This document shows, piece by piece, positions 1-64,000 of a stretch of DNA of 64,000 bases; within the stretch, counting starts at the first letter, position 1, and each line of letters opens with the position of its first letter. Made by a program: the position numbers and the translations under genes. This stretch comes from Winogradskyella echinorum (GTDB lineage: Bacteria; Bacteroidota; Bacteroidia; Flavobacteriales; Flavobacteriaceae): the NCBI RefSeq assembly GCF_014297365.1, contig NZ_JACOQD010000001.1, positions 1,550,001-1,614,000 on the forward strand, read 5' to 3'. Under the pieces are notes generated by a model. The model was not told the DNA's origin and ran no database searches. It saw only the letters and a program-made list of their open reading frames with translations.

Positions 1-1
1 A

Positions 2-595
2 GAATCCGAAATTTATACAGAAAGAATCCCAATTACAAAAAGCACAAAACTAAATGCTGCCGTTTTTAATTCCGAAAAACAACTAGGGAAAACCTTTACC
101 CAAGAAATGGTTTTTCATAAAGCCGTCGGTGCAAAAATTACTATAAATAAAGAGCCGCATAAATCGTATTCTGGTAGTGGAGTTGAAGGTTTAATTAATG
201 GTATTAGTGGAAGTGATTCAAGATATGGAGATAAAGAATGGTTAGGATTTTGGGGAGATGATATTGAGATTACGATTGATTTGGGTGAGGAAAAGGAAAT
301 CAATACAATTGAAACACGCTTTTATAATGGGAATGGGCAGTGGATATATGCGCCAAGAGAAATAGTAATTGAATATTTATTGCAGGATGGGATGAGTTTT
401 ACAGATAAACACAATTTGAAAAAATCAAATGACAAAATTATTGAGTTTGATTGTAAGTTAATTAAAATAGAGGATTTAGAAATTAAGGTCGAAAAAATTA
501 TTTTAAAAATTCCAAATTTCGGAACAATCCCAGAAGGAAAACAAGGTGCTGGGAATAAGGCTTGGACGTTTATTGATGAGATAATTGTGAATTAG
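2..595 (+). CDS. GH20-type beta-N-acetylhexosaminidase, C-terminal part (5' end outside window)
   Basis: The reading frame is open from the first bases of the window, so this is the 3' end of a longer gene; the in-frame ATG at 107 is internal. The visible 198 residues hold a short beta-rich linker and then a discoidin (F5/8 type C)-like domain, with 'DLGEEKEINTIETRFYNG' and a C-terminal 'AWTFIDEIIVN', as found at the C-terminus of many Bacteroidota GH20 hexosaminidases. The catalytic domain is not visible, so the family call rests on this tail and on the beta-mannosidase nearby. Any secreted glycoside hydrolase with a carbohydrate-binding F5/8 tail is an alternative. The gene is followed by a repeat-rich spacer and then cutC. 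Confidence 0.6.
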   Translation, partial: ESEIYTERIPITKSTKLNAAVFNSEKQLGKTFTQEMVFHKAVGAKITINKEPHKSYSGSGVEGLINGISGSDSRYGDKEWLGFWGDDIEITIDLGEEKEINTIETRFYNGNGQWIYAPREIVIEYLLQDGMSFTDKHNLKKSNDKIIEFDCKLIKIEDLEIKVEKIILKIPNFGTIPEGKQGAGNKAWTFIDEIIVN

Positions 596-601
596 AGCAT
601 C

Positions 602-697
602 AGTTCGAGTGAAATTGCTTTTTTGCAATTTTGTATCGAGAACCAAGTAAAGACTTCTCGATACAATTCCGATAAAAATCGGAATCACTCGAAGTGA
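602..697. repeat. Imperfect long inverted repeat
   Basis: A left arm starting TTCGAGTGA (604-612) and continuing to TATCGAGAA is mirrored by a right arm TTCTCGATACAATTCC to TCACTCGAA (655-693). Each arm also holds an inner hairpin: ATTGC/GCAAT in the left arm and ATTCCGAT/ATCGGAAT in the right arm. The layout suggests a dispersed intergenic palindromic element, possibly also working as a terminator for the upstream hydrolase. Whether it is repeated elsewhere in the genome cannot be seen here. Confidence 0.55.
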
Positions 698-711
698 CAA
701 CAAGATTTGTC

Positions 712-783
712 ATTCCTGCGCAGGCAGGAATCCACTTTGAAGTAACTTAGTATAAATTAAAAAGATTCCTGCCTTCGCAGGAA
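712..783. repeat. Pair of short GC-rich palindromes before cutC
   Basis: Two palindromes share the core TTCCTGC...GCAGGAA: ATTCCTGC-GCAG-GCAGGAAT at 712-731 and TTCCTGC-CTTC-GCAGGAA at 766-783. They stand out in GC content from the AT-rich surroundings and look like copies of a small repeat. The second ends four bases before the cutC start codon, so its hairpin would cover the ribosome-binding region. Confidence 0.6.
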
Positions 784-787
784 ATAT

Positions 788-1480
788 ATGAAACTAGAAA
801 TCTGCGCCAACTCATATCAATCTGCAAAAAATGCCTGCGACGCAGGAGCACATCGCATAGAATTATGCCAAAAATTATCGGTTGGTGGCATCACACCTTC
901 GTATGGATTACTGAAACAAGTTATTGTCTATTTAAGTATTCCTGTATTTGTATTAATCAGACCAAGAGGTGGTAATTTTGTGTATTCAGAAGATGAATTT
1001 GAAATTATGAAACGTGATATTGAACTCTGCAAAGATTTGGGTTGTCAAGGTATTGTTTCGGGCGTTTTAAACGCTGATAGAACTATAGATTTAAAACGAA
1101 CAAAAGAACTAGTAGAATTATCAAGGCCTTTGAAATTCACATTCCATCGTGCGTTTGATGAGGTCGTAAATCCGAAAGAAGCTTTGGAACAATTAATTGA
1201 TTTGGGAGTTGAACGTGTTCTGACTTCTGGTCAAAAACAATCGGCGGAATTAGGCATAGATTTACTGAAAGAACTTTATGAATTATCAAACGGAAGAATT
1301 GCGATTTTAGCTGGAGGTGGTGTAAATTCAGAAAATGCATCAAAATTTAAAGAAGCAGGACTAAAAGAAATTCACGCATCAGCCTCATCTCAACTAGAAA
1401 TGGATGATTCATTATTTTCGATGCCATTAACAGCTTCGGATCCTCAAAAAATTAAAGCCATTTTAGATGTAATAAATTAG
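788..1480 (+). CDS. cutC: CutC family protein
   Basis: 230 residues, the usual length for CutC, a TIM-barrel family. It starts 'MKLEICANSYQSAKNACDAG' and has the family's 'HRIELCQ', 'PVFVLIRPRGGNF', 'FHRAFD' and 'ILAGGGVN' segments. CutC was named for copper tolerance in E. coli, but its biochemical role is not firmly established. Here it lies between two secreted glycosidases (GH20-like and GH2), and no copper genes are adjacent, so a role linked to glycan breakdown is a reasonable inference. The ATG is directly preceded by a GC-rich hairpin (766-783), which may restrict translation. Confidence 0.9.
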   Translation: MKLEICANSYQSAKNACDAGAHRIELCQKLSVGGITPSYGLLKQVIVYLSIPVFVLIRPRGGNFVYSEDEFEIMKRDIELCKDLGCQGIVSGVLNADRTIDLKRTKELVELSRPLKFTFHRAFDEVVNPKEALEQLIDLGVERVLTSGQKQSAELGIDLLKELYELSNGRIAILAGGGVNSENASKFKEAGLKEIHASASSQLEMDDSLFSMPLTASDPQKIKAILDVIN

Positions 1481-1511
1481 ACCTTTCAGGTTTTTAAAAC
1501 CAGAAAAGTCT
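1480..1511 (+). terminator. Hairpin after cutC
   Basis: An imperfect inverted repeat, GACctTTCaGGTTTT paired with AAAACCaGAAaaGTC around a two-base loop. It starts on the last base of the cutC stop codon and ends about 14 bases before the mannosidase start. There are two mismatches and no clear T-run after the stem, so a partial terminator or RNA-stabilising hairpin is more likely than a strong terminator. Confidence 0.4.
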
Positions 1512-1524
1512 CAAAAGGCCTTGT

Positions 1525-4005
1525 ATGAAACACCTATTTTTTTTCTTCACTTTATGTTTAATTTGTTTTAGCTGTCAACCAGAATACGATGTGCCAGTTA
1601 AAATAGAATTGAATACGAACTGGCAATTCAAAAAAGTAACAGATTCGGTTTGGCAATCGGCAACAGTTCCTGGTAATGTGCATTCCGATTTGTTAGTACT
1701 TGGTTTAATTGAAGATCCATTTATTGGCAAGAATGAGGAAAACGTACAATGGGTTTCTGAAACCGATTGGGAATATAAAACGACATTTTCTTTAGACGAA
1801 GAAACACTGCAAAAGAAAAACTTTGAACTCAATTTTGAAGGTTTAGACACCTATGCTTCGGTTTATTTAAATGATAGTTTAATTCTGAGTGCTAATAATG
1901 CGTTTAGAACATGGAATGTAAATGTTAAGTCACTTTTGAAAACAGAAAACGAAATTAGAATTTTGTTTGAATCCACGTCAAAATTTGAAGAAGCAGAAAA
2001 AGAAAAATTATCATATGAACTACCAGAAGGTGAACGCATTTTCACAAGAAAAGCACAATTTCAATACGGTTGGGATTGGGGACCGAAGTTGAATACTAGT
2101 GGGATTTGGCGACCGATTAAGTTGGTGGCTTGGAATGATTATAAAATAAGAGAAATAGACATAAAACAAATTAAATTAAATGATTCTATCGCGGATATTT
2201 TACTTGATGTTAAAAAACTTTCGAATGTAGAACTAGATAAAAATTTAACTTATAAAATCTACATTAATGATAAGCTAATGAAGACTCCCAATGAAGTTCT
2301 AAAAGGTTATACTTGGGCTACTCGTTTACAATTAAAAAATCCGAAACGCTGGTGGCCTCACAATCTAGGTGAACCTTATTTGTATGATATAAAGGTGGTT
2401 GTAAAAGAAGAAAATAAAATTCTAGACAGTATTTCAATTAAAAAAGGATTAAGAACCATAGAACTAGTCGCTGAAAAAGATAGTATTGGCGAGTCCTTTT
2501 ATTTTAAAGTCAACGATGTGCCAGTTTATGCAAAAGGAGCGAATTACATTCCGCAAAATAGCTTTCAGAATAACGTCACAGATGCCCATTATGAAAAACT
2601 CTTAAATGATGTGGTCGATGCCAATATGAATATGCTTAGAGTTTGGGGAGGAGGCATTTATGAAAATGATATTTTCTATGACTTATGTGATGAAAAAGGT
2701 ATTTTAGTTTGGCAAGATTTTATGTTTGCTTGTGCTATGTACCCTGGTGACGATGATTTTCTGGGAAATGTACAGCAAGAAGCTAGTTACAATGTAAAAC
2801 GGCTTAGGAATCACGCTTCAATTGCGTTGTGGTGCGGTAACAATGAAAACTCAGAAGGATGGCATCGTTGGGGTTGGCAAGATGGTAGAAGTGAAGAAGA
2901 TAAAGAAGAGATTTGGAACAACTATTTAAAAGTATTTGATTCTATTTTACCGAATACAGTTGAGCAATTAACAGACACAGATTATTGGGAATCCTCTCCA
3001 AAATATGGCAGAGGAAATCCCAAATACAAAACGGAAGGTGATGCACATGATTGGTGGATTTGGCACGATGGTTATCCGTTTGAACACTTAGAAGAAAACG
3101 TACCACGTTTTATGAGTGAGTTTGGCTTTCAGTCGTTTCCGAGTTATGAAACAATTCGGTTCATTAATCAGAATGATAGTCTAGAAATAACTTCCGAAGG
3201 CTTTAAAAATCATCAAAAACATTCCAGTGGGTTTCAATTTATTGAAGATTATATGAAGCGTGATTTTCCTGTGCCAGAAAGTCCAGAGGACTATGTGTAT
3301 ATGAGCCAAGTTTTACAAGCCTATGGAATTACTAAAGGTATTGAAGCACAACGACGAGCTAAACCCTATAATATGGGAACTTTGTATTGGCAACTTAACG
3401 ATTGTTGGCCAGCAGTATCTTGGAGCAGTATCGATTATTTTGGAAATTGGAAAGCCTTACATTATAATGCTAAACGAAGTTTCGAGAACTTATTTATATC
3501 TTCAAAAGTTGAAAATGGTATTCTGGAAACTTGGATTGTTAATGATGATTTAAATGAATATAATGACGATTTACTAATAAAAATTATTGATTTTGACGGC
3601 AATATATTATGGTTAACATTGGAAAAGGCTACTGTAAATTCAAATTCGAGCGACATTAAACGTGAAACAGATTTAAGAGATTTAAATCTTGCTGAATCGG
3701 AAGTTGTCGTTGTTTCATATTTTAAAAATAAAAGGAACCTACATTACCTCGTAAAACCAAAGGATTTAAAATTGAAACAAGCAGAAATTCAGCAAACAAT
3801 CTCAAAAACAAAAGATGGTTTTAAAATTGAATTATCAAGTAAAACCCTTCAAAAAGATGTGTTTTTATTCACAAAAGCAAAAGGACATTTTTCTGATAAT
3901 TTCTTCGACTTACTGCCAAATGAGTCAAAAACTATCGAATTTGTTACCCAAAACAAGAAACCAGTTAACTTCAACATTAAATGCATTAACAATTTTATAA
4001 GATAG
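1525..4005 (+). CDS. Beta-mannosidase (GH2), lipoprotein
   Basis: 826 residues, typical of GH2 beta-mannosidases, which remove terminal beta-mannose from N-glycan cores or mannans. The N-terminus 'MKHLFFFFTLCLICFSCQPE' is a lipoprotein signal with Cys17, so the enzyme is probably membrane-anchored in the periplasm or at the surface. Order: N-terminal jelly-roll ('WQFKKVTDSVWQSATVPGNVHSDL'), Ig-like domain, then a TIM barrel with the acid/base Glu in 'LWCGNNENSEGW' and the nucleophile Glu in 'FMSEFGFQSFP'. 'GGGIYEND' and 'WQLNDCWPAVSW' are also characteristic. With the upstream hexosaminidase this suggests release of GlcNAc and mannose from glycoprotein glycans. Confidence 0.92.
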   Translation: MKHLFFFFTLCLICFSCQPEYDVPVKIELNTNWQFKKVTDSVWQSATVPGNVHSDLLVLGLIEDPFIGKNEENVQWVSETDWEYKTTFSLDEETLQKKNFELNFEGLDTYASVYLNDSLILSANNAFRTWNVNVKSLLKTENEIRILFESTSKFEEAEKEKLSYELPEGERIFTRKAQFQYGWDWGPKLNTSGIWRPIKLVAWNDYKIREIDIKQIKLNDSIADILLDVKKLSNVELDKNLTYKIYINDKLMKTPNEVLKGYTWATRLQLKNPKRWWPHNLGEPYLYDIKVVVKEENKILDSISIKKGLRTIELVAEKDSIGESFYFKVNDVPVYAKGANYIPQNSFQNNVTDAHYEKLLNDVVDANMNMLRVWGGGIYENDIFYDLCDEKGILVWQDFMFACAMYPGDDDFLGNVQQEASYNVKRLRNHASIALWCGNNENSEGWHRWGWQDGRSEEDKEEIWNNYLKVFDSILPNTVEQLTDTDYWESSPKYGRGNPKYKTEGDAHDWWIWHDGYPFEHLEENVPRFMSEFGFQSFPSYETIRFINQNDSLEITSEGFKNHQKHSSGFQFIEDYMKRDFPVPESPEDYVYMSQVLQAYGITKGIEAQRRAKPYNMGTLYWQLNDCWPAVSWSSIDYFGNWKALHYNAKRSFENLFISSKVENGILETWIVNDDLNEYNDDLLIKIIDFDGNILWLTLEKATVNSNSSDIKRETDLRDLNLAESEVVVVSYFKNKRNLHYLVKPKDLKLKQAEIQQTISKTKDGFKIELSSKTLQKDVFLFTKAKGHFSDNFFDLLPNESKTIEFVTQNKKPVNFNIKCINNFIR

Positions 4006-4047
4006 TTTGTAGTTTCGTTCACTAAATTTGCATTTCAAAATTAGTCT

Positions 4048-5274
4048 ATGACGCGTTGGATAATTTTTATTATTATATACTTAATATTGACTGTTTATGG
4101 TTTTCAGGCCATAAAAACAATTACTAAGTATAGTTGGGTGCATTACATTTTTATAGCTATTGCTATTATTATAGTTGGTAATTTTATATTTCAATTTGCT
4201 AGTTCTAGTGAAGGTCGGGTTCTTAGTCCTTCTAAGAGTTATGCTTTTGGGTTTCTATTGTCGTTTATGTCATTAAATTTAGTCTTAGTCCCTATTCTTT
4301 TAGGAGAAGATATTATAAGAAGTGCCTTAGGATTGTACGATAAATTAGTAACTAAAGAATCTTTTTATTTACCATCAAGAAGAAAATTTGTAAGTCAGAT
4401 AGCACTTGGTCTAGCGGCTATTCCATTTTCATCATTACTTTATGGCATGTATAAGGGTAAATATAATTTTAGAGTACTTAATTATACACTTCATTTTGAG
4501 GATTTACCAGATGCTTTTGATGGTTATAAAATAACCCAAATTAGTGATATACATTCTGGAAGTTTTGATAATAAAGCAAAGATAGAATATGCAGTTGACT
4601 TAATTAATGAACAGCAATCTGATGTGTTGCTATTTACAGGAGATATGGTAAATAATAAGGCTTCAGAAATGATTCCTTGGAAGGACACATTTAAAAGGTT
4701 GAAAGCAAAAGATGGTAAATTTTCAGTACTTGGAAACCATGATTATGGTGATTATGTAGATTGGCCAAATAAAGAAGATAAAGCGCAAAATTTAGAAGAT
4801 TTAATGACGATTCAAAAAGAAATAGGTTTTGATTTATTATTAAATGAACATCGCTATCTTCAAAAAGATGGACAGCGTATAGCTCTTGTTGGAGTAGAAA
4901 ACTGGGGGAAAGGTGGTTTTAAAAAAGCAGGTGACTTAAAAAAGGCATCTTCAAAAATTCAGCCTGAAGATTTTAAAATTTTAATGAGTCACGATCCAAG
5001 TCATTGGGAAGCTGAGGTAATTAACGATGCCTATAAATATCATTTAACCTTAAGCGGACATACACATGGTATGCAATTTGGTATTGAAATTCCAGGTTGG
5101 ATAAAATGGAGTCCAGTAAAATGGCGTTATAAACATTGGGCTGGAATCTATGAGGAGTTAGACCAATATATTAATGTAAATAGAGGGTTTGGTTACTTGG
5201 GTTATCCTGGTCGCGTAGGAATATGGCCTGAAATAACAGTGATAGAGCTCAAAAAAGGGATAAAAGAAGTATAA
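4048..5274 (+). CDS. Membrane metallophosphoesterase (calcineurin-like)
   Basis: 408 residues. The first 130 or so are hydrophobic and predict about four membrane segments (roughly 4-20, 32-51, 66-86, 114-131). The rest is a calcineurin-like phosphoesterase domain with the full metal-binding set: D167-x-H169 in 'ISDIHSG', G-D199 in 'LFTGDMV', 'LGNHDYG' around 230 and 'LSGHTHG' near 343. Family members hydrolyse phosphomonoesters or phosphodiesters, including UDP-diacylglucosamine or lipid-linked substrates; the substrate here cannot be told. The active site probably lies on the outer face of the inner membrane, by analogy with YkuE/YaeI-type proteins. A good -7 box (TAAATTTG, 4023-4030) precedes it, but without a properly spaced -33 element. 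Confidence 0.85.
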   Translation: MTRWIIFIIIYLILTVYGFQAIKTITKYSWVHYIFIAIAIIIVGNFIFQFASSSEGRVLSPSKSYAFGFLLSFMSLNLVLVPILLGEDIIRSALGLYDKLVTKESFYLPSRRKFVSQIALGLAAIPFSSLLYGMYKGKYNFRVLNYTLHFEDLPDAFDGYKITQISDIHSGSFDNKAKIEYAVDLINEQQSDVLLFTGDMVNNKASEMIPWKDTFKRLKAKDGKFSVLGNHDYGDYVDWPNKEDKAQNLEDLMTIQKEIGFDLLLNEHRYLQKDGQRIALVGVENWGKGGFKKAGDLKKASSKIQPEDFKILMSHDPSHWEAEVINDAYKYHLTLSGHTHGMQFGIEIPGWIKWSPVKWRYKHWAGIYEELDQYINVNRGFGYLGYPGRVGIWPEITVIELKKGIKEV

Positions 5275-5384
5275 TTGTTTAGAATTGCTTATTTTTATCT
5301 TATGAGTGCTTTAATTACAATCAATTAGTACAAGAATATTGTATAAGTTTGAAGGACTTATTTATTTGACTAAAACTAAATAAT

Positions 5385-5681
5385 ATGTCAAAATTTGGGG
5401 AATTAATAGATGTCGAAATTCCAGTTCTATTAGACTTCTACACAGAATGGAATGATCAGTCCATTGCAATGCATCCAATACTTAGAGATGTAGCTGCGGC
5501 ACTTGGTGATAAAGCCAAAGTGATAAAAATAGATGTAGATAAAAACAAGGAGTTAGCAGAAGCGCTTAGAGTAAAAGGTTTGCCTACTTTAATTATTTAC
5601 AAAAATGGCGAAATGAAATGGCGTCATAGTGGTGAGCAAGATGCTAATACGCTAATTGGTATTATTCAAGAATACGTTTAA
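5385..5681 (+). CDS. Thioredoxin-fold protein lacking the CxxC active site
   Basis: 98 residues with thioredoxin architecture: 'PVLLDFYTEWNDQS' at the strand/active-site position, 'VIKIDVDKNKELAEALRVKGLPTLIIYKNGE' with the cis-Pro loop intact, and a final amphipathic helix. Where thioredoxin has WCGPC this protein has W-N-D-Q-S, and there is no cysteine anywhere, so it cannot do dithiol-disulfide exchange. It may work as a binding or chaperone-like thioredoxin fold. It ends tail-to-tail with the deacetylase, the two genes overlapping by four bases. The fold call is firm; the function is unknown. Confidence 0.85.
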   Translation: MSKFGELIDVEIPVLLDFYTEWNDQSIAMHPILRDVAAALGDKAKVIKIDVDKNKELAEALRVKGLPTLIIYKNGEMKWRHSGEQDANTLIGIIQEYV

Positions 5682-6346
5682 GATAAAGCCTTAAATACAT
5701 ATCCTTTTTCGGTGTAATAATCTAAAACTTTTGGTAACACATATTTTAAATTTCGTGATGCTTTAACACTATCATGAAACACAATAATGCTGCCTTCTTT
5801 AGCAGCAGAAATAACGTTGTTGTAGCAAGTACCTTCATTTACAGATTTATCCCAATCGTAAGACAATACATCCCAAAGTACTATTTTATAATCTAGTTTT
5901 TGAAGTTTTTTACTTTGTTTAGTTTTAAACTTACCATATGGTGGTCTAAAAAGATTGGTAGACCTTTGTTGGTATAGGTTTGAAAAATTTGAATTTTGAA
6001 TTTGAAATTGTATCACTGAGTCCGTCAATTCCACATCACCAACATAGTCTTTAGTCTTTGTTTTCCAGCCTTTTAAATGATTATATGTGTGGTTACCAAT
6101 TGCGTGTCCACCTGCCAAAATATTTTGAAAAATTTCAATATTACGTTCAATATTATTGCCAATACAAAAGAAGGTTGCTTTTGCGTTATATTGATTTAAT
6201 GTATCTAATACCCAGTTTGTTATTTCTGGTGTGGGCCCATCATCAAAAGTAAGATAGAGTTCTTTCTCATTGGTATAAATGTTCCAAATAAAATTTGGAA
6301 ATAATGTTTTTACAAATCCAGGAGTTTTTGCTGGAATAATCTTCAT
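5678..6346 (-). CDS. Polysaccharide deacetylase (NodB domain, CE4)
   Basis: 222 residues with the complete CE4 motif set: 'LTFDDGPTP' (catalytic Asp and metal-binding Asp), 'IGNHTYNH' (metal His residues), 'FRPPYGKF', 'DVLSYDWD' and 'IIVFHDS'. Such enzymes remove N-acetyl groups from peptidoglycan or other GlcNAc polymers. There is no obvious signal peptide, only a short basic N-terminus ('MKIIPAKTPGFVKTLFPNF'), so location is unclear. It starts 8 bases after the stop codon of the DUF2723 gene on the same strand, so the two are almost certainly cotranscribed, which suggests a shared cell-envelope glycan task. Confidence 0.9.
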   Translation of the reverse strand: MKIIPAKTPGFVKTLFPNFIWNIYTNEKELYLTFDDGPTPEITNWVLDTLNQYNAKATFFCIGNNIERNIEIFQNILAGGHAIGNHTYNHLKGWKTKTKDYVGDVELTDSVIQFQIQNSNFSNLYQQRSTNLFRPPYGKFKTKQSKKLQKLDYKIVLWDVLSYDWDKSVNEGTCYNNVISAAKEGSIIVFHDSVKASRNLKYVLPKVLDYYTEKGYVFKALS

Positions 6347-6354
6347 ACTATTTT

Positions 6355-9300
6355 TTACTGTTCAGGTGATAAATTTTTAATTGTGTCTTTTACAGTTGTA
6401 TTTAAGTCTAGATCCTCTGGTATCTGTGGAGCTTCTTCCTCACTGTAACGACTCATTAATTCATCAAATAAACTAAAATAACTATTAAATGTTTTAGTCT
6501 CTTCTAAGGCAAAATCTTTATCATTATAGATTACTAAAATATCCACTAACGCTCTATAACGTTGTATATCTAAATAGATTTCCTCTCCAACTTTTCTTTC
6601 TTGATTTTCAATAGAAAGACCACTGTAATACACTAAATTTTCTTGATATTTCTTGGCAACATCTTTAAATAATGCTCTACCTTTTTCTACATTTCCTATT
6701 TCGTAATATGCGCTAATATAAGGCTCTAATAATGAGTAAAACCCAAATTTATCTACAGGCATTTTTTCCATGGCGATATCAGCAATCTCTTCCGCTTTAT
6801 CTAATTTGTCTTCATTGATAAGTTGCTCAATTAGACGTGCCAAATTACCTCTGTAGGTTATTCCATTTCGTCTCGATTCTATATCGAGATAAATATCGTT
6901 TTCACTTCCTCCCCATTCCCAATCTTTAACCATATTATACATTAAATCTGGATCTACTCTGCCCATATCGTAAGGGTTTGCTCTATCTACTGGAGTTTTA
7001 ATAGGTACTAATTTGTAACACATACCATCTAACTGTAAATAGTCTTTTAACCAAATGTAATCTTCGTCACTAAACGCACCTCCTGTAAAATAGATAGGAC
7101 GTTCCCAATTGTTATTGGCAATAATATCTAACATTAGCAGTCTATGCTTGTAGATATAACTTCCACCAATTCTGGCATATAGATTATCTTCTATTTTATC
7201 CGCATCTTTAGCTTGTACTAAACCATTTTTAAGAACTTCAGCTTTATTTACAGGAATACTAATATTTCTTGTAGGGAAGTAATTAGAATTTAAAATGTAT
7301 TTAGGATAACCTTCTGGGTCATCACCTTGTTTTTCAATTACATATCTAAATTTGGTATTAGGTTTTTCGCTCGAAACAAAATCCATAAAGTCTTTAATAG
7401 GCAATGTGTCATTGGCAATTTGCTCGTTTATTTCTCGATATATGGTAATATCTCTAGTGCCTGCTCTGTACTGTTTGTGAGTCAATTTAGAAGGAATAGG
7501 GTCACTTTCATAAGCTTTGCGTTTCATCTGATCGATATACCAATCCGTTTGAAATAAACTAGTATTTACAACACGTACATCTGTGCGTACTCCTTCAATT
7601 TCTTGTAAATACCACAACGGAAATGAGTCGTTATCTCCAATGGTAAAGAGAATAGCATTTGGTGCACAAGATTCTAAGTACTTGCGAGCCATGGCATTGG
7701 CAGTGTATTTGCCAGAACGATCATGGTCATCCCAGTTATTTGCTGCTAAAATGCCAGGCACAATAATGATACAAACTAAGGTAATTACTGGTGCTAATAA
7801 TTTTGTTTTAATGCTCGATTTTAAGATATCATATAATGCGTAAACACCGAATCCTATCCAAATGGCAAAAACGTAAAAAGAACCTACGACCGAATAATCA
7901 CGTTCACGAGGTTCAAACGGTCTAACATTAGTGTAAAATTGGATAGCTATACCTGTTAGTAAGAAAAACACAAGTAATACCCAAAAACGCTTTTTATCTA
8001 CATTTAGTAAAAAGAAAAAGCCAATTAGTCCTAGTAATAATGGTAAGAAATAATACGTATTACGAGCTTTGTTTTCTAATACATCTGTTGGTAAATTGTC
8101 TTGAGACATACCTAAATGTATTTCATCTAAAAATTTAATTCCTGAAATCCAATTGCCATTAAAATCATCGTATTTACCTTGAATATCGTTTTGTCTTCCG
8201 GTGAAATTCCACATAAAATAACGCCAATACATATAACCAAATTGGTATTGAAACATATAAGCTAAGTTATCCCCAAAAGAAGGCTTTTCAACAATTAAAT
8301 ATTGTTGGCCATAGCGCTTTAAAAAATTGTTGTAATCTTCGTAATCAATTTCACCTTGGGCAATGCGCATTTTAAAATCATTAATGATTTGGTCAAATTG
8401 TCGTTTTTCTTGTAACGCATACTGATTGGCTTGTTCTTCAGGTAAACCTGCATTTAAAGCTTGTCTTCGGGCTTGGGTTTGTATATTTGGGTTAGCTTTA
8501 AATTCAATTAAGCCAGTAAACATCATATAGTTTTCTGCATGCTCACTGCTCCACATTCTTGGTAAAACTGAAGCGTGTTCGTGGTTGTAATTTTGTTTAC
8601 TGCCTTTCCAGTCGTTTATAACAACATACTTACCAAGTTCTTCATCACGTTCATAGTTTTTCTTATCATCTATATAAGGCTCATCTTTATCTGCACCAGA
8701 ATATACTTCGGTAAACTGAGGGCCATAAAACAAGTGTGTTTCAGGATATTGTTCTAAGTTGTAATAAGCTAAAAGTTCTCGAGCATCCGAAGGGTCATTT
8801 TCATTGATTATTACATTAGCGTTAGCTCTTATTGGTAACATCATCCACGACGAAAATCCAATAAAAATAAACATAAGACAAAGTACCAAAGTGTTTGCAT
8901 GTAACATGCCTTTTTTCTTGGTATAATTGAGTCCAAAATAAAATAGACCAATAACCATTAATCCAGTAATTATGGTGCCTGAATTAAAAGGTAAGCCTAT
9001 TGAATTTACAAAAAACACCTCTAAATAACCAAACAATTTAAGTGTAGATGGAAGCAATAATTTGAATATAAAAAGTAGAATAGCAGCGGATGCTATATTG
9101 GCAATAATAAAATTCTTTACGGTAATGGTTTTATAATTCTTAAAGTAATAAATAAGACCAATAGCAGGAATGGTTAATAAGCCCATAAAATGGACGCCAA
9201 AAGATAATCCAATTACAAAAGCAATTAAAATTAACCAACGGTTTCCTCTGGATGTGTCCATGTCTTGTTCCCAGCGTAATGCTAAATAAAACATTACAGC

Positions 9301-9765
9301 CATAATAAGCGTTGCCATAGCATATACTTCTGTCTCTACAGCATTAAACCAAAAAGAATCTGTAAATGTAAAGGCTAAACTGCCTACTAACGCACTTCCT
9401 AATATAGCATAGGCTTTACCTGGATTTTCTTCTTTTTTATACTTTACTAGTTTTACTAATAATAAGCTAATAGTCCAAAACATAAAGAGAATAGTAAAAG
9501 CACTTGCAACAGCACTCATCATATTCATTATCATACCTATTTGAGAAGGTTCTAACGCAAATATTGAGAAAAATGCTCCTAACATTTGAAAAAGTGGAGC
9601 TCCAGGTGGATGCCCAACTTGTAATTTTGAAGACGTTAAAATATATTCTCCTGCGTCCCAAAAACTAACAGTTGGTTCTATAGTAAGTGCATAAACCGTA
9701 AATGCTACTGCAAAAACAAACCATCCTAAAATGGCATTCCACTTTTTAAAGTTAAAATCTGTCAT
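6355..9765 (-). CDS. DUF2723 multi-pass membrane protein
   Basis: 1136 residues. The N-terminal part is a polytopic membrane domain (segments from residue 14 to about 320 and again at about 560-680) with the DUF2723 hallmark 'SFWDAGEYILTSSKLQVGHPPGAPLF' region near residue 33. That acidic loop between the first membrane helices resembles GT-C fold glycosyltransferases of the protein O-mannosyltransferase type. The C-terminal 450 or so residues are soluble, with 'TIGDNDSFPLWYLQ' and a helical tetratricopeptide-like end. The family is typical of Bacteroidota and its function is not settled; a lipid-linked-sugar transferase acting at the periplasmic face is the most reasonable inference. It is cotranscribed with a polysaccharide deacetylase. 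Confidence 0.85.
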   Translation of the reverse strand: MTDFNFKKWNAILGWFVFAVAFTVYALTIEPTVSFWDAGEYILTSSKLQVGHPPGAPLFQMLGAFFSIFALEPSQIGMIMNMMSAVASAFTILFMFWTISLLLVKLVKYKKEENPGKAYAILGSALVGSLAFTFTDSFWFNAVETEVYAMATLIMAVMFYLALRWEQDMDTSRGNRWLILIAFVIGLSFGVHFMGLLTIPAIGLIYYFKNYKTITVKNFIIANIASAAILLFIFKLLLPSTLKLFGYLEVFFVNSIGLPFNSGTIITGLMVIGLFYFGLNYTKKKGMLHANTLVLCLMFIFIGFSSWMMLPIRANANVIINENDPSDARELLAYYNLEQYPETHLFYGPQFTEVYSGADKDEPYIDDKKNYERDEELGKYVVINDWKGSKQNYNHEHASVLPRMWSSEHAENYMMFTGLIEFKANPNIQTQARRQALNAGLPEEQANQYALQEKRQFDQIINDFKMRIAQGEIDYEDYNNFLKRYGQQYLIVEKPSFGDNLAYMFQYQFGYMYWRYFMWNFTGRQNDIQGKYDDFNGNWISGIKFLDEIHLGMSQDNLPTDVLENKARNTYYFLPLLLGLIGFFFLLNVDKKRFWVLLVFFLLTGIAIQFYTNVRPFEPRERDYSVVGSFYVFAIWIGFGVYALYDILKSSIKTKLLAPVITLVCIIIVPGILAANNWDDHDRSGKYTANAMARKYLESCAPNAILFTIGDNDSFPLWYLQEIEGVRTDVRVVNTSLFQTDWYIDQMKRKAYESDPIPSKLTHKQYRAGTRDITIYREINEQIANDTLPIKDFMDFVSSEKPNTKFRYVIEKQGDDPEGYPKYILNSNYFPTRNISIPVNKAEVLKNGLVQAKDADKIEDNLYARIGGSYIYKHRLLMLDIIANNNWERPIYFTGGAFSDEDYIWLKDYLQLDGMCYKLVPIKTPVDRANPYDMGRVDPDLMYNMVKDWEWGGSENDIYLDIESRRNGITYRGNLARLIEQLINEDKLDKAEEIADIAMEKMPVDKFGFYSLLEPYISAYYEIGNVEKGRALFKDVAKKYQENLVYYSGLSIENQERKVGEEIYLDIQRYRALVDILVIYNDKDFALEETKTFNSYFSLFDELMSRYSEEEAPQIPEDLDLNTTVKDTIKNLSPEQ

Positions 9766-9866
9766 AAAAACCTAGCTTATTAATGCTGGCGAATTTACTA
9801 ATTATTATAGTAATGCCTACGTTTTTAAGTTAACGTTAAGTATTTTTAATTATTTTCTTGATTTTT

Positions 9867-9897
9867 TTTGCCCAAATAAAACTTTGTTTTAAATTTG
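9867..9897 (+). promoter_or_regulatory. Promoter of tRNA-Gln
   Basis: TTTG at 9867-9870 and TAAATTTG at 9890-9897, spaced 19 bases, match the Bacteroidota sigma-A consensus (TTTG/TAnnTTTG) exactly. Transcription would start a few bases upstream of the tRNA at 9914. Confidence 0.75.
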
Positions 9898-9913
9898 CAA
9901 CCTCTTTTGAGAT

Positions 9914-9987
9914 TGGCCCATGGTGTAACTGGCTAACACATCGGTTTTTGGTACCGAAGAGTCTAGGTTCGAAACCTAGTGGGCCAA
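9914..9987 (+). tRNA. tRNA-Gln (anticodon TTG)
   Basis: A 74-base cloverleaf. The acceptor arm TGGCCCA pairs fully with TGGGCCA (9980-9986), with discriminator A at 9987. The anticodon stem TCGGT/ACCGA encloses the seven-base loop TTTTGGT, giving anticodon TTG (Gln). The T arm is CTAGG-TTCGAAA-CCTAG. CCA is not encoded. The gene has its own promoter and a following hairpin terminator, so it is a monocistronic tRNA unit. Confidence 0.95.
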
Positions 9988-9996
9988 CAAAAGTTT

Positions 9997-10030
9997 AAAT
10001 CCTAATTCAGTAATGAGTTAGGATTTTTCT
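9997..10030 (+). terminator. Terminator of tRNA-Gln
   Basis: AAATCCTAA pairs with TTAGGATTT (10018-10026) across a 12-base loop and is followed by a T-rich run. It begins 10 bases after the tRNA. Confidence 0.75.
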
Positions 10031-10048
10031 TTTTTATTAAGAATTTAA

Positions 10049-10105
10049 TGGGTTGAGTGGTTTATGCAGAGCCTAGATGCAGTAAAACCTATTGAGCCAA
10101 CCAGA
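10049..10105 (+). pseudogene. Decayed tRNA-Gln-like remnant
   Basis: AGAGCCTAG...AAAACCTATTGAGCCAAC at about 10067-10102 aligns with AGAGTCTAG...GAAACCTAGTGGGCCAAC of the intact tRNA-Gln. The anticodon arm and most of the D arm are missing, and the acceptor stem no longer pairs. It is followed by a hairpin resembling the first tRNA's terminator. I read this as the 3' half of a tandem duplicate that has degenerated. It is unlikely to produce a functional tRNA. Confidence 0.5.
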
Positions 10106-10108
10106 AAA

Positions 10109-10140
10109 AAAATCCTAACCAATTTACGCTTAGGATTTTT
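10109..10140. terminator. Second hairpin terminator, shared with the Usp gene
   Basis: AAAATCCTAA pairs with TTAGGATTTT around a short loop, with A- and T-runs on either side. It is nearly identical in stem to the terminator at 9997-10026. It lies 24 bases beyond the stop of the minus-strand universal stress gene and could terminate both directions. Confidence 0.65.
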
Positions 10141-10163
10141 CAATTTATTGCGGTTTATAAAAA

Positions 10164-10988
10164 TTAAATCTTAAAGGTTATTACTGGTCTTTTAGCATGG
10201 TTAACTAAATCTTCACTAATACTGCTATTAAAGAAATGAGCAATGCCTTGTCGTCCGTGTGTGCTTATACCAATTAAATCTGCATCAATATCTTTAGAGA
10301 AGTTTAATATGCCTTGTTCTACAGTTGTATCGTTATGTATTGTAATGGTGTAGTTATCATAAGTTTGTCCGGCAATAAAATCATTTATGCGCGCATTGGC
10401 ATCATATGTGGTCATAAAATTATTTGCAGTATTAACCATTAAGAGATGAATCTTAGAGTTAAATGCTTTTGCGAATTCAACAGCTTGTTTGTAAGTTTCT
10501 TTGTTGTCGTTTTTAAAATCTGAAGCAAATACAAAATCAGAAACATCAAAAGATTGGTGTTCGTTCTTTATAACTAAAACTGGTACAATAGAGGTTCGTA
10601 CTACTTTCTCTGCATTAGAACCCACAAACATTTCTTTAAGGCCTGTTGCTCCGTGAGACCCCATAACAATTAAATCAATGTCATACTCTTTGCAAGCATC
10701 TTTAATTTCATTAAATGTAATATCTGCTTTAACTGTTTCGTGTACAGTAATACCTTCTAAAAAATCACTCGCCAATAAATCTTCAAACTTTTTATGAGCC
10801 AACTTCATAAAGAATAAAGCTTCTGGTATATCACTTTGTACGGCACCAGGATCTATTTGTTGCATTGGTATTTCCATCATGTGTAATAAATAGATTTCGG
10901 CTTCGTGTCTTTTAGCAAGCATTGCAGCTACTTTTAATGCATTTTCCGCTTGTTCTGAAAAATCGGTGGGAACTAAAATTTTATTCAT
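10164..10988 (-). CDS. Universal stress protein, tandem UspA domains
   Basis: 274 residues made of two Usp domains (about 1-143 and 148-274). The first has the ATP-binding G-2x-G-9x-G-S pattern in 'GSHGATGLKEMFVGSNAEKV' and starts 'MNKILVPTDFSEQAENAL', typical of Usp. The second retains 'STHGRQG' but its later glycine/serine positions are altered ('FFNSSISEDLVNHAKRPVI'), so it may bind nucleotide less well. The protein is soluble, with no signal peptide. Tandem Usps act in stress survival, but specific partners are unknown. It is transcribed alone, away from rimP. Confidence 0.92.
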   Translation of the reverse strand: MNKILVPTDFSEQAENALKVAAMLAKRHEAEIYLLHMMEIPMQQIDPGAVQSDIPEALFFMKLAHKKFEDLLASDFLEGITVHETVKADITFNEIKDACKEYDIDLIVMGSHGATGLKEMFVGSNAEKVVRTSIVPVLVIKNEHQSFDVSDFVFASDFKNDNKETYKQAVEFAKAFNSKIHLLMVNTANNFMTTYDANARINDFIAGQTYDNYTITIHNDTTVEQGILNFSKDIDADLIGISTHGRQGIAHFFNSSISEDLVNHAKRPVITFKI

Positions 10989-11046
10989 TGATGTTGTTTT
11001 TTTGTTAGTCTTATAAATTTAAGAAAATAAATCCACTTTACGAAGC

Positions 11047-11078
11047 TTTGAAAAATCAATAAAAATGTTGTATATTTG
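11047..11078 (+). promoter_or_regulatory. Promoter of rimP-nusA-infB
   Basis: TTTG at 11047-11050 and TATATTTG at 11071-11078 with 20 bases between. Initiation would fall near 11085, giving a leader of about 58 bases that contains the hairpin at 11107-11127. Confidence 0.7.
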
Positions 11079-11106
11079 CACCGTTGTTTACTAAAAATAA
11101 ATAAGC

Positions 11107-11132
11107 GAGAGGACGAAAAGTCCTCTCTTTTT
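11107..11132 (+). promoter_or_regulatory. Terminator-like hairpin in the rimP leader
   Basis: GAGAGGAC pairs perfectly with GTCCTCTC around the loop GAAAA, and the stem is followed at once by TTTTT. It is placed between the promoter and the rimP start codon (11143), so it can act as an attenuator, or as an RNA element controlling translation of an operon that encodes NusA, a factor which itself affects termination. Confidence 0.65.
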
Positions 11133-11142
11133 ATATCAAATA

Positions 11143-11607
11143 ATGTTTAAGAAAATAGTAGAAGACTTATTACAAACGGCATTAGAAGAAAGACAAGATT
11201 TGTTCTTAATAGATTTTAGTTTGTCTAGTGATAATGCCATTAAAATTGTAATAGATGGTGATAATGGTGTTTTGGTCGAAGACTGTATGTTTATAAGCAG
11301 AGCGATTGAGCATAATATAGATAGAGATGAACACGATTTTTCTTTAGAAGTATTATCATCTGGTGCAGCAACGCCTTTAACTTTACCTAGACAATACCAC
11401 AAGCATGTAGGTCGAAATCTAGAAATTAAGACTTTAGATAGTCAAAATTTTGAAGGTGAACTTACAGCAGTAAATGAAGAGGGTGTGGTTTTAAACTGGA
11501 AAGCACGAGAACCAAAACCTGTAGGGAAAGGAAAAGTAACTGTAGCTAAACAAGCCAATGTTGCTTTCGATAATATTAAAGAAGCAAAAGTTAAAATAAA
11601 ATTTTAA
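11143..11607 (+). CDS. rimP: Ribosome maturation factor RimP
   Basis: 154 residues, the standard length. RimP is a cytoplasmic factor needed for 30S subunit maturation. The N-terminal domain shows 'LIDFSLSSDNAIKIVIDGDNGVLVEDCMFISRAIE' and 'DFSLEVLSSGAATPLTLPRQY', matching the conserved 'EVSSPG...PL' segment, with the Sm-like C-terminal domain after residue 85. It is the first gene of the conserved rimP-nusA-infB operon; nusA starts 12 bases later. Confidence 0.93.
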   Translation: MFKKIVEDLLQTALEERQDLFLIDFSLSSDNAIKIVIDGDNGVLVEDCMFISRAIEHNIDRDEHDFSLEVLSSGAATPLTLPRQYHKHVGRNLEIKTLDSQNFEGELTAVNEEGVVLNWKAREPKPVGKGKVTVAKQANVAFDNIKEAKVKIKF

Positions 11608-11619
11608 TTCATATCAGTT

Positions 11620-12852
11620 ATGGAAAATGTAGCGTTAATTGAATCATTTTCAGAATTTAAAGACGACAAATTAATAGATAGAGTTACGCTAATGGCGATT
11701 CTTGAAGATGTATTACGTAATGCATTAAAGAAGAAATATGGTGATGACGATAATTTTGATATCATTATAAATCCAGATAAAGGAGATTTAGAAATTTGGA
11801 GAAACCGTATTGTTGTAGCTAATGGTGAAGTCGAAGAACCAAACCAAGAGATTGAATTATCTGAGGCTCAAAAAATAGAACCAGATTTTGAAGTTGGTGA
11901 AGATGTTGCTGAGGAAGTAAAACTGATTGATTTAGGTCGTCGTTCAATTTTAGCATTAAGACAAAACTTAATTTCTAAAATCCATGAGCATGATAATACA
12001 AATATATACAAGCACTTTAAGGAATTAGAAGGCGAAATATATACAGCAGAGGTACATCACATTCGTCATAGAGCAATTATTTTGTTAGATGACGATGGTA
12101 ACGAAATTATACTTCCAAAGGACAGACAAATTCCTTCAGATTTCTTTAGAAAAGGTGAAAATGTTAGAGGAATTATAGAAAGCGTAGAATTAAAAGGAAG
12201 TAAACCAGCAATTATAATGTCTAGAACATCACCATTGTTCTTAGAAAAATTATTTGAACAGGAAATCCCTGAAGTTTTTGACGGTTTAATTACTGTTAAA
12301 AAAGTAGTTCGTATTCCTGGTGAGAAAGCAAAAGTAGCGGTAGATTCTTACGATGATAGAATAGACCCTGTTGGAGCTTGTGTTGGTATGAAAGGTTCTA
12401 GAATTCACGGAATTGTTCGTGAATTAGGAAATGAAAACATTGATGTTATTAATTACACCAACAATATTCAATTGTTTGTGACAAGAGCATTAAGTCCGGC
12501 AAGAGTAACCTCTTTAAAATTAGATGAAGAGAATATGCGCGCTGAGGTGCTATTAAAACCAGAAGAAGTATCAAAAGCCATCGGTAGAGGTGGTCACAAT
12601 ATTCGTTTAGCTGGTCAATTAACAGGTTACGAGATAGATGTATTTAGAGAAGGAGCAGAAGAAGATGTTGAATTAAAAGAATTCTCTGATGAAATTGAAG
12701 AATGGATTATTTCAGAATTTAGCAAAGCTGGTTTAGATACAGCAAAAAGTATCTTAGAACAAGATGTTGCTGATTTAGTGAAGCGTACAGATTTAGAAGA
12801 AGAAACTATAGAAGAAGTTATCAGAATTCTAAAAGAAGAATTTGAAGACTAA
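11620..12852 (+). CDS. nusA: Transcription termination/antitermination factor NusA
   Basis: 410 residues: N-terminal RNA polymerase-binding domain (1 to about 125), an S1 RNA-binding domain (about 130-200, 'GEIYTAEVHHIRHRAIILLDDDGNEIILPK') and two KH domains (about 225-345, including 'GACVGMKGSRIHGIVRELGNENIDVI' and 'EEVSKAIGRGGHNIRLAGQLTGYEIDV'). It lacks the long acidic repeat region of E. coli NusA and ends in a short acidic tail, as usual for Bacteroidota. It lies between rimP and infB in the canonical order. Confidence 0.96.
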   Translation: MENVALIESFSEFKDDKLIDRVTLMAILEDVLRNALKKKYGDDDNFDIIINPDKGDLEIWRNRIVVANGEVEEPNQEIELSEAQKIEPDFEVGEDVAEEVKLIDLGRRSILALRQNLISKIHEHDNTNIYKHFKELEGEIYTAEVHHIRHRAIILLDDDGNEIILPKDRQIPSDFFRKGENVRGIIESVELKGSKPAIIMSRTSPLFLEKLFEQEIPEVFDGLITVKKVVRIPGEKAKVAVDSYDDRIDPVGACVGMKGSRIHGIVRELGNENIDVINYTNNIQLFVTRALSPARVTSLKLDEENMRAEVLLKPEEVSKAIGRGGHNIRLAGQLTGYEIDVFREGAEEDVELKEFSDEIEEWIISEFSKAGLDTAKSILEQDVADLVKRTDLEEETIEEVIRILKEEFED

Positions 12853-12939
12853 TACCATCTTATATTTTTAAAATGTTTTAATTAACATTTTGAAGTTGAA
12901 TAGGTATCATATATATTTAAGTTATATTACAGGCAATTT

Positions 12940-15651
12940 ATGGCTCAAACAAGATTAAATAAGGTATTAAGGGAATTAAACATCTCTATCGATCGTGCTG
13001 TGGATTTTTTAGAATCCAAAGGTATCGAGGTAGAGAAAAGTCCTAATACCAAAATTTCGCAAGAGGTTTACGATACGCTTTCTGATGAATTTCAGACAGA
13101 TGCTACTAAGCGTGAAAAAGCTCAAGAAGTAAGTGAAGCTAAACTCAAAGAGAAAGAGGCACTTAGAGAAAAACGCGAACGCGAAATTGAAGAAAAACAA
13201 AAAGAAGAAGAAGCTGTAAAAGAGCCAATAGTAAAGGCAAAAGCCGACTTAAGTGGTCCTAAAAAAGTTGGTAAAATCGACTTGGATAAAGGTAAGGCAG
13301 TTAAAAAAGAAGCATCTAAACCTGCCGAAGTTAAAGAAACTCCAAAGGCTAAAACTGAAGAGCCAAAGAAAAAGCCTGAAGTTAAAAAGGTTGAGCCTAA
13401 AATAGAAAAAGAAGCGGAAGTTAAAAAATCAGCAAAAAAAGAAGAGAAAGCTAAAGTTGATGAAGCTAAAGCTGCAGAGCCGGTAGAAGAAACGCTAAAA
13501 ACAAAATACAAAAAGCTTACAGGTCCAATAACGACAGGGAAGAAAATTGATCTTTCGCAGTTTAATAAACCTAAAAAGAAGAAAGAAGATAAGCCAGCAG
13601 CCTCAGGTGATGCTAATAAGCGTAAAAGACGTCGTATTAGTAAAGCAGGAGATAATAATTCTGGTGGAAAACCAAACTACGATAATAGACGTAGTGGCGG
13701 AAAAGGTAGAGGTAATTCTAGACCAAAAGTGGTTAAGGAAGAGCCTAGTGAAGAAGAAGTACAAAAGCAAATCCGTGAAACTTTAGAGAAACTTCAAGGA
13801 AAGTCTAATAAAGGTAAAGGAGCTAAATACAGAAGAGAGAAAAGAGATCAACACCGTCAACAAACGGAAATCGATCAAGAAATAGCAGCAGCAGAAAGTA
13901 AAACCATTAAAGTAACAGAATTTGTTACTGTAAGTGAAATTGCTACTATGATGGAAGTTGGTGTTACTGAAGTTATTTCAGCATGTATGTCTTTAGGAAT
14001 GATGGTTACCATGAACCAAAGATTAGATGCAGAAACACTTACTATAGTAGCAGAAGAGTTTGGTTTTGGAGTAGAATTTATTACAGCAGATATTGAAGAA
14101 TCAATAGAAGAATTTGTTGATGACCCTAAAGATTTAAAGCCTCGTGCACCTATTGTTACTGTAATGGGTCACGTAGATCATGGTAAAACATCTTTACTTG
14201 ATTACATACGTGAAGAAAATGTAATCGCAGGTGAATCTGGTGGAATTACACAGCATATTGGTGCATATGGTGTAGAGCTAGAAGATGGACAAAAGATTGC
14301 ATTCTTAGATACACCAGGTCACGAAGCCTTTACAGCGATGCGTGCTCGTGGTGCTCAAGTTACGGATATTGCCATTATTGTTGTGGCGGCAGATGATGCT
14401 ATTATGCCACAAACAAAAGAAGCAATTTCACATGCTCAGGCAGCAGGAGTTCCAATAGTATTTGCCATTAATAAAATTGATAAGCCAGATGCTAATCCAG
14501 AAAAAGTAAAAGAGCAATTAGCAGCAATGAATCTTTTAGTAGAAGATTGGGGAGGGAAAATTCAATCTCACGATATTTCTGCTAAAATGGGAACAGGTGT
14601 TAAAGAATTACTAGAAAAAGTATTGCTTGAGGCTGAATTATTAGAACTTAAAGCTAACCCTAACAAACCGGCAATTGGTACTGTCGTAGAAGCTTACTTA
14701 GATAAAGGTAGAGGATATGTCTCAACTATATTAGTACAAGCTGGTACATTAAGAGTAGGTGATTATGTCTTAGCAGGGAAAAATAGTGGTAAGGTAAAAG
14801 CTATGCAAGACGAACGTGGTAAGGATGTAGCTGCAGCTGGTCCTGCAACTCCGGTGTCTATTCTTGGTTTAGATGGTGCTCCACAGGCAGGTGATAAGTT
14901 TAATGTCTTCGAAGATGAACGTGAGGCAAAACAAATAGCAACCAAGCGTACACAATTACAACGTGAGCAGTCTGTAAGAACGCAACGTCATATTACATTA
15001 GATGAAATCGGTAGACGTATTGCACTTGGTGATTTCCAAGAGTTAAATATTATCCTTAAAGGTGATGTAGATGGATCTGTTGAAGCTTTAACCGATTCAT
15101 TCCAAAAATTATCTACTGAAGAAATTCAGGTTAATATTATACATAAAGGTGTTGGTGCCATTACAGAAAGTGATGTGTTATTAGCAACAGCTTCAGATGC
15201 AATTATTGTAGGATTTAATGTGAGACCAGTAGGTAACGCAAGAATGATTGCAGATAAAGAAGAAATTGATATCAGAACATACTCAATTATCTATGCAGCT
15301 ATTAATGATCTTAAAGATGCAATGGAAGGTATGTTATCGCCAGAAGTAAAAGAAGAAGTTACTGGTACAGCTGAAATTAGAGAAATATTTAAAGTTTCTA
15401 AAATTGGAAATATAGCAGGTTGTATGGTAATGAATGGTAAAATCTATAGAAAATCTGGAATTAGAATTATTAGAGACGGTGTCGTTGTTCATACAGGTGA
15501 ATTAGAGGCTCTAAAACGTTTTAAAGATGATGTTAAAGAGGTGGCTAAAGGCTATGATTGTGGTATGCAAATTAAAGGATTCAATGATATTGCAATCGGA
15601 GACGTTGTTGAGGCGTTCGAAGAAGTAGAAATAAAGAAGAAATTGAAATAG
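12940..15651 (+). CDS. infB: Translation initiation factor IF-2
   Basis: 903 residues. The N-terminus holds an IF2_N helical unit ('[24 protein letters not shown]'), then about 230 residues of low-complexity Lys/Glu/Ala sequence, which is usual for IF2. The GTPase domain has G1 'GHVDHGKTS' near residue 409, G3 'DTPGHEAF' near 457, G4 'NKID' near 510 and 'SAKMGTG' near 547, followed by IF2 domains II-IV. IF2 places initiator tRNA on the 30S subunit. An 87-base spacer separates it from nusA, so it may have additional RNA-level control. Confidence 0.97.
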
Positions 15652-15674
15652 TAATTTCAATTATAGACGTAAAA

Positions 15675-15703
15675 AAACCGACAAGTTATTGTCGGTTTTT
15701 TTT
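15675..15703. terminator. Bidirectional terminator after infB
   Basis: AAACCGACAA and TTGTCGGTTT form a strong stem with a short loop, flanked by an A-run on the left and a T-run of eight on the right. It ends the rimP-nusA-infB operon and can also end the minus-strand SPOR gene, whose stop lies about 20 bases further on. Confidence 0.85.
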
Positions 15704-15722
15704 ATGCTATAAAATGACAGAT

Positions 15723-16103
15723 TTAGTCATCAGATTTAGGCTGAAGAATATTAGCATACATATATTTTTTCTTAATCTTTACTAGTGCACGGTCAGCTTC
15801 AATTCTTGTGGCAAAATTTCCCACCCAAACCTTGTAATTTGGTGTGTTCCATACAATTTTTGCAGTCCACTCACTATATGAATTTAAAAAATTGGCCTTT
15901 TCGCGTTCAGCTTTATCAGGGTCAACACTTTGATATACTTGTATTTTAAATACTTTAGAAGTCTTAATATCTTTTTTGTATTCTAGTAATTTAACAATAT
16001 CACTATCTTGAGTTACTTTAACTTCCCCTTGTTGAGCATTAGCTGTAAGAGAAATCGCAAACAGAAAGATTACGAAGCTTATGTATTTGGTTTTTAATGT
16101 CAT
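15723..16103 (-). CDS. SPOR domain protein, exported
   Basis: 126 residues. A signal peptide ends after 'ISLTANAQ' near residue 24, followed by a short linker and a SPOR-like domain (about 50-122: 'SKVFKIQVYQSVDPDKAEREKANFL', 'KIVWNTPNYKVWVGNFATRIEADRALVKIKKKY'). SPOR domains bind denuded peptidoglycan glycan strands, often at division sites, so this is probably a periplasmic cell-wall-binding protein. It is monocistronic and divergent from the act operon. Confidence 0.88.
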   Translation of the reverse strand: MTLKTKYISFVIFLFAISLTANAQQGEVKVTQDSDIVKLLEYKKDIKTSKVFKIQVYQSVDPDKAEREKANFLNSYSEWTAKIVWNTPNYKVWVGNFATRIEADRALVKIKKKYMYANILQPKSDD

Positions 16104-16203
16104 AAATTTTACTTTTAAAATACAAAGATATTATATTCAACGTAAATCGGTAAAATATGTTATTTAGAATTGGTATAAATTATGTATTAACAGTTCGCTA
16201 ACA

Positions 16204-16234
16204 TTTCTAAAATCGACTTTAAATATTACTTTTG
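16204..16234 (+). promoter_or_regulatory. Probable promoter of the act-cox operon
   Basis: TTTC at 16204-16207 (one off TTTG) and TACTTTTG at 16227-16234, spaced 19 bases. This is the only good candidate in the divergent spacer before actA. Confidence 0.5.
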
Positions 16235-16271
16235 CATGAGTTTTTATAAACATGTTTTGTTCTCAAATTGA

Positions 16272-17603
16272 ATGAAAAAATCGTACCAAAGTTTAGAAGA
16301 TAATTCAACCAACAATATGAAACAGGTGATCTACCGTAATTTAACCTCAAAGATTCTTTATTTAGGTTTTATTTTATTACTCACGTTTTCAACCTCACTT
16401 TCAGCCCAAGAAGGCGATCCGGTTAATGGAAAAAAAGTATTTTTAGCTAATTGTGCATCATGTCATAAACTAGACAAAGTAATGACAGGGCCTGCTTTAC
16501 GTAATGTGGAAGCTAGGTTAGCAGAAGAACATGGATTAGATAGAGAATGGATTAATGCTTGGATTCGTAACAGTGCCGCTGTTATCAAATCTGGCGATCC
16601 TTACGCAAACAAAATTTATAATGAGTATAACCAGAGTCCGATGACGGCTTTGGCATCTTTAACAGATCAAGATATTTCTGATGTTCTTGCTTATACTGCA
16701 CAGCCAAAACCAGAGCCGGTTGTACCGACTGTTGATCCAAATACAAATACGCAAGGTGAAGGTGGGGTTTCAAATAACATAATCCTGGGAGCATTAGCCG
16801 TATTATTTGGCTTATTAGCAATGGCATTGATTTTAGTGAAACGCACATTGAATCGTTTTGCTGAGGCTAAAGGAATTGAAGTGCCTTCAAAAAAAGGTGG
16901 TGATTCAATATGGAAAGCTTTTGTTCAAAATCAATTTTTAGTATTAGTTACTGCTATATTTTTCTTATTAGCAAGTGGTTATTTCGCATACGGTTATTTT
17001 ATGCAAATTGGTGTAGATCAAGGATACGAACCTGTACAGCCAATACATTACTCTCATAGAATTCATGCTGGTGATAATGGAATAGATTGTAAATATTGTC
17101 ACTCTTCTGCAAGAGTGAGTAAAACATCTGGGATTCCGTCGCTTAATGTGTGTATGAATTGTCATAAATCAATTTCAGAAGTAGCACCTGCTACCTTGGC
17201 AGAAGGGAAAGAATATGGAGTAGATTACAATGCTGAGATTCAAAAATTATATGATGCAGTTGGTTGGGATGGTACTGCTTATACAGGTGACTCTAAACCA
17301 GTGAAATGGATACGTGTTCACAACTTACCAGACTTTGCATATTTCAATCACTCACAACACGTAACTGTTGGCGGTATAGAATGTCAGACTTGTCATGGGC
17401 CTGTGGAGGAAATGGAGATTATGTATCAAGATGCTCCATTAACTATGGGTTGGTGTATTAACTGTCATAGAGAAACTAATGTAAAAGTTAAAGACAACGC
17501 TTACTATACAAAAATTCACGAACAACTATCTAAGAAATATGGAGTTGAGCAGTTAACTGCAGCGCAGATGGGTGGATTAGAATGTGGTAAATGTCATTAT
17601 TAA
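16272..17603 (+). CDS. actA: Alternative complex III subunit ActA-like multiheme cytochrome c
   Basis: 443 residues with six CxxCH heme sites. One (CASCH, near residue 61) lies in an N-terminal class I cytochrome c domain; five (CKYCH, CMNCH, CQTCH, CINCH, CGKCH, residues about 273-442) lie in the pentaheme domain. Two membrane segments (about 167-188 and 218-242) separate the halves. A signal peptide ends at 'STSLSAQ'; the ATG at 16317 would give a more normal n-region, so the true start may be 45 bases downstream. The protein carries electrons from quinol towards the terminal oxidase on the periplasmic side. It is the first gene of actABCDEF-coxBA. Confidence 0.92.
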   Translation: MKKSYQSLEDNSTNNMKQVIYRNLTSKILYLGFILLLTFSTSLSAQEGDPVNGKKVFLANCASCHKLDKVMTGPALRNVEARLAEEHGLDREWINAWIRNSAAVIKSGDPYANKIYNEYNQSPMTALASLTDQDISDVLAYTAQPKPEPVVPTVDPNTNTQGEGGVSNNIILGALAVLFGLLAMALILVKRTLNRFAEAKGIEVPSKKGGDSIWKAFVQNQFLVLVTAIFFLLASGYFAYGYFMQIGVDQGYEPVQPIHYSHRIHAGDNGIDCKYCHSSARVSKTSGIPSLNVCMNCHKSISEVAPATLAEGKEYGVDYNAEIQKLYDAVGWDGTAYTGDSKPVKWIRVHNLPDFAYFNHSQHVTVGGIECQTCHGPVEEMEIMYQDAPLTMGWCINCHRETNVKVKDNAYYTKIHEQLSKKYGVEQLTAAQMGGLECGKCHY

Positions 17604-17627
17604 TAAATAGAAGTAATTCATAATTAT

Positions 17628-20600
17628 ATGTCATCAAACAAGAAATACTGGAAAAGTGTTGAAGAGCTAAACGAAAATAGCTCTATTGTTGAGGCGCTAC
17701 AACAAAACGAATTTGTAGAAGAAATTCCTACAGATGAATTTTTAGGTGATAAAGAATCTTTAGAGTCTTCATCAACATCGCGTCGTGATTTCTTAAAATA
17801 CGTTGGTTTCAGTACAGCAGCTGCATCTTTAGCAGCTTGTGAGGGGCCAGTAATTAAATCTATTCCGTATGTAGTGCAACCAACAGAGATTATTCCTGGT
17901 GTTGCTAATTATTATGCAACTACAATTGCTAACGGATTCGATTTTGCTAGTGTTTTAGTAAAGACAAGAGAAGGAAGACCAATAAAAATTGAAAATAATA
18001 CGGATGCCGGAACTAACGGTATTGCAAATGCAAGAGTTAATGCTTCAGTTTTAGGTTTGTACGATAATCTAAGAGTTAAATCACCAATGAAAGGTGAAAC
18101 AGCAATCTCTTGGGAAACATTTATGTCTGAAACAACTTCAGCTTTAAATGGTTTAGGTGATGGAAAAGCAATAGTGTTCTTAACACAAACAATGCCTAGT
18201 CCATCTACAAATAAACTAATTGCTGAGTTTACTGAAAAGTATGGAAATGTAAGACATGTGTCTTACGATGCTGTATCTGAGTCAGCAACATTAGATGCTT
18301 ACCAAGCTAAGTATGGTGTTAGAGGAATGGCTAATTATGATTTCTCTAAAGCTATGACTGTCGTTTCCATTGGTGCAGATTTCTTAGGAGATTGGCAAGG
18401 TGGAGGTTTTGAATCTGGTTACGCTAAAAAGCGTATTCCAGATCATGGCAAAATGTCTAGACATATTCAATTTGAATCTAACATGTCTTTATCTGGTGCA
18501 AATGCAGATAAGCGCATACCACTAAAGCCAAGTGAGCAAAAACTAGCTTTAGTAAAATTATACAGTGAAGTTACAGGGAATTCTGCAGGTGGTGTTAAAC
18601 TTTCTGAAGGATTAGATGCAGCAGTTAAAGCAGCAGCTAAGGAAATTAGATTAGCAGGTAGCAATGCTGTGGTGGTTACAGGAATCCAGGATGTAAATGC
18701 ACAGACTGTGGTATTAGAAATAAACGAATACTTAAAAAGTAAAGCGTTTGACCCTAAAACGACCATAAAAACAAGACAAGGAAACAATAAAGCAGTAATG
18801 CAATTGGTTTCTGATATGAAATCAGGAAAAGTTGGTGCCGTTATTATGAATGGTGTTAACCCAATATATACTTTACCAAATGCTTCAGACTTTAAAGAAG
18901 GTTTAAGTAAAGTTGATTTATCTATTGCTTTTTCTATGAAGCAAGATGAAACTTCTTTATTATGCCAATATATTGCAGCTGCACCTCATAACTTAGAATC
19001 TTGGGGAGATTACGAATTAAAGTCTGGTCATTATTCAATGATGCAGCCAACAATTCGTCCATTGTTTGATACAAAACAATTTCAAGAAGTATTATTAGGA
19101 TGGAATGGTAATAGTGCTTCTTATAGAGATTATTTAAAATCAGTTTGGAGCTCTGAAATACTAAATGGAGCGTCTTTTAATAAAGCGGTACAAGATGGTG
19201 TTTTTGTTGCATCGAATACGCCAACAAACACTGAAGTAACTTCTGATGCTGCTGAAAGTGATGACGAAGAATTAACAACACCTAGCGGAAATGCTGCTAG
19301 AGCGTTAGCCTCTTCTGTTAAAAGTAGTGCTATGGAATTAGCATTATATACTAAAACTGGTATGGGAGATGGTCAACAAGCTAATAACCCATGGTTACAA
19401 GAGTTTCCAGATCCTATTACAAGAACAACTTGGGATAACTACTTAACAGTTTCTCAAGCTGATGCTGAAAAATTAGAATTAAAAAACTGGAATGTCGCTA
19501 ATGGTGGTTTAAATGGTAGTTATGCTACAGTTACAGTGAGTGGTCAAGAGCCAATTACAGTACCAGTAATAGTTCAACCTGGTCAAGCTCCAGGTTCAGT
19601 AGGTTTATCATTTGGATATGGTAGAACAGCTGGTTTAAAATCTGAAATGCAAACAGGTGTTAACGCTTATCCATTATATAAAAACTTTAATGCAGTACAA
19701 GAAGTAACTATTAGTAAAGCTTCTGGTGAACATGAGTTTGCTTGCGTACAGCTTCACAATACGTTGATGGGACGTGGAGATATCATCAAAGAAACGACTT
19801 TAGAAATTTTTAATACAAAAGATAAGAAACATTGGAATGCAATTCCTGTTGTGTCTCTTAATCATATTGAAACTCCTGTAACATCTCCAGATGTAGATTT
19901 ATGGGATGAGTTTGATCGTTCAATTGGTCATCATTTTAATTTATCAATTGATTTAAATGCTTGTACAGGTTGTGGAGCATGTGTTATTGCATGTCATGCA
20001 GAAAACAACGTACCTGTTGTTGGTAAATCTGAAATGAGACGTAGTAGAGATATGCACTGGTTGCGTATTGATAGATACTATTCTCATCAAGATGAATTTG
20101 AAGCAGATAACGCTAAGAAAGAAGGGTTTGATGGTTTATTTGGAGACAATGGATCTTTAGGAGGTTTTGGTGAAATGGAACGTCCTGCTGATAATCCTCA
20201 AGTAGCGTTTCAACCAGTAATGTGTCAACACTGTAATCACGCACCTTGTGAAACGGTTTGTCCTGTTGCTGCAACTGCTCATGGTCGTCAAGGTCAAAAC
20301 CACATGGCTTATAACCGTTGTGTAGGTACAAGATATTGTGCAAACAACTGTCCTTATAAGGTTCGTCGTTTTAACTGGTTCTTGTACAACAAGAATGATG
20401 AGTTTGACTATTACATGAATGATGATTTAGGCCGTATGGTATTAAATCCAGATGTGACTGTGAGATCTCGTGGTGTTATGGAGAAATGTTCGATGTGTAT
20501 TCAAAAAACACAAAAAACAATTCTAGATGCTAAACGTGATGGACGTGAAGTTAAAGACGGAGAATTCCAAACAGCTTGTTCTGCGGCATGTGGAAACGGA

Positions 20601-20747
20601 GCAATGGTATTCGGTGATGTTAATAACAAAGACAGTAAAATTACAGCATTAAAAGAAGATGATCGTATGTATCACTTATTAGAAAGTGTTGGTACAAAAC
20701 CAAATGTTATGTATCAAACTAAAGTGAGAAATACATCTAAAGCATAA
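17628..20747 (+). CDS. actB: Alternative complex III subunit ActB, iron-sulfur protein
   Basis: 1039 residues. The N-terminal region has a Tat-like 'SRRDFLKYVGF' followed by 'AAASLAAC', which fits a Tat-exported lipoprotein. A large molybdopterin-oxidoreductase-like domain (about 90-700, without obvious cofactor ligands) is followed by a ferredoxin-type domain with cysteine groups 'CTGCGACVIACH', 'CQHCNHAPCETVCP', 'CVGTRYCANNCP' and 'CSMCIQKT...CSAACG', enough for several Fe-S clusters. In alternative complex III, ActB forms the extracytoplasmic Fe-S module beside ActA. It starts 24 bases after actA. Confidence 0.95.
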   Translation: MSSNKKYWKSVEELNENSSIVEALQQNEFVEEIPTDEFLGDKESLESSSTSRRDFLKYVGFSTAAASLAACEGPVIKSIPYVVQPTEIIPGVANYYATTIANGFDFASVLVKTREGRPIKIENNTDAGTNGIANARVNASVLGLYDNLRVKSPMKGETAISWETFMSETTSALNGLGDGKAIVFLTQTMPSPSTNKLIAEFTEKYGNVRHVSYDAVSESATLDAYQAKYGVRGMANYDFSKAMTVVSIGADFLGDWQGGGFESGYAKKRIPDHGKMSRHIQFESNMSLSGANADKRIPLKPSEQKLALVKLYSEVTGNSAGGVKLSEGLDAAVKAAAKEIRLAGSNAVVVTGIQDVNAQTVVLEINEYLKSKAFDPKTTIKTRQGNNKAVMQLVSDMKSGKVGAVIMNGVNPIYTLPNASDFKEGLSKVDLSIAFSMKQDETSLLCQYIAAAPHNLESWGDYELKSGHYSMMQPTIRPLFDTKQFQEVLLGWNGNSASYRDYLKSVWSSEILNGASFNKAVQDGVFVASNTPTNTEVTSDAAESDDEELTTPSGNAARALASSVKSSAMELALYTKTGMGDGQQANNPWLQEFPDPITRTTWDNYLTVSQADAEKLELKNWNVANGGLNGSYATVTVSGQEPITVPVIVQPGQAPGSVGLSFGYGRTAGLKSEMQTGVNAYPLYKNFNAVQEVTISKASGEHEFACVQLHNTLMGRGDIIKETTLEIFNTKDKKHWNAIPVVSLNHIETPVTSPDVDLWDEFDRSIGHHFNLSIDLNACTGCGACVIACHAENNVPVVGKSEMRRSRDMHWLRIDRYYSHQDEFEADNAKKEGFDGLFGDNGSLGGFGEMERPADNPQVAFQPVMCQHCNHAPCETVCPVAATAHGRQGQNHMAYNRCVGTRYCANNCPYKVRRFNWFLYNKNDEFDYYMNDDLGRMVLNPDVTVRSRGVMEKCSMCIQKTQKTILDAKRDGREVKDGEFQTACSAACGNGAMVFGDVNNKDSKITALKEDDRMYHLLESVGTKPNVMYQTKVRNTSKA

Positions 20748-20776
20748 ATAAAAATTAAAGAAACACGTATATAATT

Positions 20777-22525
20777 ATGGCGTCTCATTACGAAGCACCT
20801 ATTAGAAGACCTTTAGTTACTGGAGAAAAATCGTATCACGATGTTACAGTAGATGTAGCAAGACCAGTAGAAGGCAAAGCCAACAAAGCATGGTGGATTG
20901 TTTTCAGCATTGCTTTGGTTGCATTCCTTTGGGGAATAGGTTGTATTATTTATACCGTATCAACTGGTATTGGAGTTTGGGGTCTTAACAAGACTGTAAA
21001 CTGGGCTTGGGATATTACTAACTTCGTTTGGTGGGTTGGTATTGGTCACGCAGGAACATTGATTTCTGCAGTACTTCTTCTCTTCCGTCAAAAATGGAGA
21101 ATGGCAATTAACCGTTCTGCGGAAGCCATGACAATATTCTCAGTTGTGCAGGCAGGTTTATTCCCAATTATTCACATGGGTCGTCCATGGTTGGCATATT
21201 GGGTATTGCCAATCCCTAACCAATTCGGGTCGTTATGGGTAAACTTTAACTCGCCATTACTTTGGGATGTATTTGCAATTTCTACCTATTTATCGGTTTC
21301 ACTTGTATTCTGGTGGACAGGTTTATTACCAGATTTTGCAATGATTAGAGATAGAGCAGTTAAGCCATTCCAAAAGAAAATATATTCTTTATTAAGTTTT
21401 GGTTGGTCTGGTCGTGCTAAAGATTGGCAACGTTTTGAAGAAGTATCTTTGGTTCTTGCAGGTTTAGCAACACCATTAGTACTTTCTGTACATACAATTG
21501 TATCCTTTGATTTCGCAACATCGGTAATTCCAGGATGGCATACTACGATTTTTCCACCGTATTTCGTTGCTGGTGCGATTTTCTCAGGATTTGCCATGGT
21601 AAACACACTTCTTATTATTATGCGTAAAGTGTGTAATCTAGAAGATTATATAACAGTGCAACACATAGAGCTAATGAACATAGTAATTATGATTACAGGT
21701 TCTATCGTTGGTGTAGCTTATATCACAGAGTTATTCATCGCTTGGTATTCTGGTGTAGAATACGAACAATATGCGTTCTTAAACAGGGCTACAGGACCTT
21801 ATTGGTGGGCATATTGGGCAATGATGACTTGTAATGTTTTCTCTCCACAATTTATGTGGTTTAAGAGACTAAGAACGAGTATTATGTTCTCATTCTTTAT
21901 CTCAATTGTTGTAAATATTGGAATGTGGTTTGAGCGTTTTGTAATTATTGTAACATCATTACATAGAGATTATTTACCATCGTCTTGGACAATGTTCTCA
22001 CCAACATTTGTTGATATCGGAATCTTTATCGGAACAATAGGTTTCTTCTTTGTGTTATTCTTATTGTACTCACGTACGTTCCCAGTAATTGCTCAAGCAG
22101 AGGTAAAAACTATTTTAAAATCATCTGGTGAGCGTTACAAAAATATTAGAGAACGTGGTGATAGTTTGGTAGGAACAGGTGCAGATGCTAGAACATCTAA
22201 TTTAGCAACTACGACTATTACAGCAACTAAACCAGTAGAGTCTACTTTACCATCTAGCGATAATGCCGATAAAGTAAATAGCCTTTTAGGAAGTATTGGA
22301 ACCTTTGATGCTTCTACCGAAACTGCGGATGACTTAAAGAAAATCAGTGGTGTTGGGCCTAAAATGGAAGAGGTACTTAATAGTATTGGTATATACACAT
22401 TCTTACAAGTTAGTAAGATGACAAAAACGGAATATGATTTGTTAGATTCAATTACAGGTTCTTTCCCAGGAAGAGCAGAACGTGATGATTGGTCAGGGCA
22501 AGCTAAAAATTTATTAAACAACTAA
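20777..22525 (+). CDS. actC: Alternative complex III subunit ActC (NrfD/PsrC family)
   Basis: 582 residues. About ten membrane helices fill residues 40-440, including 'GIGHAGTLISAVLLLFRQKWR' and 'GLFPIIHMGRPW', typical of the NrfD-like quinol-binding subunit. After the last helix (about 437) comes a linker and then an unusual C-terminal domain (about 515-582) beginning 'DDLKKISGVGPKMEEVLNSIG', a helix-hairpin-helix-like motif. The membrane part oxidises menaquinol and may couple this to proton movement; the role of the tail is unknown. Confidence 0.95.
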   Translation: MASHYEAPIRRPLVTGEKSYHDVTVDVARPVEGKANKAWWIVFSIALVAFLWGIGCIIYTVSTGIGVWGLNKTVNWAWDITNFVWWVGIGHAGTLISAVLLLFRQKWRMAINRSAEAMTIFSVVQAGLFPIIHMGRPWLAYWVLPIPNQFGSLWVNFNSPLLWDVFAISTYLSVSLVFWWTGLLPDFAMIRDRAVKPFQKKIYSLLSFGWSGRAKDWQRFEEVSLVLAGLATPLVLSVHTIVSFDFATSVIPGWHTTIFPPYFVAGAIFSGFAMVNTLLIIMRKVCNLEDYITVQHIELMNIVIMITGSIVGVAYITELFIAWYSGVEYEQYAFLNRATGPYWWAYWAMMTCNVFSPQFMWFKRLRTSIMFSFFISIVVNIGMWFERFVIIVTSLHRDYLPSSWTMFSPTFVDIGIFIGTIGFFFVLFLLYSRTFPVIAQAEVKTILKSSGERYKNIRERGDSLVGTGADARTSNLATTTITATKPVESTLPSSDNADKVNSLLGSIGTFDASTETADDLKKISGVGPKMEEVLNSIGIYTFLQVSKMTKTEYDLLDSITGSFPGRAERDDWSGQAKNLLNN

Positions 22526-22533
22526 TATAGTCT

Positions 22534-23073
22534 ATGGAAGCTTCGAAAGTAATTCATGCTATTTATACAGATGATGATGTATTAATGTCTGCTGTTAAAA
22601 CAGTAAAGGCAGAAAAACATCATATCGAAGAAATTTATACACCATTTCCAGTTCATGGACTAGATAAGGCAATGGGATTAGCTCCTACTCGTATAGCTAT
22701 TGCATCATTTTTGTATGGTTGTGTTGGTTTAACAGTAGCTATTACAATGATGAATTTTATAATGATTGAAGACTGGCCACAAGATATTGGTGGTAAACCA
22801 AGTTTCAGTTATTTAGAAAATATGCCAGCATTTGTACCTATTATGTTTGAGCTAACGGTATTTTTTGCGGCGCATTTAATGGTAATTACATTTTATTTAA
22901 GAAGTAGAATGTGGCCATTTAAAAAAGCAGAGAATCCAGATCCTAGAACAACAGATGATCATTTCTTAATGGAAATTGCTGTACATAATAATGAAAATGA
23001 ATTAACATCATTATTAAAAGAAACCGGAGCTGTTGAAATAAATATAGTTGATAAAGACGAAGATGCACATTAA
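22534..23073 (+). CDS. actD: Alternative complex III subunit ActD (DUF3341)
   Basis: 179 residues. A cytoplasmic N-terminal domain ('VIHAIYTDDDVLMSAVKTVKAEKHHIEEIYTPFPVHGLDKAMG') is followed by two membrane helices (about 63-84 and 105-126) and a short cytoplasmic tail, the normal DUF3341 layout. It is a structural subunit of alternative complex III. It lies 8 bases after actC and one base before the actE start. Confidence 0.92.
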   Translation: MEASKVIHAIYTDDDVLMSAVKTVKAEKHHIEEIYTPFPVHGLDKAMGLAPTRIAIASFLYGCVGLTVAITMMNFIMIEDWPQDIGGKPSFSYLENMPAFVPIMFELTVFFAAHLMVITFYLRSRMWPFKKAENPDPRTTDDHFLMEIAVHNNENELTSLLKETGAVEINIVDKDEDAH

Positions 23074-23074
23074 T

Positions 23075-23626
23075 ATGAAGATAGCAGCAAAATATATCGT
23101 AGTATCAATTCTATTGGTGAGCTTTGTGTCTTGCCAAAAGAATTCAAGACCAAATTACCAGTACATGCCAAATATGTATGAGTCGGTTGGTTATGAAACA
23201 TATCAAGAATCTGATGCTTTCGCTAATGGAGTAGAAGCACAATTGCCAGCAGAAGGAACTATTCCAAGAGGTGATTTTATGCCTTTTGAAATTGATAATA
23301 CTACAGAAGGCTATGAAGAAGCTAAATTAAATTTAACTAGCCCATTAGACTCAACTCAGGTTGATTATGAACAAGGTAAAGTTCTATATGATATTTACTG
23401 TGCAATTTGCCATGGAACAAAAGGTGATGGAAACGGTACTTTAGCTAAAAAGGAGTTAATTATTCCTGGTAGTTATGCTGATAAAGATATTACTACAGGA
23501 AGCATTTACCATACGATATATTATGGTAAAAATACCATGGGTTCTTATGCTAATCAATTAAGTGAAACTGAGAGATGGCATGTTGTAGCTTATGTTGAAA
23601 AACTAAAAGCTGATTTAAAAAAATAA
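23075..23626 (+). CDS. actE: Alternative complex III subunit ActE, monoheme cytochrome c lipoprotein
   Basis: 183 residues from the ATG at 23075, which I prefer to the in-frame TTG at 23048 because 'MKIAAKYIVVSILLVSFVSC' is a clean lipoprotein signal and follows the actD stop by one base. A single heme site, 'CAICHG', with a distal Met region ('YYGKNTMGSYANQLSETERWHVVAYV') makes a class I cytochrome c domain (about 95-180). It is anchored by a lipidated cysteine and passes electrons out of the complex on the periplasmic side. Confidence 0.94.
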   Translation: MKIAAKYIVVSILLVSFVSCQKNSRPNYQYMPNMYESVGYETYQESDAFANGVEAQLPAEGTIPRGDFMPFEIDNTTEGYEEAKLNLTSPLDSTQVDYEQGKVLYDIYCAICHGTKGDGNGTLAKKELIIPGSYADKDITTGSIYHTIYYGKNTMGSYANQLSETERWHVVAYVEKLKADLKK

Positions 23627-23648
23627 GATTTAGATAAAGATTATATAA

Positions 23649-25025
23649 ATGGAATATAAAATTTCAAATCGATTAAAAATAGCCGCTATTGTAATGATAG
23701 TCTTAGGAGTACTAGGTGTTGGTTACGGTTTTATGGATTCTCATAAATATGAAACTGTAAAAGATGTTGAGGCTTTACTAAAAAGTGAAGCTCATCATGG
23801 TGACGAAGATGCAACAGAATCTCACGGAGAATCTGAGTCTCATGTAGAAAAGGCTCATGACGATGATGCTCATGGTGCAGAAGCGCACGCTGAAGAAGGG
23901 CATAAAGTTAGCCACGAAGAACATGTATTACACCAAATACACAATAGACCTTATTCTGCATTATATGTAGCAGCATTCTTTTTCTTTATGATTGCTCTAG
24001 GTGCATTAGCGTTTTATGCTGTACAATATGCAGCTCAAGCCGGATGGTCGCCAGTATTATTTCGAGTAATGGAAGGTATTACATCTTATGTATTACCTGG
24101 TGGTATTTTAGTGTTATTGATTGCATTTGTTGCAGACAGTCATTTATTTGTATGGTTGAAAGATGGAGTTACAGAAGTTGGCCATGAAAACTACGATAAA
24201 TTAGTTGCTGGTAAATCGGGATGGTTAAATAAAACAGGATTTTTTATTAGAGGAATCATCTTTTTAGCTGGTTGGTCTGTATACCGTTATTTTTCAAGAA
24301 AGTTTTCGGTTGCTCAAGATAACGCAGATATAAATGATAATAGAAACTTTAAGAAGAATTTCAGAATTTCTGCAGCATTTTTAGTATTCTATATTTATAC
24401 GGAATCTATGATGTCTTGGGATTGGATAATGAGTGTAGACCCTCACTGGTTTAGTACATTATTTGGATGGTATGTATTTGCAAGTATGTTTGTAAGTGGA
24501 ATCACTGTAATTGCTTTAGTAACCATATACTTAAAATCTAAAAACTTATTAGAGTTTGTAAATGATAGCCATATACATGATTTAGCCAAATTTATGTTCG
24601 GGATAAGTATCTTCTGGACCTACCTATGGTTTTCACAGTTTATGTTAATTTGGTATGCAGATATTCCTGAAGAGGTAACTTATTTTGCAACTCGAATTGC
24701 AGATTATAAACTTCCATTTTTTGGGATGTTAGCAATGAACTTTGTATTTCCTTTATTATTATTAATGAATAGTGACTATAAGCGAATCAATTGGTTCGTA
24801 GTTATGGCTGGTATTGTAATTCTTTGTGGACATTATATAGATGTTTTCAATATGATTATGCCTGCAACTGTTGGTGATAGATGGTTTATAGGTGTGCCAG
24901 AGATAGGAGCAATACTACTATTTGGTGGTTTATTTTTACTGACTGTATTTTGGTCTCTCGGTAAATATCCATTGCTTGCAAAAGGAAATCCATTTATTAA
25001 GGAAAGTGAACATTTCCATTATTAA
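23649..25025 (+). CDS. actF: Alternative complex III subunit ActF
   Basis: 458 residues with about ten membrane helices, a paralogue of ActC in the NrfD-like fold. Helix 1 (about 9-29) is followed by a hydrophilic stretch of roughly 70 residues containing a His/Asp/Glu-rich part (49-98, twelve histidines), then the remaining helices from 101. 'SWDWIMSVDPHWFSTLFGWYVFASMFVSG' is a family signature. ActF is a membrane subunit that completes alternative complex III; its own quinone site is thought to be degenerate in the family. coxB follows 25 bases later, matching the known physical association with the oxidase. Confidence 0.93.
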   Translation: MEYKISNRLKIAAIVMIVLGVLGVGYGFMDSHKYETVKDVEALLKSEAHHGDEDATESHGESESHVEKAHDDDAHGAEAHAEEGHKVSHEEHVLHQIHNRPYSALYVAAFFFFMIALGALAFYAVQYAAQAGWSPVLFRVMEGITSYVLPGGILVLLIAFVADSHLFVWLKDGVTEVGHENYDKLVAGKSGWLNKTGFFIRGIIFLAGWSVYRYFSRKFSVAQDNADINDNRNFKKNFRISAAFLVFYIYTESMMSWDWIMSVDPHWFSTLFGWYVFASMFVSGITVIALVTIYLKSKNLLEFVNDSHIHDLAKFMFGISIFWTYLWFSQFMLIWYADIPEEVTYFATRIADYKLPFFGMLAMNFVFPLLLLMNSDYKRINWFVVMAGIVILCGHYIDVFNMIMPATVGDRWFIGVPEIGAILLFGGLFLLTVFWSLGKYPLLAKGNPFIKESEHFHY

Positions 25026-25050
25026 TTATTAAAAAAGAACAGAAACGATA

Positions 25051-26118
25051 ATGACTGCTTTATTAACGATTATAATTGTACTCTTTGTAACAGTTGCCTT
25101 ATGGCAAATGATAAAGATTTTTGATTTAGCTCAAGTTGGTTCATCTAATACGCAAATTGCGGACGATAATGACAACAAACTTAATGGCTACTTAATGATG
25201 GGATTTTTAGTATTCATCTATGTAATTACCATAGCTAGTTTTTGGTATTTAGGTGATTTACCATTAATGTCTAATGCAGCCTCTGCGCATGGACCAGAAA
25301 TAGATAATTTAATGATTATCTCAATGGTTCTCATTTTTATAGTTCAAACCGTTACACAATTTTTGTTACACTATTTTGCTTTTAAATATAGAGGTGAAAA
25401 AGGTAGAAAGGCATTGTTCTACGCAGATAACAACACTTTAGAGTTTGTATGGACCATAATTCCTGTAATTGTTTTAGCTGGTTTAATCATCTATGGATTA
25501 TTTACCTGGAATGATATAATGAATATTGACGAGGATGAAGATCCTATGGTAATTGAATTATATGCACAACAGTTTAACTGGAAAGCGAGATATGGTGGTG
25601 CGGATAATGTACTTGGTCAAGCTAACGTAAGATTAATAGATTTAGATAAAGCAAATATATTAGGTGTTGCAGAAGATGACCCTAATGCGCAAGATGATGT
25701 TATAGTATCAGAGTTACACTTACCAGTTGGTCAACCTGTATTATTTAAAATGCGTTCTCAAGATGTATTGCATTCTGCTTATATGCCTCACTTTAGAGCT
25801 CAGATGAACTGTGTACCAGGTATGGTAACTCAATTCGGTTTTACCCCAACAATTACAACTGCAGAAATGCGTGAAAACCCAGATATAGTTGATAAGGTTC
25901 AAAATATCAATGCAATTAGATCTGAAAAAAGTAAAGAGTTAGCTGCAAATGGTGAAGAGGCTCTAGATCCTTATGAATTTGATTACTTATTATTATGTAA
26001 TAAGATTTGTGGGAAGTCACACTACAATATGCAAATGAAGATAATTGTAGAGACACAAGAAGAATACGATGCATGGATGAAAGAGCAAAAAACCTTTGCT
26101 AATTCATTAAACAAATAA
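25051..26118 (+). CDS. coxB: Cytochrome c oxidase subunit II
   Basis: 355 residues. There are three hydrophobic segments: one at the N-terminus (about 2-20), then the two subunit II helices (about 48-70 and 88-112) with an acidic loop. The C-terminal cupredoxin domain carries the CuA ligands: His in 'VLHSAYMPHF' and the group 'CNKICGKSHYNMQM' (Cys, Cys, His, Met). There is no fused cytochrome c domain, so electrons are expected from ActA/ActE hemes. It is cotranscribed with the act genes and coxA. Confidence 0.95.
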   Translation: MTALLTIIIVLFVTVALWQMIKIFDLAQVGSSNTQIADDNDNKLNGYLMMGFLVFIYVITIASFWYLGDLPLMSNAASAHGPEIDNLMIISMVLIFIVQTVTQFLLHYFAFKYRGEKGRKALFYADNNTLEFVWTIIPVIVLAGLIIYGLFTWNDIMNIDEDEDPMVIELYAQQFNWKARYGGADNVLGQANVRLIDLDKANILGVAEDDPNAQDDVIVSELHLPVGQPVLFKMRSQDVLHSAYMPHFRAQMNCVPGMVTQFGFTPTITTAEMRENPDIVDKVQNINAIRSEKSKELAANGEEALDPYEFDYLLLCNKICGKSHYNMQMKIIVETQEEYDAWMKEQKTFANSLNK

Positions 26119-26150
26119 TAAAATCATTTTAAGAAATAGATAAAGAGATT

Positions 26151-27944
26151 ATGTCAGCAACAGTAGATACACACGGTCACGACGATCACGACGTACATCA
26201 TCATAAAGAAACTTTTGTAACTAAATATATATTTAGTCAAGATCATAAAATGATTGCAAAGCAGTACCTTATTACAGGTACAATAATGGGTGTTATTGGT
26301 GTTTTAATGTCAATAATGTTCCGTATGCAAATTGCATGGCCAGAAGAGCCAAATGTATTATTTGAAGCTTTATTAGGTAAATGGGCACCAGGAGGTGTTA
26401 TGGATGCAGATATTTATTTAGCACTCGTAACAATACATGGTACTATAATGGTTTTCTTTGTATTAACTGCAGGTTTAAGTGGTACATTTAGTAACCTCTT
26501 AATTCCATTGCAGATTGGTGCAAGAGACATGGCATCGGGCTTTTTAAATATGGTTTCTTACTGGTTATTTTTCTTGTCTAGTGTAATAATGATTATTTCG
26601 TTATTTGTAGAAGCAGGTCCTGCAGCAGCAGGTTGGACAATCTATCCACCGCTTTCGGCATTGCCTATGGCGCAAGGAGGATCTGGTATGGGTATGACCT
26701 TATGGTTAGTATCTATGGCAATTTTTATTGCATCATCTCTACTAGGTTCATTGAACTATATTGTTACTGTAATAAACTTACGTACTAAAGGTATGTCAAT
26801 GACAAGATTGCCATTAACAATTTGGGCATTCTTTGTAACGGCAGTTATTGGCGTAATTTCATTCCCAGTATTATTATCTGCAGCGCTATTATTAATAATG
26901 GATAGAAGTTTTGGAACATCATTCTTCTTATCAGATATATTTATTCAAGGCGAAGTATTACATTATCAAGGTGGTTCACCTGTATTATTTGAACACCTAT
27001 TTTGGTTCTTAGGTCACCCTGAAGTATACATTGTATTATTACCAGCATTAGGTATTACCTCAGAAATTATTGCAACAAATTCACGTAAACCAATATTCGG
27101 ATATCGTGCCATGGTTGCTTCAATTTTAGCAATTGCATTCTTATCTACAATTGTTTGGGGTCACCATATGTTTATTTCAGGAATGAATCCATTCTTAGGT
27201 TCTGTATTTACATTTACAACCTTATTAATTGCCATTCCTTCTGCAGTAAAAGCATTTAACTATATAACCACTCTCTGGAAAGGTAACTTACAGATGAATC
27301 CGGCCATGCTGTTTTCAATCGGGTTAGTTTCTACATTTATTACAGGTGGATTAACAGGAATTATTTTAGGGGATAGTGCGTTAGATATTAATGTACACGA
27401 TACGTATTTTGTAGTAGCGCACTTCCATTTAGTAATGGGTATATCTGCTCTTTATGGAATGTTTGCAGGTATTTATCATTGGTTCCCTAGAATGTTTGGT
27501 AGAATGCTAAATAAAAACCTAGGTTATTTGCATTTCTGGGTAACAGCAATATGTGCTTATGGTGTATTCTTTCCAATGCACTTTATAGGTATGGCTGGTT
27601 TACCAAGACGTTATTATACAAACTCAAATTTCCCATTATTTGATGATACTGCAAATGCCAATGTTGTTATAACAATGTTTGCTATTGTAGGTGGTATTTT
27701 CCAATTGGTATTCTTATACAATTTCTTTAGCAGTATGTTCTTTGGTAAAAAAGCACCACAGAACCCATGGAAATCTAACACCTTAGAGTGGACGGCACCA
27801 GTAAAACATATACATGGTAACTGGCCAGGAAAAATTCCTCATGTTTACAGATGGTCTTATGATTACAGTAAGCCAGGACACGATGATGACTTTGTACCTC
27901 AGAATGTACCAATGAAAGAAGGTGAAGAGGAACTACATCATTAA
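26151..27944 (+). CDS. coxA: Cytochrome c oxidase subunit I
   Basis: 597 residues with at least twelve membrane helices. Heme and copper ligands are visible: 'IHGTIMVFF' (low-spin heme His), 'GHPEVYI' (CuB His and cross-linked Tyr), 'WGHHMF' (CuB His pair) and 'HDTYFVVAHFHLVMG' (heme a3 and low-spin heme His). The Tyr after HPEV marks an A-type oxidase. The N-terminus is His-rich ('THGHDDHDVHHHKE'). It is the last gene before a strong terminator, and subunits III and IV are encoded about 28 kb downstream in this window. Confidence 0.97.
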   Translation: MSATVDTHGHDDHDVHHHKETFVTKYIFSQDHKMIAKQYLITGTIMGVIGVLMSIMFRMQIAWPEEPNVLFEALLGKWAPGGVMDADIYLALVTIHGTIMVFFVLTAGLSGTFSNLLIPLQIGARDMASGFLNMVSYWLFFLSSVIMIISLFVEAGPAAAGWTIYPPLSALPMAQGGSGMGMTLWLVSMAIFIASSLLGSLNYIVTVINLRTKGMSMTRLPLTIWAFFVTAVIGVISFPVLLSAALLLIMDRSFGTSFFLSDIFIQGEVLHYQGGSPVLFEHLFWFLGHPEVYIVLLPALGITSEIIATNSRKPIFGYRAMVASILAIAFLSTIVWGHHMFISGMNPFLGSVFTFTTLLIAIPSAVKAFNYITTLWKGNLQMNPAMLFSIGLVSTFITGGLTGIILGDSALDINVHDTYFVVAHFHLVMGISALYGMFAGIYHWFPRMFGRMLNKNLGYLHFWVTAICAYGVFFPMHFIGMAGLPRRYYTNSNFPLFDDTANANVVITMFAIVGGIFQLVFLYNFFSSMFFGKKAPQNPWKSNTLEWTAPVKHIHGNWPGKIPHVYRWSYDYSKPGHDDDFVPQNVPMKEGEEELHH

Positions 27945-27990
27945 ATCCCTTTTAATAAATGAGATATCAATTAAAGTGATTCACAATATT

Positions 27991-28021
27991 AAAGCCTTTC
28001 TGAAAACAGAAAGGCTTTTTC
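27991..28021 (+). terminator. Terminator of the act-cox operon
   Basis: AAAGCCTTTCTG pairs with CAGAAAGGCTTT around AAAA, followed by a T-run. It lies about 45 bases after the coxA stop. Confidence 0.85.
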
Positions 28022-28079
28022 GTTATATTTGAGTATTGAATATTAATTTAATGAGATTCCTGTTTTCAGAGAATATGCT

Positions 28080-29102
28080 ATGAACGAAAACCTAAATCCA
28101 TCTAACGATAATTTTAGTCCTGAAGAATTGGATGTCGAAAGAAAGTTAAGACCATTAACTTTTGAAGACTTTACAGGCCAAGATCAGGTATTAGAAAATT
28201 TACTGGTATTTGTTCAAGCTGCTAACCTAAGAGATGAAGCTTTGGACCATACGTTGTTTCATGGACCTCCTGGTTTAGGAAAAACTACTTTAGCTCATAT
28301 TTTAGCTAATGAATTAGATGTTGGCATAAAAGTCACTTCTGGACCAGTTTTAGACAAACCAGGTGATTTAGCTGGATTACTAACTAATCTAGAGGATCGT
28401 GACGTATTATTTATTGATGAAATCCACCGTTTAAGCCCAATTGTAGAAGAGTATTTGTACTCAGCTATGGAAGACTATAAAATTGACATTATGATTGAGT
28501 CTGGCCCAAATGCCAGAACAGTTCAAATCAATTTAAATCCATTTACTTTAGTTGGTGCTACAACGCGCTCTGGTTTACTTACAGCTCCAATGCGAGCCCG
28601 TTTTGGAATAAGCAGTAGACTTCAATATTATAAAACAGATTTATTAACCACGATTGTACAACGTAGTGCATCGATATTAAATGTTCCAATTTCTATGGAA
28701 GCAGCTATTGAAATTGCCGGACGTAGCAGAGGGACACCTAGAATTGCAAATGCTTTATTGAGGAGAGTTAGAGATTTTGCGCAAATAAAAGGTGATGGTA
28801 AAATTGATATTAAAATTGCAAAGTTTTCTCTTGAAGCATTGAATGTAGATACTCATGGTTTGGATGAAATGGATAACAAAATCCTAACTACTATTATCGA
28901 TAAATTTAAAGGAGGGCCTGTTGGAATAAGTACAATTGCAACAGCTGTAAGTGAGAGTACAGAAACTATAGAAGAAGTTTACGAACCCTTTTTAATACAA
29001 CAAGGCTTTATAATGCGCACACCAAGAGGCCGTGAGGTAACAGAACAAGCATATAAGCATTTAGGGAAAATAAAAGGACCGACTCAAGGAGGTTTATTTT
29101 AG
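28080..29102 (+). CDS. ruvB: Holliday junction branch migration ATPase RuvB
   Basis: 340 residues, the normal length. Walker A is 'GPPGLGKTT' (about 62-70) and Walker B 'VLFIDEIHR' (about 114); '[18 protein letters not shown]' holds sensor and arginine-finger residues. The winged-helix C-terminus ('[15 protein letters not shown]', '[14 protein letters not shown]') is intact. RuvB drives branch migration with RuvA, which is encoded about 14 kb downstream in this window rather than beside it. Confidence 0.97.
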
Positions 29103-29140
29103 CCCAATTTATTATTCTGAATTCGTTTCAGAATACCATA

Positions 29141-30067
29141 ATGATAAACAACAAAACTAAATATACAGAACTCATTAGATCCGAAGCCAAACGCCTCGGA
29201 TTTTTGTCTTGTGGTATTAGTAAAGCTGAATTCTTAGAAGAAGAAGCACCTCGTCTCGAAAAATGGTTGAAGAATAATGCTCATGGCGAAATGCGTTATA
29301 TGGAAAACCATTTCGATAAGCGCTTAGATCCAACGTTATTAGTAGAAGGTTCTAAAAGTGTAGTGTCCCTGCTACTGAATTATTACCCTTCTGAAATTCA
29401 AACCGAAGATTCCTATAAGCTTTCAAAATATGCTTATGGCACAGATTATCACTTCGTTATTAAAGACAAACTAAAATCATTATTACAGTTTATTCAAGAT
29501 GAAATTGGTGAGGTTGGTGGCAGAGCATTTGTAGATTCAGCACCAGTTTTAGATAAAGCTTGGGCTGCAAAATCGGGTTTAGGTTGGATTGGGAAACATT
29601 CCAATTTACTAACCCAACAAGTCGGTTCTTTCTATTTCATTGCAGAATTAATTATTGATCTAGAATTAGATTACGATTATCCAGTAACTGACCATTGTGG
29701 CACGTGCACAGCCTGTATTGATGCGTGCCCAACAGAAGCCATAACGGAACCTTATGTGGTTGATGGTAGCAAATGTATTTCGTATTTCACCATAGAACTC
29801 AAAGAAAACATACCAACAGAATTTAATGGAAAATTTGATGATTGGATGTTCGGTTGTGATGTGTGTCAAGATGTTTGCCCCTGGAATCGCTTTTCTAAAT
29901 CGCATAGTGAACCTTTATTCAATCCACATCCAGATTTATTATCCATGACCAAAAAAGACTGGGAAGAAATTACAGAAGATACGTTTAGAAAAGTGTTTAA
30001 AAAATCAGCAGTAAAGCGTACAAAGTTTTCTGGGTTGAAGCGGAATATTGATTTTATTAAAGACTAG
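29141..30067 (+). CDS. queG: Epoxyqueuosine reductase QueG
   Basis: 308 residues. QueG performs the last step of queuosine synthesis, reducing epoxyqueuosine in tRNA with cobalamin and two [4Fe-4S] clusters. Visible are the cluster motifs '[15 protein letters not shown]' and '[11 protein letters not shown]', with a further Cys in '[11 protein letters not shown]'. Cobalamin-domain features are '[10 protein letters not shown]' and '[26 protein letters not shown]'. Length is at the short end of the family, without the C-terminal HEAT repeats. It shares its stop region with the minus-strand regulator: CTAG at 30064-30067 gives a TAG stop on both strands. Confidence 0.95.
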
Positions 30068-31092
30068 TTTTTTGTTGAACCTCTTTTAATAAGCTTTGTT
30101 TCTAATTCTATAGTTTTTAATTTTATAGGTGAATTTTGTTTTCTGTTTTTAATCTCCTTATATAAAAGTTTAAAGGCTTCTTTACCCATTTCATATCCAG
30201 GTTGGTTGATTGTGGTTAAAGTAGGTGATATAACAGAAGACATAAACCAATTACTAAAACCAACGACAGAAATATCCTCAGGGATCTTAATTCCTAATTT
30301 GTTAAATTCAGTAATAGCACCAATAGCCACCATATCTGTATTAATAAAAATACCATCTACATCTGTATGGTCGTTTAACAATTTTCTCGCACTCTCTTTA
30401 CCTTCTTCAAAGCTATTGTCACCACATTCACAGATATAGACTAAAGATGGATCATAAGGCAAACCGTTATCTGTTAGAGCTTTTTTATAACCTAAAAAAC
30501 GATCAATTGAATTTTGTGGTAAAAGTGGCCCTCTAAAGTGTGCAATACGCTTACAGCCAGTGTCAATTAAATGCTGTGTAGCCGTATAAGCTGCTTTACG
30601 ATCATTAATTATAACCTTAGAACAATTAACGATTTTTGCAATTTTGTCAAACATTACCAGAGGTAAGTCTTGTGAAATTAAATCATTAAGGTGTTTAAAA
30701 TTACCAGTTCCATTAGCAAGAGAAATAAGGATGCCATCTACTCTTTTGCTTAATAATAAATCAATTTGTTTCTTTTCAAGTTCATAAGATTCATTGGATT
30801 GAAGAATTATAACCAGATAACCTTTTTTTTCAGCTCTAGCAATAATTCCCTTAATTACACTTGAAAAAAAATGATGTACAACTTCAGGAATTATAAGACC
30901 TATTGTTTTTGATTCTTTAGTTCTGAGATTAACTGCAAATGCATTTGGTTTGTAGTTGAGAAGATCTACAGTTTCCTTTACCAAGCGTTTAGTCTTTTTA
31001 CTAACATCTGGGTAATCTTTTAGGGCTTTTGAAACTGTTGAAACAGACATATTTAATGTTTCAGCAATTTGTTTTAGGGTTACGGGTTTCAT
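30064..31092 (-). CDS. LacI-family transcriptional regulator of the sugar locus
   Basis: 342 residues from the ATG at 31092. An upstream in-frame extension to 31206 is rejected because it would run through the operators and lacks family similarity. The N-terminal helix-turn-helix is '[28 protein letters not shown]', followed by the hinge '[20 protein letters not shown]' and a periplasmic-binding-protein-like effector domain (about 60-335). Twin palindromes of the LacI type lie immediately upstream. It is divergent from the TonB receptor-transporter-kinase-phosphorylase genes, so it most likely controls them, probably as a sucrose-responsive repressor. Confidence 0.93.
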
Positions 31093-31111
31093 AATAGAAG
31101 AAAAATAATAG

Positions 31112-31119
31112 CAAATATA
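31112..31119 (-). promoter_or_regulatory. Possible -7 box of the LacI-type regulator gene
   Basis: TATATTTG on the minus strand fits TAnnTTTG and lies 20 bases before the regulator start. No clear -33 TTTG is seen, but operator 1 occupies the region just upstream where it should be, which would allow autorepression. Confidence 0.4.
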
Positions 31120-31126
31120 ATAAAAT

Positions 31127-31160
31127 CGAAAACGTTTTCGGTGAAACGAAAACGTTTTCG
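31127..31160. promoter_or_regulatory. Twin LacI-type operators
   Basis: Two perfect 14-base palindromes CGAAAACGTTTTCG, at 31127-31140 and 31147-31160, have centres 20 bases apart, about two helical turns, so two dimers would sit on the same DNA face. The central ACGT flanked by AAA/TTT is the classic LacI/PurR/CcpA-family operator form. They lie between the regulator and the TonB receptor gene and presumably regulate both. Confidence 0.85.
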
Positions 31161-31170
31161 ATGAGAATTC

Positions 31171-31202
31171 TTTATTTTTTTTTACACATAAATATAAATT
31201 TG
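31171..31202 (+). promoter_or_regulatory. Probable promoter of the sugar-locus receptor gene
   Basis: TTTA at 31171-31174 (one off consensus) and TAAATTTG at 31195-31202, spaced 20 bases. Operator 2 ends ten bases upstream of the -33 element, so regulator binding could block polymerase or, less usually, help it. Confidence 0.5.
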
Positions 31203-31246
31203 ACAAATATTAAGCTAATAAAATACTAATTAAACAACTTGATGAA

Positions 31247-33877
31247 ATGAAATCAATAAACAACAAAATGTATTTGCTATTACTGTTTACAATGATAACA
31301 GTGGTGGTTTCTGCGCAAAGCAGTATCTCAGGTATCGTTAAAGATACTGAAGGTATGACTCTTCCTGGTGTAAATGTAATTTTAGAAGGTACATCAAAAG
31401 GTGCTGTATCTGATATGGATGGAAATTATATAATTTCTAATGTAGAAAACGGAACTTATACAATAATAGGTTCATATTTAGGATTTAAAACATTTAAAAA
31501 ATCTATTACAATTGATGGTAGTGACATTACTGTTGATATTACTATGGCGGAGGATGCGGAATCATTAGATCAGGTGGTGATAACAGGTGTTGTAAACCCA
31601 AAATCTAAACTAGAGTCGAGTGTCTCTGTTTCCACAATAGACGCTAAACTAATCGAACAAGCTGCGCCAAGAAGTGCTGGTGAACTTTTTAGAAATGTTC
31701 CAGGTATTCGTGCAGAATCATCAGGTGGTGAAGGTAATGCCAATTTTAATGTGCGTGGTGTACCAGTTTCTTCTGGTGGTTCAAGATATTTTCAAATTCA
31801 AGAAGATGGTTTACCATTAAATTTATTTGGTGATACATCTTTTGGAAATTCTGATAATTTTTTAAGAATAGACTCAAATATAGCAAGAGTTGAAGCTATA
31901 AGAGGTGGTTCTGCATCTACGCAAACTTCAAATGGTCCTGCAGGTATTATCAACATGATTAGTAAAACTGGTTCTACAGAAGGTGGTTCTATAGCGACTA
32001 CATTTGGAGTGGATTACCAGACAAGCAGATTAGATTTTGAATATGGTACACCATTAGGTAATGGTTTGTCTTATCATATTGGTGGATTTATGAGAAATGG
32101 TGAAGGACCAAGAGAAATTGGTTACCAAGGAAATAAAGGTGGACAATTTAAAGCAAATATTACTAAACGATTTGAAAGTGGTTATGTACGTGTGTATACC
32201 AAATTTTTAAATGACAAATCAGTAATGTATTTACCAATGCCAATGCTATTAGAGGGTGATAATGACGATCCTACATATTCTAACTTACCTGGATTTGATA
32301 TAACATCAGATGCTGTGCAATCAGCATATTTACAGCAAAGTGCAGGTACATCTCCATTTACTGGTGAAAATCATACTAATGATGTTAGGAATGGTAATAA
32401 CCCAATATCAAAATCAATTGGTGCTGAATTCTCGTTTACATTACCTAACGATTGGACGTTAACAGGTAAAGCAAGATATTCTAATAATAGTGGTCAATGG
32501 GTTGCTCCATTTACAGCTGCTGTTGGTACAGTTGCAGATATCGAGGCAACTGCCAGAGATGCTGCAGGTGCTGGTGCAGAACCATTAGTTTATGCAGATG
32601 GTGCTAGAGAAGCTTTTAATCCATCAAATGGATTAGCACAAATTATACATATGTTCGATGTAACTGTAGATGATTTAAGTAACTTTTTTAGTGACGTAAA
32701 AGTGTCTAAAAAAATTGGCGATAATGTTGGTGTTACTGCTGGTTTATTTACTGCAACACAAAATACTAAAATAGGATGGCAATGGAGCTCTTTTCTTTCT
32801 GAAGTTAAAGGAGGAGGAGATGCAAGGTTAGCTGATTTTGATGGTTTCTCAAGAAATGGTCAATATTCTTATGGTACACCAGTTTGGGGTAACTGTTGTC
32901 AACGTAAGTATAATACTGTGCATACAGTGAATTCACCGTATGTTGGTATAGATGCTGACATTAATGACAAGTTAAACTTTGATGGAAGTGTGCGTTTTGA
33001 GAATGTTAAGGTTAATGGTAATATCGCGGCAGGTCCAACTAGTACTGATTCTTACGATTACAATGGTGATGGTGTTATACAAGGTATTGAGCAAGTTGTA
33101 CCAATCGTATCAGGTGCAGATGGACAAATCGTTAATGATGATTACAACTTTGTATCATATTCTGCTGGTTTAAATTATAAAATAGATGATGGTTCTGCAG
33201 TATTTGCAAGATATAGTGCAGGTGCTTCAGGTAGAGCTGCAGATAGAAATACTTATGGAACAGATGGTAAAGGTGATGTTCAATTTGATGAACTTTCTCA
33301 ACTAGAAGTTGGTTACAAGAAAAGACTTAAAAATGGTGTCCTTAATCTAACAGGTTTTATGAGTAACACTGAAGAAGGAATTAGTAATGAATTAAATAGA
33401 ACTGTTGGTAACCCATTTAAAGCATTGGGTATCGAAGCAGAAACAGCTTTAGCTTTTGGTGAGAACTTCTATGTAAACGGTTCTTTAACTTGGACAAAAG
33501 CAGAAATTGATGGTGGAGCTAATAAAGGTAATACACCAAGAAGACAAGCGGATTTTGTTTATAATTTTTCGCCTTCTTATAATTTCGGTGCAGATAGCAG
33601 ACATTCAGTAGCATTAAGTGTTTTAGGAACATCTAAATCTTATGCTCAAGATGATAATGATTTAGTTATGCCAGGATATGCATATTTTAATTTAATTGGA
33701 AGAGCTGGTTTAACTGAAGGACTTTCTTTAGTGTTAAGTGTAAACAATTTATTTGACACTGTAGGTATTACTGAGGTTGAAGGAAATGGTGATGGTGCTT
33801 TCGGTAGTAATAGATTAGTAAGAGCAAGATCTATTAGTGGTCGTTCTTCAACATTATCTTTACAATATAAATTTTAA
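31247..33877 (+). CDS. TonB-dependent outer-membrane receptor of the sucrose-type locus
   Basis: 876 residues. A signal peptide ends at 'MITVVVSAQ', followed by a carboxypeptidase-like regulatory domain (about 25-105: 'ISGIVKDTEGMTLPGVNVILEGTSKGAVSDMDGNY'), a plug domain (about 115-235, 'SAGELFRNVPGIRAESSGGEGNANFNVRGVP') and a beta-barrel ending in 'STLSLQYKF' with a terminal Phe. There is no SusD partner next to it, so it looks like a receptor working alone, as SuxA does in Xanthomonas. It is the first gene after the twin operators and would import the sugar, inferred to be sucrose, across the outer membrane using TonB energy. Confidence 0.9.
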   Translation: MKSINNKMYLLLLFTMITVVVSAQSSISGIVKDTEGMTLPGVNVILEGTSKGAVSDMDGNYIISNVENGTYTIIGSYLGFKTFKKSITIDGSDITVDITMAEDAESLDQVVITGVVNPKSKLESSVSVSTIDAKLIEQAAPRSAGELFRNVPGIRAESSGGEGNANFNVRGVPVSSGGSRYFQIQEDGLPLNLFGDTSFGNSDNFLRIDSNIARVEAIRGGSASTQTSNGPAGIINMISKTGSTEGGSIATTFGVDYQTSRLDFEYGTPLGNGLSYHIGGFMRNGEGPREIGYQGNKGGQFKANITKRFESGYVRVYTKFLNDKSVMYLPMPMLLEGDNDDPTYSNLPGFDITSDAVQSAYLQQSAGTSPFTGENHTNDVRNGNNPISKSIGAEFSFTLPNDWTLTGKARYSNNSGQWVAPFTAAVGTVADIEATARDAAGAGAEPLVYADGAREAFNPSNGLAQIIHMFDVTVDDLSNFFSDVKVSKKIGDNVGVTAGLFTATQNTKIGWQWSSFLSEVKGGGDARLADFDGFSRNGQYSYGTPVWGNCCQRKYNTVHTVNSPYVGIDADINDKLNFDGSVRFENVKVNGNIAAGPTSTDSYDYNGDGVIQGIEQVVPIVSGADGQIVNDDYNFVSYSAGLNYKIDDGSAVFARYSAGASGRAADRNTYGTDGKGDVQFDELSQLEVGYKKRLKNGVLNLTGFMSNTEEGISNELNRTVGNPFKALGIEAETALAFGENFYVNGSLTWTKAEIDGGANKGNTPRRQADFVYNFSPSYNFGADSRHSVALSVLGTSKSYAQDDNDLVMPGYAYFNLIGRAGLTEGLSLVLSVNNLFDTVGITEVEGNGDGAFGSNRLVRARSISGRSSTLSLQYKF

Positions 33878-33932
33878 GAAAAGAATTTATTATTTGAGTT
33901 AATAATAATTTTTAAGTTTGATTGATTGGTAA

Positions 33933-33970
33933 AAAAGAGTCAGTGCTAAATATTTATCACTGGCTCTTTT
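33933..33970 (+). terminator. Hairpin between the receptor and transporter genes
   Basis: AAAAGAGTCAGTG pairs with CACTGGCTCTTTT (one G-T pair) around a 12-base loop, ending in a short T-run. The position inside an apparent operon suggests partial termination, giving more receptor than cytoplasmic enzymes. Confidence 0.7.
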
Positions 33971-34029
33971 CTTAAAACGACTAATTGAGGGTATCAAATT
34001 AACAACAATTTTTAAAATAAATCAGAACT

Positions 34030-35358
34030 ATGTTAAAGACAAAACCTAAATTAAGCTTCTGGCAAATACTCAATATGAATGTTGGGTTTTTCGGAATTCA
34101 GTATAGCTTTGGTCTACAACAAAGTGCTGTAACACCAATTTATGATTTCTTAGGTGCTAGTCCAGATCAAATTCCGATATTACATCTCGCTGGGCCAGTT
34201 ACAGGATTATTAGTTCAACCTATTATTGGTGCTTTAAGTGATAAAACATGGAGTCCAAAATTCGGAAGAAGAAAGCCATTTTTCTTAATTGGAGCAATTT
34301 TATGTAGTTTAACTCTATTAGCTTTCCCGTTTAGTAGTAGTTTATGGATGGCTGCTGGTTTACTCTGGATTTTAGATGCAGGTAATAATACAGCAATGGA
34401 ACCTTACAGAGCTCTTATTGCAGATAATCTAGATGATGAGCAACAACCTTTAGGTTTTCAAATGCAAAGCTTCTTTACTGGTTTGGGGCAAGTTTTAGCT
34501 AATTTATCATTGTTTATCTTTCCTATGATTTTTATAGGAATGACTGGGTCATTACCAACTTGGGTATATGCTTCCTTTTTCTTAGGAGCGTTTTGTTCTA
34601 TAGCTTCAATATTATGGAGTATTAGTAAAACAAAAGAAATTCCACCAACTGATGAAGAGTTGGCAAAATTAAAAAGTGAAAAACGAAGTGTTTTAGGGCC
34701 CTTGATAGAAATTTTTGCCGCCATAAAAGATATGCCAAAAGTAATGTGGCAGTTAGCATTGGTATATTTATTTCAATGGTATGCTTTATTCTGTTACTGG
34801 CAAAATTCATCAAAAAGTGTTGCCCTTTCTGTTTGGAATGCAACACCTGATAATAAAGAAGCTTATAGTGAGGCAGTAAGCTGGACAGGTCTCGTTAACG
34901 GTTGGTACAATGTGGTTACTTTTTTGGTAGCATTTGCTTTAGTTGGCTTTGCGAAAAAGTACAGTGCAAAAAGGGTGCATGCCTTTTGTTTACTTATAGC
35001 TGCAATAGGTTTTTTAGCTTTCCCTCATATAGAAAACAAAAACTTATTATTTTTTGCAATAACAGGTTTTGGTATTGGATGGGCAAGTATGATGGGTATA
35101 CCATATTTGTTGGTAGTTTCCGAAATTCCAAAAGAAAGGTATGGAGTATATATGGGAATTATTAATATGATGATTGTTGTACCAATGATTTTGCAAACTG
35201 TATCATTCGGTTATATTTTAAAACATTTTTTAAATAATGATCCACGTCAAGCTATAACATTTGCTGGAGTACTTTTAATCATTAGCGCCGTTTTGACGAT
35301 GCTTATTAAGAATAAAAAAACATCAGATACTATTATACCACCATCAACAAGTCACTAA
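34030..35358 (+). CDS. MFS sugar transporter (SLC45/GPH-like), probably sucrose
   Basis: 442 residues with twelve predicted membrane helices. 'GPVTGLLVQPIIGALSDKTWSPKFGRRKPFFLIG' is the conserved loop between helices 2 and 3 with the R-R-P-F motif of sucrose and maltose H+ symporters of the SLC45/GPH group. A central cytoplasmic loop lies near residues 195-230. The neighbours (receptor, kinase, GH13_18 enzyme) support sucrose as substrate; maltose is possible on family grounds alone. It would carry the sugar across the inner membrane intact, as the cytoplasmic phosphorylase requires. Confidence 0.9.
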   Translation: MLKTKPKLSFWQILNMNVGFFGIQYSFGLQQSAVTPIYDFLGASPDQIPILHLAGPVTGLLVQPIIGALSDKTWSPKFGRRKPFFLIGAILCSLTLLAFPFSSSLWMAAGLLWILDAGNNTAMEPYRALIADNLDDEQQPLGFQMQSFFTGLGQVLANLSLFIFPMIFIGMTGSLPTWVYASFFLGAFCSIASILWSISKTKEIPPTDEELAKLKSEKRSVLGPLIEIFAAIKDMPKVMWQLALVYLFQWYALFCYWQNSSKSVALSVWNATPDNKEAYSEAVSWTGLVNGWYNVVTFLVAFALVGFAKKYSAKRVHAFCLLIAAIGFLAFPHIENKNLLFFAITGFGIGWASMMGIPYLLVVSEIPKERYGVYMGIINMMIVVPMILQTVSFGYILKHFLNNDPRQAITFAGVLLIISAVLTMLIKNKKTSDTIIPPSTSH

Positions 35359-35378
35359 AAATCTAATCTAAATTTATT

Positions 35379-36305
35379 ATGAAAAACATAGACATTCTAT
35401 GTGTAGGCGAAGTCCTAATAGATTTTATCGGACATCAAAAAGATGTTCAAATTAATAATACGAGAGATTATCATAGGTATTTAGGAGGTTCACCTACTAA
35501 TGTGGCCATGAATTCGGCAAGGTTAGGATTAAATTCTAAAATGGTAGCCAGTGTTGGCGATGATGGTTTTGGCGAATACATCTTTGAACGATTAAATGAA
35601 GTTAATGTAAATACACAATCCATTTCTAAAATAGAGAAAAAACCAACTAGTGTAATCTTTGTTTCTAGAACTCAAAATACACCAGAATTTATACCTTATC
35701 GCGAGGCGGATTATTTTATTTTAGAAGATCAAATTTCTAGGGAGCTATTAAAATATACTAATATTTTTCATACTACATGCTTTGCTCTTAGTAAAAACCC
35801 TGCTCAATCAACTATATTGACAAAAGCTGAAGAAGCTTTTAACTTAGGCTGTCAGTTAAGTATTGATATTAATTATGCCGATGAGCTTTGGGACGATAAA
35901 GAGGAAGCGCTAAGAGTAATTTCAGCGTATTGCAAATTTAATCCATTAATTAAAATTAGTGAGGACGATATGCTTAGGCTTTTTGAGCGCAAATTACCAC
36001 ACAATGAAATTTTTGAATTTTTTCATAACGAAGGAGTCGACACAATATGTTTAACATTGGGTAGTAAAGGTGTTAAATTAGCTCAAAAAAATAAAGAAAC
36101 TATACAATTACCAGCCATAAAAGTAGATAATGTAATGGATGCCACTGGCGCTGGTGATGCATTTTGGTCTGGATTCTTATTCGCTTACATTAAAGAAAAG
36201 CCTAGTAAGGAATGTCTAGAGGTTGCTTTGCAATTGGCGGCCCTAAAACTTCAAAACGTTGGAAGACTACCAGATAACATCGATATTTTATCTAAACTTT
36301 TATAG
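35379..36305 (+). CDS. PfkB-family carbohydrate kinase, probably fructokinase
   Basis: 308 residues. It begins 'MKNIDILCVGEVLIDFIG' and has the first PfkB signature 'YLGGSPTNVAMNSARLG' (about 32-48) and the second 'DNVMDATGAGDAFWSGFLFA' (about 250-269), including the catalytic Asp in GAGD. Next to a sucrose phosphorylase-like gene, the likely substrate is fructose, giving fructose 6-phosphate. It has no signal peptide and is cytoplasmic. It lies 20 bases after the transporter and 25 before the phosphorylase. Confidence 0.88.
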   Translation: MKNIDILCVGEVLIDFIGHQKDVQINNTRDYHRYLGGSPTNVAMNSARLGLNSKMVASVGDDGFGEYIFERLNEVNVNTQSISKIEKKPTSVIFVSRTQNTPEFIPYREADYFILEDQISRELLKYTNIFHTTCFALSKNPAQSTILTKAEEAFNLGCQLSIDINYADELWDDKEEALRVISAYCKFNPLIKISEDDMLRLFERKLPHNEIFEFFHNEGVDTICLTLGSKGVKLAQKNKETIQLPAIKVDNVMDATGAGDAFWSGFLFAYIKEKPSKECLEVALQLAALKLQNVGRLPDNIDILSKLL

Positions 36306-36330
36306 TAATTATTTACTAAGAATCTAAAAA

Positions 36331-38058
36331 ATGAGCCATATGATTTCAAATGGTGTAATGCTAAATGCATATCCAGATAGTATTGGTAACAAATTAAGCG
36401 ATACAATTAAAATGCTTAAAATGCCCGAGTTTAAAGATGCATTTTCTTTATTCTATGTACTACCTACTTTTTTCAATAGTGATTTAGACAGAGGTTTTTC
36501 TGTAATTGACTATAACCTTAATAAAGAATTAGTTTCAGAAGAAGATTTAATGGCATTGAATGAGCTAAATATTATGCTAAAGTTTGATATAGTATTAAAT
36601 CATTTATCTGTTGCTTCACCTCAGTTTAAAGATTTATTACAGCATGGAGAAGACTCTAAATACAAAGACTTTTTTATTAACTGGAATACCTTTTGGGAAG
36701 GTAACGGGACAAAAAATGAAGATGGAATTATAATCCCCAAAGAAGAATTTCTCAATAAGTTATTCATGAGAAAATCAGGCTTACCTATTTTAAAAGTACC
36801 TTTTCCAGATGGGTCTAAACAACCGTATTGGAATACTTTTTATCAGCAAATTACTTACAATAAAATTTCTGAAGCTGATTTAAATAGTATTAAAGAATTA
36901 AATAATGTCGACAAAACAATAATAGTAGAACAGGTTAATAAGGCTATAGAGCAAAATAAAGATTTTAGTTCTATAGACTTTAAGAATTTCAATCATTTAA
37001 AACACGAAATACAAAACGTAGTAGACCGCAACTGCACCTATTTGGGTCAGATGGATGTTAATGCAAATTCTGAATTGGTTTGGGATTTTTATGAAGAAAC
37101 ACTAGCTAAGGTAAAGCGTTTTGGGTGTAAAATTTTGAGATTAGATGCCTTTGCATATTTGCATAAAGAAGTTGGACAATCTAACTTTTTCAATAAGCCA
37201 GGTACTTGGGAACATTTAGAGCGCATTAACCAAATTGCCAAAAAAAATGAATTAATACTCTTGCCAGAAATCCATGCAGAATATGGGTTAGATTTACACG
37301 ATGAGGTTGCCGAGAAAGGTTACCAAATATATGATTTTTTCTTGCCAGGATTAGTTATTCATACGCTAGAAAAAGGTAAAAATAAAGCCTTGATAAAGTG
37401 GGCCAAAGAAATAATTGATAAAGATTACAAGACTGTAAACATGTTAGGGTGCCACGATGGAATTCCTGTTTTAGATTTAAAAGGGAAAGAAGTTAATGGT
37501 ACATATAACAAAGGCTTATTAGAAGATGAAGAGATAGAAGATATAATGAATGCGATTATGGATCGTGGAGGTAGAGTAAAAAATTTATATGACCCTTCTG
37601 GTAAAAAGATTTCTTACTATCAAGTTAATGCCACATTCTTTAGCGCATTAGGTGAAAATGAACAAAAATTATTATTATCTCGAGCTATTCAGTTATTTAT
37701 GCCAGGTATTCCGCAAATATGGTATCTAGATATTTTTGCTGGAAAAAACGATTATGAGGCTGCAGACGAAGCTGGTAGTGGAGGACATAAAGAAATTAAT
37801 AGAACGACATTATCTCTAGATACTATTAAAAAGGGGCTTAAAACTGATATTGTTAATAATCAGCTAAAGTTAATTCGGTTAAGAAATACTTCAAAAGCAT
37901 TTTTAGGTAATATAAAAATCAATGAATCTTTAGAAAATGAAATTGATGTAGTTTGGAAAAACAACGGACATATGGCGCAATTAAATGCAAACCTTAAGAC
38001 TTACAAGTTTACCGTTACCTATAAAAATGAATTGGAAAATAAAGTGCTAAGTTTTTAG
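36331..38058 (+). CDS. GH13 subfamily 18 sucrose phosphorylase-like enzyme
   Basis: 575 residues, somewhat longer than the roughly 490-500 of characterised sucrose phosphorylases. GH13 landmarks are: 'IVLNHLS' (region I), nucleophile Asp in 'ILRLDAFAYLHKE', acid/base Glu in 'LLPEIHAEYG' and transition-state Asp in 'GCHDGIPVLDL'. The small barrel and the HDGI form fit GH13_18, which converts sucrose and phosphate to glucose 1-phosphate and fructose. Glucosylglycerate phosphorylase or sucrose-6F-phosphate phosphorylase belong to the same subfamily and cannot be excluded. It has no signal peptide and is cytoplasmic. It completes a path with the upstream transporter and kinase. Confidence 0.85.
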   Translation: MSHMISNGVMLNAYPDSIGNKLSDTIKMLKMPEFKDAFSLFYVLPTFFNSDLDRGFSVIDYNLNKELVSEEDLMALNELNIMLKFDIVLNHLSVASPQFKDLLQHGEDSKYKDFFINWNTFWEGNGTKNEDGIIIPKEEFLNKLFMRKSGLPILKVPFPDGSKQPYWNTFYQQITYNKISEADLNSIKELNNVDKTIIVEQVNKAIEQNKDFSSIDFKNFNHLKHEIQNVVDRNCTYLGQMDVNANSELVWDFYEETLAKVKRFGCKILRLDAFAYLHKEVGQSNFFNKPGTWEHLERINQIAKKNELILLPEIHAEYGLDLHDEVAEKGYQIYDFFLPGLVIHTLEKGKNKALIKWAKEIIDKDYKTVNMLGCHDGIPVLDLKGKEVNGTYNKGLLEDEEIEDIMNAIMDRGGRVKNLYDPSGKKISYYQVNATFFSALGENEQKLLLSRAIQLFMPGIPQIWYLDIFAGKNDYEAADEAGSGGHKEINRTTLSLDTIKKGLKTDIVNNQLKLIRLRNTSKAFLGNIKINESLENEIDVVWKNNGHMAQLNANLKTYKFTVTYKNELENKVLSF

Positions 38059-38076
38059 CTTTACTTAAAGCTAAAA
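38053..38076. terminator. Hairpin spanning the convergent stop codons
   Basis: TTTTAGCTTT-ACTT-AAAGCTAAAA is a perfect stem that contains the stop codons of both convergent genes (TAG at 38056-38058; TAA on the minus strand at 38063-38061). It can serve as a compact bidirectional terminator built from coding ends. Confidence 0.6.
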
Positions 38077-40427
38077 CCCATAGAATATTTAAAGGCAAAG
38101 TTATCACTGGATTTTTCTAGATGATGATATCCATAACGGTAAAAGGCACCAACTCCAATTCCAAAATAACCTAATTCCATAAGAGGTATTTTAATAAGGT
38201 TTTGAAGCTCTAAACCGGTTTCAAGAAAAATGTTTTCTTTGGTTTTAAAAGCTATACTTTGATGAGATGAAGCATTATCTAAACGACCAACTCCAAAGTT
38301 GTTGTGCAATAAAACATCTGGCTGAAGATAACCTTTGTTATTAAACAATCTTCCAAAATTATGTGTAGTAAATAGATGCGCATATTTGTCTGACAAAAAC
38401 TCATAAGGCACAGCTGTTTGAAAATAATTTCGAACAACAAAAGGAATATCTTTATCGTAAGTGCCTTCTCCAGTAAACAATAATCCGTAAGGGAGTGTAC
38501 TATCTATATAACCTAAATCTAAACGGTAAGTTGTTTTACCAAGTCCTTTGGTATTAAAACTATGGTCTAACGTAAATCGTAATTTGTTATATCTAAAATC
38601 ACTGTCAAAAGTTCCGTTTAATCCTTTCGAATAAATAAGGTTGAACACAGGTGCATCATTAGGCATTCTGGTTGTGATACCAAAGTTGTTAACCAGCTTT
38701 TCTTTTACGTGGTAACCAATACCCAGATTTATTTCAGAGTTTGTATAATTGGTAATTGAAGAGCCATTATACACAAATTGATAATCATAAAGCGGAGTAA
38801 CTTTGGCCGTATTAAAGCCTAAAGACCAATTTATATTTCTGTAGAGTTTCATGTTGGTATTAATACTGTAGGCTTCAATGCCATCCATTTGGCTAGCAAT
38901 CCAGTTGCGCTGTACAAAGGGGTTTTCAACGCTATTACCAGAGAATTTACCTGTTTCGCGTAAATCGTTTACATATTTTAGCTGAATAGAAATATCCTTT
39001 TTTCCTGGAACTTCAATTAAAAGATCTCCACCATATTTCCAGGCTTTATCTTTAAAACCGTAAGCCGCATAACCACCAATGGAGACATCTTTAAAAATAT
39101 CGTCATTTGTATACAAACCCAACCCGATTCTATTTCCTTCGTATTTATTATATCGTAGTAGTTGATTTATATCCACATCAACATATTTAAAAGGAATACG
39201 TCCTTTAAGCAGACTAGGTAATAAGTTAAAAATCTTATCTATTTTTATTTTCTCACCTAAACTATCTATAAAAGCATAAGTTCTTTTTTCTCTAAAGTCT
39301 AAGGTGTCTCTTCTGTTTAGTGACCAAAAGTCATCGCCTTTAGAGCTCGCTCCTTTAGGTAATGTTACAGAAAAAAATGGAAAATCTTTTTTAGATAATG
39401 ATGCATTAGGTTTAATTTCCGACAAATAGCTTTTACCGACATACTTAGCGCTTCCAAAACCTTCTCCTACATTAATTTCAAAATTTAATTGTTCAGGAAA
39501 CCAATACGAATTTTCAATGTAATTGTATTTCTGCTGAATGGTAACATTAATTTTTCCAGAATTAAATGTCGTAGCATCCACGCTTTGTACAGCATATTTA
39601 TTAGAATTGATTTGTAGAAAGCCTTTTAAACCTTCAAAATTTCTGTTGCTTTTCGGTTCAAAGGAAATTACGAAAACAGTATCATTGCCTTTAATATATT
39701 CTTCTTTAAGCCTAAATTTATATTTACGTGTACTACCTTTAGAAATAGGGTTCAGGTAATTCGTTTCAAACAATGAAATATGTTCTTCATAAAAAGAAAA
39801 TGGCTGAAAAGCATTCGCTAACATGGCGAATTGAGGGTTTTTAAATCCGGATGATCTTGTTGCTATAACACTGTCTTCAGAGAATCTTGGTTTTAGATAT
39901 TTATGTTTGGCAATGGTCTCTGTGATAAAAAAATAAGAACCTTTCATAATACTATCGAGTTTTTCTCTAATAGTATCCCTTTCCTTTTTTTGGTTTCCAG
40001 TTGTTATAATAATCTTGTCGTAAGATTTGTAGGTATACGAGTTTAAATTTTCAGGATTATTAAGATCTTTACTAGCAACAGCCAATCTAATAATACGATG
40101 TGCAGGATTTTCGCCATCAATTACAACTTCATCTAACTCGCTAACTTTAGATTTTAACCTAATAAATTGAGATGTGATTTTATTTAACCTTAAGGTTTTG
40201 GTTTCATAACCAACATAACTAATAGTTATTATTTCAATATCACGAGGTATATAAAAAACTCCATCAATATCTGTAGATGTCCCTTTATAATCGACCTCAC
40301 TAAACAATACATTAGCGAAAGGGATAACATTTTCTGTTGTATCATCGATAAGTGTGAATTTTTTATGGGATTGACCATGAATATTTAAACTCAATAAAAG
40401 CAAAGGAAATAAAAAGAAATATTTCAT
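38061..40427 (-). CDS. DUF5686 / carboxypeptidase-like regulatory domain outer-membrane protein
   Basis: 788 residues. A signal peptide ends at 'LLLSLNIHGQ', followed by a carboxypeptidase-like beta-sandwich (about 22-95: 'IPFANVLFSEVDYKGTSTDIDGVFYIPRD', 'ISYVGYETKTLRL'), a middle domain ('NPAHRIIRLAVASKDLNNPENLNSYTYKSYDKI' is the DUF5686 start) and a long beta-strand-rich C-terminus ending 'FAFKYSMGFSFK', consistent with an outer-membrane barrel. The family is common in Bacteroidota and has no assigned activity. It is transcribed alone, converging on the sucrose locus and divergent from maeB. Confidence 0.85.
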   Translation of the reverse strand: MKYFFLFPLLLLSLNIHGQSHKKFTLIDDTTENVIPFANVLFSEVDYKGTSTDIDGVFYIPRDIEIITISYVGYETKTLRLNKITSQFIRLKSKVSELDEVVIDGENPAHRIIRLAVASKDLNNPENLNSYTYKSYDKIIITTGNQKKERDTIREKLDSIMKGSYFFITETIAKHKYLKPRFSEDSVIATRSSGFKNPQFAMLANAFQPFSFYEEHISLFETNYLNPISKGSTRKYKFRLKEEYIKGNDTVFVISFEPKSNRNFEGLKGFLQINSNKYAVQSVDATTFNSGKINVTIQQKYNYIENSYWFPEQLNFEINVGEGFGSAKYVGKSYLSEIKPNASLSKKDFPFFSVTLPKGASSKGDDFWSLNRRDTLDFREKRTYAFIDSLGEKIKIDKIFNLLPSLLKGRIPFKYVDVDINQLLRYNKYEGNRIGLGLYTNDDIFKDVSIGGYAAYGFKDKAWKYGGDLLIEVPGKKDISIQLKYVNDLRETGKFSGNSVENPFVQRNWIASQMDGIEAYSINTNMKLYRNINWSLGFNTAKVTPLYDYQFVYNGSSITNYTNSEINLGIGYHVKEKLVNNFGITTRMPNDAPVFNLIYSKGLNGTFDSDFRYNKLRFTLDHSFNTKGLGKTTYRLDLGYIDSTLPYGLLFTGEGTYDKDIPFVVRNYFQTAVPYEFLSDKYAHLFTTHNFGRLFNNKGYLQPDVLLHNNFGVGRLDNASSHQSIAFKTKENIFLETGLELQNLIKIPLMELGYFGIGVGAFYRYGYHHLEKSSDNFAFKYSMGFSFK

Positions 40428-40506
40428 TGAAGGGATGTGTTATAAGTTACTAAATAACGGAATTTTTTTAAATCAATTAGATATTTATAACAAACGTTCA
40501 AATACT

Positions 40507-40514
40507 TATCTTTG
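40507..40514 (+). promoter_or_regulatory. Probable -7 box of maeB
   Basis: TATCTTTG fits TAnnTTTG and lies 20 bases upstream of the maeB ATG; the -33 element is not clear. Confidence 0.4.
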
Positions 40515-40534
40515 CGTCTTAATCCATTCAGATT

Positions 40535-42817
40535 ATGAGTAAACAAAGTAAACGTATTGAGGCTTTAGTATATCATGCAAAGCCAACTCCAGGAAAGATA
40601 AAAGTAGTACCAACAAAAAAGTATGCGTCGCAACGCGATTTGTCCTTAGCCTACTCACCTGGTGTGGCAGAGCCATGTTTAGAAATCGAAAAAGATGTTG
40701 AAAATGTATATAAATATACCGCTAAAGGTAATTTGGTTGCTGTAATATCTAATGGAACAGCGGTTTTAGGGCTAGGAAATATTGGTCCAGAAGCTTCTAA
40801 GCCTGTTATGGAAGGTAAGGGCTTACTCTTTAAAATATTTGCAGATATAGATGTTTTTGATATCGAAGTGGATACAGAAAACATTGAAGAATTTATTGCA
40901 ACAGTTAAGAATATAGCACCAACTTTTGGTGGTATTAATCTCGAAGATATAAAAGCACCAGAAGCGTTTGAAATTGAACGTCGCTTAAAGGAAGAGTTAG
41001 ACATTCCTGTAATGCACGATGATCAACATGGTACAGCAATAATATCTGCTGCGGCATTAATAAATGCTCTCGAGATTGCGGAAAAAAAGATTGAGGATGT
41101 AAAAATTGTTGTAAGTGGTGCTGGTGCAGCTGCTATATCATGTACAAGATTATACCAAGCATGTGGTGCACTTAGAGAGAACATCGTAATGTTAGATAGC
41201 AAAGGTGTTATTAGAGAGAATAGAGATAATCTTACATCTCAAAAAGCTGAATTTGCTACACATCGCAAAATTGATACGTTAGCTGAAGCTATGGAAAATG
41301 CAGATGTGTTTATAGGTTTATCTCAACCTAATATAGTATCACCAGAGATGCTAAAATCAATGGCTGTAAACCCTATAGTATTTGCGATGGCAAATCCGGT
41401 TCCAGAAATTAACTACCAATTAGCAATAGATACTAGAGATGATATAATTATGGCAACTGGCCGAAGTGATCATCCTAATCAAGTAAATAATGTTTTAGGC
41501 TTTCCGTTTATTTTTAGAGGTGCATTAGATGTAAGAGCAACTAAAATTAACGAAGCTATGAAAATGGCTGCTGTTAAGGCTTTATCTAAATTAGCAAAAG
41601 AGCCAGTGCCAGAACAAGTTAATATTGCTTATGCAGAAACACGTCTTACTTTTGGTAAAGATTATATCATTCCAAAGCCATTTGATCCAAGATTAATTGC
41701 AGAAGTTCCGCCAGCTGTTGCTAAAGCTGCAATGGAAAGTGGTGTCGCCAAAGAACCTATTGAAGATTGGGATCGTTATAAAAATTCTTTACTCGAACGT
41801 TTAGGGTCAGATAATAAGCTTGTTCGTATGCTATTGAGTAGAGCAAAAACGAATCCTAAACGTGTAGTTTTTGCTGAAGCAGACCAATTAGATGTATTAA
41901 AAGCGGCACAAATTGCTTACGATGAAGGTGTTGCTCATCCTATTCTTTTGGGTAGAAAAGAAACCATTATTGAACTCATGGAAGAGATTGAGTTTGATGC
42001 TGATGTGCCAATTATAGACCCTAAATCAGACGAAGAATTAGAACGAAAAAACCGTTATGCTAAAGCATATTGGGAAAAACGTAAACGACAAGGAGTTACA
42101 ATATATTCTGCAGAAAAGAAAATGAGAGAGCGTAATTATTATGCTGCAATGATGGTAAATGTAGGTGACGCAGATACCTTGATAACAGGATATTCACGCA
42201 ATTATCCTTCAGTTGTAAAGCCTATGTTAGAATTAATAGGTATGGCTCCAGGGGTTTCTAGAGTAGCCACTACCAATGTAATGATGACACAGAGAGGACC
42301 AATGTTTTTAAGTGATACATCTATAAACATTAACCCAACTGCTAAAGATTTAGCAAGAATAGCACGTATGACATCTAGAGTTACTAAAATGTTTGGTATA
42401 GATCCTGTAACAGCTATGATATCGTATTCAAATTTTGGATCATCAGAAAATCCTCGTGCAGAAAAAGTAAAAGAAGCTGTATTGTATTTACATAAAGCGT
42501 ATCCTGATATGATTGTAGATGGTGAGGTACAAGCAGATTTTGCTTTAAATTCTAAAATGCTTCAAGACATTTTTCCGTTTTCAAAATTGGCAGGTAGAAA
42601 AGTGAATACGCTTATTTTTCCAAATTTAGATTCAGCAAATATTACGTATAAATTGTTGAAGGAACTCAATAAAGCAGAATCAATTGGTCCAATTATGATG
42701 GGTATGGCAAAGCCAGTTCATATATTACAATTAGGTGCAAGTGTAGATGAAATTGTAAACATGACAGCTATTTCGGTTATCGATGCACAAGAGCGTGAAA
42801 AAAAACAGCAGAAATAG
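40535..42817 (+). CDS. maeB: NADP-dependent malic enzyme with phosphotransacetylase-like domain
   Basis: 760 residues, the MaeB two-domain form. Residues 1 to about 420 are malic enzyme (oxidative decarboxylation of malate to pyruvate): 'SLAYSPGVAEPC', 'VISNGTAVLGLGNIG', 'VMHDDQHGTAI' and the nucleotide-binding 'VVSGAGAAAISC'. Residues about 428-756 resemble phosphotransacetylase ('RVVFAEADQLDVLKAAQIA', 'MLELIGMAPGVSR', 'GPIMMGMAKPVHILQLGASVDEIVNM'), which in MaeB enzymes is regulatory, probably acetyl-CoA sensing, rather than catalytic. The enzyme is cytoplasmic and supplies NADPH and pyruvate. Confidence 0.95.
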   Translation: MSKQSKRIEALVYHAKPTPGKIKVVPTKKYASQRDLSLAYSPGVAEPCLEIEKDVENVYKYTAKGNLVAVISNGTAVLGLGNIGPEASKPVMEGKGLLFKIFADIDVFDIEVDTENIEEFIATVKNIAPTFGGINLEDIKAPEAFEIERRLKEELDIPVMHDDQHGTAIISAAALINALEIAEKKIEDVKIVVSGAGAAAISCTRLYQACGALRENIVMLDSKGVIRENRDNLTSQKAEFATHRKIDTLAEAMENADVFIGLSQPNIVSPEMLKSMAVNPIVFAMANPVPEINYQLAIDTRDDIIMATGRSDHPNQVNNVLGFPFIFRGALDVRATKINEAMKMAAVKALSKLAKEPVPEQVNIAYAETRLTFGKDYIIPKPFDPRLIAEVPPAVAKAAMESGVAKEPIEDWDRYKNSLLERLGSDNKLVRMLLSRAKTNPKRVVFAEADQLDVLKAAQIAYDEGVAHPILLGRKETIIELMEEIEFDADVPIIDPKSDEELERKNRYAKAYWEKRKRQGVTIYSAEKKMRERNYYAAMMVNVGDADTLITGYSRNYPSVVKPMLELIGMAPGVSRVATTNVMMTQRGPMFLSDTSININPTAKDLARIARMTSRVTKMFGIDPVTAMISYSNFGSSENPRAEKVKEAVLYLHKAYPDMIVDGEVQADFALNSKMLQDIFPFSKLAGRKVNTLIFPNLDSANITYKLLKELNKAESIGPIMMGMAKPVHILQLGASVDEIVNMTAISVIDAQEREKKQQK

Positions 42818-42842
42818 TTGTTTTCTTGGGCTTTATGAAGCC

Positions 42843-42872
42843 TTTGTAATGAAAATAATTTTATTACATTTG
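42843..42872 (+). promoter_or_regulatory. Promoter of ruvA
   Basis: TTTG at 42843-42846 and TACATTTG at 42865-42872, spaced 18 bases, just after a small GGCTT/AAGCC hairpin that may end maeB transcription. sprA follows ruvA without a gap, so this promoter could also drive sprA. Confidence 0.6.
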
Positions 42873-42894
42873 AAACATTAACCTATAGTAATAA

Positions 42895-43476
42895 ATGATT
42901 ACACACTTAGAGGGCAAACTTGTAGAAAAAAATCCGACGGATGTTGTTATAGATTGCAATGGTGTAGGATACTTTATTAATATTTCACTTCATACGTTTT
43001 CGCAAATTCCAGACAGAGAAAACTTGAAACTATATACGTATCTTCAAGTAAGAGAAGATTCACATAGCCTTTATGGGTTTTCTTCAAAAGCTGAACGCGA
43101 AATATTCAAATTATTAATATCTGTTAGTGGTATTGGTGCTAATACAGCACGTACCATGTTATCTTCTTTAACACCAGAACAAGTAAAAGAAGGTATAGCT
43201 AGTGGTGATGTGGCTTTAATACAAAGTGTAAAGGGAATTGGTGCAAAAACAGCACAAAGAGTCATTATAGATTTAAAAGATAAAGTGTTAAAAGTCTATG
43301 GTATTGACGAACTTTCTTTAATACCAAACAATACACACAAAGATGAGGCGTTATCTGCTTTAGATGTTTTAGGTTTTAACAAAAAACAATCAGAAAAAGT
43401 GGTTGATAGAATTTTGAAAACACAACCAGATGCCCTTGTAGAGCAAATTATTAAAGAAGCTCTAAAAAACTTATAA
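42895..43476 (+). CDS. ruvA: Holliday junction branch migration protein RuvA
   Basis: 193 residues, normal for RuvA. Domain I is an OB fold ('MITHLEGKLVEKNPTDVVIDCNGVGYFINIS'), domain II has two helix-hairpin-helix motifs ('LLISVSGIGANTARTMLSSL' and 'LIQSVKGIGAKTAQRVIIDLKDK'), and a flexible linker leads to domain III (about 145-193, 'DEALSALDVLGFNKKQSEKVV'), which contacts RuvB. The last base of its stop is the first base of the sprA ATG (TAATG), so translation is probably coupled. Confidence 0.97.
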   Translation: MITHLEGKLVEKNPTDVVIDCNGVGYFINISLHTFSQIPDRENLKLYTYLQVREDSHSLYGFSSKAEREIFKLLISVSGIGANTARTMLSSLTPEQVKEGIASGDVALIQSVKGIGAKTAQRVIIDLKDKVLKVYGIDELSLIPNNTHKDEALSALDVLGFNKKQSEKVVDRILKTQPDALVEQIIKEALKNL

Positions 43477-46400
43477 TGCAATTGAATATAACTAACAATA
43501 CGCAACTCAACTCCTTTAGTTTTTTATACTTATTGGCTTTTATGATGCTAATGAGTGCTACTGTTGGTGCGCAAGAAACAGAGCAAGCGCAAGACTCTAC
43601 AAAAACAACATTTGCCTTTGGTAAGCTAAATATGCCAAATCCCAATAGCATTGTTTCAAAATATACTTACGATCCTATTTTAGATCGTTATATCTATACA
43701 GAAAAAATAGGAAATTTTAATATCAATTACCCCTTAATTTTAACACCAAAAGAGTTTCGTAAACTCGTGTTGGAGGAACAATTAAAAGAATATTATAAGA
43801 GAATGGCTGATGCTGCTTCCGGAAAAAAAGAAGGAACAGAAGAGGATCAGAAAAATTTGTTACCAGAGTTTTATGTCAATTCAGGATTGTTTGAAACTAT
43901 ATTTGGAGGTAATACCATAAATGTAGTCCCTCAAGGTTCGGTAGATGTTGACTTAGGTGTTTTATTCTCTAAACAAGATAACCCTACGTTTTCTCCAAGA
44001 AACAGAACTAATTTCACCTTTGATTTTGATCAAAGAATTGGTTTAAGTCTATTAGGAAAAGTAGGTACAAGACTTCAAGTAACCGCGAATTACGACACAG
44101 AAGCGTCATTAGATTTTCAACAACTTGTTAAGTTAGAGTACACACCAACTGAGGACGATATTATACGTAAGATTGAAGTTGGTAACGTTAATATGCCATT
44201 AAATAGTTCGTTAATTACTGGTGCACAAAGTTTATTTGGTGTTAAAACAGAATTACAATTTGGTAAAACTAGAGTTACTGCTGTGTTTTCTGAGCAGCAA
44301 TCACAGTCTAAATCTGTTGTTGCACAAGGTGGTGGTACATTAGAGGAATTTGAGTTTTTTGCAAGAGACTATGATGAAAATAGACACTTCTATCTAGCGC
44401 AATATTTTAGGGATAATTATGATAAAGCCTTATTACAATATCCATATATAGATAATAGAGGGCTACAAATTACCAGAGTAGAAGTTTGGGTAACTAATAG
44501 AAATAACCAAACCGAAAATGTTAGAAATATTGTAGCATTTCAGGATTTAGGTGAGTCCGAAGCTGAGAATATTGGATTAAACCCTTTACCAGCAGGCTTT
44601 GTAAATAATCCAGGAGCACTTCCAAATAATGAAAATAATGATTTTGATCCTACTAATATAGGCGGTCCAGGATCTCTTTTAACTGAAGCCGTTAGAGATG
44701 TTACCATAGTTGAGACCGGAATTAATGTTCCTGTAAATGAAGGTTTTGATTATGGGAAACTTGAAGCAGCAAGAAAATTAACTGAAGGTCAAGAATATGT
44801 TTTAAACTCAGAGTTAGGATATATTTCGCTTAATCAAAGATTACTTAATGATGAGGTTTTAGCGGTTGCGTTTCAATATACACTTGGAGGCGAAGTTTAT
44901 CAAGTTGGAGAATTTGCAAATGATGGTGTTAATTCATCATCAACCCTTTCAGATGAAGATTTGGATGGTATTCCAGATATTGCAGATGTGGATGTAGATG
45001 GTGACGGAACTGATGATAATGGTACAGATACTGATGGTGACGGTATTAATGACCAAACAGATGCTGATGTAGATGGTGATGGCACTATTGATAATGGTCA
45101 AGACACTAATGTTGATGGAATAAATGATAGTTTTGTTCTTTCAACCGGTACTCCTCAAAGTTTAGTCTTAAAAATGTTGAAAAGTGCAGTGACATCTGTA
45201 GAGCAACCAATTTGGGATTTAATGATGAAGAATATTTATGACACTGGTGCTTATCAGTTGAGTCAAGAAGACTTTAAGTTAAACATTTTTTATACCGAAG
45301 CATCACCAGTTAATTTTATTAGACCAGTAGAAGGTACTACTTTTCCGCCTTTTGATAATAACACACCTGCAAATACTGCAGATGATACTGAAATAAATGA
45401 AACTACCTTAATACGCTTATTTCATTTAGATAAATTGAATTTTAATAATGATCCACAAGAGGGTGGAGATGGTTTCTTTGATTATGTAGAAGGAATGACT
45501 GTACTATCTCAAAATGGAAAAATTATATTTACTAAAGCGGAGCCTTTTGGTCGGTATTTATTCGATGTGTTAGATGATGATGGTAACCCAGGTAACAATG
45601 CTACCGATTACGAGCAAGATATTTATACCAACCCTAACCAAGAAAAGTATGTTTACGATTTACTATATAAATCAACAAAAACACAAGCTTTAGATGAGGT
45701 AAAAAAGAATAAATTTCAAATTAAAGGACGTTTTAAAAGTAGTGGTTCTGGTGGAGGTATACCTCTTGGAGCATTTAATGTGCCTAGAGGTTCTGTAAAA
45801 GTTACTGCTGGAGGACGCGTGCTTGTTGAGGGTATTGATTATCAGGTTAATTACCAAATAGGTCGTGTAGAGATTTTGGATGAAGCATTAAAAGCATCTA
45901 ATACTCCAATTAATGTTTCAGTAGAGAATAATGCGGTTTTTGGACAACAAACTAAGCGTTTTACTGGTATAAATATAGAGCACCAATTCAATGAAAATTT
46001 TGTCTTAGGTGCTACCTTATTAAACTTAAATGAACGACCAATAACTCAGAAAGCAAATTATAATTCCGAGCCTATTAATAATACCATTTTTGGTTTTAAT
46101 GGTAACTATTCAACTGAAGTGCCATTTTTAACACGTTTGGCTAATAAATTACCGAATATAGATACAGATGTTCCATCTAACCTTTCAGTGAGAGGTGAAT
46201 TTGCTTATCTATTGCCCGGAGCACCAAAAGGCGCCGATTTTGACGGGGAAGCCACAGCGTATATAGATGATTTTGAAGGCACGCAAGGGGCAATAGACTT
46301 ATTGAGTCCATTGTCTTGGACGTTGTCTAGTCGTCCTAAAGATTTACCAGCTACAATTCCTGGAAATGAAGATCCTGGTATAGAAAATGGTTATGGCAGA

Positions 46401-49400
46401 GCATTTTTAAACTGGTACACCATTGACCCTATATTTTTTAGTAATCAGCGTCCAAATGGTATTACAGACGACGATGTTTCAAATTTATATACCAGACGTG
46501 TATTTATTGAAGAGATTTTCCCTCAGGTAGATGTTGTACAAGGACAAACATCAGTTATTAATACACTAGATTTATCATATTACCCAACAGAGCGTGGACC
46601 TTATAATTTCGATCCTAATGCGGCTAACGGAGCAGCCTTAAACCCAAATGAAACTTGGGCAGGTATCACAAGGCAAATTACTTCTACCGATTTTGAGCAA
46701 GCCAATGTTGAGTATATAGAATTTTGGGTACAAGATCCATTTTTAGATAATCCAACGAGCCAAGGCGGAAAGTTATTATTAAACTTAGGTAATATTTCTG
46801 AAGATATACTGAAAGATGGTAAAAAGCAATATGAAAACGGCTTACCAGAAGATGGTGATATTTCAACATTAAATCCAACTGCGTTTGGTGGTGTTGTTCC
46901 TCAAAATCAATCATTAATATATACGTTTGGAACTACTGGAGCAGAACGTGCAAATCAAGATGTTGGTTTTGATGGATATGACGATGCAGAAGAACTTGCA
47001 CAATTTGGCGCCCAATTTGGTGAAGATCCTTCTAAGGATAATTACAGATACTATTTAAATACAGATGGTAATATTCCAGAGCGTTATAAAAATTATAATG
47101 GTGTAGATGGAAATACACCTGATGTATTTACCGATACCAATAGAGGTTCTACAACACAACCAGATGTGGAGGATATCAATAGAGATAATACAATGAATAC
47201 TATTGATAGTTATTATGAATATGAAGTTGATATGAATCCATCTAACTTAAATATCAATAACCCTCAAATTAATGATGTAAAAGTAAGAACAGTAACACTG
47301 CCAAACGGTGACCAAAGAGATGTTACATGGTATCAATATAGATTACCAATAAATGAGCCTACAAGCGCCATAGGTGGCATTACGGATATTAGGTCTATTC
47401 GCTTTGCACGATTATACTTGAGAGAGTTTACAGAAAATACGATTTTACGTTTTGCAACCTTAGATTTAGTGCGTAGTGATTGGAGACGTTATACACTAGA
47501 TTTAGATAATGATCCTACAAATAATAGTGCAGATGCAGAGTTTAACGTAGGTATAATTGGAGTGCAAGAAAATGATGGAGATTATGTAATTCCACCAGGT
47601 GTAAGACGAGAAGAATTAAATAATAACAATACAGTTGTTAGACAGAACGAACAATCTTTAGTATTACAAGCCTGTGAATTAGAACCTGAAGATTCTCGTG
47701 GTGTATTTAAAAATATTAGTGTAGATATGCGTCAGTATAAAAACTTACGTATGTTTTTACATGCAGAACCACAAGAAGGGCAATCTCTTGCGGAAGGAGA
47801 GTTGATTGCTTTTATAAGAATGGGTAATGATTTAACACAAAACTTCTATCAAATAGAAGTGCCATTGTTGCCATCAGATTTGGCTGAAGGTAGTCTTGAA
47901 GAGCGTATTTGGCCCGAGGTTAATGAGATAAATATTCCATTAGAGGTTTTTCAGCAAATAAAATCTAAAGGTATTTTTGACCAATCATTGTCTAATGACG
48001 ATCCAACATTCTATGATGTCATAGGTGGTGAACTCAATGAGAATCCTGTTTCAGAATTTTCACCTTTACCTACTGGTCAACAACGTGTAGCTATAAAAGG
48101 AAATCCAAATTACGGAGACATAAGAGTACTTATGGTAGGTCTTAAAAACTCTGGTTCTACAAGTACAAATTCATGTGGTGAAGTTTGGTTTAATGAATTA
48201 CGTATGTCCGATTTAGATAATGAAGGAGGTTGGGCAGCGATATTGAGTATGGATACTAACATTGCAGATTTTGCAAGTATCAGTGCAACAGGAAGAAGAA
48301 GTACAGTAGGTTTTGGCGGCATTGAGCAAGGACCAAATGAACGAAGTAGAGAAGATGTAAAGCAATACGACGTCGTTACTAATGTGCAATTAGGTCAGCT
48401 TTTACCAAAAAAATGGGGAGTGCAAATTCCATTTAACTATTCACAGAGTGAAGAAACTATTACTCCACAATACGATGAATATTATAGGGATATTGAATTA
48501 CAAACCCAATTAGATAATACAACAGATCAAGATTCTATTTTAAGGGTAAATGAAAATTATACAAAGAGAAAGAGTATTAATTTTATTGGAGTCCGAAAGC
48601 AAAGAACTGGTGATGCAAAACCACGTTTTTACGATGTTGAGAATTTAACCTTTAATTATTCTTACAATAAAGTTGAGCATCGAGATTTTGAAATCGAGAA
48701 ATCACTCGATCAAAATGTAAGAGCTGGTGTTAATTATAGTCATGCTTTTGAGCCATTACGAATTGAGCCTTTTAAAAAGAACGATTCCTTATTTACAGGT
48801 AAAAATTGGAAAATATTAAAAGATTTCAATCTTAATTTATTGCCATCAAGTTTTTCAGTTAATACAGATATTAATCGACAATTTAGCAAGCAAAAATTTA
48901 GAGAAGTAGAATTAGGAGGTGAAAATATAGGTATAGAAGAATTATTTAGAAGAAACTATACATTCGATTTTCAATATGCAATAAATTATAACTTAACGGA
49001 TGCTTTGAGTTTAAACTTTACAGCTGCCAATACTAATATTGTACGTAATTATTTTATTGATGACCGTATTAATGGCAGACAAGATCCAGAACTCAATGTT
49101 TGGGATGGCTTCTTTGATTTTGGTGATCCAAATTACCAAACGCAACAGCTTCAGGTTAATTACGAGTTGCCTTTATATAAAATACCAGCCCTAAGTTTCT
49201 TAAGAACAACTTACGCTTACAATGGTGCTTTTCAGTGGCAAAAAGGCTCAGATTTAAATGAAGGATTAGAGATAGATGGTGTTGCTTACGATTTAGGTCA
49301 TTCTATTCAAAATTCAAATACGCATAATATAAATACAACCCTAAATATGGAGACCTTTTACAAAACTTTAGGTTTGGTAAGGAAGGGTAATTCTCGAGGA

Positions 49401-50888
49401 AGAAATAGAACATCAACCGTAAGAAGTCGTAATACTAAAACAGATGTATCTGCTACAGATAAAGAACAACAAGCCAAAGATCCTAATAAACTTAGTACTG
49501 GTAAAAAAGCATACAATACATTAATTGATGTTATTACTATGGTAAAACGTGTTCAATTTGGTTATACTGAAAACAATGGTACATACTTGCCAGGTTATTT
49601 ACCAACTCCAGGTTTTGTAGGCACATTTAGACCGACCCTTGGTTATACCTTTGGAAGCCAAAGAGATATTAGAGACTTGGTTGCTAACAAAGGGTATTTA
49701 ACAGATTTTCAGGATTTTAATCAACAATATACAGAAACACAAAATAAGACGCTCGATTACTCAGTTAATGTTGAGCCAATGCGTGATTTAAAAATTGACC
49801 TACAAGGTAATAGAACCTATGCAGAAAATTTCTCAGAAAACTTTAGGGTAGAAGATCAAGAATATATTTCGTTAACGCCTAATACGTTTGGAAACTTTAA
49901 TATATCAACGGCAATGATTAAAACGGCATTTAGTAAAAGTGACGAAAATCAGTCTGCAACCTTTGATGATTTTAGAGAAAACAGACTAATTATAGCGAAT
50001 AGACTAGCTAGAAAAGCTGGAATTAATATTAATGATCCTGCAAATTTAGATGCTGAAGGTTATCCTTTAGGATTTGGTAAAAACAGTCAACGTGTTCTTT
50101 TGCCAGCGTTTTTATCTGCATATCAAGGTTCTAATCCAGACAAAGTTAGTACAGGTGCATTTAGAGATGTGCCAATTCCAAATTGGACATTGAAATATAC
50201 CGGCTTAATGAAAATCCCATGGTTTAAGAAAAATTTTAGACGTTTTTCTATTCAGCATGGATATAGAGCACGTTATACTATAAATCAGTTTAGAACTAAT
50301 TTAGACTATGAAGCTCCAGATTATGATTTTGCTGCTGATGCACCAGCAAATGAAGATGCAGTAGACCAGGCAGGTAATTTTAAAAATGAAACACTTTATA
50401 GTAATATTAACTTAGAGGAGCAATTTAGTCCATTAATTCGTTTAGACTTTGAAATGAAAAATTCAGTAAAAGTCTTAGCAGAAGTTAAAACAGACAGAAC
50501 CTTATCGCTTAGTTTTGATAATAATTTAATGACTGAGATTCAAGGTAAAGTTTATACGCTAGGTTTAGGTTACAGAATTAAAGATTTAAGAATTCGTTCT
50601 AAATTGGCAGGTGCGAAGCAAGTTATTGTGAGTGATTTAGATATGCAAGCAGATATTTCGGTTAGAGATAATAAAACCATTATTAGATATTTAGATTTAG
50701 AAAACAATCAAATTACGGCTGGGCAGACCATTTGGGGATTAAAATACACAGCTAATTACGCATTTAGCAAAAATCTATCAGCTATATTCTATTTCGATTA
50801 TACGTTTTCTGATTTTGCGATTTCTACCTCCTTCCCACAAACGTCTTTAAGATCAGGAATTACACTGCGTTATAATTTTGGTAATTAA
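43476..50888 (+). CDS. sprA: Type IX secretion outer-membrane translocon SprA
   Basis: 2470 residues. SprA forms the giant single-chain beta-barrel through which type IX secretion cargo crosses the outer membrane, and it is required for gliding. A signal peptide ends at 'MSATVGAQ'. Hallmarks include 'LKEYYKRMADAASGK', 'FTFDFDQRIGLSLLGKVGTRLQVTANYDTEASLDFQ', 'GADFDGEATAYIDDFEGTQ', 'GEVWFNELRMSDLDNEGGWAA' and an arginine-rich barrel end 'RSGITLRYNFGN'. Residues about 492-551 carry Asp-rich D-x-D-x-D-G repeats resembling thrombospondin type 3 calcium-binding units, inserted between conserved parts. It follows ruvA with a one-base overlap, and gcvH, vanZ, tonB and remB follow, a neighbourhood familiar from Flavobacterium. 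Confidence 0.97.
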   Translation: MQLNITNNTQLNSFSFLYLLAFMMLMSATVGAQETEQAQDSTKTTFAFGKLNMPNPNSIVSKYTYDPILDRYIYTEKIGNFNINYPLILTPKEFRKLVLEEQLKEYYKRMADAASGKKEGTEEDQKNLLPEFYVNSGLFETIFGGNTINVVPQGSVDVDLGVLFSKQDNPTFSPRNRTNFTFDFDQRIGLSLLGKVGTRLQVTANYDTEASLDFQQLVKLEYTPTEDDIIRKIEVGNVNMPLNSSLITGAQSLFGVKTELQFGKTRVTAVFSEQQSQSKSVVAQGGGTLEEFEFFARDYDENRHFYLAQYFRDNYDKALLQYPYIDNRGLQITRVEVWVTNRNNQTENVRNIVAFQDLGESEAENIGLNPLPAGFVNNPGALPNNENNDFDPTNIGGPGSLLTEAVRDVTIVETGINVPVNEGFDYGKLEAARKLTEGQEYVLNSELGYISLNQRLLNDEVLAVAFQYTLGGEVYQVGEFANDGVNSSSTLSDEDLDGIPDIADVDVDGDGTDDNGTDTDGDGINDQTDADVDGDGTIDNGQDTNVDGINDSFVLSTGTPQSLVLKMLKSAVTSVEQPIWDLMMKNIYDTGAYQLSQEDFKLNIFYTEASPVNFIRPVEGTTFPPFDNNTPANTADDTEINETTLIRLFHLDKLNFNNDPQEGGDGFFDYVEGMTVLSQNGKIIFTKAEPFGRYLFDVLDDDGNPGNNATDYEQDIYTNPNQEKYVYDLLYKSTKTQALDEVKKNKFQIKGRFKSSGSGGGIPLGAFNVPRGSVKVTAGGRVLVEGIDYQVNYQIGRVEILDEALKASNTPINVSVENNAVFGQQTKRFTGINIEHQFNENFVLGATLLNLNERPITQKANYNSEPINNTIFGFNGNYSTEVPFLTRLANKLPNIDTDVPSNLSVRGEFAYLLPGAPKGADFDGEATAYIDDFEGTQGAIDLLSPLSWTLSSRPKDLPATIPGNEDPGIENGYGRAFLNWYTIDPIFFSNQRPNGITDDDVSNLYTRRVFIEEIFPQVDVVQGQTSVINTLDLSYYPTERGPYNFDPNAANGAALNPNETWAGITRQITSTDFEQANVEYIEFWVQDPFLDNPTSQGGKLLLNLGNISEDILKDGKKQYENGLPEDGDISTLNPTAFGGVVPQNQSLIYTFGTTGAERANQDVGFDGYDDAEELAQFGAQFGEDPSKDNYRYYLNTDGNIPERYKNYNGVDGNTPDVFTDTNRGSTTQPDVEDINRDNTMNTIDSYYEYEVDMNPSNLNINNPQINDVKVRTVTLPNGDQRDVTWYQYRLPINEPTSAIGGITDIRSIRFARLYLREFTENTILRFATLDLVRSDWRRYTLDLDNDPTNNSADAEFNVGIIGVQENDGDYVIPPGVRREELNNNNTVVRQNEQSLVLQACELEPEDSRGVFKNISVDMRQYKNLRMFLHAEPQEGQSLAEGELIAFIRMGNDLTQNFYQIEVPLLPSDLAEGSLEERIWPEVNEINIPLEVFQQIKSKGIFDQSLSNDDPTFYDVIGGELNENPVSEFSPLPTGQQRVAIKGNPNYGDIRVLMVGLKNSGSTSTNSCGEVWFNELRMSDLDNEGGWAAILSMDTNIADFASISATGRRSTVGFGGIEQGPNERSREDVKQYDVVTNVQLGQLLPKKWGVQIPFNYSQSEETITPQYDEYYRDIELQTQLDNTTDQDSILRVNENYTKRKSINFIGVRKQRTGDAKPRFYDVENLTFNYSYNKVEHRDFEIEKSLDQNVRAGVNYSHAFEPLRIEPFKKNDSLFTGKNWKILKDFNLNLLPSSFSVNTDINRQFSKQKFREVELGGENIGIEELFRRNYTFDFQYAINYNLTDALSLNFTAANTNIVRNYFIDDRINGRQDPELNVWDGFFDFGDPNYQTQQLQVNYELPLYKIPALSFLRTTYAYNGAFQWQKGSDLNEGLEIDGVAYDLGHSIQNSNTHNINTTLNMETFYKTLGLVRKGNSRGRNRTSTVRSRNTKTDVSATDKEQQAKDPNKLSTGKKAYNTLIDVITMVKRVQFGYTENNGTYLPGYLPTPGFVGTFRPTLGYTFGSQRDIRDLVANKGYLTDFQDFNQQYTETQNKTLDYSVNVEPMRDLKIDLQGNRTYAENFSENFRVEDQEYISLTPNTFGNFNISTAMIKTAFSKSDENQSATFDDFRENRLIIANRLARKAGININDPANLDAEGYPLGFGKNSQRVLLPAFLSAYQGSNPDKVSTGAFRDVPIPNWTLKYTGLMKIPWFKKNFRRFSIQHGYRARYTINQFRTNLDYEAPDYDFAADAPANEDAVDQAGNFKNETLYSNINLEEQFSPLIRLDFEMKNSVKVLAEVKTDRTLSLSFDNNLMTEIQGKVYTLGLGYRIKDLRIRSKLAGAKQVIVSDLDMQADISVRDNKTIIRYLDLENNQITAGQTIWGLKYTANYAFSKNLSAIFYFDYTFSDFAISTSFPQTSLRSGITLRYNFGN

Positions 50889-50889
50889 T

Positions 50890-50921
50890 TTTGAATGAAA
50901 GCAATTAAAAAATTACATTTG
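50890..50921 (+). promoter_or_regulatory. Promoter of gcvH
   Basis: TTTG at 50890-50893 and TACATTTG at 50914-50921, spaced 20 bases, directly after the sprA stop. No glycine riboswitch is visible in the 28 bases left before the gcvH ATG. Confidence 0.65.
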
Positions 50922-50948
50922 TTTCATTAATATATTATAACAATAAAG

Positions 50949-51329
50949 ATGAATATACCATCAGAATTAAAGTACACTAAAGACCACGAGTGGATTAAGA
51001 TAGAAGGTGATCTTGCTACAGTAGGCATTACAGATTTTGCACAAGGTGAACTTGGTGATATTGTCTATGTCGAAGTAGATACATTAGATGAAACTTTAGA
51101 TATTGAAGAAGTTTTTGGTACAGTTGAGGCTGTAAAAACAGTCTCAGATTTATTTTTACCATTGTCTGGTGAAATAATTGAATTTAATGAAGGTTTAGAA
51201 GACGAACCAGAAAAAGTAAATTCAGATCCTTATGGTGAAGGTTGGATGATAAAATTAAAATTTTCTGATGCTTCTCAAATAGACAATTTGTTATCGGCAG
51301 AAGATTACAAAGCACTTATTAGTGGTTAA
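50949..51329 (+). CDS. gcvH: Glycine cleavage system H protein
   Basis: 126 residues, standard. The lipoyl-attachment lysine is in '[14 protein letters not shown]' near residue 62, and '[35 protein letters not shown]' and '[15 protein letters not shown]' are typical of the family. H protein shuttles the aminomethyl group among the P, T and L proteins; no other gcv gene is in the window. The vanZ gene overlaps its last eight bases. Confidence 0.97.
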
Positions 51330-51684
51330 AAAAATACTTTTACCAGTTGCAATAATTTATACAATTTGGCTGACTGTTGTTAGTCTAATCAACTTAAAAA
51401 GTGTACCTAGTTTAGGGTCTTCTTTTGATGATAAAATATATCACTTGTTGGCATATTTGTTATTAGCGTTTTTATGGGTAACTTACTTTAAGCCACATCC
51501 CAAAAAACACGCAACATTAATTGTTTTTAGCTGTACTATTATATTTGGTGCGGCTTTAGAATTGATGCAGCATCAATTAAATCCTAACAGAACCTACGAT
51601 AGTTATGATCTAATAGCAAACTGTTTAGGAGTAATCCTTGGCACATTAATTGCAATAAAAATTAACATCTATAAGTTAAAATAA
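51322..51684 (+). CDS. VanZ family membrane protein
   Basis: 120 residues from a GTG start that overlaps gcvH by eight bases. There are four predicted membrane helices: about 7-22, 38-55, 66-83 and 98-114. The VanZ-type pattern '[21 protein letters not shown]' is followed by '[28 protein letters not shown]', the part that usually carries the conserved Asp/Asn and Gly residues. VanZ-like proteins are small membrane proteins of uncertain function linked to teicoplanin tolerance in enterococci; no such role is implied here. It is translationally coupled to gcvH. Confidence 0.88.
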
Positions 51685-51749
51685 CACAAAGCCTTGTTTT
51701 TTTTACTATTATTTAGTTAAATTAGCAATGTTATAATAAACACAATATT

Positions 51750-52478
51750 ATGGAACCTAAAAAGAATCTGAAATCGGATGTAAGTCGCAACAGTTCAATA
51801 TACTTTGCAGTTGGTCTTGCACTAATGCTTGCCATTACATACATGTCTATAAACTACAAGTCTTACGACGATAAAGATATAGCATTAGACTCTCTTAATT
51901 TAGATGATGAATTAGAAGAAGAAGTGCCAATTACAGAACAAATTGTTACACCTCCACCACCACCTCCACCACCACCTGCAGCTCCAGAAGTTATTGAAGT
52001 GGTAGAAGATGAGGAAGAAGTTGAAGAGACGGTTATTGAATCTACAGAAACAGAAATGGAAACAGAAATTGTGGAAGTAGAGGATGTAGAAGTAGAAGAG
52101 GTAGAAGAAGATATAGAAGTACCATTCAACGTTATTGAAAATGTTGCCGTTTTTCCTGGTTGTGAAAATAAAAAAGGAAATGCTGCTAAGAAACAATGTA
52201 TGAATGATAAGGTAAACAAGTTTATTAGCAAAAAGTTTAATGTAGATTTAGCTAGTGACTTAGGTCTACCTCCAGGTAAGAAAAGAATCTTTGTTCAGTT
52301 TAAGGTAGATAAATCTGGTAATATAACTAGTGTATTAGCTCGAGGGCCACATCCAGGATTAGAAAAAGAAGCTAAACGTGTAATTAGCCAATTACCAAAA
52401 ATGAAACCAGGAAGACAAAGAGGTAAAGCGGTAGTGATGCCATTCTCTATTCCAATCGTATTCTCAGTGCAAGATTAG
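51750..52478 (+). CDS. Energy transducer TonB-like protein
   Basis: 242 residues: a single membrane helix (about 17-36, 'SIYFAVGLALMLAITYMSI'), a Pro run (about 68-76), a very acidic stretch of Glu/Val-rich sequence (about 80-125) and a C-terminal TonB domain (about 130-242) with 'FPGCENKKGNAAKKQCM', 'VQFKVDKSGNITSVLARGPH' and 'AKRVISQLPKMKPG'. The two cysteines could form a disulfide. TonB proteins couple proton motive force to outer-membrane receptors. The acidic spacer differs from the usual Lys-Pro-rich one. A terminator follows, so it is probably transcribed with gcvH-vanZ or alone. Confidence 0.9.
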   Translation: MEPKKNLKSDVSRNSSIYFAVGLALMLAITYMSINYKSYDDKDIALDSLNLDDELEEEVPITEQIVTPPPPPPPPPAAPEVIEVVEDEEEVEETVIESTETEMETEIVEVEDVEVEEVEEDIEVPFNVIENVAVFPGCENKKGNAAKKQCMNDKVNKFISKKFNVDLASDLGLPPGKKRIFVQFKVDKSGNITSVLARGPHPGLEKEAKRVISQLPKMKPGRQRGKAVVMPFSIPIVFSVQD

Positions 52479-52498
52479 ATAGCACTTTTTTAAATATC

Positions 52499-52537
52499 AA
52501 AAATCCCGTTCAAAATTAATTGGACGGGATTTTCTTT
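52499..52537 (+). terminator. Terminator after the first TonB gene
   Basis: AAAATCCCGT pairs with ACGGGATTTT around a 14-base loop and is followed by CTTTTT. Confidence 0.8.
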
Positions 52538-52591
52538 TTGGTATACTTATTGTGACTTTATCATAATATTAACATTTAAATAATACGTATT

Positions 52592-53389
52592 ATGAAAAAT
52601 TCTAAAAATGACTTCGGTATTGCTGGTCAGAGCACTACTGAAGTAAAGAAATCACAAAAGCATGATGCAAATTTACAAAAAAACTCAACCCTATATTTCC
52701 AAATAGGGTTGATACTTTGTTTATTGGGTACTTATGCACTTTTTGAAATGCAGTTTCAAGAGAAGAAACTTATTTTTGACACTGTAGAATCTACAGAACT
52801 CGCAACTATTGATGTTGCAGAAAAGTTTAGGGTAGAGCCAGATGTTACGGTAAAGAAGCAGAAAGCAGTTAAACAAACCGTATTAACAGAAAAAGTTAAA
52901 GAGGTTGAGGATGATTATATTGAAAATGAACCTGAAGATTTAGTTGTAACAGATCCAACCCCTTTATCTGATGATCCTATAGCCGATCCTGGTGATATTG
53001 TTGATGCAACTCCAATAGATGATCTTATTTTTGTGCCGTTTTCAAAAATTGAAAAAGTACCAGTTTATCCAGGATGTGAAAGGCACAAAACTAATGACAA
53101 ACGAAAAAAATGTATGTCAGAAAAAATTACGAAACTCATTAATAAAAGATTTAATACCGATTTAGGTTCTGAGTATGGTTTATCTGGTAGACAAAGAATC
53201 AATACACAATTTACTATAGATAAAAATGGTAACGTTACTGATGTAAAAATTAGAGGTCCTCACAATGTTTTAGAAAAAGAAGCTAATCGTGTTATTAATA
53301 AAATACCTAAAATGGAACCTGGTTTACAACGCAATGTTCCTGTAGGTGTAATTTATACGCTTCCTATAATTTTTGATATTAGAGATTAA
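52592..53389 (+). CDS. Second energy transducer TonB-like protein
   Basis: 265 residues with the same layout as the previous gene: a cytoplasmic N-terminus of about 40 residues, one membrane helix (about 38-55, 'LYFQIGLILCLLGTYALF'), a Val/Lys/Asp/Pro spacer (about 75-145) and a TonB C-terminal domain with 'VPVYPGCERHKTNDKRKKCMSEK', 'NTQFTIDKNGNVTDVKIRGPH' and 'NRVINKIPKMEPG'. The shared 'PGCE' and second Cys show the two are paralogues, though upstream spacer sequences differ. It is flanked on both sides by terminators, so it is a separate transcription unit. Confidence 0.88.
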   Translation: MKNSKNDFGIAGQSTTEVKKSQKHDANLQKNSTLYFQIGLILCLLGTYALFEMQFQEKKLIFDTVESTELATIDVAEKFRVEPDVTVKKQKAVKQTVLTEKVKEVEDDYIENEPEDLVVTDPTPLSDDPIADPGDIVDATPIDDLIFVPFSKIEKVPVYPGCERHKTNDKRKKCMSEKITKLINKRFNTDLGSEYGLSGRQRINTQFTIDKNGNVTDVKIRGPHNVLEKEANRVINKIPKMEPGLQRNVPVGVIYTLPIIFDIRD

Positions 53390-53412
53390 TAGAAATAATC
53401 TTCACAAAACTC

Positions 53413-53444
53413 TAAACCGTTATTGCTTCAATAACGGTTTTTTA
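53413..53444 (+). terminator. Terminator between TonB-like gene 2 and remB
   Basis: AAACCGTTATTG pairs perfectly with CAATAACGGTTT around a three-base loop, followed by TTTT. Confidence 0.85.
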
Positions 53445-53513
53445 ATATCCGATTTTCAGTTTAGGGTTACTAAAAAAATAAGTATCTTTCACTCGTTAAA
53501 TCCATTTTCTTCT

Positions 53514-55625
53514 ATGAAGCGTATTTTGCTTTTTGCTATTCTCTCAATGTCGCTATTAGGTTTTACTCAAACTCCTATAACTTACGAAAAACCACCTGTA
53601 TTTAATGAATGTGAATCTGAAGCTATAGAACAACTAAAATCATGCTTCAATTTCACCTTAAATAATTTTATCTACAAAAATTTTGATGTGCCAGAAATAG
53701 TGAATAAAGAATCTTATAGAGGAGATATTCAAATATTATTCGAAATTAATAAAGAAGGGGAGTTTAAGCTAATTTATGTTGATGCGATTTATGAAGAATT
53801 AAAAGTAGAAAGTAAACGTGTTTTTGATTTGCTACCAAAAATTAAACCGGCTACATATAATGGTGAACCAACATTTGCGCAATACAGTATAAGTATAGCA
53901 ATACCATTAACTGAACCTATAAGACAGCAAGACGAAATTGTAAAGGTAGAATCAGATAGAAATAGTAAAGAGAATCTTAATACTACTTTATCAAATGAGT
54001 TTGATACTGTTGAAGCTAAAATAAAACCTTACGAAAAATTAGAATATACTAGTGAGTTAAACATACCATTTACACATTCGTACTATGCACGATTTGATGA
54101 CGAAATGAATGCTCTAGGTACAAATAGTCATACTGCAGCAAAACCATTTGTTTATAGTGATGTTGCCAAATATTACGATATAAAAGCAGAAAAGGAAAAC
54201 TTAGCTAAGGATACGGATTCTTGGATAGGTAGAAAGTTATACAACGAGCATTTAGTAAGTGTGCAAGGCAAGGATTATTGGTTTACCGTAGATCCAATTC
54301 TAGACTTACAGGTCGGTAAGGATGGTGAGGCAGAATTTAGTTCTACATGGAATAATACTCGAGGTATTTTTATTCAGGCTGGTTTAGGAAAACATTTTAA
54401 TTTATCAACTTCAATTTACGAAAGTCAAGGACGTTTTGCGGATTACTTTAATACATATGCAGAAAATATTAGGGCATTTGGTCCAGATCCAGCTTTAATT
54501 CCTGGTCGTGGTATTGCCAAACGATTTAAAGACGATTCTTACGATTATCCTGTTGCAGAAGCCTACTTATCTTATACACCTTCAAAGTTTTTTAACGTGC
54601 AATTTGGTCATGGCAAAAATTTTATAGGTGATGGTTATCGTTCGTTGTTTCAAAGTGATGTTGCGAGCCCTTATCCATTTTTTAAAACAAATATTGAGTT
54701 TTGGAAAATAAAATATACGAGTACTTGGATGTCTTTAAGAGATGTTAGAGAAGATGTAATTGAGGATAAAACCTTTAGAACAAAATATATGGCTAATCAC
54801 TATCTCAGCTGGAATGTCTCTAAACGTTTAAATATAGGTTTGTTTGAATCTGTAATGTGGCAAAATTCTAATGATAGAGGTTTTGATCTAAACTATTTAA
54901 ATCCTATTATATTTTTTAGAGCTATTGAGTTTCAAACGGGTCAAGGTAATGGTAATGCTATCTTAGGTTTATCTGGTAAGTATAAGTGGAATAATAAAGT
55001 TAATCTATATGGTCAATTTTTAATTGATGAATTTTCTGTTAGTGATGTTACAGGTGGTGAGAAAAGTTGGAAAAATAAGTTAGGTTTTCAGATAGGAGCA
55101 AAATATTTTAACGCATTTAATCTAGATAATTTATTGCTTCAAGCCGAATATAATCAAGTTAGGCCATATACTTATGCTCATAATACAGTTGTATTAAATT
55201 ATGCGCATAACAATCAACCAATGGCCCATCTTTGGGGCGCAAATTTTAGAGAATTGGTGTTAATTGGTAGATATAATTACAAACGCTGGTTTGGGGATGC
55301 TAAATTTATAATTGGCCAACGTGGTTTCGATTTTAATACTGATGAAGATAGCTTTAATTATGGTGGTAATATATATGGGGATGAAGACTTTAGAGTGGCT
55401 GATACAGGCATTAAAATAGGTCAAGGTAACAAAACCAATAGTTTTATGACAGAATTACAAGCTGGTTATTTAATAAATCCTGCTACTAATCTAAAAGTTT
55501 TTACAAATATTATATATAGAGATTTTAATCCTGAAGCCATAACACCTACAACAATGAAATCTAATACGCTTTGGTTTAGTTTTGGTGTAAGAACAGATTT
55601 GTTTAATTGGTATAATGATTTTTAG
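53514..55625 (+). CDS. remB: Gliding motility protein RemB-like, with N-terminal TonB-C-like domain
   Basis: 703 residues from the ATG at 53514; the in-frame extension to 53373 runs through a terminator and lacks a signal, while 'MKRILLFAILSMSLLGFTQ' is a clean signal peptide. Residues about 25-135 resemble the TonB C-terminal domains of the two upstream genes ('PPVFNECESEAIEQLKSC', 'EGEFKLIYVDAIYEELKVESKRVFDLLPKIKPA'). The rest (about 180-703) is rich in outer-membrane barrel strands ('WFTVDPILDLQVGKDGE', 'PVAEAYLSYTPSKFFNVQFGHGKNFIGDGYRS', Trp/Tyr-rich strands), similar to Wzi-like barrels. As I recall, remB lies a few genes downstream of sprA in Flavobacterium johnsoniae, which supports the name. 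It probably acts in gliding or at the cell surface. Confidence 0.75.
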   Translation: MKRILLFAILSMSLLGFTQTPITYEKPPVFNECESEAIEQLKSCFNFTLNNFIYKNFDVPEIVNKESYRGDIQILFEINKEGEFKLIYVDAIYEELKVESKRVFDLLPKIKPATYNGEPTFAQYSISIAIPLTEPIRQQDEIVKVESDRNSKENLNTTLSNEFDTVEAKIKPYEKLEYTSELNIPFTHSYYARFDDEMNALGTNSHTAAKPFVYSDVAKYYDIKAEKENLAKDTDSWIGRKLYNEHLVSVQGKDYWFTVDPILDLQVGKDGEAEFSSTWNNTRGIFIQAGLGKHFNLSTSIYESQGRFADYFNTYAENIRAFGPDPALIPGRGIAKRFKDDSYDYPVAEAYLSYTPSKFFNVQFGHGKNFIGDGYRSLFQSDVASPYPFFKTNIEFWKIKYTSTWMSLRDVREDVIEDKTFRTKYMANHYLSWNVSKRLNIGLFESVMWQNSNDRGFDLNYLNPIIFFRAIEFQTGQGNGNAILGLSGKYKWNNKVNLYGQFLIDEFSVSDVTGGEKSWKNKLGFQIGAKYFNAFNLDNLLLQAEYNQVRPYTYAHNTVVLNYAHNNQPMAHLWGANFRELVLIGRYNYKRWFGDAKFIIGQRGFDFNTDEDSFNYGGNIYGDEDFRVADTGIKIGQGNKTNSFMTELQAGYLINPATNLKVFTNIIYRDFNPEAITPTTMKSNTLWFSFGVRTDLFNWYNDF

Positions 55626-55704
55626 ATAGAAATCTCCTCCAAATTTTCTAAATTGATTAGGTTAGAAGTTCAATAATAGTATTGTATAAAACTAATAATT
55701 TACG

Positions 55705-55735
55705 TTGCTCATCATTAAATTTCAAACTATCTTTG
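55705..55735 (+). promoter_or_regulatory. Promoter of the ctaB oxidase-assembly operon
   Basis: TTG at 55705-55707 and TATCTTTG at 55728-55735, about 20 bases apart. The 145-base spacer before ctaB contains no other good candidate. Confidence 0.55.
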
Positions 55736-55769
55736 CACTCGCAAAGAATAGAACTAAATAGAACACCTT

Positions 55770-56663
55770 TTGAGTAGCACAAAATCTTCGGTATCAACAG
55801 CTTCTGTGGTAACTGATTTTAAAGAAATCACTAAGATGGGTTTATCCATTAGTGTGGTGTTTTCTTCTATTGCTGGATATCTTCTTGGTGCAGAAACCAT
55901 AAGCTTTACAACACTTTTTTTATTGGCTTTAGGTGGCTATTTTATGGTTGGAGCGTCAAATGCTTATAATCAAATTATTGAGCGCGATTTAGATGCATTA
56001 ATGGATCGCACTAAAAATAGACCTATACCAGCTGGTCGAATGACTGTAAATACAGCATTTATCATCGCAACGACTTTTACCATTTTAGGTATAATTACTC
56101 TATATGTTATTAACCCAAAAACAGCAATGTGGGGAGCGATATCTATTTTTTTATACACAAGTGTTTACACTCCATTAAAAACTAAAACATCATTATCGGT
56201 TTTTGTTGGAGCATTACCAGGTGCTATTCCTTTTATGTTAGGTTGGGTGGCAGCTCGTAATGGTTTTGGTATTGAACCTGGTACTTTATTTGCAATTCAG
56301 TTTTTTTGGCAGTTTCCGCATTTTTGGTCCATAGGTTGGTTTTTATTTGAAGACTACAAAAAAGGAGGCTTCTTTATGCTGCCTACAGGTAAGCCAGATA
56401 AAGGCACTGCAGTACAGATTATTATGTATAGTGTATGGACAATTATTGCATCTATAATTCCTGTATTCGGATTTACAGGTGATTTAAAACTGTCTATAAT
56501 TGGTGCCGTTTTGGTGTTTGTTCTAGGAATGGTGATGTTGTTTTATGCCTTTAAATTATTTAAAGTGCGAACAGTAAAAGTTGCGAAACAGTTAATGTTG
56601 TCTAGTGTATTTTATATTACAATGTTGCAGATTATATATGTGGCTGATAAATTTTTAAGATAA
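55770..56663 (+). CDS. ctaB: Protoheme IX farnesyltransferase (heme O synthase)
   Basis: 297 residues from a TTG start, chosen because the conserved N-terminal 'VVTDFKEITKMGLSISVVFSSIAGYLLG' needs more residues than the next ATG (residue 23) would give. It is a UbiA-type prenyltransferase with about nine helices. The first Asp-rich motif is 'NAYNQIIERDLDALMDRTKNRPIPAGR' (about 65-91) and the second region is 'FEDYKKGGFFMLP'. It adds a farnesyl group to heme B, giving heme O, the precursor of heme A for the aa3 oxidase. It opens an operon of oxidase subunit and assembly genes. Confidence 0.95.
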   Translation: MSSTKSSVSTASVVTDFKEITKMGLSISVVFSSIAGYLLGAETISFTTLFLLALGGYFMVGASNAYNQIIERDLDALMDRTKNRPIPAGRMTVNTAFIIATTFTILGIITLYVINPKTAMWGAISIFLYTSVYTPLKTKTSLSVFVGALPGAIPFMLGWVAARNGFGIEPGTLFAIQFFWQFPHFWSIGWFLFEDYKKGGFFMLPTGKPDKGTAVQIIMYSVWTIIASIIPVFGFTGDLKLSIIGAVLVFVLGMVMLFYAFKLFKVRTVKVAKQLMLSSVFYITMLQIIYVADKFLR

Positions 56664-57254
56664 ATGGATTTAACACAAGGAACTCAAGAAGAGAAAAGAG
56701 CGAGATCTAAAAAGATGATGCTTTGGTTTGGTATTGGCTCATTAATTATGTCCTTTGCAGGTTTAATTAGTGCCTTTATAGTAAGTAGAAAGCGTGAAGA
56801 TTGGTTAAACGATTTTCAATTGCCAAATGCTTTTATAATAAGTGTTGTAGTTATTTTAGTAAGTAGCTTCACATTTATATTAGCAAAACGTGCACTTAGA
56901 CAAAATAATAGGCAAATGGTAACGGTCTGGTTATTAGCAACCTTAGTGTTAGGTGTTGCATTTGTATACAATCAATTTGTAGGATTTGGTCAGATTATTG
57001 AAGCTGGTTATAATTTTACTGGGCCAACAAGTAATGTTACAATTTCGTTCATCTATTTAATAGCAATTGTGCACATAGCTCACGTTATTGCTGGGTTAAT
57101 ATGTATAGTTGTCGTAATTTATAATCATTTTAAACAAAAGTATAACTCCAACAATATGTTGGGTTTTGAACTCGCAGTTAATTTCTGGCATTTTGTAGAT
57201 GTACTTTGGCTTGTGCTCTTTTTGTTTTTATATTTTTTTAGATATATAATTTGA
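56664..57254 (+). CDS. Cytochrome c oxidase subunit III (short form)
   Basis: 196 residues, with the ATG directly abutting the ctaB stop. Five membrane helices (about 19-40, 56-75, 88-106, 125-148, 168-190) match the minimal subunit III fold, with 'HIAHVIAGLICIVVVIYNHF' and the final 'FELAVNFWHFVDVLWLVLFLFLYF', the typical C-terminal helix. It supports stability of the oxidase and of its proton uptake. It is the first of two different subunit III genes in tandem; the second is much longer. Confidence 0.9.
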   Translation: MDLTQGTQEEKRARSKKMMLWFGIGSLIMSFAGLISAFIVSRKREDWLNDFQLPNAFIISVVVILVSSFTFILAKRALRQNNRQMVTVWLLATLVLGVAFVYNQFVGFGQIIEAGYNFTGPTSNVTISFIYLIAIVHIAHVIAGLICIVVVIYNHFKQKYNSNNMLGFELAVNFWHFVDVLWLVLFLFLYFFRYII

Positions 57255-57290
57255 TTATTTTTGTCCAATCTTAAAATTTAAATAAATTCT

Positions 57291-58292
57291 ATGGATTCTA
57301 CAGTAGAAAGTACTGGTACAGAAGGAAAAACTTGGGGAGGAGGCAATAAGCCTTTAAGAGCAAGTTACGGAAAAATGATGATGTGGTTCTTCATCGTATC
57401 GGATGCATTAACATTTTCGGGCTTCTTGGCAGCCTATGGTTTTTCAAGATTCAAGTTTATAAAGGAATGGCCAATTGCAGATGAGGTGTTTACTCACGTA
57501 CCATTTTTACATGGTCAGGAGCTGCCAATGATCTATGTAGCATTTATGACGTTTATTCTTATTATGTCGTCTGTAACAATGGTACTAGCTGTAGATGCTG
57601 GTCATCATATGAACAAAGCCAAAGTAACTTTGTATATGTTCTTAACCATTATTGGTGGAGCAATATTCGTTGGGTCTCAGGCTTGGGAATGGGCAACATT
57701 TATTCAAGGAGATTATGGAGCTGTACAAACTAAAGGAGGAAATATTCTACAGTTTGGTGAGTACGTAACCGTTGATGGTGAAGAAAAATTTAAGCGAATT
57801 TCTATAGATGACTTTGCGGCAGTTCAGGCAGGAGATAGAGTTCAGCACGAGCGTAAAAACGGCCTTTGGTTTGTAACTGAAGAGACTTTGCCGCCTTATT
57901 CAGTAAATGAAATATACACTGGTTTAGCAGCGAATGATAACATCTTAGTAAGAACTCAAGAAATTAATGATGAAGGTCATAAGACGGTGTTGTCTAGAGC
58001 AGAATCATTAAAGCAAATAAAAGATAATGGTAAATTAGTTGTAAAGGGTGCCAACCTTCATGTAAATGAATATGGTACTACACTTTTTGCAGATTTCTTT
58101 TTCTTCATTACAGGATTTCACGGATTCCACGTATTTTCTGGTGTTGTGATTAACATTATTATTTTCTTTAATGTTATTCTAGGAACATATGAGCGTAGAG
58201 GAAGTTACGAAATGGTAGAAAAAGTTGGTTTATACTGGCACTTTGTCGATTTAGTTTGGGTATTTGTATTTACTTTCTTCTACCTAGTTTAA
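57291..58292 (+). CDS. Cytochrome c oxidase subunit III (long form with inserted domain)
   Basis: 333 residues. The membrane core matches subunit III ('GKMMMWFFIVSDALTFSGFLAAYGFSR', 'GSQAWEWATFIQG', 'FFFITGFHGFHVFSGVVINIIIFF', 'EKVGLYWHFVDLVWVFVFTFFYLV'). Between the third and fourth helices, residues about 143-262 form a hydrophilic insert ('GGNILQFGEYVTVDGEEKFKRISIDD' to 'GKLVVKGANLHVNEYGTT') not found in the short form. The insert should face the periplasm or cytoplasm as one domain and may contact alternative complex III or a cytochrome. It lies 36 bases after the short form. Confidence 0.92.
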   Translation: MDSTVESTGTEGKTWGGGNKPLRASYGKMMMWFFIVSDALTFSGFLAAYGFSRFKFIKEWPIADEVFTHVPFLHGQELPMIYVAFMTFILIMSSVTMVLAVDAGHHMNKAKVTLYMFLTIIGGAIFVGSQAWEWATFIQGDYGAVQTKGGNILQFGEYVTVDGEEKFKRISIDDFAAVQAGDRVQHERKNGLWFVTEETLPPYSVNEIYTGLAANDNILVRTQEINDEGHKTVLSRAESLKQIKDNGKLVVKGANLHVNEYGTTLFADFFFFITGFHGFHVFSGVVINIIIFFNVILGTYERRGSYEMVEKVGLYWHFVDLVWVFVFTFFYLV

Positions 58293-58313
58293 AAGATTTT
58301 ATAAGAATAAGTT

Positions 58314-58763
58314 ATGGCACACGAACATAAATTAGAAATATTTAGAGGCTTAGTAAAATTTAAGTCTAACACAAGTAAAATTTGGGGAGTACTAATATTC
58401 CTTACTATTGTAACAGCAGTAGAAGTGGTATTAGGTATATACAAACCAGATATGTTTATGCATACATGGATGGATCCATTTGAAGGTGGTTTTTTAGCTA
58501 CTTTAGGTAATATTCTTTTTTCACCTATTGTATATATGAAGCCATTAAATTTAATATTCATCGTATTAACAATTGTAAAAGCATATTACATTACTTGGGA
58601 CTTTATGCACATGAGAGATGAAACAGGCAGTATGAGAAAAATGGTTGTTTGGACAGGAGTTTTCTTAATCTGCTATTTAATATTCATTCTTTTACAAGAA
58701 GGTGGTTATGTATTTGATGTATACTTTACAGGTGAGCATCCATTAATCAAAAGAGATTTTTAA
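58314..58763 (+). CDS. Cytochrome c oxidase subunit IV family protein
   Basis: 149 residues with three membrane helices (about 25-45, 77-99 and 111-130) and polar ends: 'KFKSNTSKIWGVLIFLTIVTAVEVVLGIY' and 'MKPLNLIFIVLTIVKAYYITWDFMHMRDE' match the prokaryotic COX4 group. It is a small accessory subunit of the aa3 oxidase, cotranscribed with both subunit III genes. A strong hairpin terminator follows. Confidence 0.88.
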   Translation: MAHEHKLEIFRGLVKFKSNTSKIWGVLIFLTIVTAVEVVLGIYKPDMFMHTWMDPFEGGFLATLGNILFSPIVYMKPLNLIFIVLTIVKAYYITWDFMHMRDETGSMRKMVVWTGVFLICYLIFILLQEGGYVFDVYFTGEHPLIKRDF

Positions 58764-58812
58764 ACATAAAAATTACTTTCTCTGAGAGAAGTAAAACGTG
58801 TTAAATGATATT

Positions 58813-58845
58813 AAAAGGTGGTTTTTCTAAACCACCTTTTTTATT
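58813..58845 (+). terminator. Terminator after the oxidase subunit genes
   Basis: AAAAGGTGGTTT pairs perfectly with AAACCACCTTTT around TTCT and is followed by a T-rich run. It lies only about ten bases before the next start codon, so some read-through is likely needed for downstream genes. Confidence 0.8.
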
Positions 58846-58853
58846 TTTGCAAT

Positions 58854-59576
58854 ATGAAGAAAACAAGCAACACAAAACGTAATATTGTTCTAGGTATTTT
58901 ATTCTTTTTACCAGTTGCTTTTTTGCTTATGTTATATCCTGCTAAGCACAACTACGAACCCTTAAACGTTGTAAATCTTACTGTTGCTGATATTGATAAC
59001 TTTTATTCAGACCGTACTGACAGCATTGTGTTTAAAGACCATATCACGGTTTTAGGATTTTTAGGTAAAACGCCATTGCAAAATGCCATAGCAGCTTCTA
59101 ATTTAAAAGAACTGGTATATGACAAATTTAAGGGCTTTAAAAAATTTCAGATAGTAATTGTGGTGCCAGAAGGAACAGAGGATGATGTTAAAGAACTTAA
59201 GAAAGAAATTAATACTTATGAAGATTTAAAGTTTTGGCATTATGTGTTCGGTACAGAAGGTGAAATAAAAATGCTTTACAATAGTCTAAAAACTCAAGAA
59301 AACCTAAAACAAGATTTATCAACGGATAATGTCTTTATTATTGATAAAGACTTAAGCCAACGAGGACGTATTGATGGTAGAGATGAAAAGGAAATAGAAG
59401 CCAATAAACCGACTTTTAGTGTCTATTCTTATAATACTATTCAAGTTGCCGAAATTAAGAATATGATGAGTGATGATATGCGAATTCTGTTTACAGAATA
59501 CCGTCAAAAACGCAAAGGCAAATTCGATGATTCAAATACGAGAAGAACAAAAGATTTAAAACAAACTAATGAGTAA
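58854..59576 (+). CDS. Membrane-anchored thioredoxin-like protein next to SCO, no cysteines
   Basis: 240 residues from the ATG at 58854; the in-frame ATG at 58818 overlaps the terminator and is rejected. One membrane anchor (about 11-29, 'IVLGILFFLPVAFLLML') is followed by an extracytoplasmic domain. Parts such as 'FKDHITVLGFLGKTP', 'FQIVIVVPEGTEDDVKELKKEI' and 'NVFIIDKDLSQRGRIDGRDEKE' recall the SCO/thioredoxin layout of the next gene ('ALIDKEGFIRSRKD'), but there is no cysteine, so no copper-binding CxxxC. It overlaps the SCO gene by eight bases, implying coupled translation. I do not know a function; a SCO partner or scaffold in CuA assembly is an inference. Confidence 0.75.
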   Translation: MKKTSNTKRNIVLGILFFLPVAFLLMLYPAKHNYEPLNVVNLTVADIDNFYSDRTDSIVFKDHITVLGFLGKTPLQNAIAASNLKELVYDKFKGFKKFQIVIVVPEGTEDDVKELKKEINTYEDLKFWHYVFGTEGEIKMLYNSLKTQENLKQDLSTDNVFIIDKDLSQRGRIDGRDEKEIEANKPTFSVYSYNTIQVAEIKNMMSDDMRILFTEYRQKRKGKFDDSNTRRTKDLKQTNE

Positions 59577-60324
59577 AAAAACAAACTATTCATACGTAGG
59601 TATAGCATTTATTATTTTGGTTTTTGGAATTATTTTTATTCCTAAAATAATTGATCGTATCAATAAAGACGATATTACTAGAAATGGAAGTAGAAGTGAA
59701 GATGTATCTACAACTAGTATAGAAAAATCAAATAAAAGTGATTTAGCGTATCTAGAGATTAATGGTAAACCTAAAAAAGTACCAGCATTTAGTTTTACAA
59801 ACCAAGAAGGTGAAACAATTACTAACAAAGATTACTTAGGTAAAGTTTATGTAGTAGAATTCTTTTTTACAACCTGCCCAACCATTTGCCCAATTATGAA
59901 TCGTAATTTAGTAGAAGTACAAAACCAGTTTCTAGGTTTTGAAAATTTTGGGGTGGCTTCATTTACTATAACTCCAGAGGTTGACACTCCAGAAGTATTG
60001 AAAGCCTATGCAGAGAAGTACGGAATTACGAATCCTAATTGGCACCTAATGACAGGTAATGAAGAAGCTATTTATAAATTAGCTAACGAAGGTTTTAATT
60101 TATACACAGCAAAAGACGAAACGGTAGAAGGTGGTTTTGAACATTCTGGGAATTTTGCCTTAATAGATAAAGAAGGTTTTATTCGTTCTCGAAAAGATGA
60201 TTTCGGAAATCCTTTAATTTTTTATAACGGATTAGTACCAGAAGCTGTTGGTGTAGATGAAGATGGAATTTCGCAAGAAATAACAATTTTAAAAGAAGAC
60301 ATTACTAAATTATTGCAAGAGTAA
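59569..60324 (+). CDS. SCO family copper chaperone
   Basis: 251 residues: one N-terminal membrane anchor (about 6-24), a linker, and a thioredoxin fold with the copper-binding 'CPTICP' (CxxxC) near residue 104 and the copper-ligand His in 'GGFEHSGNFALIDKEG' near 193. SCO proteins deliver copper to, or reduce, the CuA centre of oxidase subunit II on the periplasmic side; coxB is encoded about 34 kb upstream. Translation is coupled to the preceding gene by an eight-base overlap. Confidence 0.93.
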   Translation: MSKKTNYSYVGIAFIILVFGIIFIPKIIDRINKDDITRNGSRSEDVSTTSIEKSNKSDLAYLEINGKPKKVPAFSFTNQEGETITNKDYLGKVYVVEFFFTTCPTICPIMNRNLVEVQNQFLGFENFGVASFTITPEVDTPEVLKAYAEKYGITNPNWHLMTGNEEAIYKLANEGFNLYTAKDETVEGGFEHSGNFALIDKEGFIRSRKDDFGNPLIFYNGLVPEAVGVDEDGISQEITILKEDITKLLQE

Positions 60325-60369
60325 ATTTTATCGCCTAGAGACAAGTCAAAAGGTTTATTGTAAAAACTT

Positions 60370-60918
60370 ATGAATACAAATAAAGATTTAGAACAAGAAA
60401 AGAAATATAATAAGTGGATTGTTGCACTTTCAATTATTATTCCGGTTGCAGTAGCAGCCTTATTTGGAGTTAACCTGCGTAGTTTAGGCTTCGATGTAGA
60501 ACCATTAACATTCTTGCCTCCAATATATGCTACAGTAAACGGTGTAACAGCAGTAGTTTTAGTTATAGCTGTAATGGCGATTAAAAATAAAAACAGAAAA
60601 CTGCATGAGCGTTTAATGAAGTTTGCCATACTATTATCCTTAGCGTTCTTGCTTATGTATATAGCATATCATATGACAAGCGATTCTACCAAATTTGGAG
60701 GAGAAGGATTTATTAAATATATCTACTACTTTATTTTAATAACACATATTTTATTATCTATTGTTATTATTCCATTTGTCCTGATTACCTATGTAAGAGC
60801 AATAACCAATAGTATAGAACGCCATAAAAAAATTGCTAAAATCACATTTCCATTATGGCTATATGTTGCAGTAACAGGAGTCGTTGTGTATTTAATGATT
60901 TCTCCCTATTATGTTTAA
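60370..60918 (+). CDS. DUF420 membrane protein
   Basis: 182 residues with five predicted membrane helices (about 15-32, 51-69, 83-102, 117-139 and 156-175). 'KLHERLMKFAILLSLAFLLMYIAYH' and 'FILITHILLSIVIIPFVLITYVRA' with their conserved histidines match DUF420, a family often found beside cytochrome c oxidase assembly genes (CtaM-like) and related in layout to small heme-handling membrane proteins. Its exact role is not known. It lies 45 bases after SCO. Confidence 0.87.
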   Translation: MNTNKDLEQEKKYNKWIVALSIIIPVAVAALFGVNLRSLGFDVEPLTFLPPIYATVNGVTAVVLVIAVMAIKNKNRKLHERLMKFAILLSLAFLLMYIAYHMTSDSTKFGGEGFIKYIYYFILITHILLSIVIIPFVLITYVRAITNSIERHKKIAKITFPLWLYVAVTGVVVYLMISPYYV

Positions 60919-60921
60919 CTA

Positions 60922-61149
60922 ATGAAACAAAAAGCAGTCTTTTTTTTCTTCTCTTTTTTCTTTATTCTAAAGATAAATGCACAATGTGCAATGTGTAGGG
61001 CTGTTCTAGAAAGTGGTGAAGACCAATCAGCCGCAGAAGGTATTAATGATGGTATTATTTTTTTAATGGCTATACCATACATTTTGGTAGCAGCAATAGC
61101 ATATTTTATCTATTTAAAATACAGTAAATCTAAAAGCTTAAAAAAATAA
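60922..61149 (+). CDS. Small membrane protein with exported CAMC motif
   Basis: 75 residues, three bases after the DUF420 stop. An N-terminal signal ('MKQKAVFFFFSFFFILKINA') ends just before 'QCAMCRAVLESGEDQSAAEG', and a second hydrophobic segment (about 44-66) anchors the protein, leaving a 20-25 residue loop with a CxxC pair outside the membrane. I do not recognise a named family. The CxxC placed in the periplasm and the oxidase-assembly neighbours suggest a copper- or heme-related helper; this is inference. It is the last gene of the cluster. Confidence 0.78.
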   Translation: MKQKAVFFFFSFFFILKINAQCAMCRAVLESGEDQSAAEGINDGIIFLMAIPYILVAAIAYFIYLKYSKSKSLKK

Positions 61150-61275
61150 GCGCAAGGGTGTAACATTTTCTTAATCACAAAGTCTTAATGGTATCTGTTT
61201 ATAAGGTATTAACAATTTGTTGGCATAAAAAACCTTCGAATTTCGTTAAAATTGCATTCGTTAACCAACTGCATT

Positions 61276-61977
61276 ATGATTCAAATAAAAGATTTACACA
61301 AATCTTACCATATGGGAAGCAATTCGCTTCACGTACTCAAGGGCATTAACTTTGATGTAAAAGAAGGAGAACTCGTATCTATTATGGGATCTTCAGGTTC
61401 TGGTAAATCTACATTATTGAATATTTTAGGAATGTTAGATGAGGCTGACGAGGGACAATACATTCTTGATAATGTTCCTATTAAAAATCTTAATGAAAAA
61501 ATAGCAGCTAAATATAGAAATGAATTTCTCGGATTCATTTTTCAATCTTTCAACCTAATCAATTATAAAAGCGCATTAGATAATGTGTCGATGCCATTGT
61601 ATTACAAGGGCATAAAGAGGAAAGAACGTACAGAAAGAGCGATGCATTATTTAGAAAAAGTAGGTTTGGCAGAATGGTCTCACCATTTACCAAGCGAACT
61701 TTCTGGTGGTCAAAAACAGCGTGTCGCGATTGCTAGAGCATTAGCAAGTGATCCTAAAGTATTACTGGCAGATGAGCCAACAGGTGCTTTAGATACTAAA
61801 ACTTCTTACGAAGTTATGGAGCTTATTCAAGGAATTAATGACGAGGGAAAAACCATCCTAGTTGTAACGCACGAAGATGATATAGCACATATGACAAAGC
61901 GTATAGTTAATCTTAAAGACGGATTAATTATAGACGATAGTACTGTAAAACAAGTTAGAGCTTCGGAGCATGTTTGA
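61276..61977 (+). CDS. ABC transporter ATP-binding protein (MacB/LolD type)
   Basis: 233 residues from the ATG at 61276; an upstream in-frame start at 61252 adds nothing conserved. Walker A is 'GSSGSGKST' (about 40), the Q-loop 'FIFQSFNLI', the ABC signature 'LSGGQKQRVAIARALA' (about 140) and Walker B 'VLLADEPTGALD', with the H-loop His in 'LVVTHE'. The subtype matches ATPases that pair with MacB-like permeases for mechanotransmission across the envelope rather than import. The next gene, a permease, overlaps it by eight bases. Confidence 0.94.
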   Translation: MIQIKDLHKSYHMGSNSLHVLKGINFDVKEGELVSIMGSSGSGKSTLLNILGMLDEADEGQYILDNVPIKNLNEKIAAKYRNEFLGFIFQSFNLINYKSALDNVSMPLYYKGIKRKERTERAMHYLEKVGLAEWSHHLPSELSGGQKQRVAIARALASDPKVLLADEPTGALDTKTSYEVMELIQGINDEGKTILVVTHEDDIAHMTKRIVNLKDGLIIDDSTVKQVRASEHV

Positions 61978-63214
61978 TATAGAACGTTGGCAAGAAATAT
62001 TTGAAACTTTACGTAAAAACAGGCTGCGTACTTTTTTAACAGGGCTCTCGGTAGCTTCTGGTATATTTATATTAGTTATACTTTTGGGTTTTAGTGAAGG
62101 TATAGCCAATGGTGTAAAATCACAGTTTGAACAAGATGCAACCAATAGAGTCTCAGTATGGACAGGTGTAACAACCAAAGGTTATAAAGGCTTAAATCCG
62201 GGACGCTATATTCAACTCAAAAATTCAACTTTCGATGCCGTTGAAAACGAATACGATGACTACTTTGAATATCGCACAAAAGATTACGCTATTTGGGGAG
62301 GAATGGTTACATACAATAACGAAACAGGAAATTATCGTGTTAGAGGTACACTACCAGATAACCAATTTATTGAAAATGCAGATATGGGTTCTGGGCGCTT
62401 TATTAGTCAGTCCGATATTAACGAGAGCAAAAAAGTAGCTGTAATAGGTAACAAAATTAAAACAGACCTCTTTAAAGGTAAAGATCCAATAAATAAAAAC
62501 ATTCAGATATATGGAATGAACTTTAAGGTTATTGGTGTCTTTTTTGATCCAGGTGGAGACCGTGAAGAAGGCCAAGTTTATATTCCTGTGTCAACAGCTC
62601 AAAAAGTATTTAATGCAGGAGAGAACATCAGAAATATGGCATTTACCGTAAAAATGGCAGATAATTTTGATGAAGCTGTAGCCATCTCAAATGCTATTGC
62701 TCTTGGTATAGAGAAGAAAATAAAAGAAATTCATACAGTCGCGCCAGATGATGTCAGTGCAGTTAGAGTGAATAATACACTTGAAGAAGCGCAAAAAATC
62801 TATTCATTAATTGCCACTATAAAGGCGGTTTTTTGGTTTGTAGGTATTGGAACCATTATCGCTGGTATCGTTGGTGTTGGCAACATTATGCTTATTATAG
62901 TAAAAGAGCGTACAAAAGAAATTGGTATAAGAAAGGCTTTGGGTGCACTACCAATGTCTATCGTTGGAATGATTTTACAAGAAGCAGTTTTTGTAACTAT
63001 GTTAGCAGGTTTGTTTGGGTTAATTCTCGGGCTTGGGTTATTAGAACTCGTAGGACCGCAAATAGAGAGTGACTTTATAAAATACCCACAAGTAGATTTC
63101 AATATAGCAATAACGACGGTATTTTTATTAGTAATAGCAGGTGCATTAGCCGGATTTATTCCAGCATACAGAGCAGCGAAGATTAAACCAATTGTAGCAC
63201 TTAGAGACGAATAA
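61970..63214 (+). CDS. MacB-like ABC transporter permease
   Basis: 414 residues. The N-terminal helix (about 18-42, 'LRTFLTGLSVASGIFILVILLGFSEGI') is followed by a large MacB-type periplasmic domain (about 45-280) and three C-terminal helices (about 287-310, 335-365 and 375-400) with the FtsX segment 'IMLIIVKERTKEIGIRKALGALP'. Members export peptides, toxins or lipoproteins or drive cell-wall changes; the substrate is unknown. The gene is coupled to the ATPase gene and followed two bases later by a paralogous permease. Confidence 0.92.
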   Translation: MFDIERWQEIFETLRKNRLRTFLTGLSVASGIFILVILLGFSEGIANGVKSQFEQDATNRVSVWTGVTTKGYKGLNPGRYIQLKNSTFDAVENEYDDYFEYRTKDYAIWGGMVTYNNETGNYRVRGTLPDNQFIENADMGSGRFISQSDINESKKVAVIGNKIKTDLFKGKDPINKNIQIYGMNFKVIGVFFDPGGDREEGQVYIPVSTAQKVFNAGENIRNMAFTVKMADNFDEAVAISNAIALGIEKKIKEIHTVAPDDVSAVRVNNTLEEAQKIYSLIATIKAVFWFVGIGTIIAGIVGVGNIMLIIVKERTKEIGIRKALGALPMSIVGMILQEAVFVTMLAGLFGLILGLGLLELVGPQIESDFIKYPQVDFNIAITTVFLLVIAGALAGFIPAYRAAKIKPIVALRDE

Positions 63215-63216
63215 TT

Positions 63217-64000
63217 ATGTTTAGTAAAGACCGTTGGGATGAGATACTCGAAGCTTTAAACGCTAATAAATTTAGAACGTTTTTAACAGCATTTGGTGTC
63301 TTTTGGGGCATCACAATTTTAGTATTGCTATTGGCGCTAACAAATGGGTTAAAAAATGGTGTTACTGCAGATTTTGGTGACTTTGCCACTAACTCTATGT
63401 TTATGTGGGCTCAAAGCACGTCAAAACCGTACAAGGGATTACCTAAAGGACGTCGATTTAATTACAAAATAAGCGATGTTGCCGCAATTAAGTCCGAAAT
63501 TCCCAATATAAAATATGTGTCTCCTAGAAATCAATTAGGTGGCTTTAGAGGAGCAAACAATGTAACTAGAGGTACTAAAACTGGTGCGTTTGAAATTTAT
63601 GGAGATTATCCAGAATATATTAAGCAACAACCTATGGATATTCTTCAGGGGAGATTTATCAGTTATTCAGATATTGAAGCCAAAAGAAAAGTCTGTGTTA
63701 TTGGTACAGGAGTTGTTAAAGGTATGTACGATAAAGATGAAGAAGTTTTAGGTACATATATAAAAGTTAATGGCGTTAACTTTTTGGTAGTTGGTACATT
63801 TAAAATGAGTAATAGTCAAGGAGATGGAGAGCAAGATGCTAGTACCATTTATATGCCTTTTACAACATTTGGGCAAGCCTTTAATAGAGGTGAAAATGTA
63901 GGTTGGATGGCGATTACTGCAGTAGATGGTGTCACTATAACATCCTTAAAACAGCAAGTTTTTGATTTAATGAAATCAAGACATAAAATAGATCCAACAG
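63217..64000 (+). CDS. Second MacB-like ABC transporter permease, 3' end outside window
   Basis: An open frame from the ATG at 63217 to the window end, 261 codons seen. It starts 'MFSKDRWDEILEALNANKFRTFLTAFGVFWGITILVLLLALTNGL', a single helix (about 19-43) like the preceding permease, and continues into a MacB periplasmic domain ('ILQGRFISYSDIEAKRKVCVIGTGVVKGMY', 'STIYMPFTTFGQAFN'). The FtsX helices must lie beyond the window. With the previous gene it suggests a heterodimeric permease; an HlyD-type adaptor is often encoded next in such sets. Confidence 0.92.
   Translation, partial: MFSKDRWDEILEALNANKFRTFLTAFGVFWGITILVLLLALTNGLKNGVTADFGDFATNSMFMWAQSTSKPYKGLPKGRRFNYKISDVAAIKSEIPNIKYVSPRNQLGGFRGANNVTRGTKTGAFEIYGDYPEYIKQQPMDILQGRFISYSDIEAKRKVCVIGTGVVKGMYDKDEEVLGTYIKVNGVNFLVVGTFKMSNSQGDGEQDASTIYMPFTTFGQAFNRGENVGWMAITAVDGVTITSLKQQVFDLMKSRHKIDPT

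Follow-up and report, generated by a model that had tools for sequence, protein, structure and literature searches.

The divergent sugar locus of Winogradskyella echinorum raises the question of which protein reads two identical palindromes that lie between a gene for a LacI-family regulator and a gene for a TonB-dependent receptor, and how a single pair of sites might act on transcription in both directions.

The operator pair and its locus

Both copies of the 14-mer palindrome are perfect and their centres are 20 bp apart, as the initial annotation had it (Table 1). Within the window, that is, the whole stretch of 64,000 nucleotides that was analysed, these two are the only matches to CGAAAACGTTTTCG with up to two mismatches (0.13 expected; two such matches were reached in none of 100 shuffles). 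CGAAAACGTTTTCG is an even palindrome with a central CG, the form given for LacI-family sites in the accessible part of a comparative survey (PMC4052901), and binding by the adjacent regulator is a plausible reading of it. The profile that best describes each single site is the 18-bp AnCGAAAACGTTTTCGnT, which leaves 2-3 bp between the two sites.

Table 1. Features of the divergent locus (positions in the window; promoter elements are predictions)
Feature	Position	Strand	Basis or remark
LacI-family regulator, 342 aa	30064..31092	-	PF00356, PF00532, PF13377
Predicted regulator promoter, -7 box TATATTTG	31112..31119	-	sequence; starts 7 bp from operator 1
Operator 1, extended 18-bp form AnCGAAAACGTTTTCGnT	31125-31142		
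Operator 1, distal to receptor promoter, centre about -73.5	31127..31140	.	exact palindrome CGAAAACGTTTTCG
Operator 2, extended form	31145-31162		
Operator 2, proximal to receptor promoter, centre about -53.5	31147..31160	.	exact palindrome CGAAAACGTTTTCG
Predicted receptor promoter, -7 box TAAATTTG	31195..31202	+	exact TAnnTTTG; starts 34 bp beyond operator 2; placed at -12 to -5
TonB-dependent receptor with CarboxypepD_reg domain, 876 aa	31247..33877	+	Pfam
MFS transporter, sucrose/proton symporter-like	34030..35358	+	PF07690; TIGR01301 108 bits, below cut-off 511
PfkB-family sugar kinase, perhaps fructokinase	35379..36305	+	PF00294
Sucrose phosphorylase (GH13-like), 575 aa	36331..38058	+	TIGR03852 342.1 bits, above cut-off 334.4

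The regulator has the domains of the LacI family, namely a helix-turn-helix segment (37.4 bits against a cut-off of 27) and the sugar-binding core, and among solved structures CcpA scores best with it, followed by PurR. Its mechanically called reading frame extends across both operators to a TTG at 31206; the ATG at 31092 is taken as the start, given that the alignments with homologues begin at this codon. The best-matching model for the MFS protein is the sucrose/proton symporter, albeit under its cut-off, and the PfkB-family kinase matches both fructokinase (PRK09434, 129 bits) and 5-dehydro-2-deoxygluconokinase (TIGR04382, 184 bits), in each case below the cut-off. Together, the receptor, the transporter, the kinase and the phosphorylase probably constitute a set for sucrose uptake and phosphorolysis. 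A homologue of the sucrose phosphorylase is absent from the fetched stretch in 13 of 36 doublet loci, one of which lies at a contig end. Across the loci L083-L118, receptor and MFS classes mix, and the regulator and the doublet stay constant: compared with the proteins of the window, the receptors are mostly 48-53% or 78-91% identical (62-63% in two loci) and the MFS proteins mostly 52-56% or 84-97%, so that from these sequences the sucrose-type locus looks mosaic.

The expectation that such a doublet would make the regulon easy to predict genome-wide was not borne out. With one mismatch allowed, the 14-mer is found at 8 places in the genome compared with 9 for the reversed control; such matches are therefore uninformative, and a genome-wide regulon derived from them was rejected. 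The exact 14-mer stands at 5 places in the whole genome, both copies of the pair included, and a search for the 34-bp pair that tolerated up to three mismatches found it once. The pair is an operator of a single locus, and each genome that has it has one copy.

Conservation of the pair among orthologues and paralogues

Exact pairs, sought at any gap of 0-30 bp, are present in 26 of 397 genomes of Flavobacteriaceae, one in each, with a gap of 7 bp in 19 genomes and of 6 bp in 7 (centres 21 and 20 bp apart, respectively). In Winogradskyella the pair is found in 12 of 68 genomes, again one in each, and in Bacteroidia in 3 of 395 genomes, all three of them Flavobacteriaceae; no doublet outside this family was found among the 395. 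The reversed controls gave 0 in each of these sets. Because these genome sets were found through the pair, the fair sample consists of the closest 80 of 166 relatives that were picked by the regulator protein alone (77-87% identical). Here the best pair at a gap of 0-40 bp was sought, and 78 of the 80 orthologous loci contain the pair, with a gap of 7 bp in 51 and of 6 bp in 27; the exceptions are L228, which has one near-exact site, and L286, which has none. Free spacing was not found in any of the 78 pairs. The spacing stays as the letters drift, for example in CTAAAACGATTTAG-6-CTAAATCGTTTTAG and CGAAATGGTTTTCG-7-CGAAAACCATTTCG.

The history of the pair was followed on a tree that covers 100 regulators (a fast maximum-likelihood search with SH-aLRT support and no bootstrap, the pair being defined by a gap of 6 or 7); L098, which has no LacI gene, was left out of the 100 rows, and nine rows with no site of up to two mismatches were set aside for the tree. 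In one branch (SH-aLRT at least 95), 54 of 55 regulators have the pair; the one without it, L168, is the second of two LacI copies in its genome, and the other copy, L163, does have it. At least seven switches between gaps of 6 and 7 are required on this tree. Thus, in this group, only double sites about two helical turns apart are found (54 of 55 regulators and 78 of 80 loci, spacing 20 or 21 bp). Among more distant homologues, a single exact site is frequent; L166, L174, L176 and L177, in which the best pair has another gap (11, 10, 40 and 40, respectively) and one site with 3-4 mismatches, were counted as single, and about 14 lower-scoring LacI matches (52-58% identity) lie outside the fetched loci. 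The comparison of the spacer in relatives that the initial annotation had called for accordingly shows the pair conserved with its locus, and supports its description as LacI-type operators of a divergent sugar locus, at a spacing that would let two dimers sit side by side. Although the clade is one family and its rows are therefore not independent, a chance repeat, or a relic kept by common descent only, can practically be dismissed given the null counts in both shuffles and reversed controls, the divergence of the spacers at kept length and the recurrent gap changes.

Two other patterns were considered in these loci. Mirror-image co-change of both sites was seen (e.g., L115, L159 and L195) but is not claimed as a pattern, since direct-repeat changes occur too (L209, L262 and the Arenibacter loci). 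Independent tree pairs that would link the pair with the sucrose label are too few among the 100 regulators, and the rows L179, L207 and L211, which have a single site and are labelled sucrose-like, contain only distant or weak matches to the kinase, the MFS transporter or GH13.

A LacI gene adjoins the pair in 35 of 36 doublet loci. At L098:9505 (G153:C59:23504), an exact pair with a gap of 6 precedes a TonB receptor/SusD gene pair, and no LacI homologue was found beside it in the 19 kb fetched; on the same contig, about 29 kb away, a 58% identical LacI homologue has its own drifted pair with a gap of 7.

The core site also occurs at other genes. One exact copy (C1:697439) has a second LacI gene on one side and a TonB receptor/SusD gene pair on the other, with GH65 and MFS genes at the same locus, a composition that suggests a maltose-type locus; another (C1:33449) precedes an alpha-amylase gene, and the copy at C1:1073411 is flanked by a gene for a secreted M43 peptidase and by one for an ABC-transporter ATPase, with no sugar gene noticed nearby. 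Because the core stands at the locus of another LacI gene as well, the 14-mer alone does not define a regulon. Moreover, 4 of the 6 LacI helix-turn-helix segments of the genome share STVSKAL, which we take to be the part that reads DNA; the paralogues may therefore not be told apart by the core site alone. Hence the pair might mainly be read by a paralogue such as the regulator at C1:697k, the more so as the flanks of the two loci differ on one side only within W. echinorum (CACG..CGTT at C1:697k). We consider this improbable: the pair travels with the regulator of its own locus in all but one of the 55 members of the clade, and the flanks are AnCGAAAACGTTTTCGnT at the pair, whereas all 5 relatives of the paralogue's locus have CACGAAAACGTTTTCGTG.

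At the C1:697k-type site itself, a fixed box is not claimed, one-mismatch boxes being found at both 36 and 46 in the W. echinorum genome and 5 relatives. In 5 of 5 relatives (L046-L050) the single operator of this type is followed by a TGACnnnnGTCA inverted repeat that is missing from W. echinorum. Another LacI-family gene of W. echinorum, near the LacI gene at C1:43347, stops after a frame of about 173 aa (G000:C1:41298-41435, L015) and looks truncated.

Register to the two promoters and the proposed mode of action

Promoters of Bacteroidota are of an unusual -33/-7 type. In the Flavobacterium psychrophilum promoter map, as far as its text was accessible, the -7 box is placed at -12 to -5 and TAnnTTGY is the SM5 box (PMC9723704). 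With offsets measured from where operator 2 ends, an exact TAnnTTTG box stands at 34 in 13 of 58 loci, at 35 in 8 and elsewhere in 1 (0.04 expected per position). When one mismatch is allowed, a box is present at 34 or 35 in 47 of these 58 loci, 35 of which were found via the doublet itself and which overlap the protein-chosen set in organisms, and in 32 of 41 genera, compared with a mean of 1.99 and a maximum of 9 in 2000 letter shuffles; in five of the other 11 loci (L099, L100, L101, L107 and L192) this place is taken by TAnnTTGY. The protein-chosen set gives the same picture, with a box at 34 or 35 in 65 of 78 loci and TAnnTTGY in 5 more, the exact boxes being located at 35 in 13, at 34 in 11 and elsewhere in 2. 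The distance of the pair to the predicted receptor promoter is thus fixed, as in a phase-dependent regulator. Median identity of the spacer is only 0.50 at offset 34 (23 loci; 0.35 when shuffled) and 0.43 at offset 35 (22 loci; 0.34 when shuffled), so its length is kept more than its sequence. The operator centres given in Table 1 lie 1-2 bp further upstream in other loci. Compensation between gap and box offset is not visible (gap/offset 7/35 in 17 loci, 7/34 in 15, 6/34 in 10 and 6/35 in 5). A box at 35 is also found, with one mismatch, at the pair of L098 that has no LacI neighbor and, in exact form, at G716.

The placement of operator 2 just upstream of a -33 element of the receptor does not hold, as no recognisable element is found there: TTG occurs near -33 in 2 of 47 boxed loci (5.4 expected). 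At 86 ordinary boxes, TTG shows no enrichment (12 observed, 10.1 expected), so its lack here says little and was rejected as evidence for activation.

On the opposite side, operator 1 covers approximately -33 to -20 of the predicted regulator promoter. Here the one-mismatch boxes scatter among loci, clustering at 5-7 and at 15-18 bp from operator 1, and the start codon lies at distances that range from 24 to 139. The two clusters are about one helical turn apart. The initial annotation had suggested that one pair could set both directions; the two directions are not equivalent, the distance being variable on the regulator side and 34 or 35 on the receptor side. For the receptor promoter, the term operator is used here without implying repression. 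Because operator 1 overlaps the regulator's own predicted promoter, autorepression is likely whether the regulator activates or represses the receptor gene.

With moderate confidence, we propose that the pair serves as operator for the LacI-family regulator encoded next to it, which would repress its own gene and contact RNA polymerase at the receptor promoter, activation being likelier than inhibition. Two regulator dimers, each occupying an 18-bp site, would be neighbors on the same face of the DNA and would probably help each other bind. To the left, they would cover the -33 region of the regulator promoter and should repress it; to the right, both would be upstream of the entire receptor promoter, at a distance that is constant to within 1 bp, and might directly touch the polymerase. 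Such a contact is suggested by the promoter distance, which is held to one bp as the sequence drifts. Activation is favored on two grounds: neither site intrudes on the core promoter, and a similar register is seen in related regulators that serve other receptors. The signal would be sucrose or a product of sucrose.

A lesser but substantial probability goes to a classical sucrose-inducible repressor that, when free of sucrose, would bind the pair and repress both promoters, acting at the receptor promoter through contact inhibition or a block of the alpha-CTD region, and would be released by sucrose. SuxR, the repressor of the analogous sucrose locus of Xanthomonas, works in this manner according to expression tests in the accessible part of PMC1790865, and GalR bound at -60.5 (OE, E. 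coli gal) represses galP1 by contact inhibition and activates galP2, the sign being set by the DNA face (PMC4693257, accessible part). The coverage of the regulator's own -33 region by the same pair fits repression as well. However, neither operator overlaps the core receptor promoter, and simple occlusion requires no fixed register.

Single-site homologues and comparison with known systems

Among the regulators that are 52-61% identical (17 profiled loci), 11 of 17 have the G of a -7-like box at an offset of 61 relative to the single site, and a receptor-sized frame (989-1039 aa) begins within 150 bp after the box in 13. The 63-72% identical regulators (15 loci) have a -7-like AAATTnG, mostly GAAATT[AC]G, that ends at offset 62 in 14 of 15; this box is unsure as a receptor promoter because the next receptor-sized frame lies 303-360 bp further on in 6 of these loci and none was found within 400 bp in the others. 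Given that in doublets the G of the box is located 61-63 bp from operator 1 (10, 20 and 17 loci, respectively), the single site appears to match the distal operator in register to within about 2 bp, a step that is weaker than the doublet result because these boxes fit TAnnTTTG poorly. The 63-72% group keeps an AAAAn6TTTT element centred at the would-be operator 2; in the 15 single-site loci among L160-L177, an A-tract with six invariant A and this element are conserved between the operator and the -7-like box (L174, with runs of N, was left out of the single-site profile). Tentatively, and at lower confidence than the proposal for the pair itself, the regulator subfamily could consist of polymerase-contacting activators with an ancestral distal contact site at about -73.5; the sucrose branch would then have gained the perfect second site, 20/21 bp away, as a spacing code by which one of several paralogues with a common recognition helix distinguishes its own promoter from those of the others.

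The twin operators of raf flank a -35 box, and CcpA activates at ackA. Double sites only, at 21-22 bp, have been described for RafR of Enterobacteriales and ScrR of Burkholderiales and read as obligatory cooperative binding (PMC4052901, accessible part); the geometry is the same in the flavobacterial group, but the spacing is 20 or 21 bp, and the phyla and orthologous groups differ. According to the same partial source, the LacI-family regulators PckR and Cra both activate some genes, the mode of PckR being predicted from site position; these are global regulators of central metabolism, in contrast to the flavobacterial regulator of a single local sugar locus. GalR at OE resembles the proposed model in that a LacI-family dimer upstream of a promoter contacts the polymerase; its sites, however, are 113 bp apart and are paired by looping. 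The sux locus of Xanthomonas campestris likewise combines a LacI regulator, a TonB receptor, an inner-membrane sucrose transporter and a sucrose enzyme, which is an amylosucrase in place of the flavobacterial sucrose phosphorylase and kinase; in the accessible part of that paper, the Xanthomonas receptors are stated to have no very significant similarity to those characterised in Bacteroidetes, and a double operator is not mentioned (PMC1790865).

Sucrose regulators of the LacI family were assigned to Proteobacteria, Firmicutes and one lineage of Actinobacteria in the 2014 survey, as far as its text was accessible (PMC4052901). Among the literature matches listed, no flavobacterial sucrose LacI operator was found, and none is described in the accessible parts of PMC5507952, PMC9723794, PMC10766802 and PMC4332637; nor did the literature searched include a paper that shows LacI-family action at -33/-7 promoters of Bacteroidota. 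Already known are LacI-family activators, double LacI operators at such spacing, and sucrose loci in which a LacI regulator accompanies a TonB receptor. Within the literature searched, three things are new: the flavobacterial group itself, a 20/21 spacing that is strictly kept across many genera, and the fixed register relative to the target promoter.

With two distances frozen and the rest drifting, the 78 loci are a ready natural test of contact-type control by LacI-family regulators, and the same series also tests how paralogues with a common core site stay apart. Finally, the locus offers a candidate sucrose-responsive promoter for marine flavobacteria.
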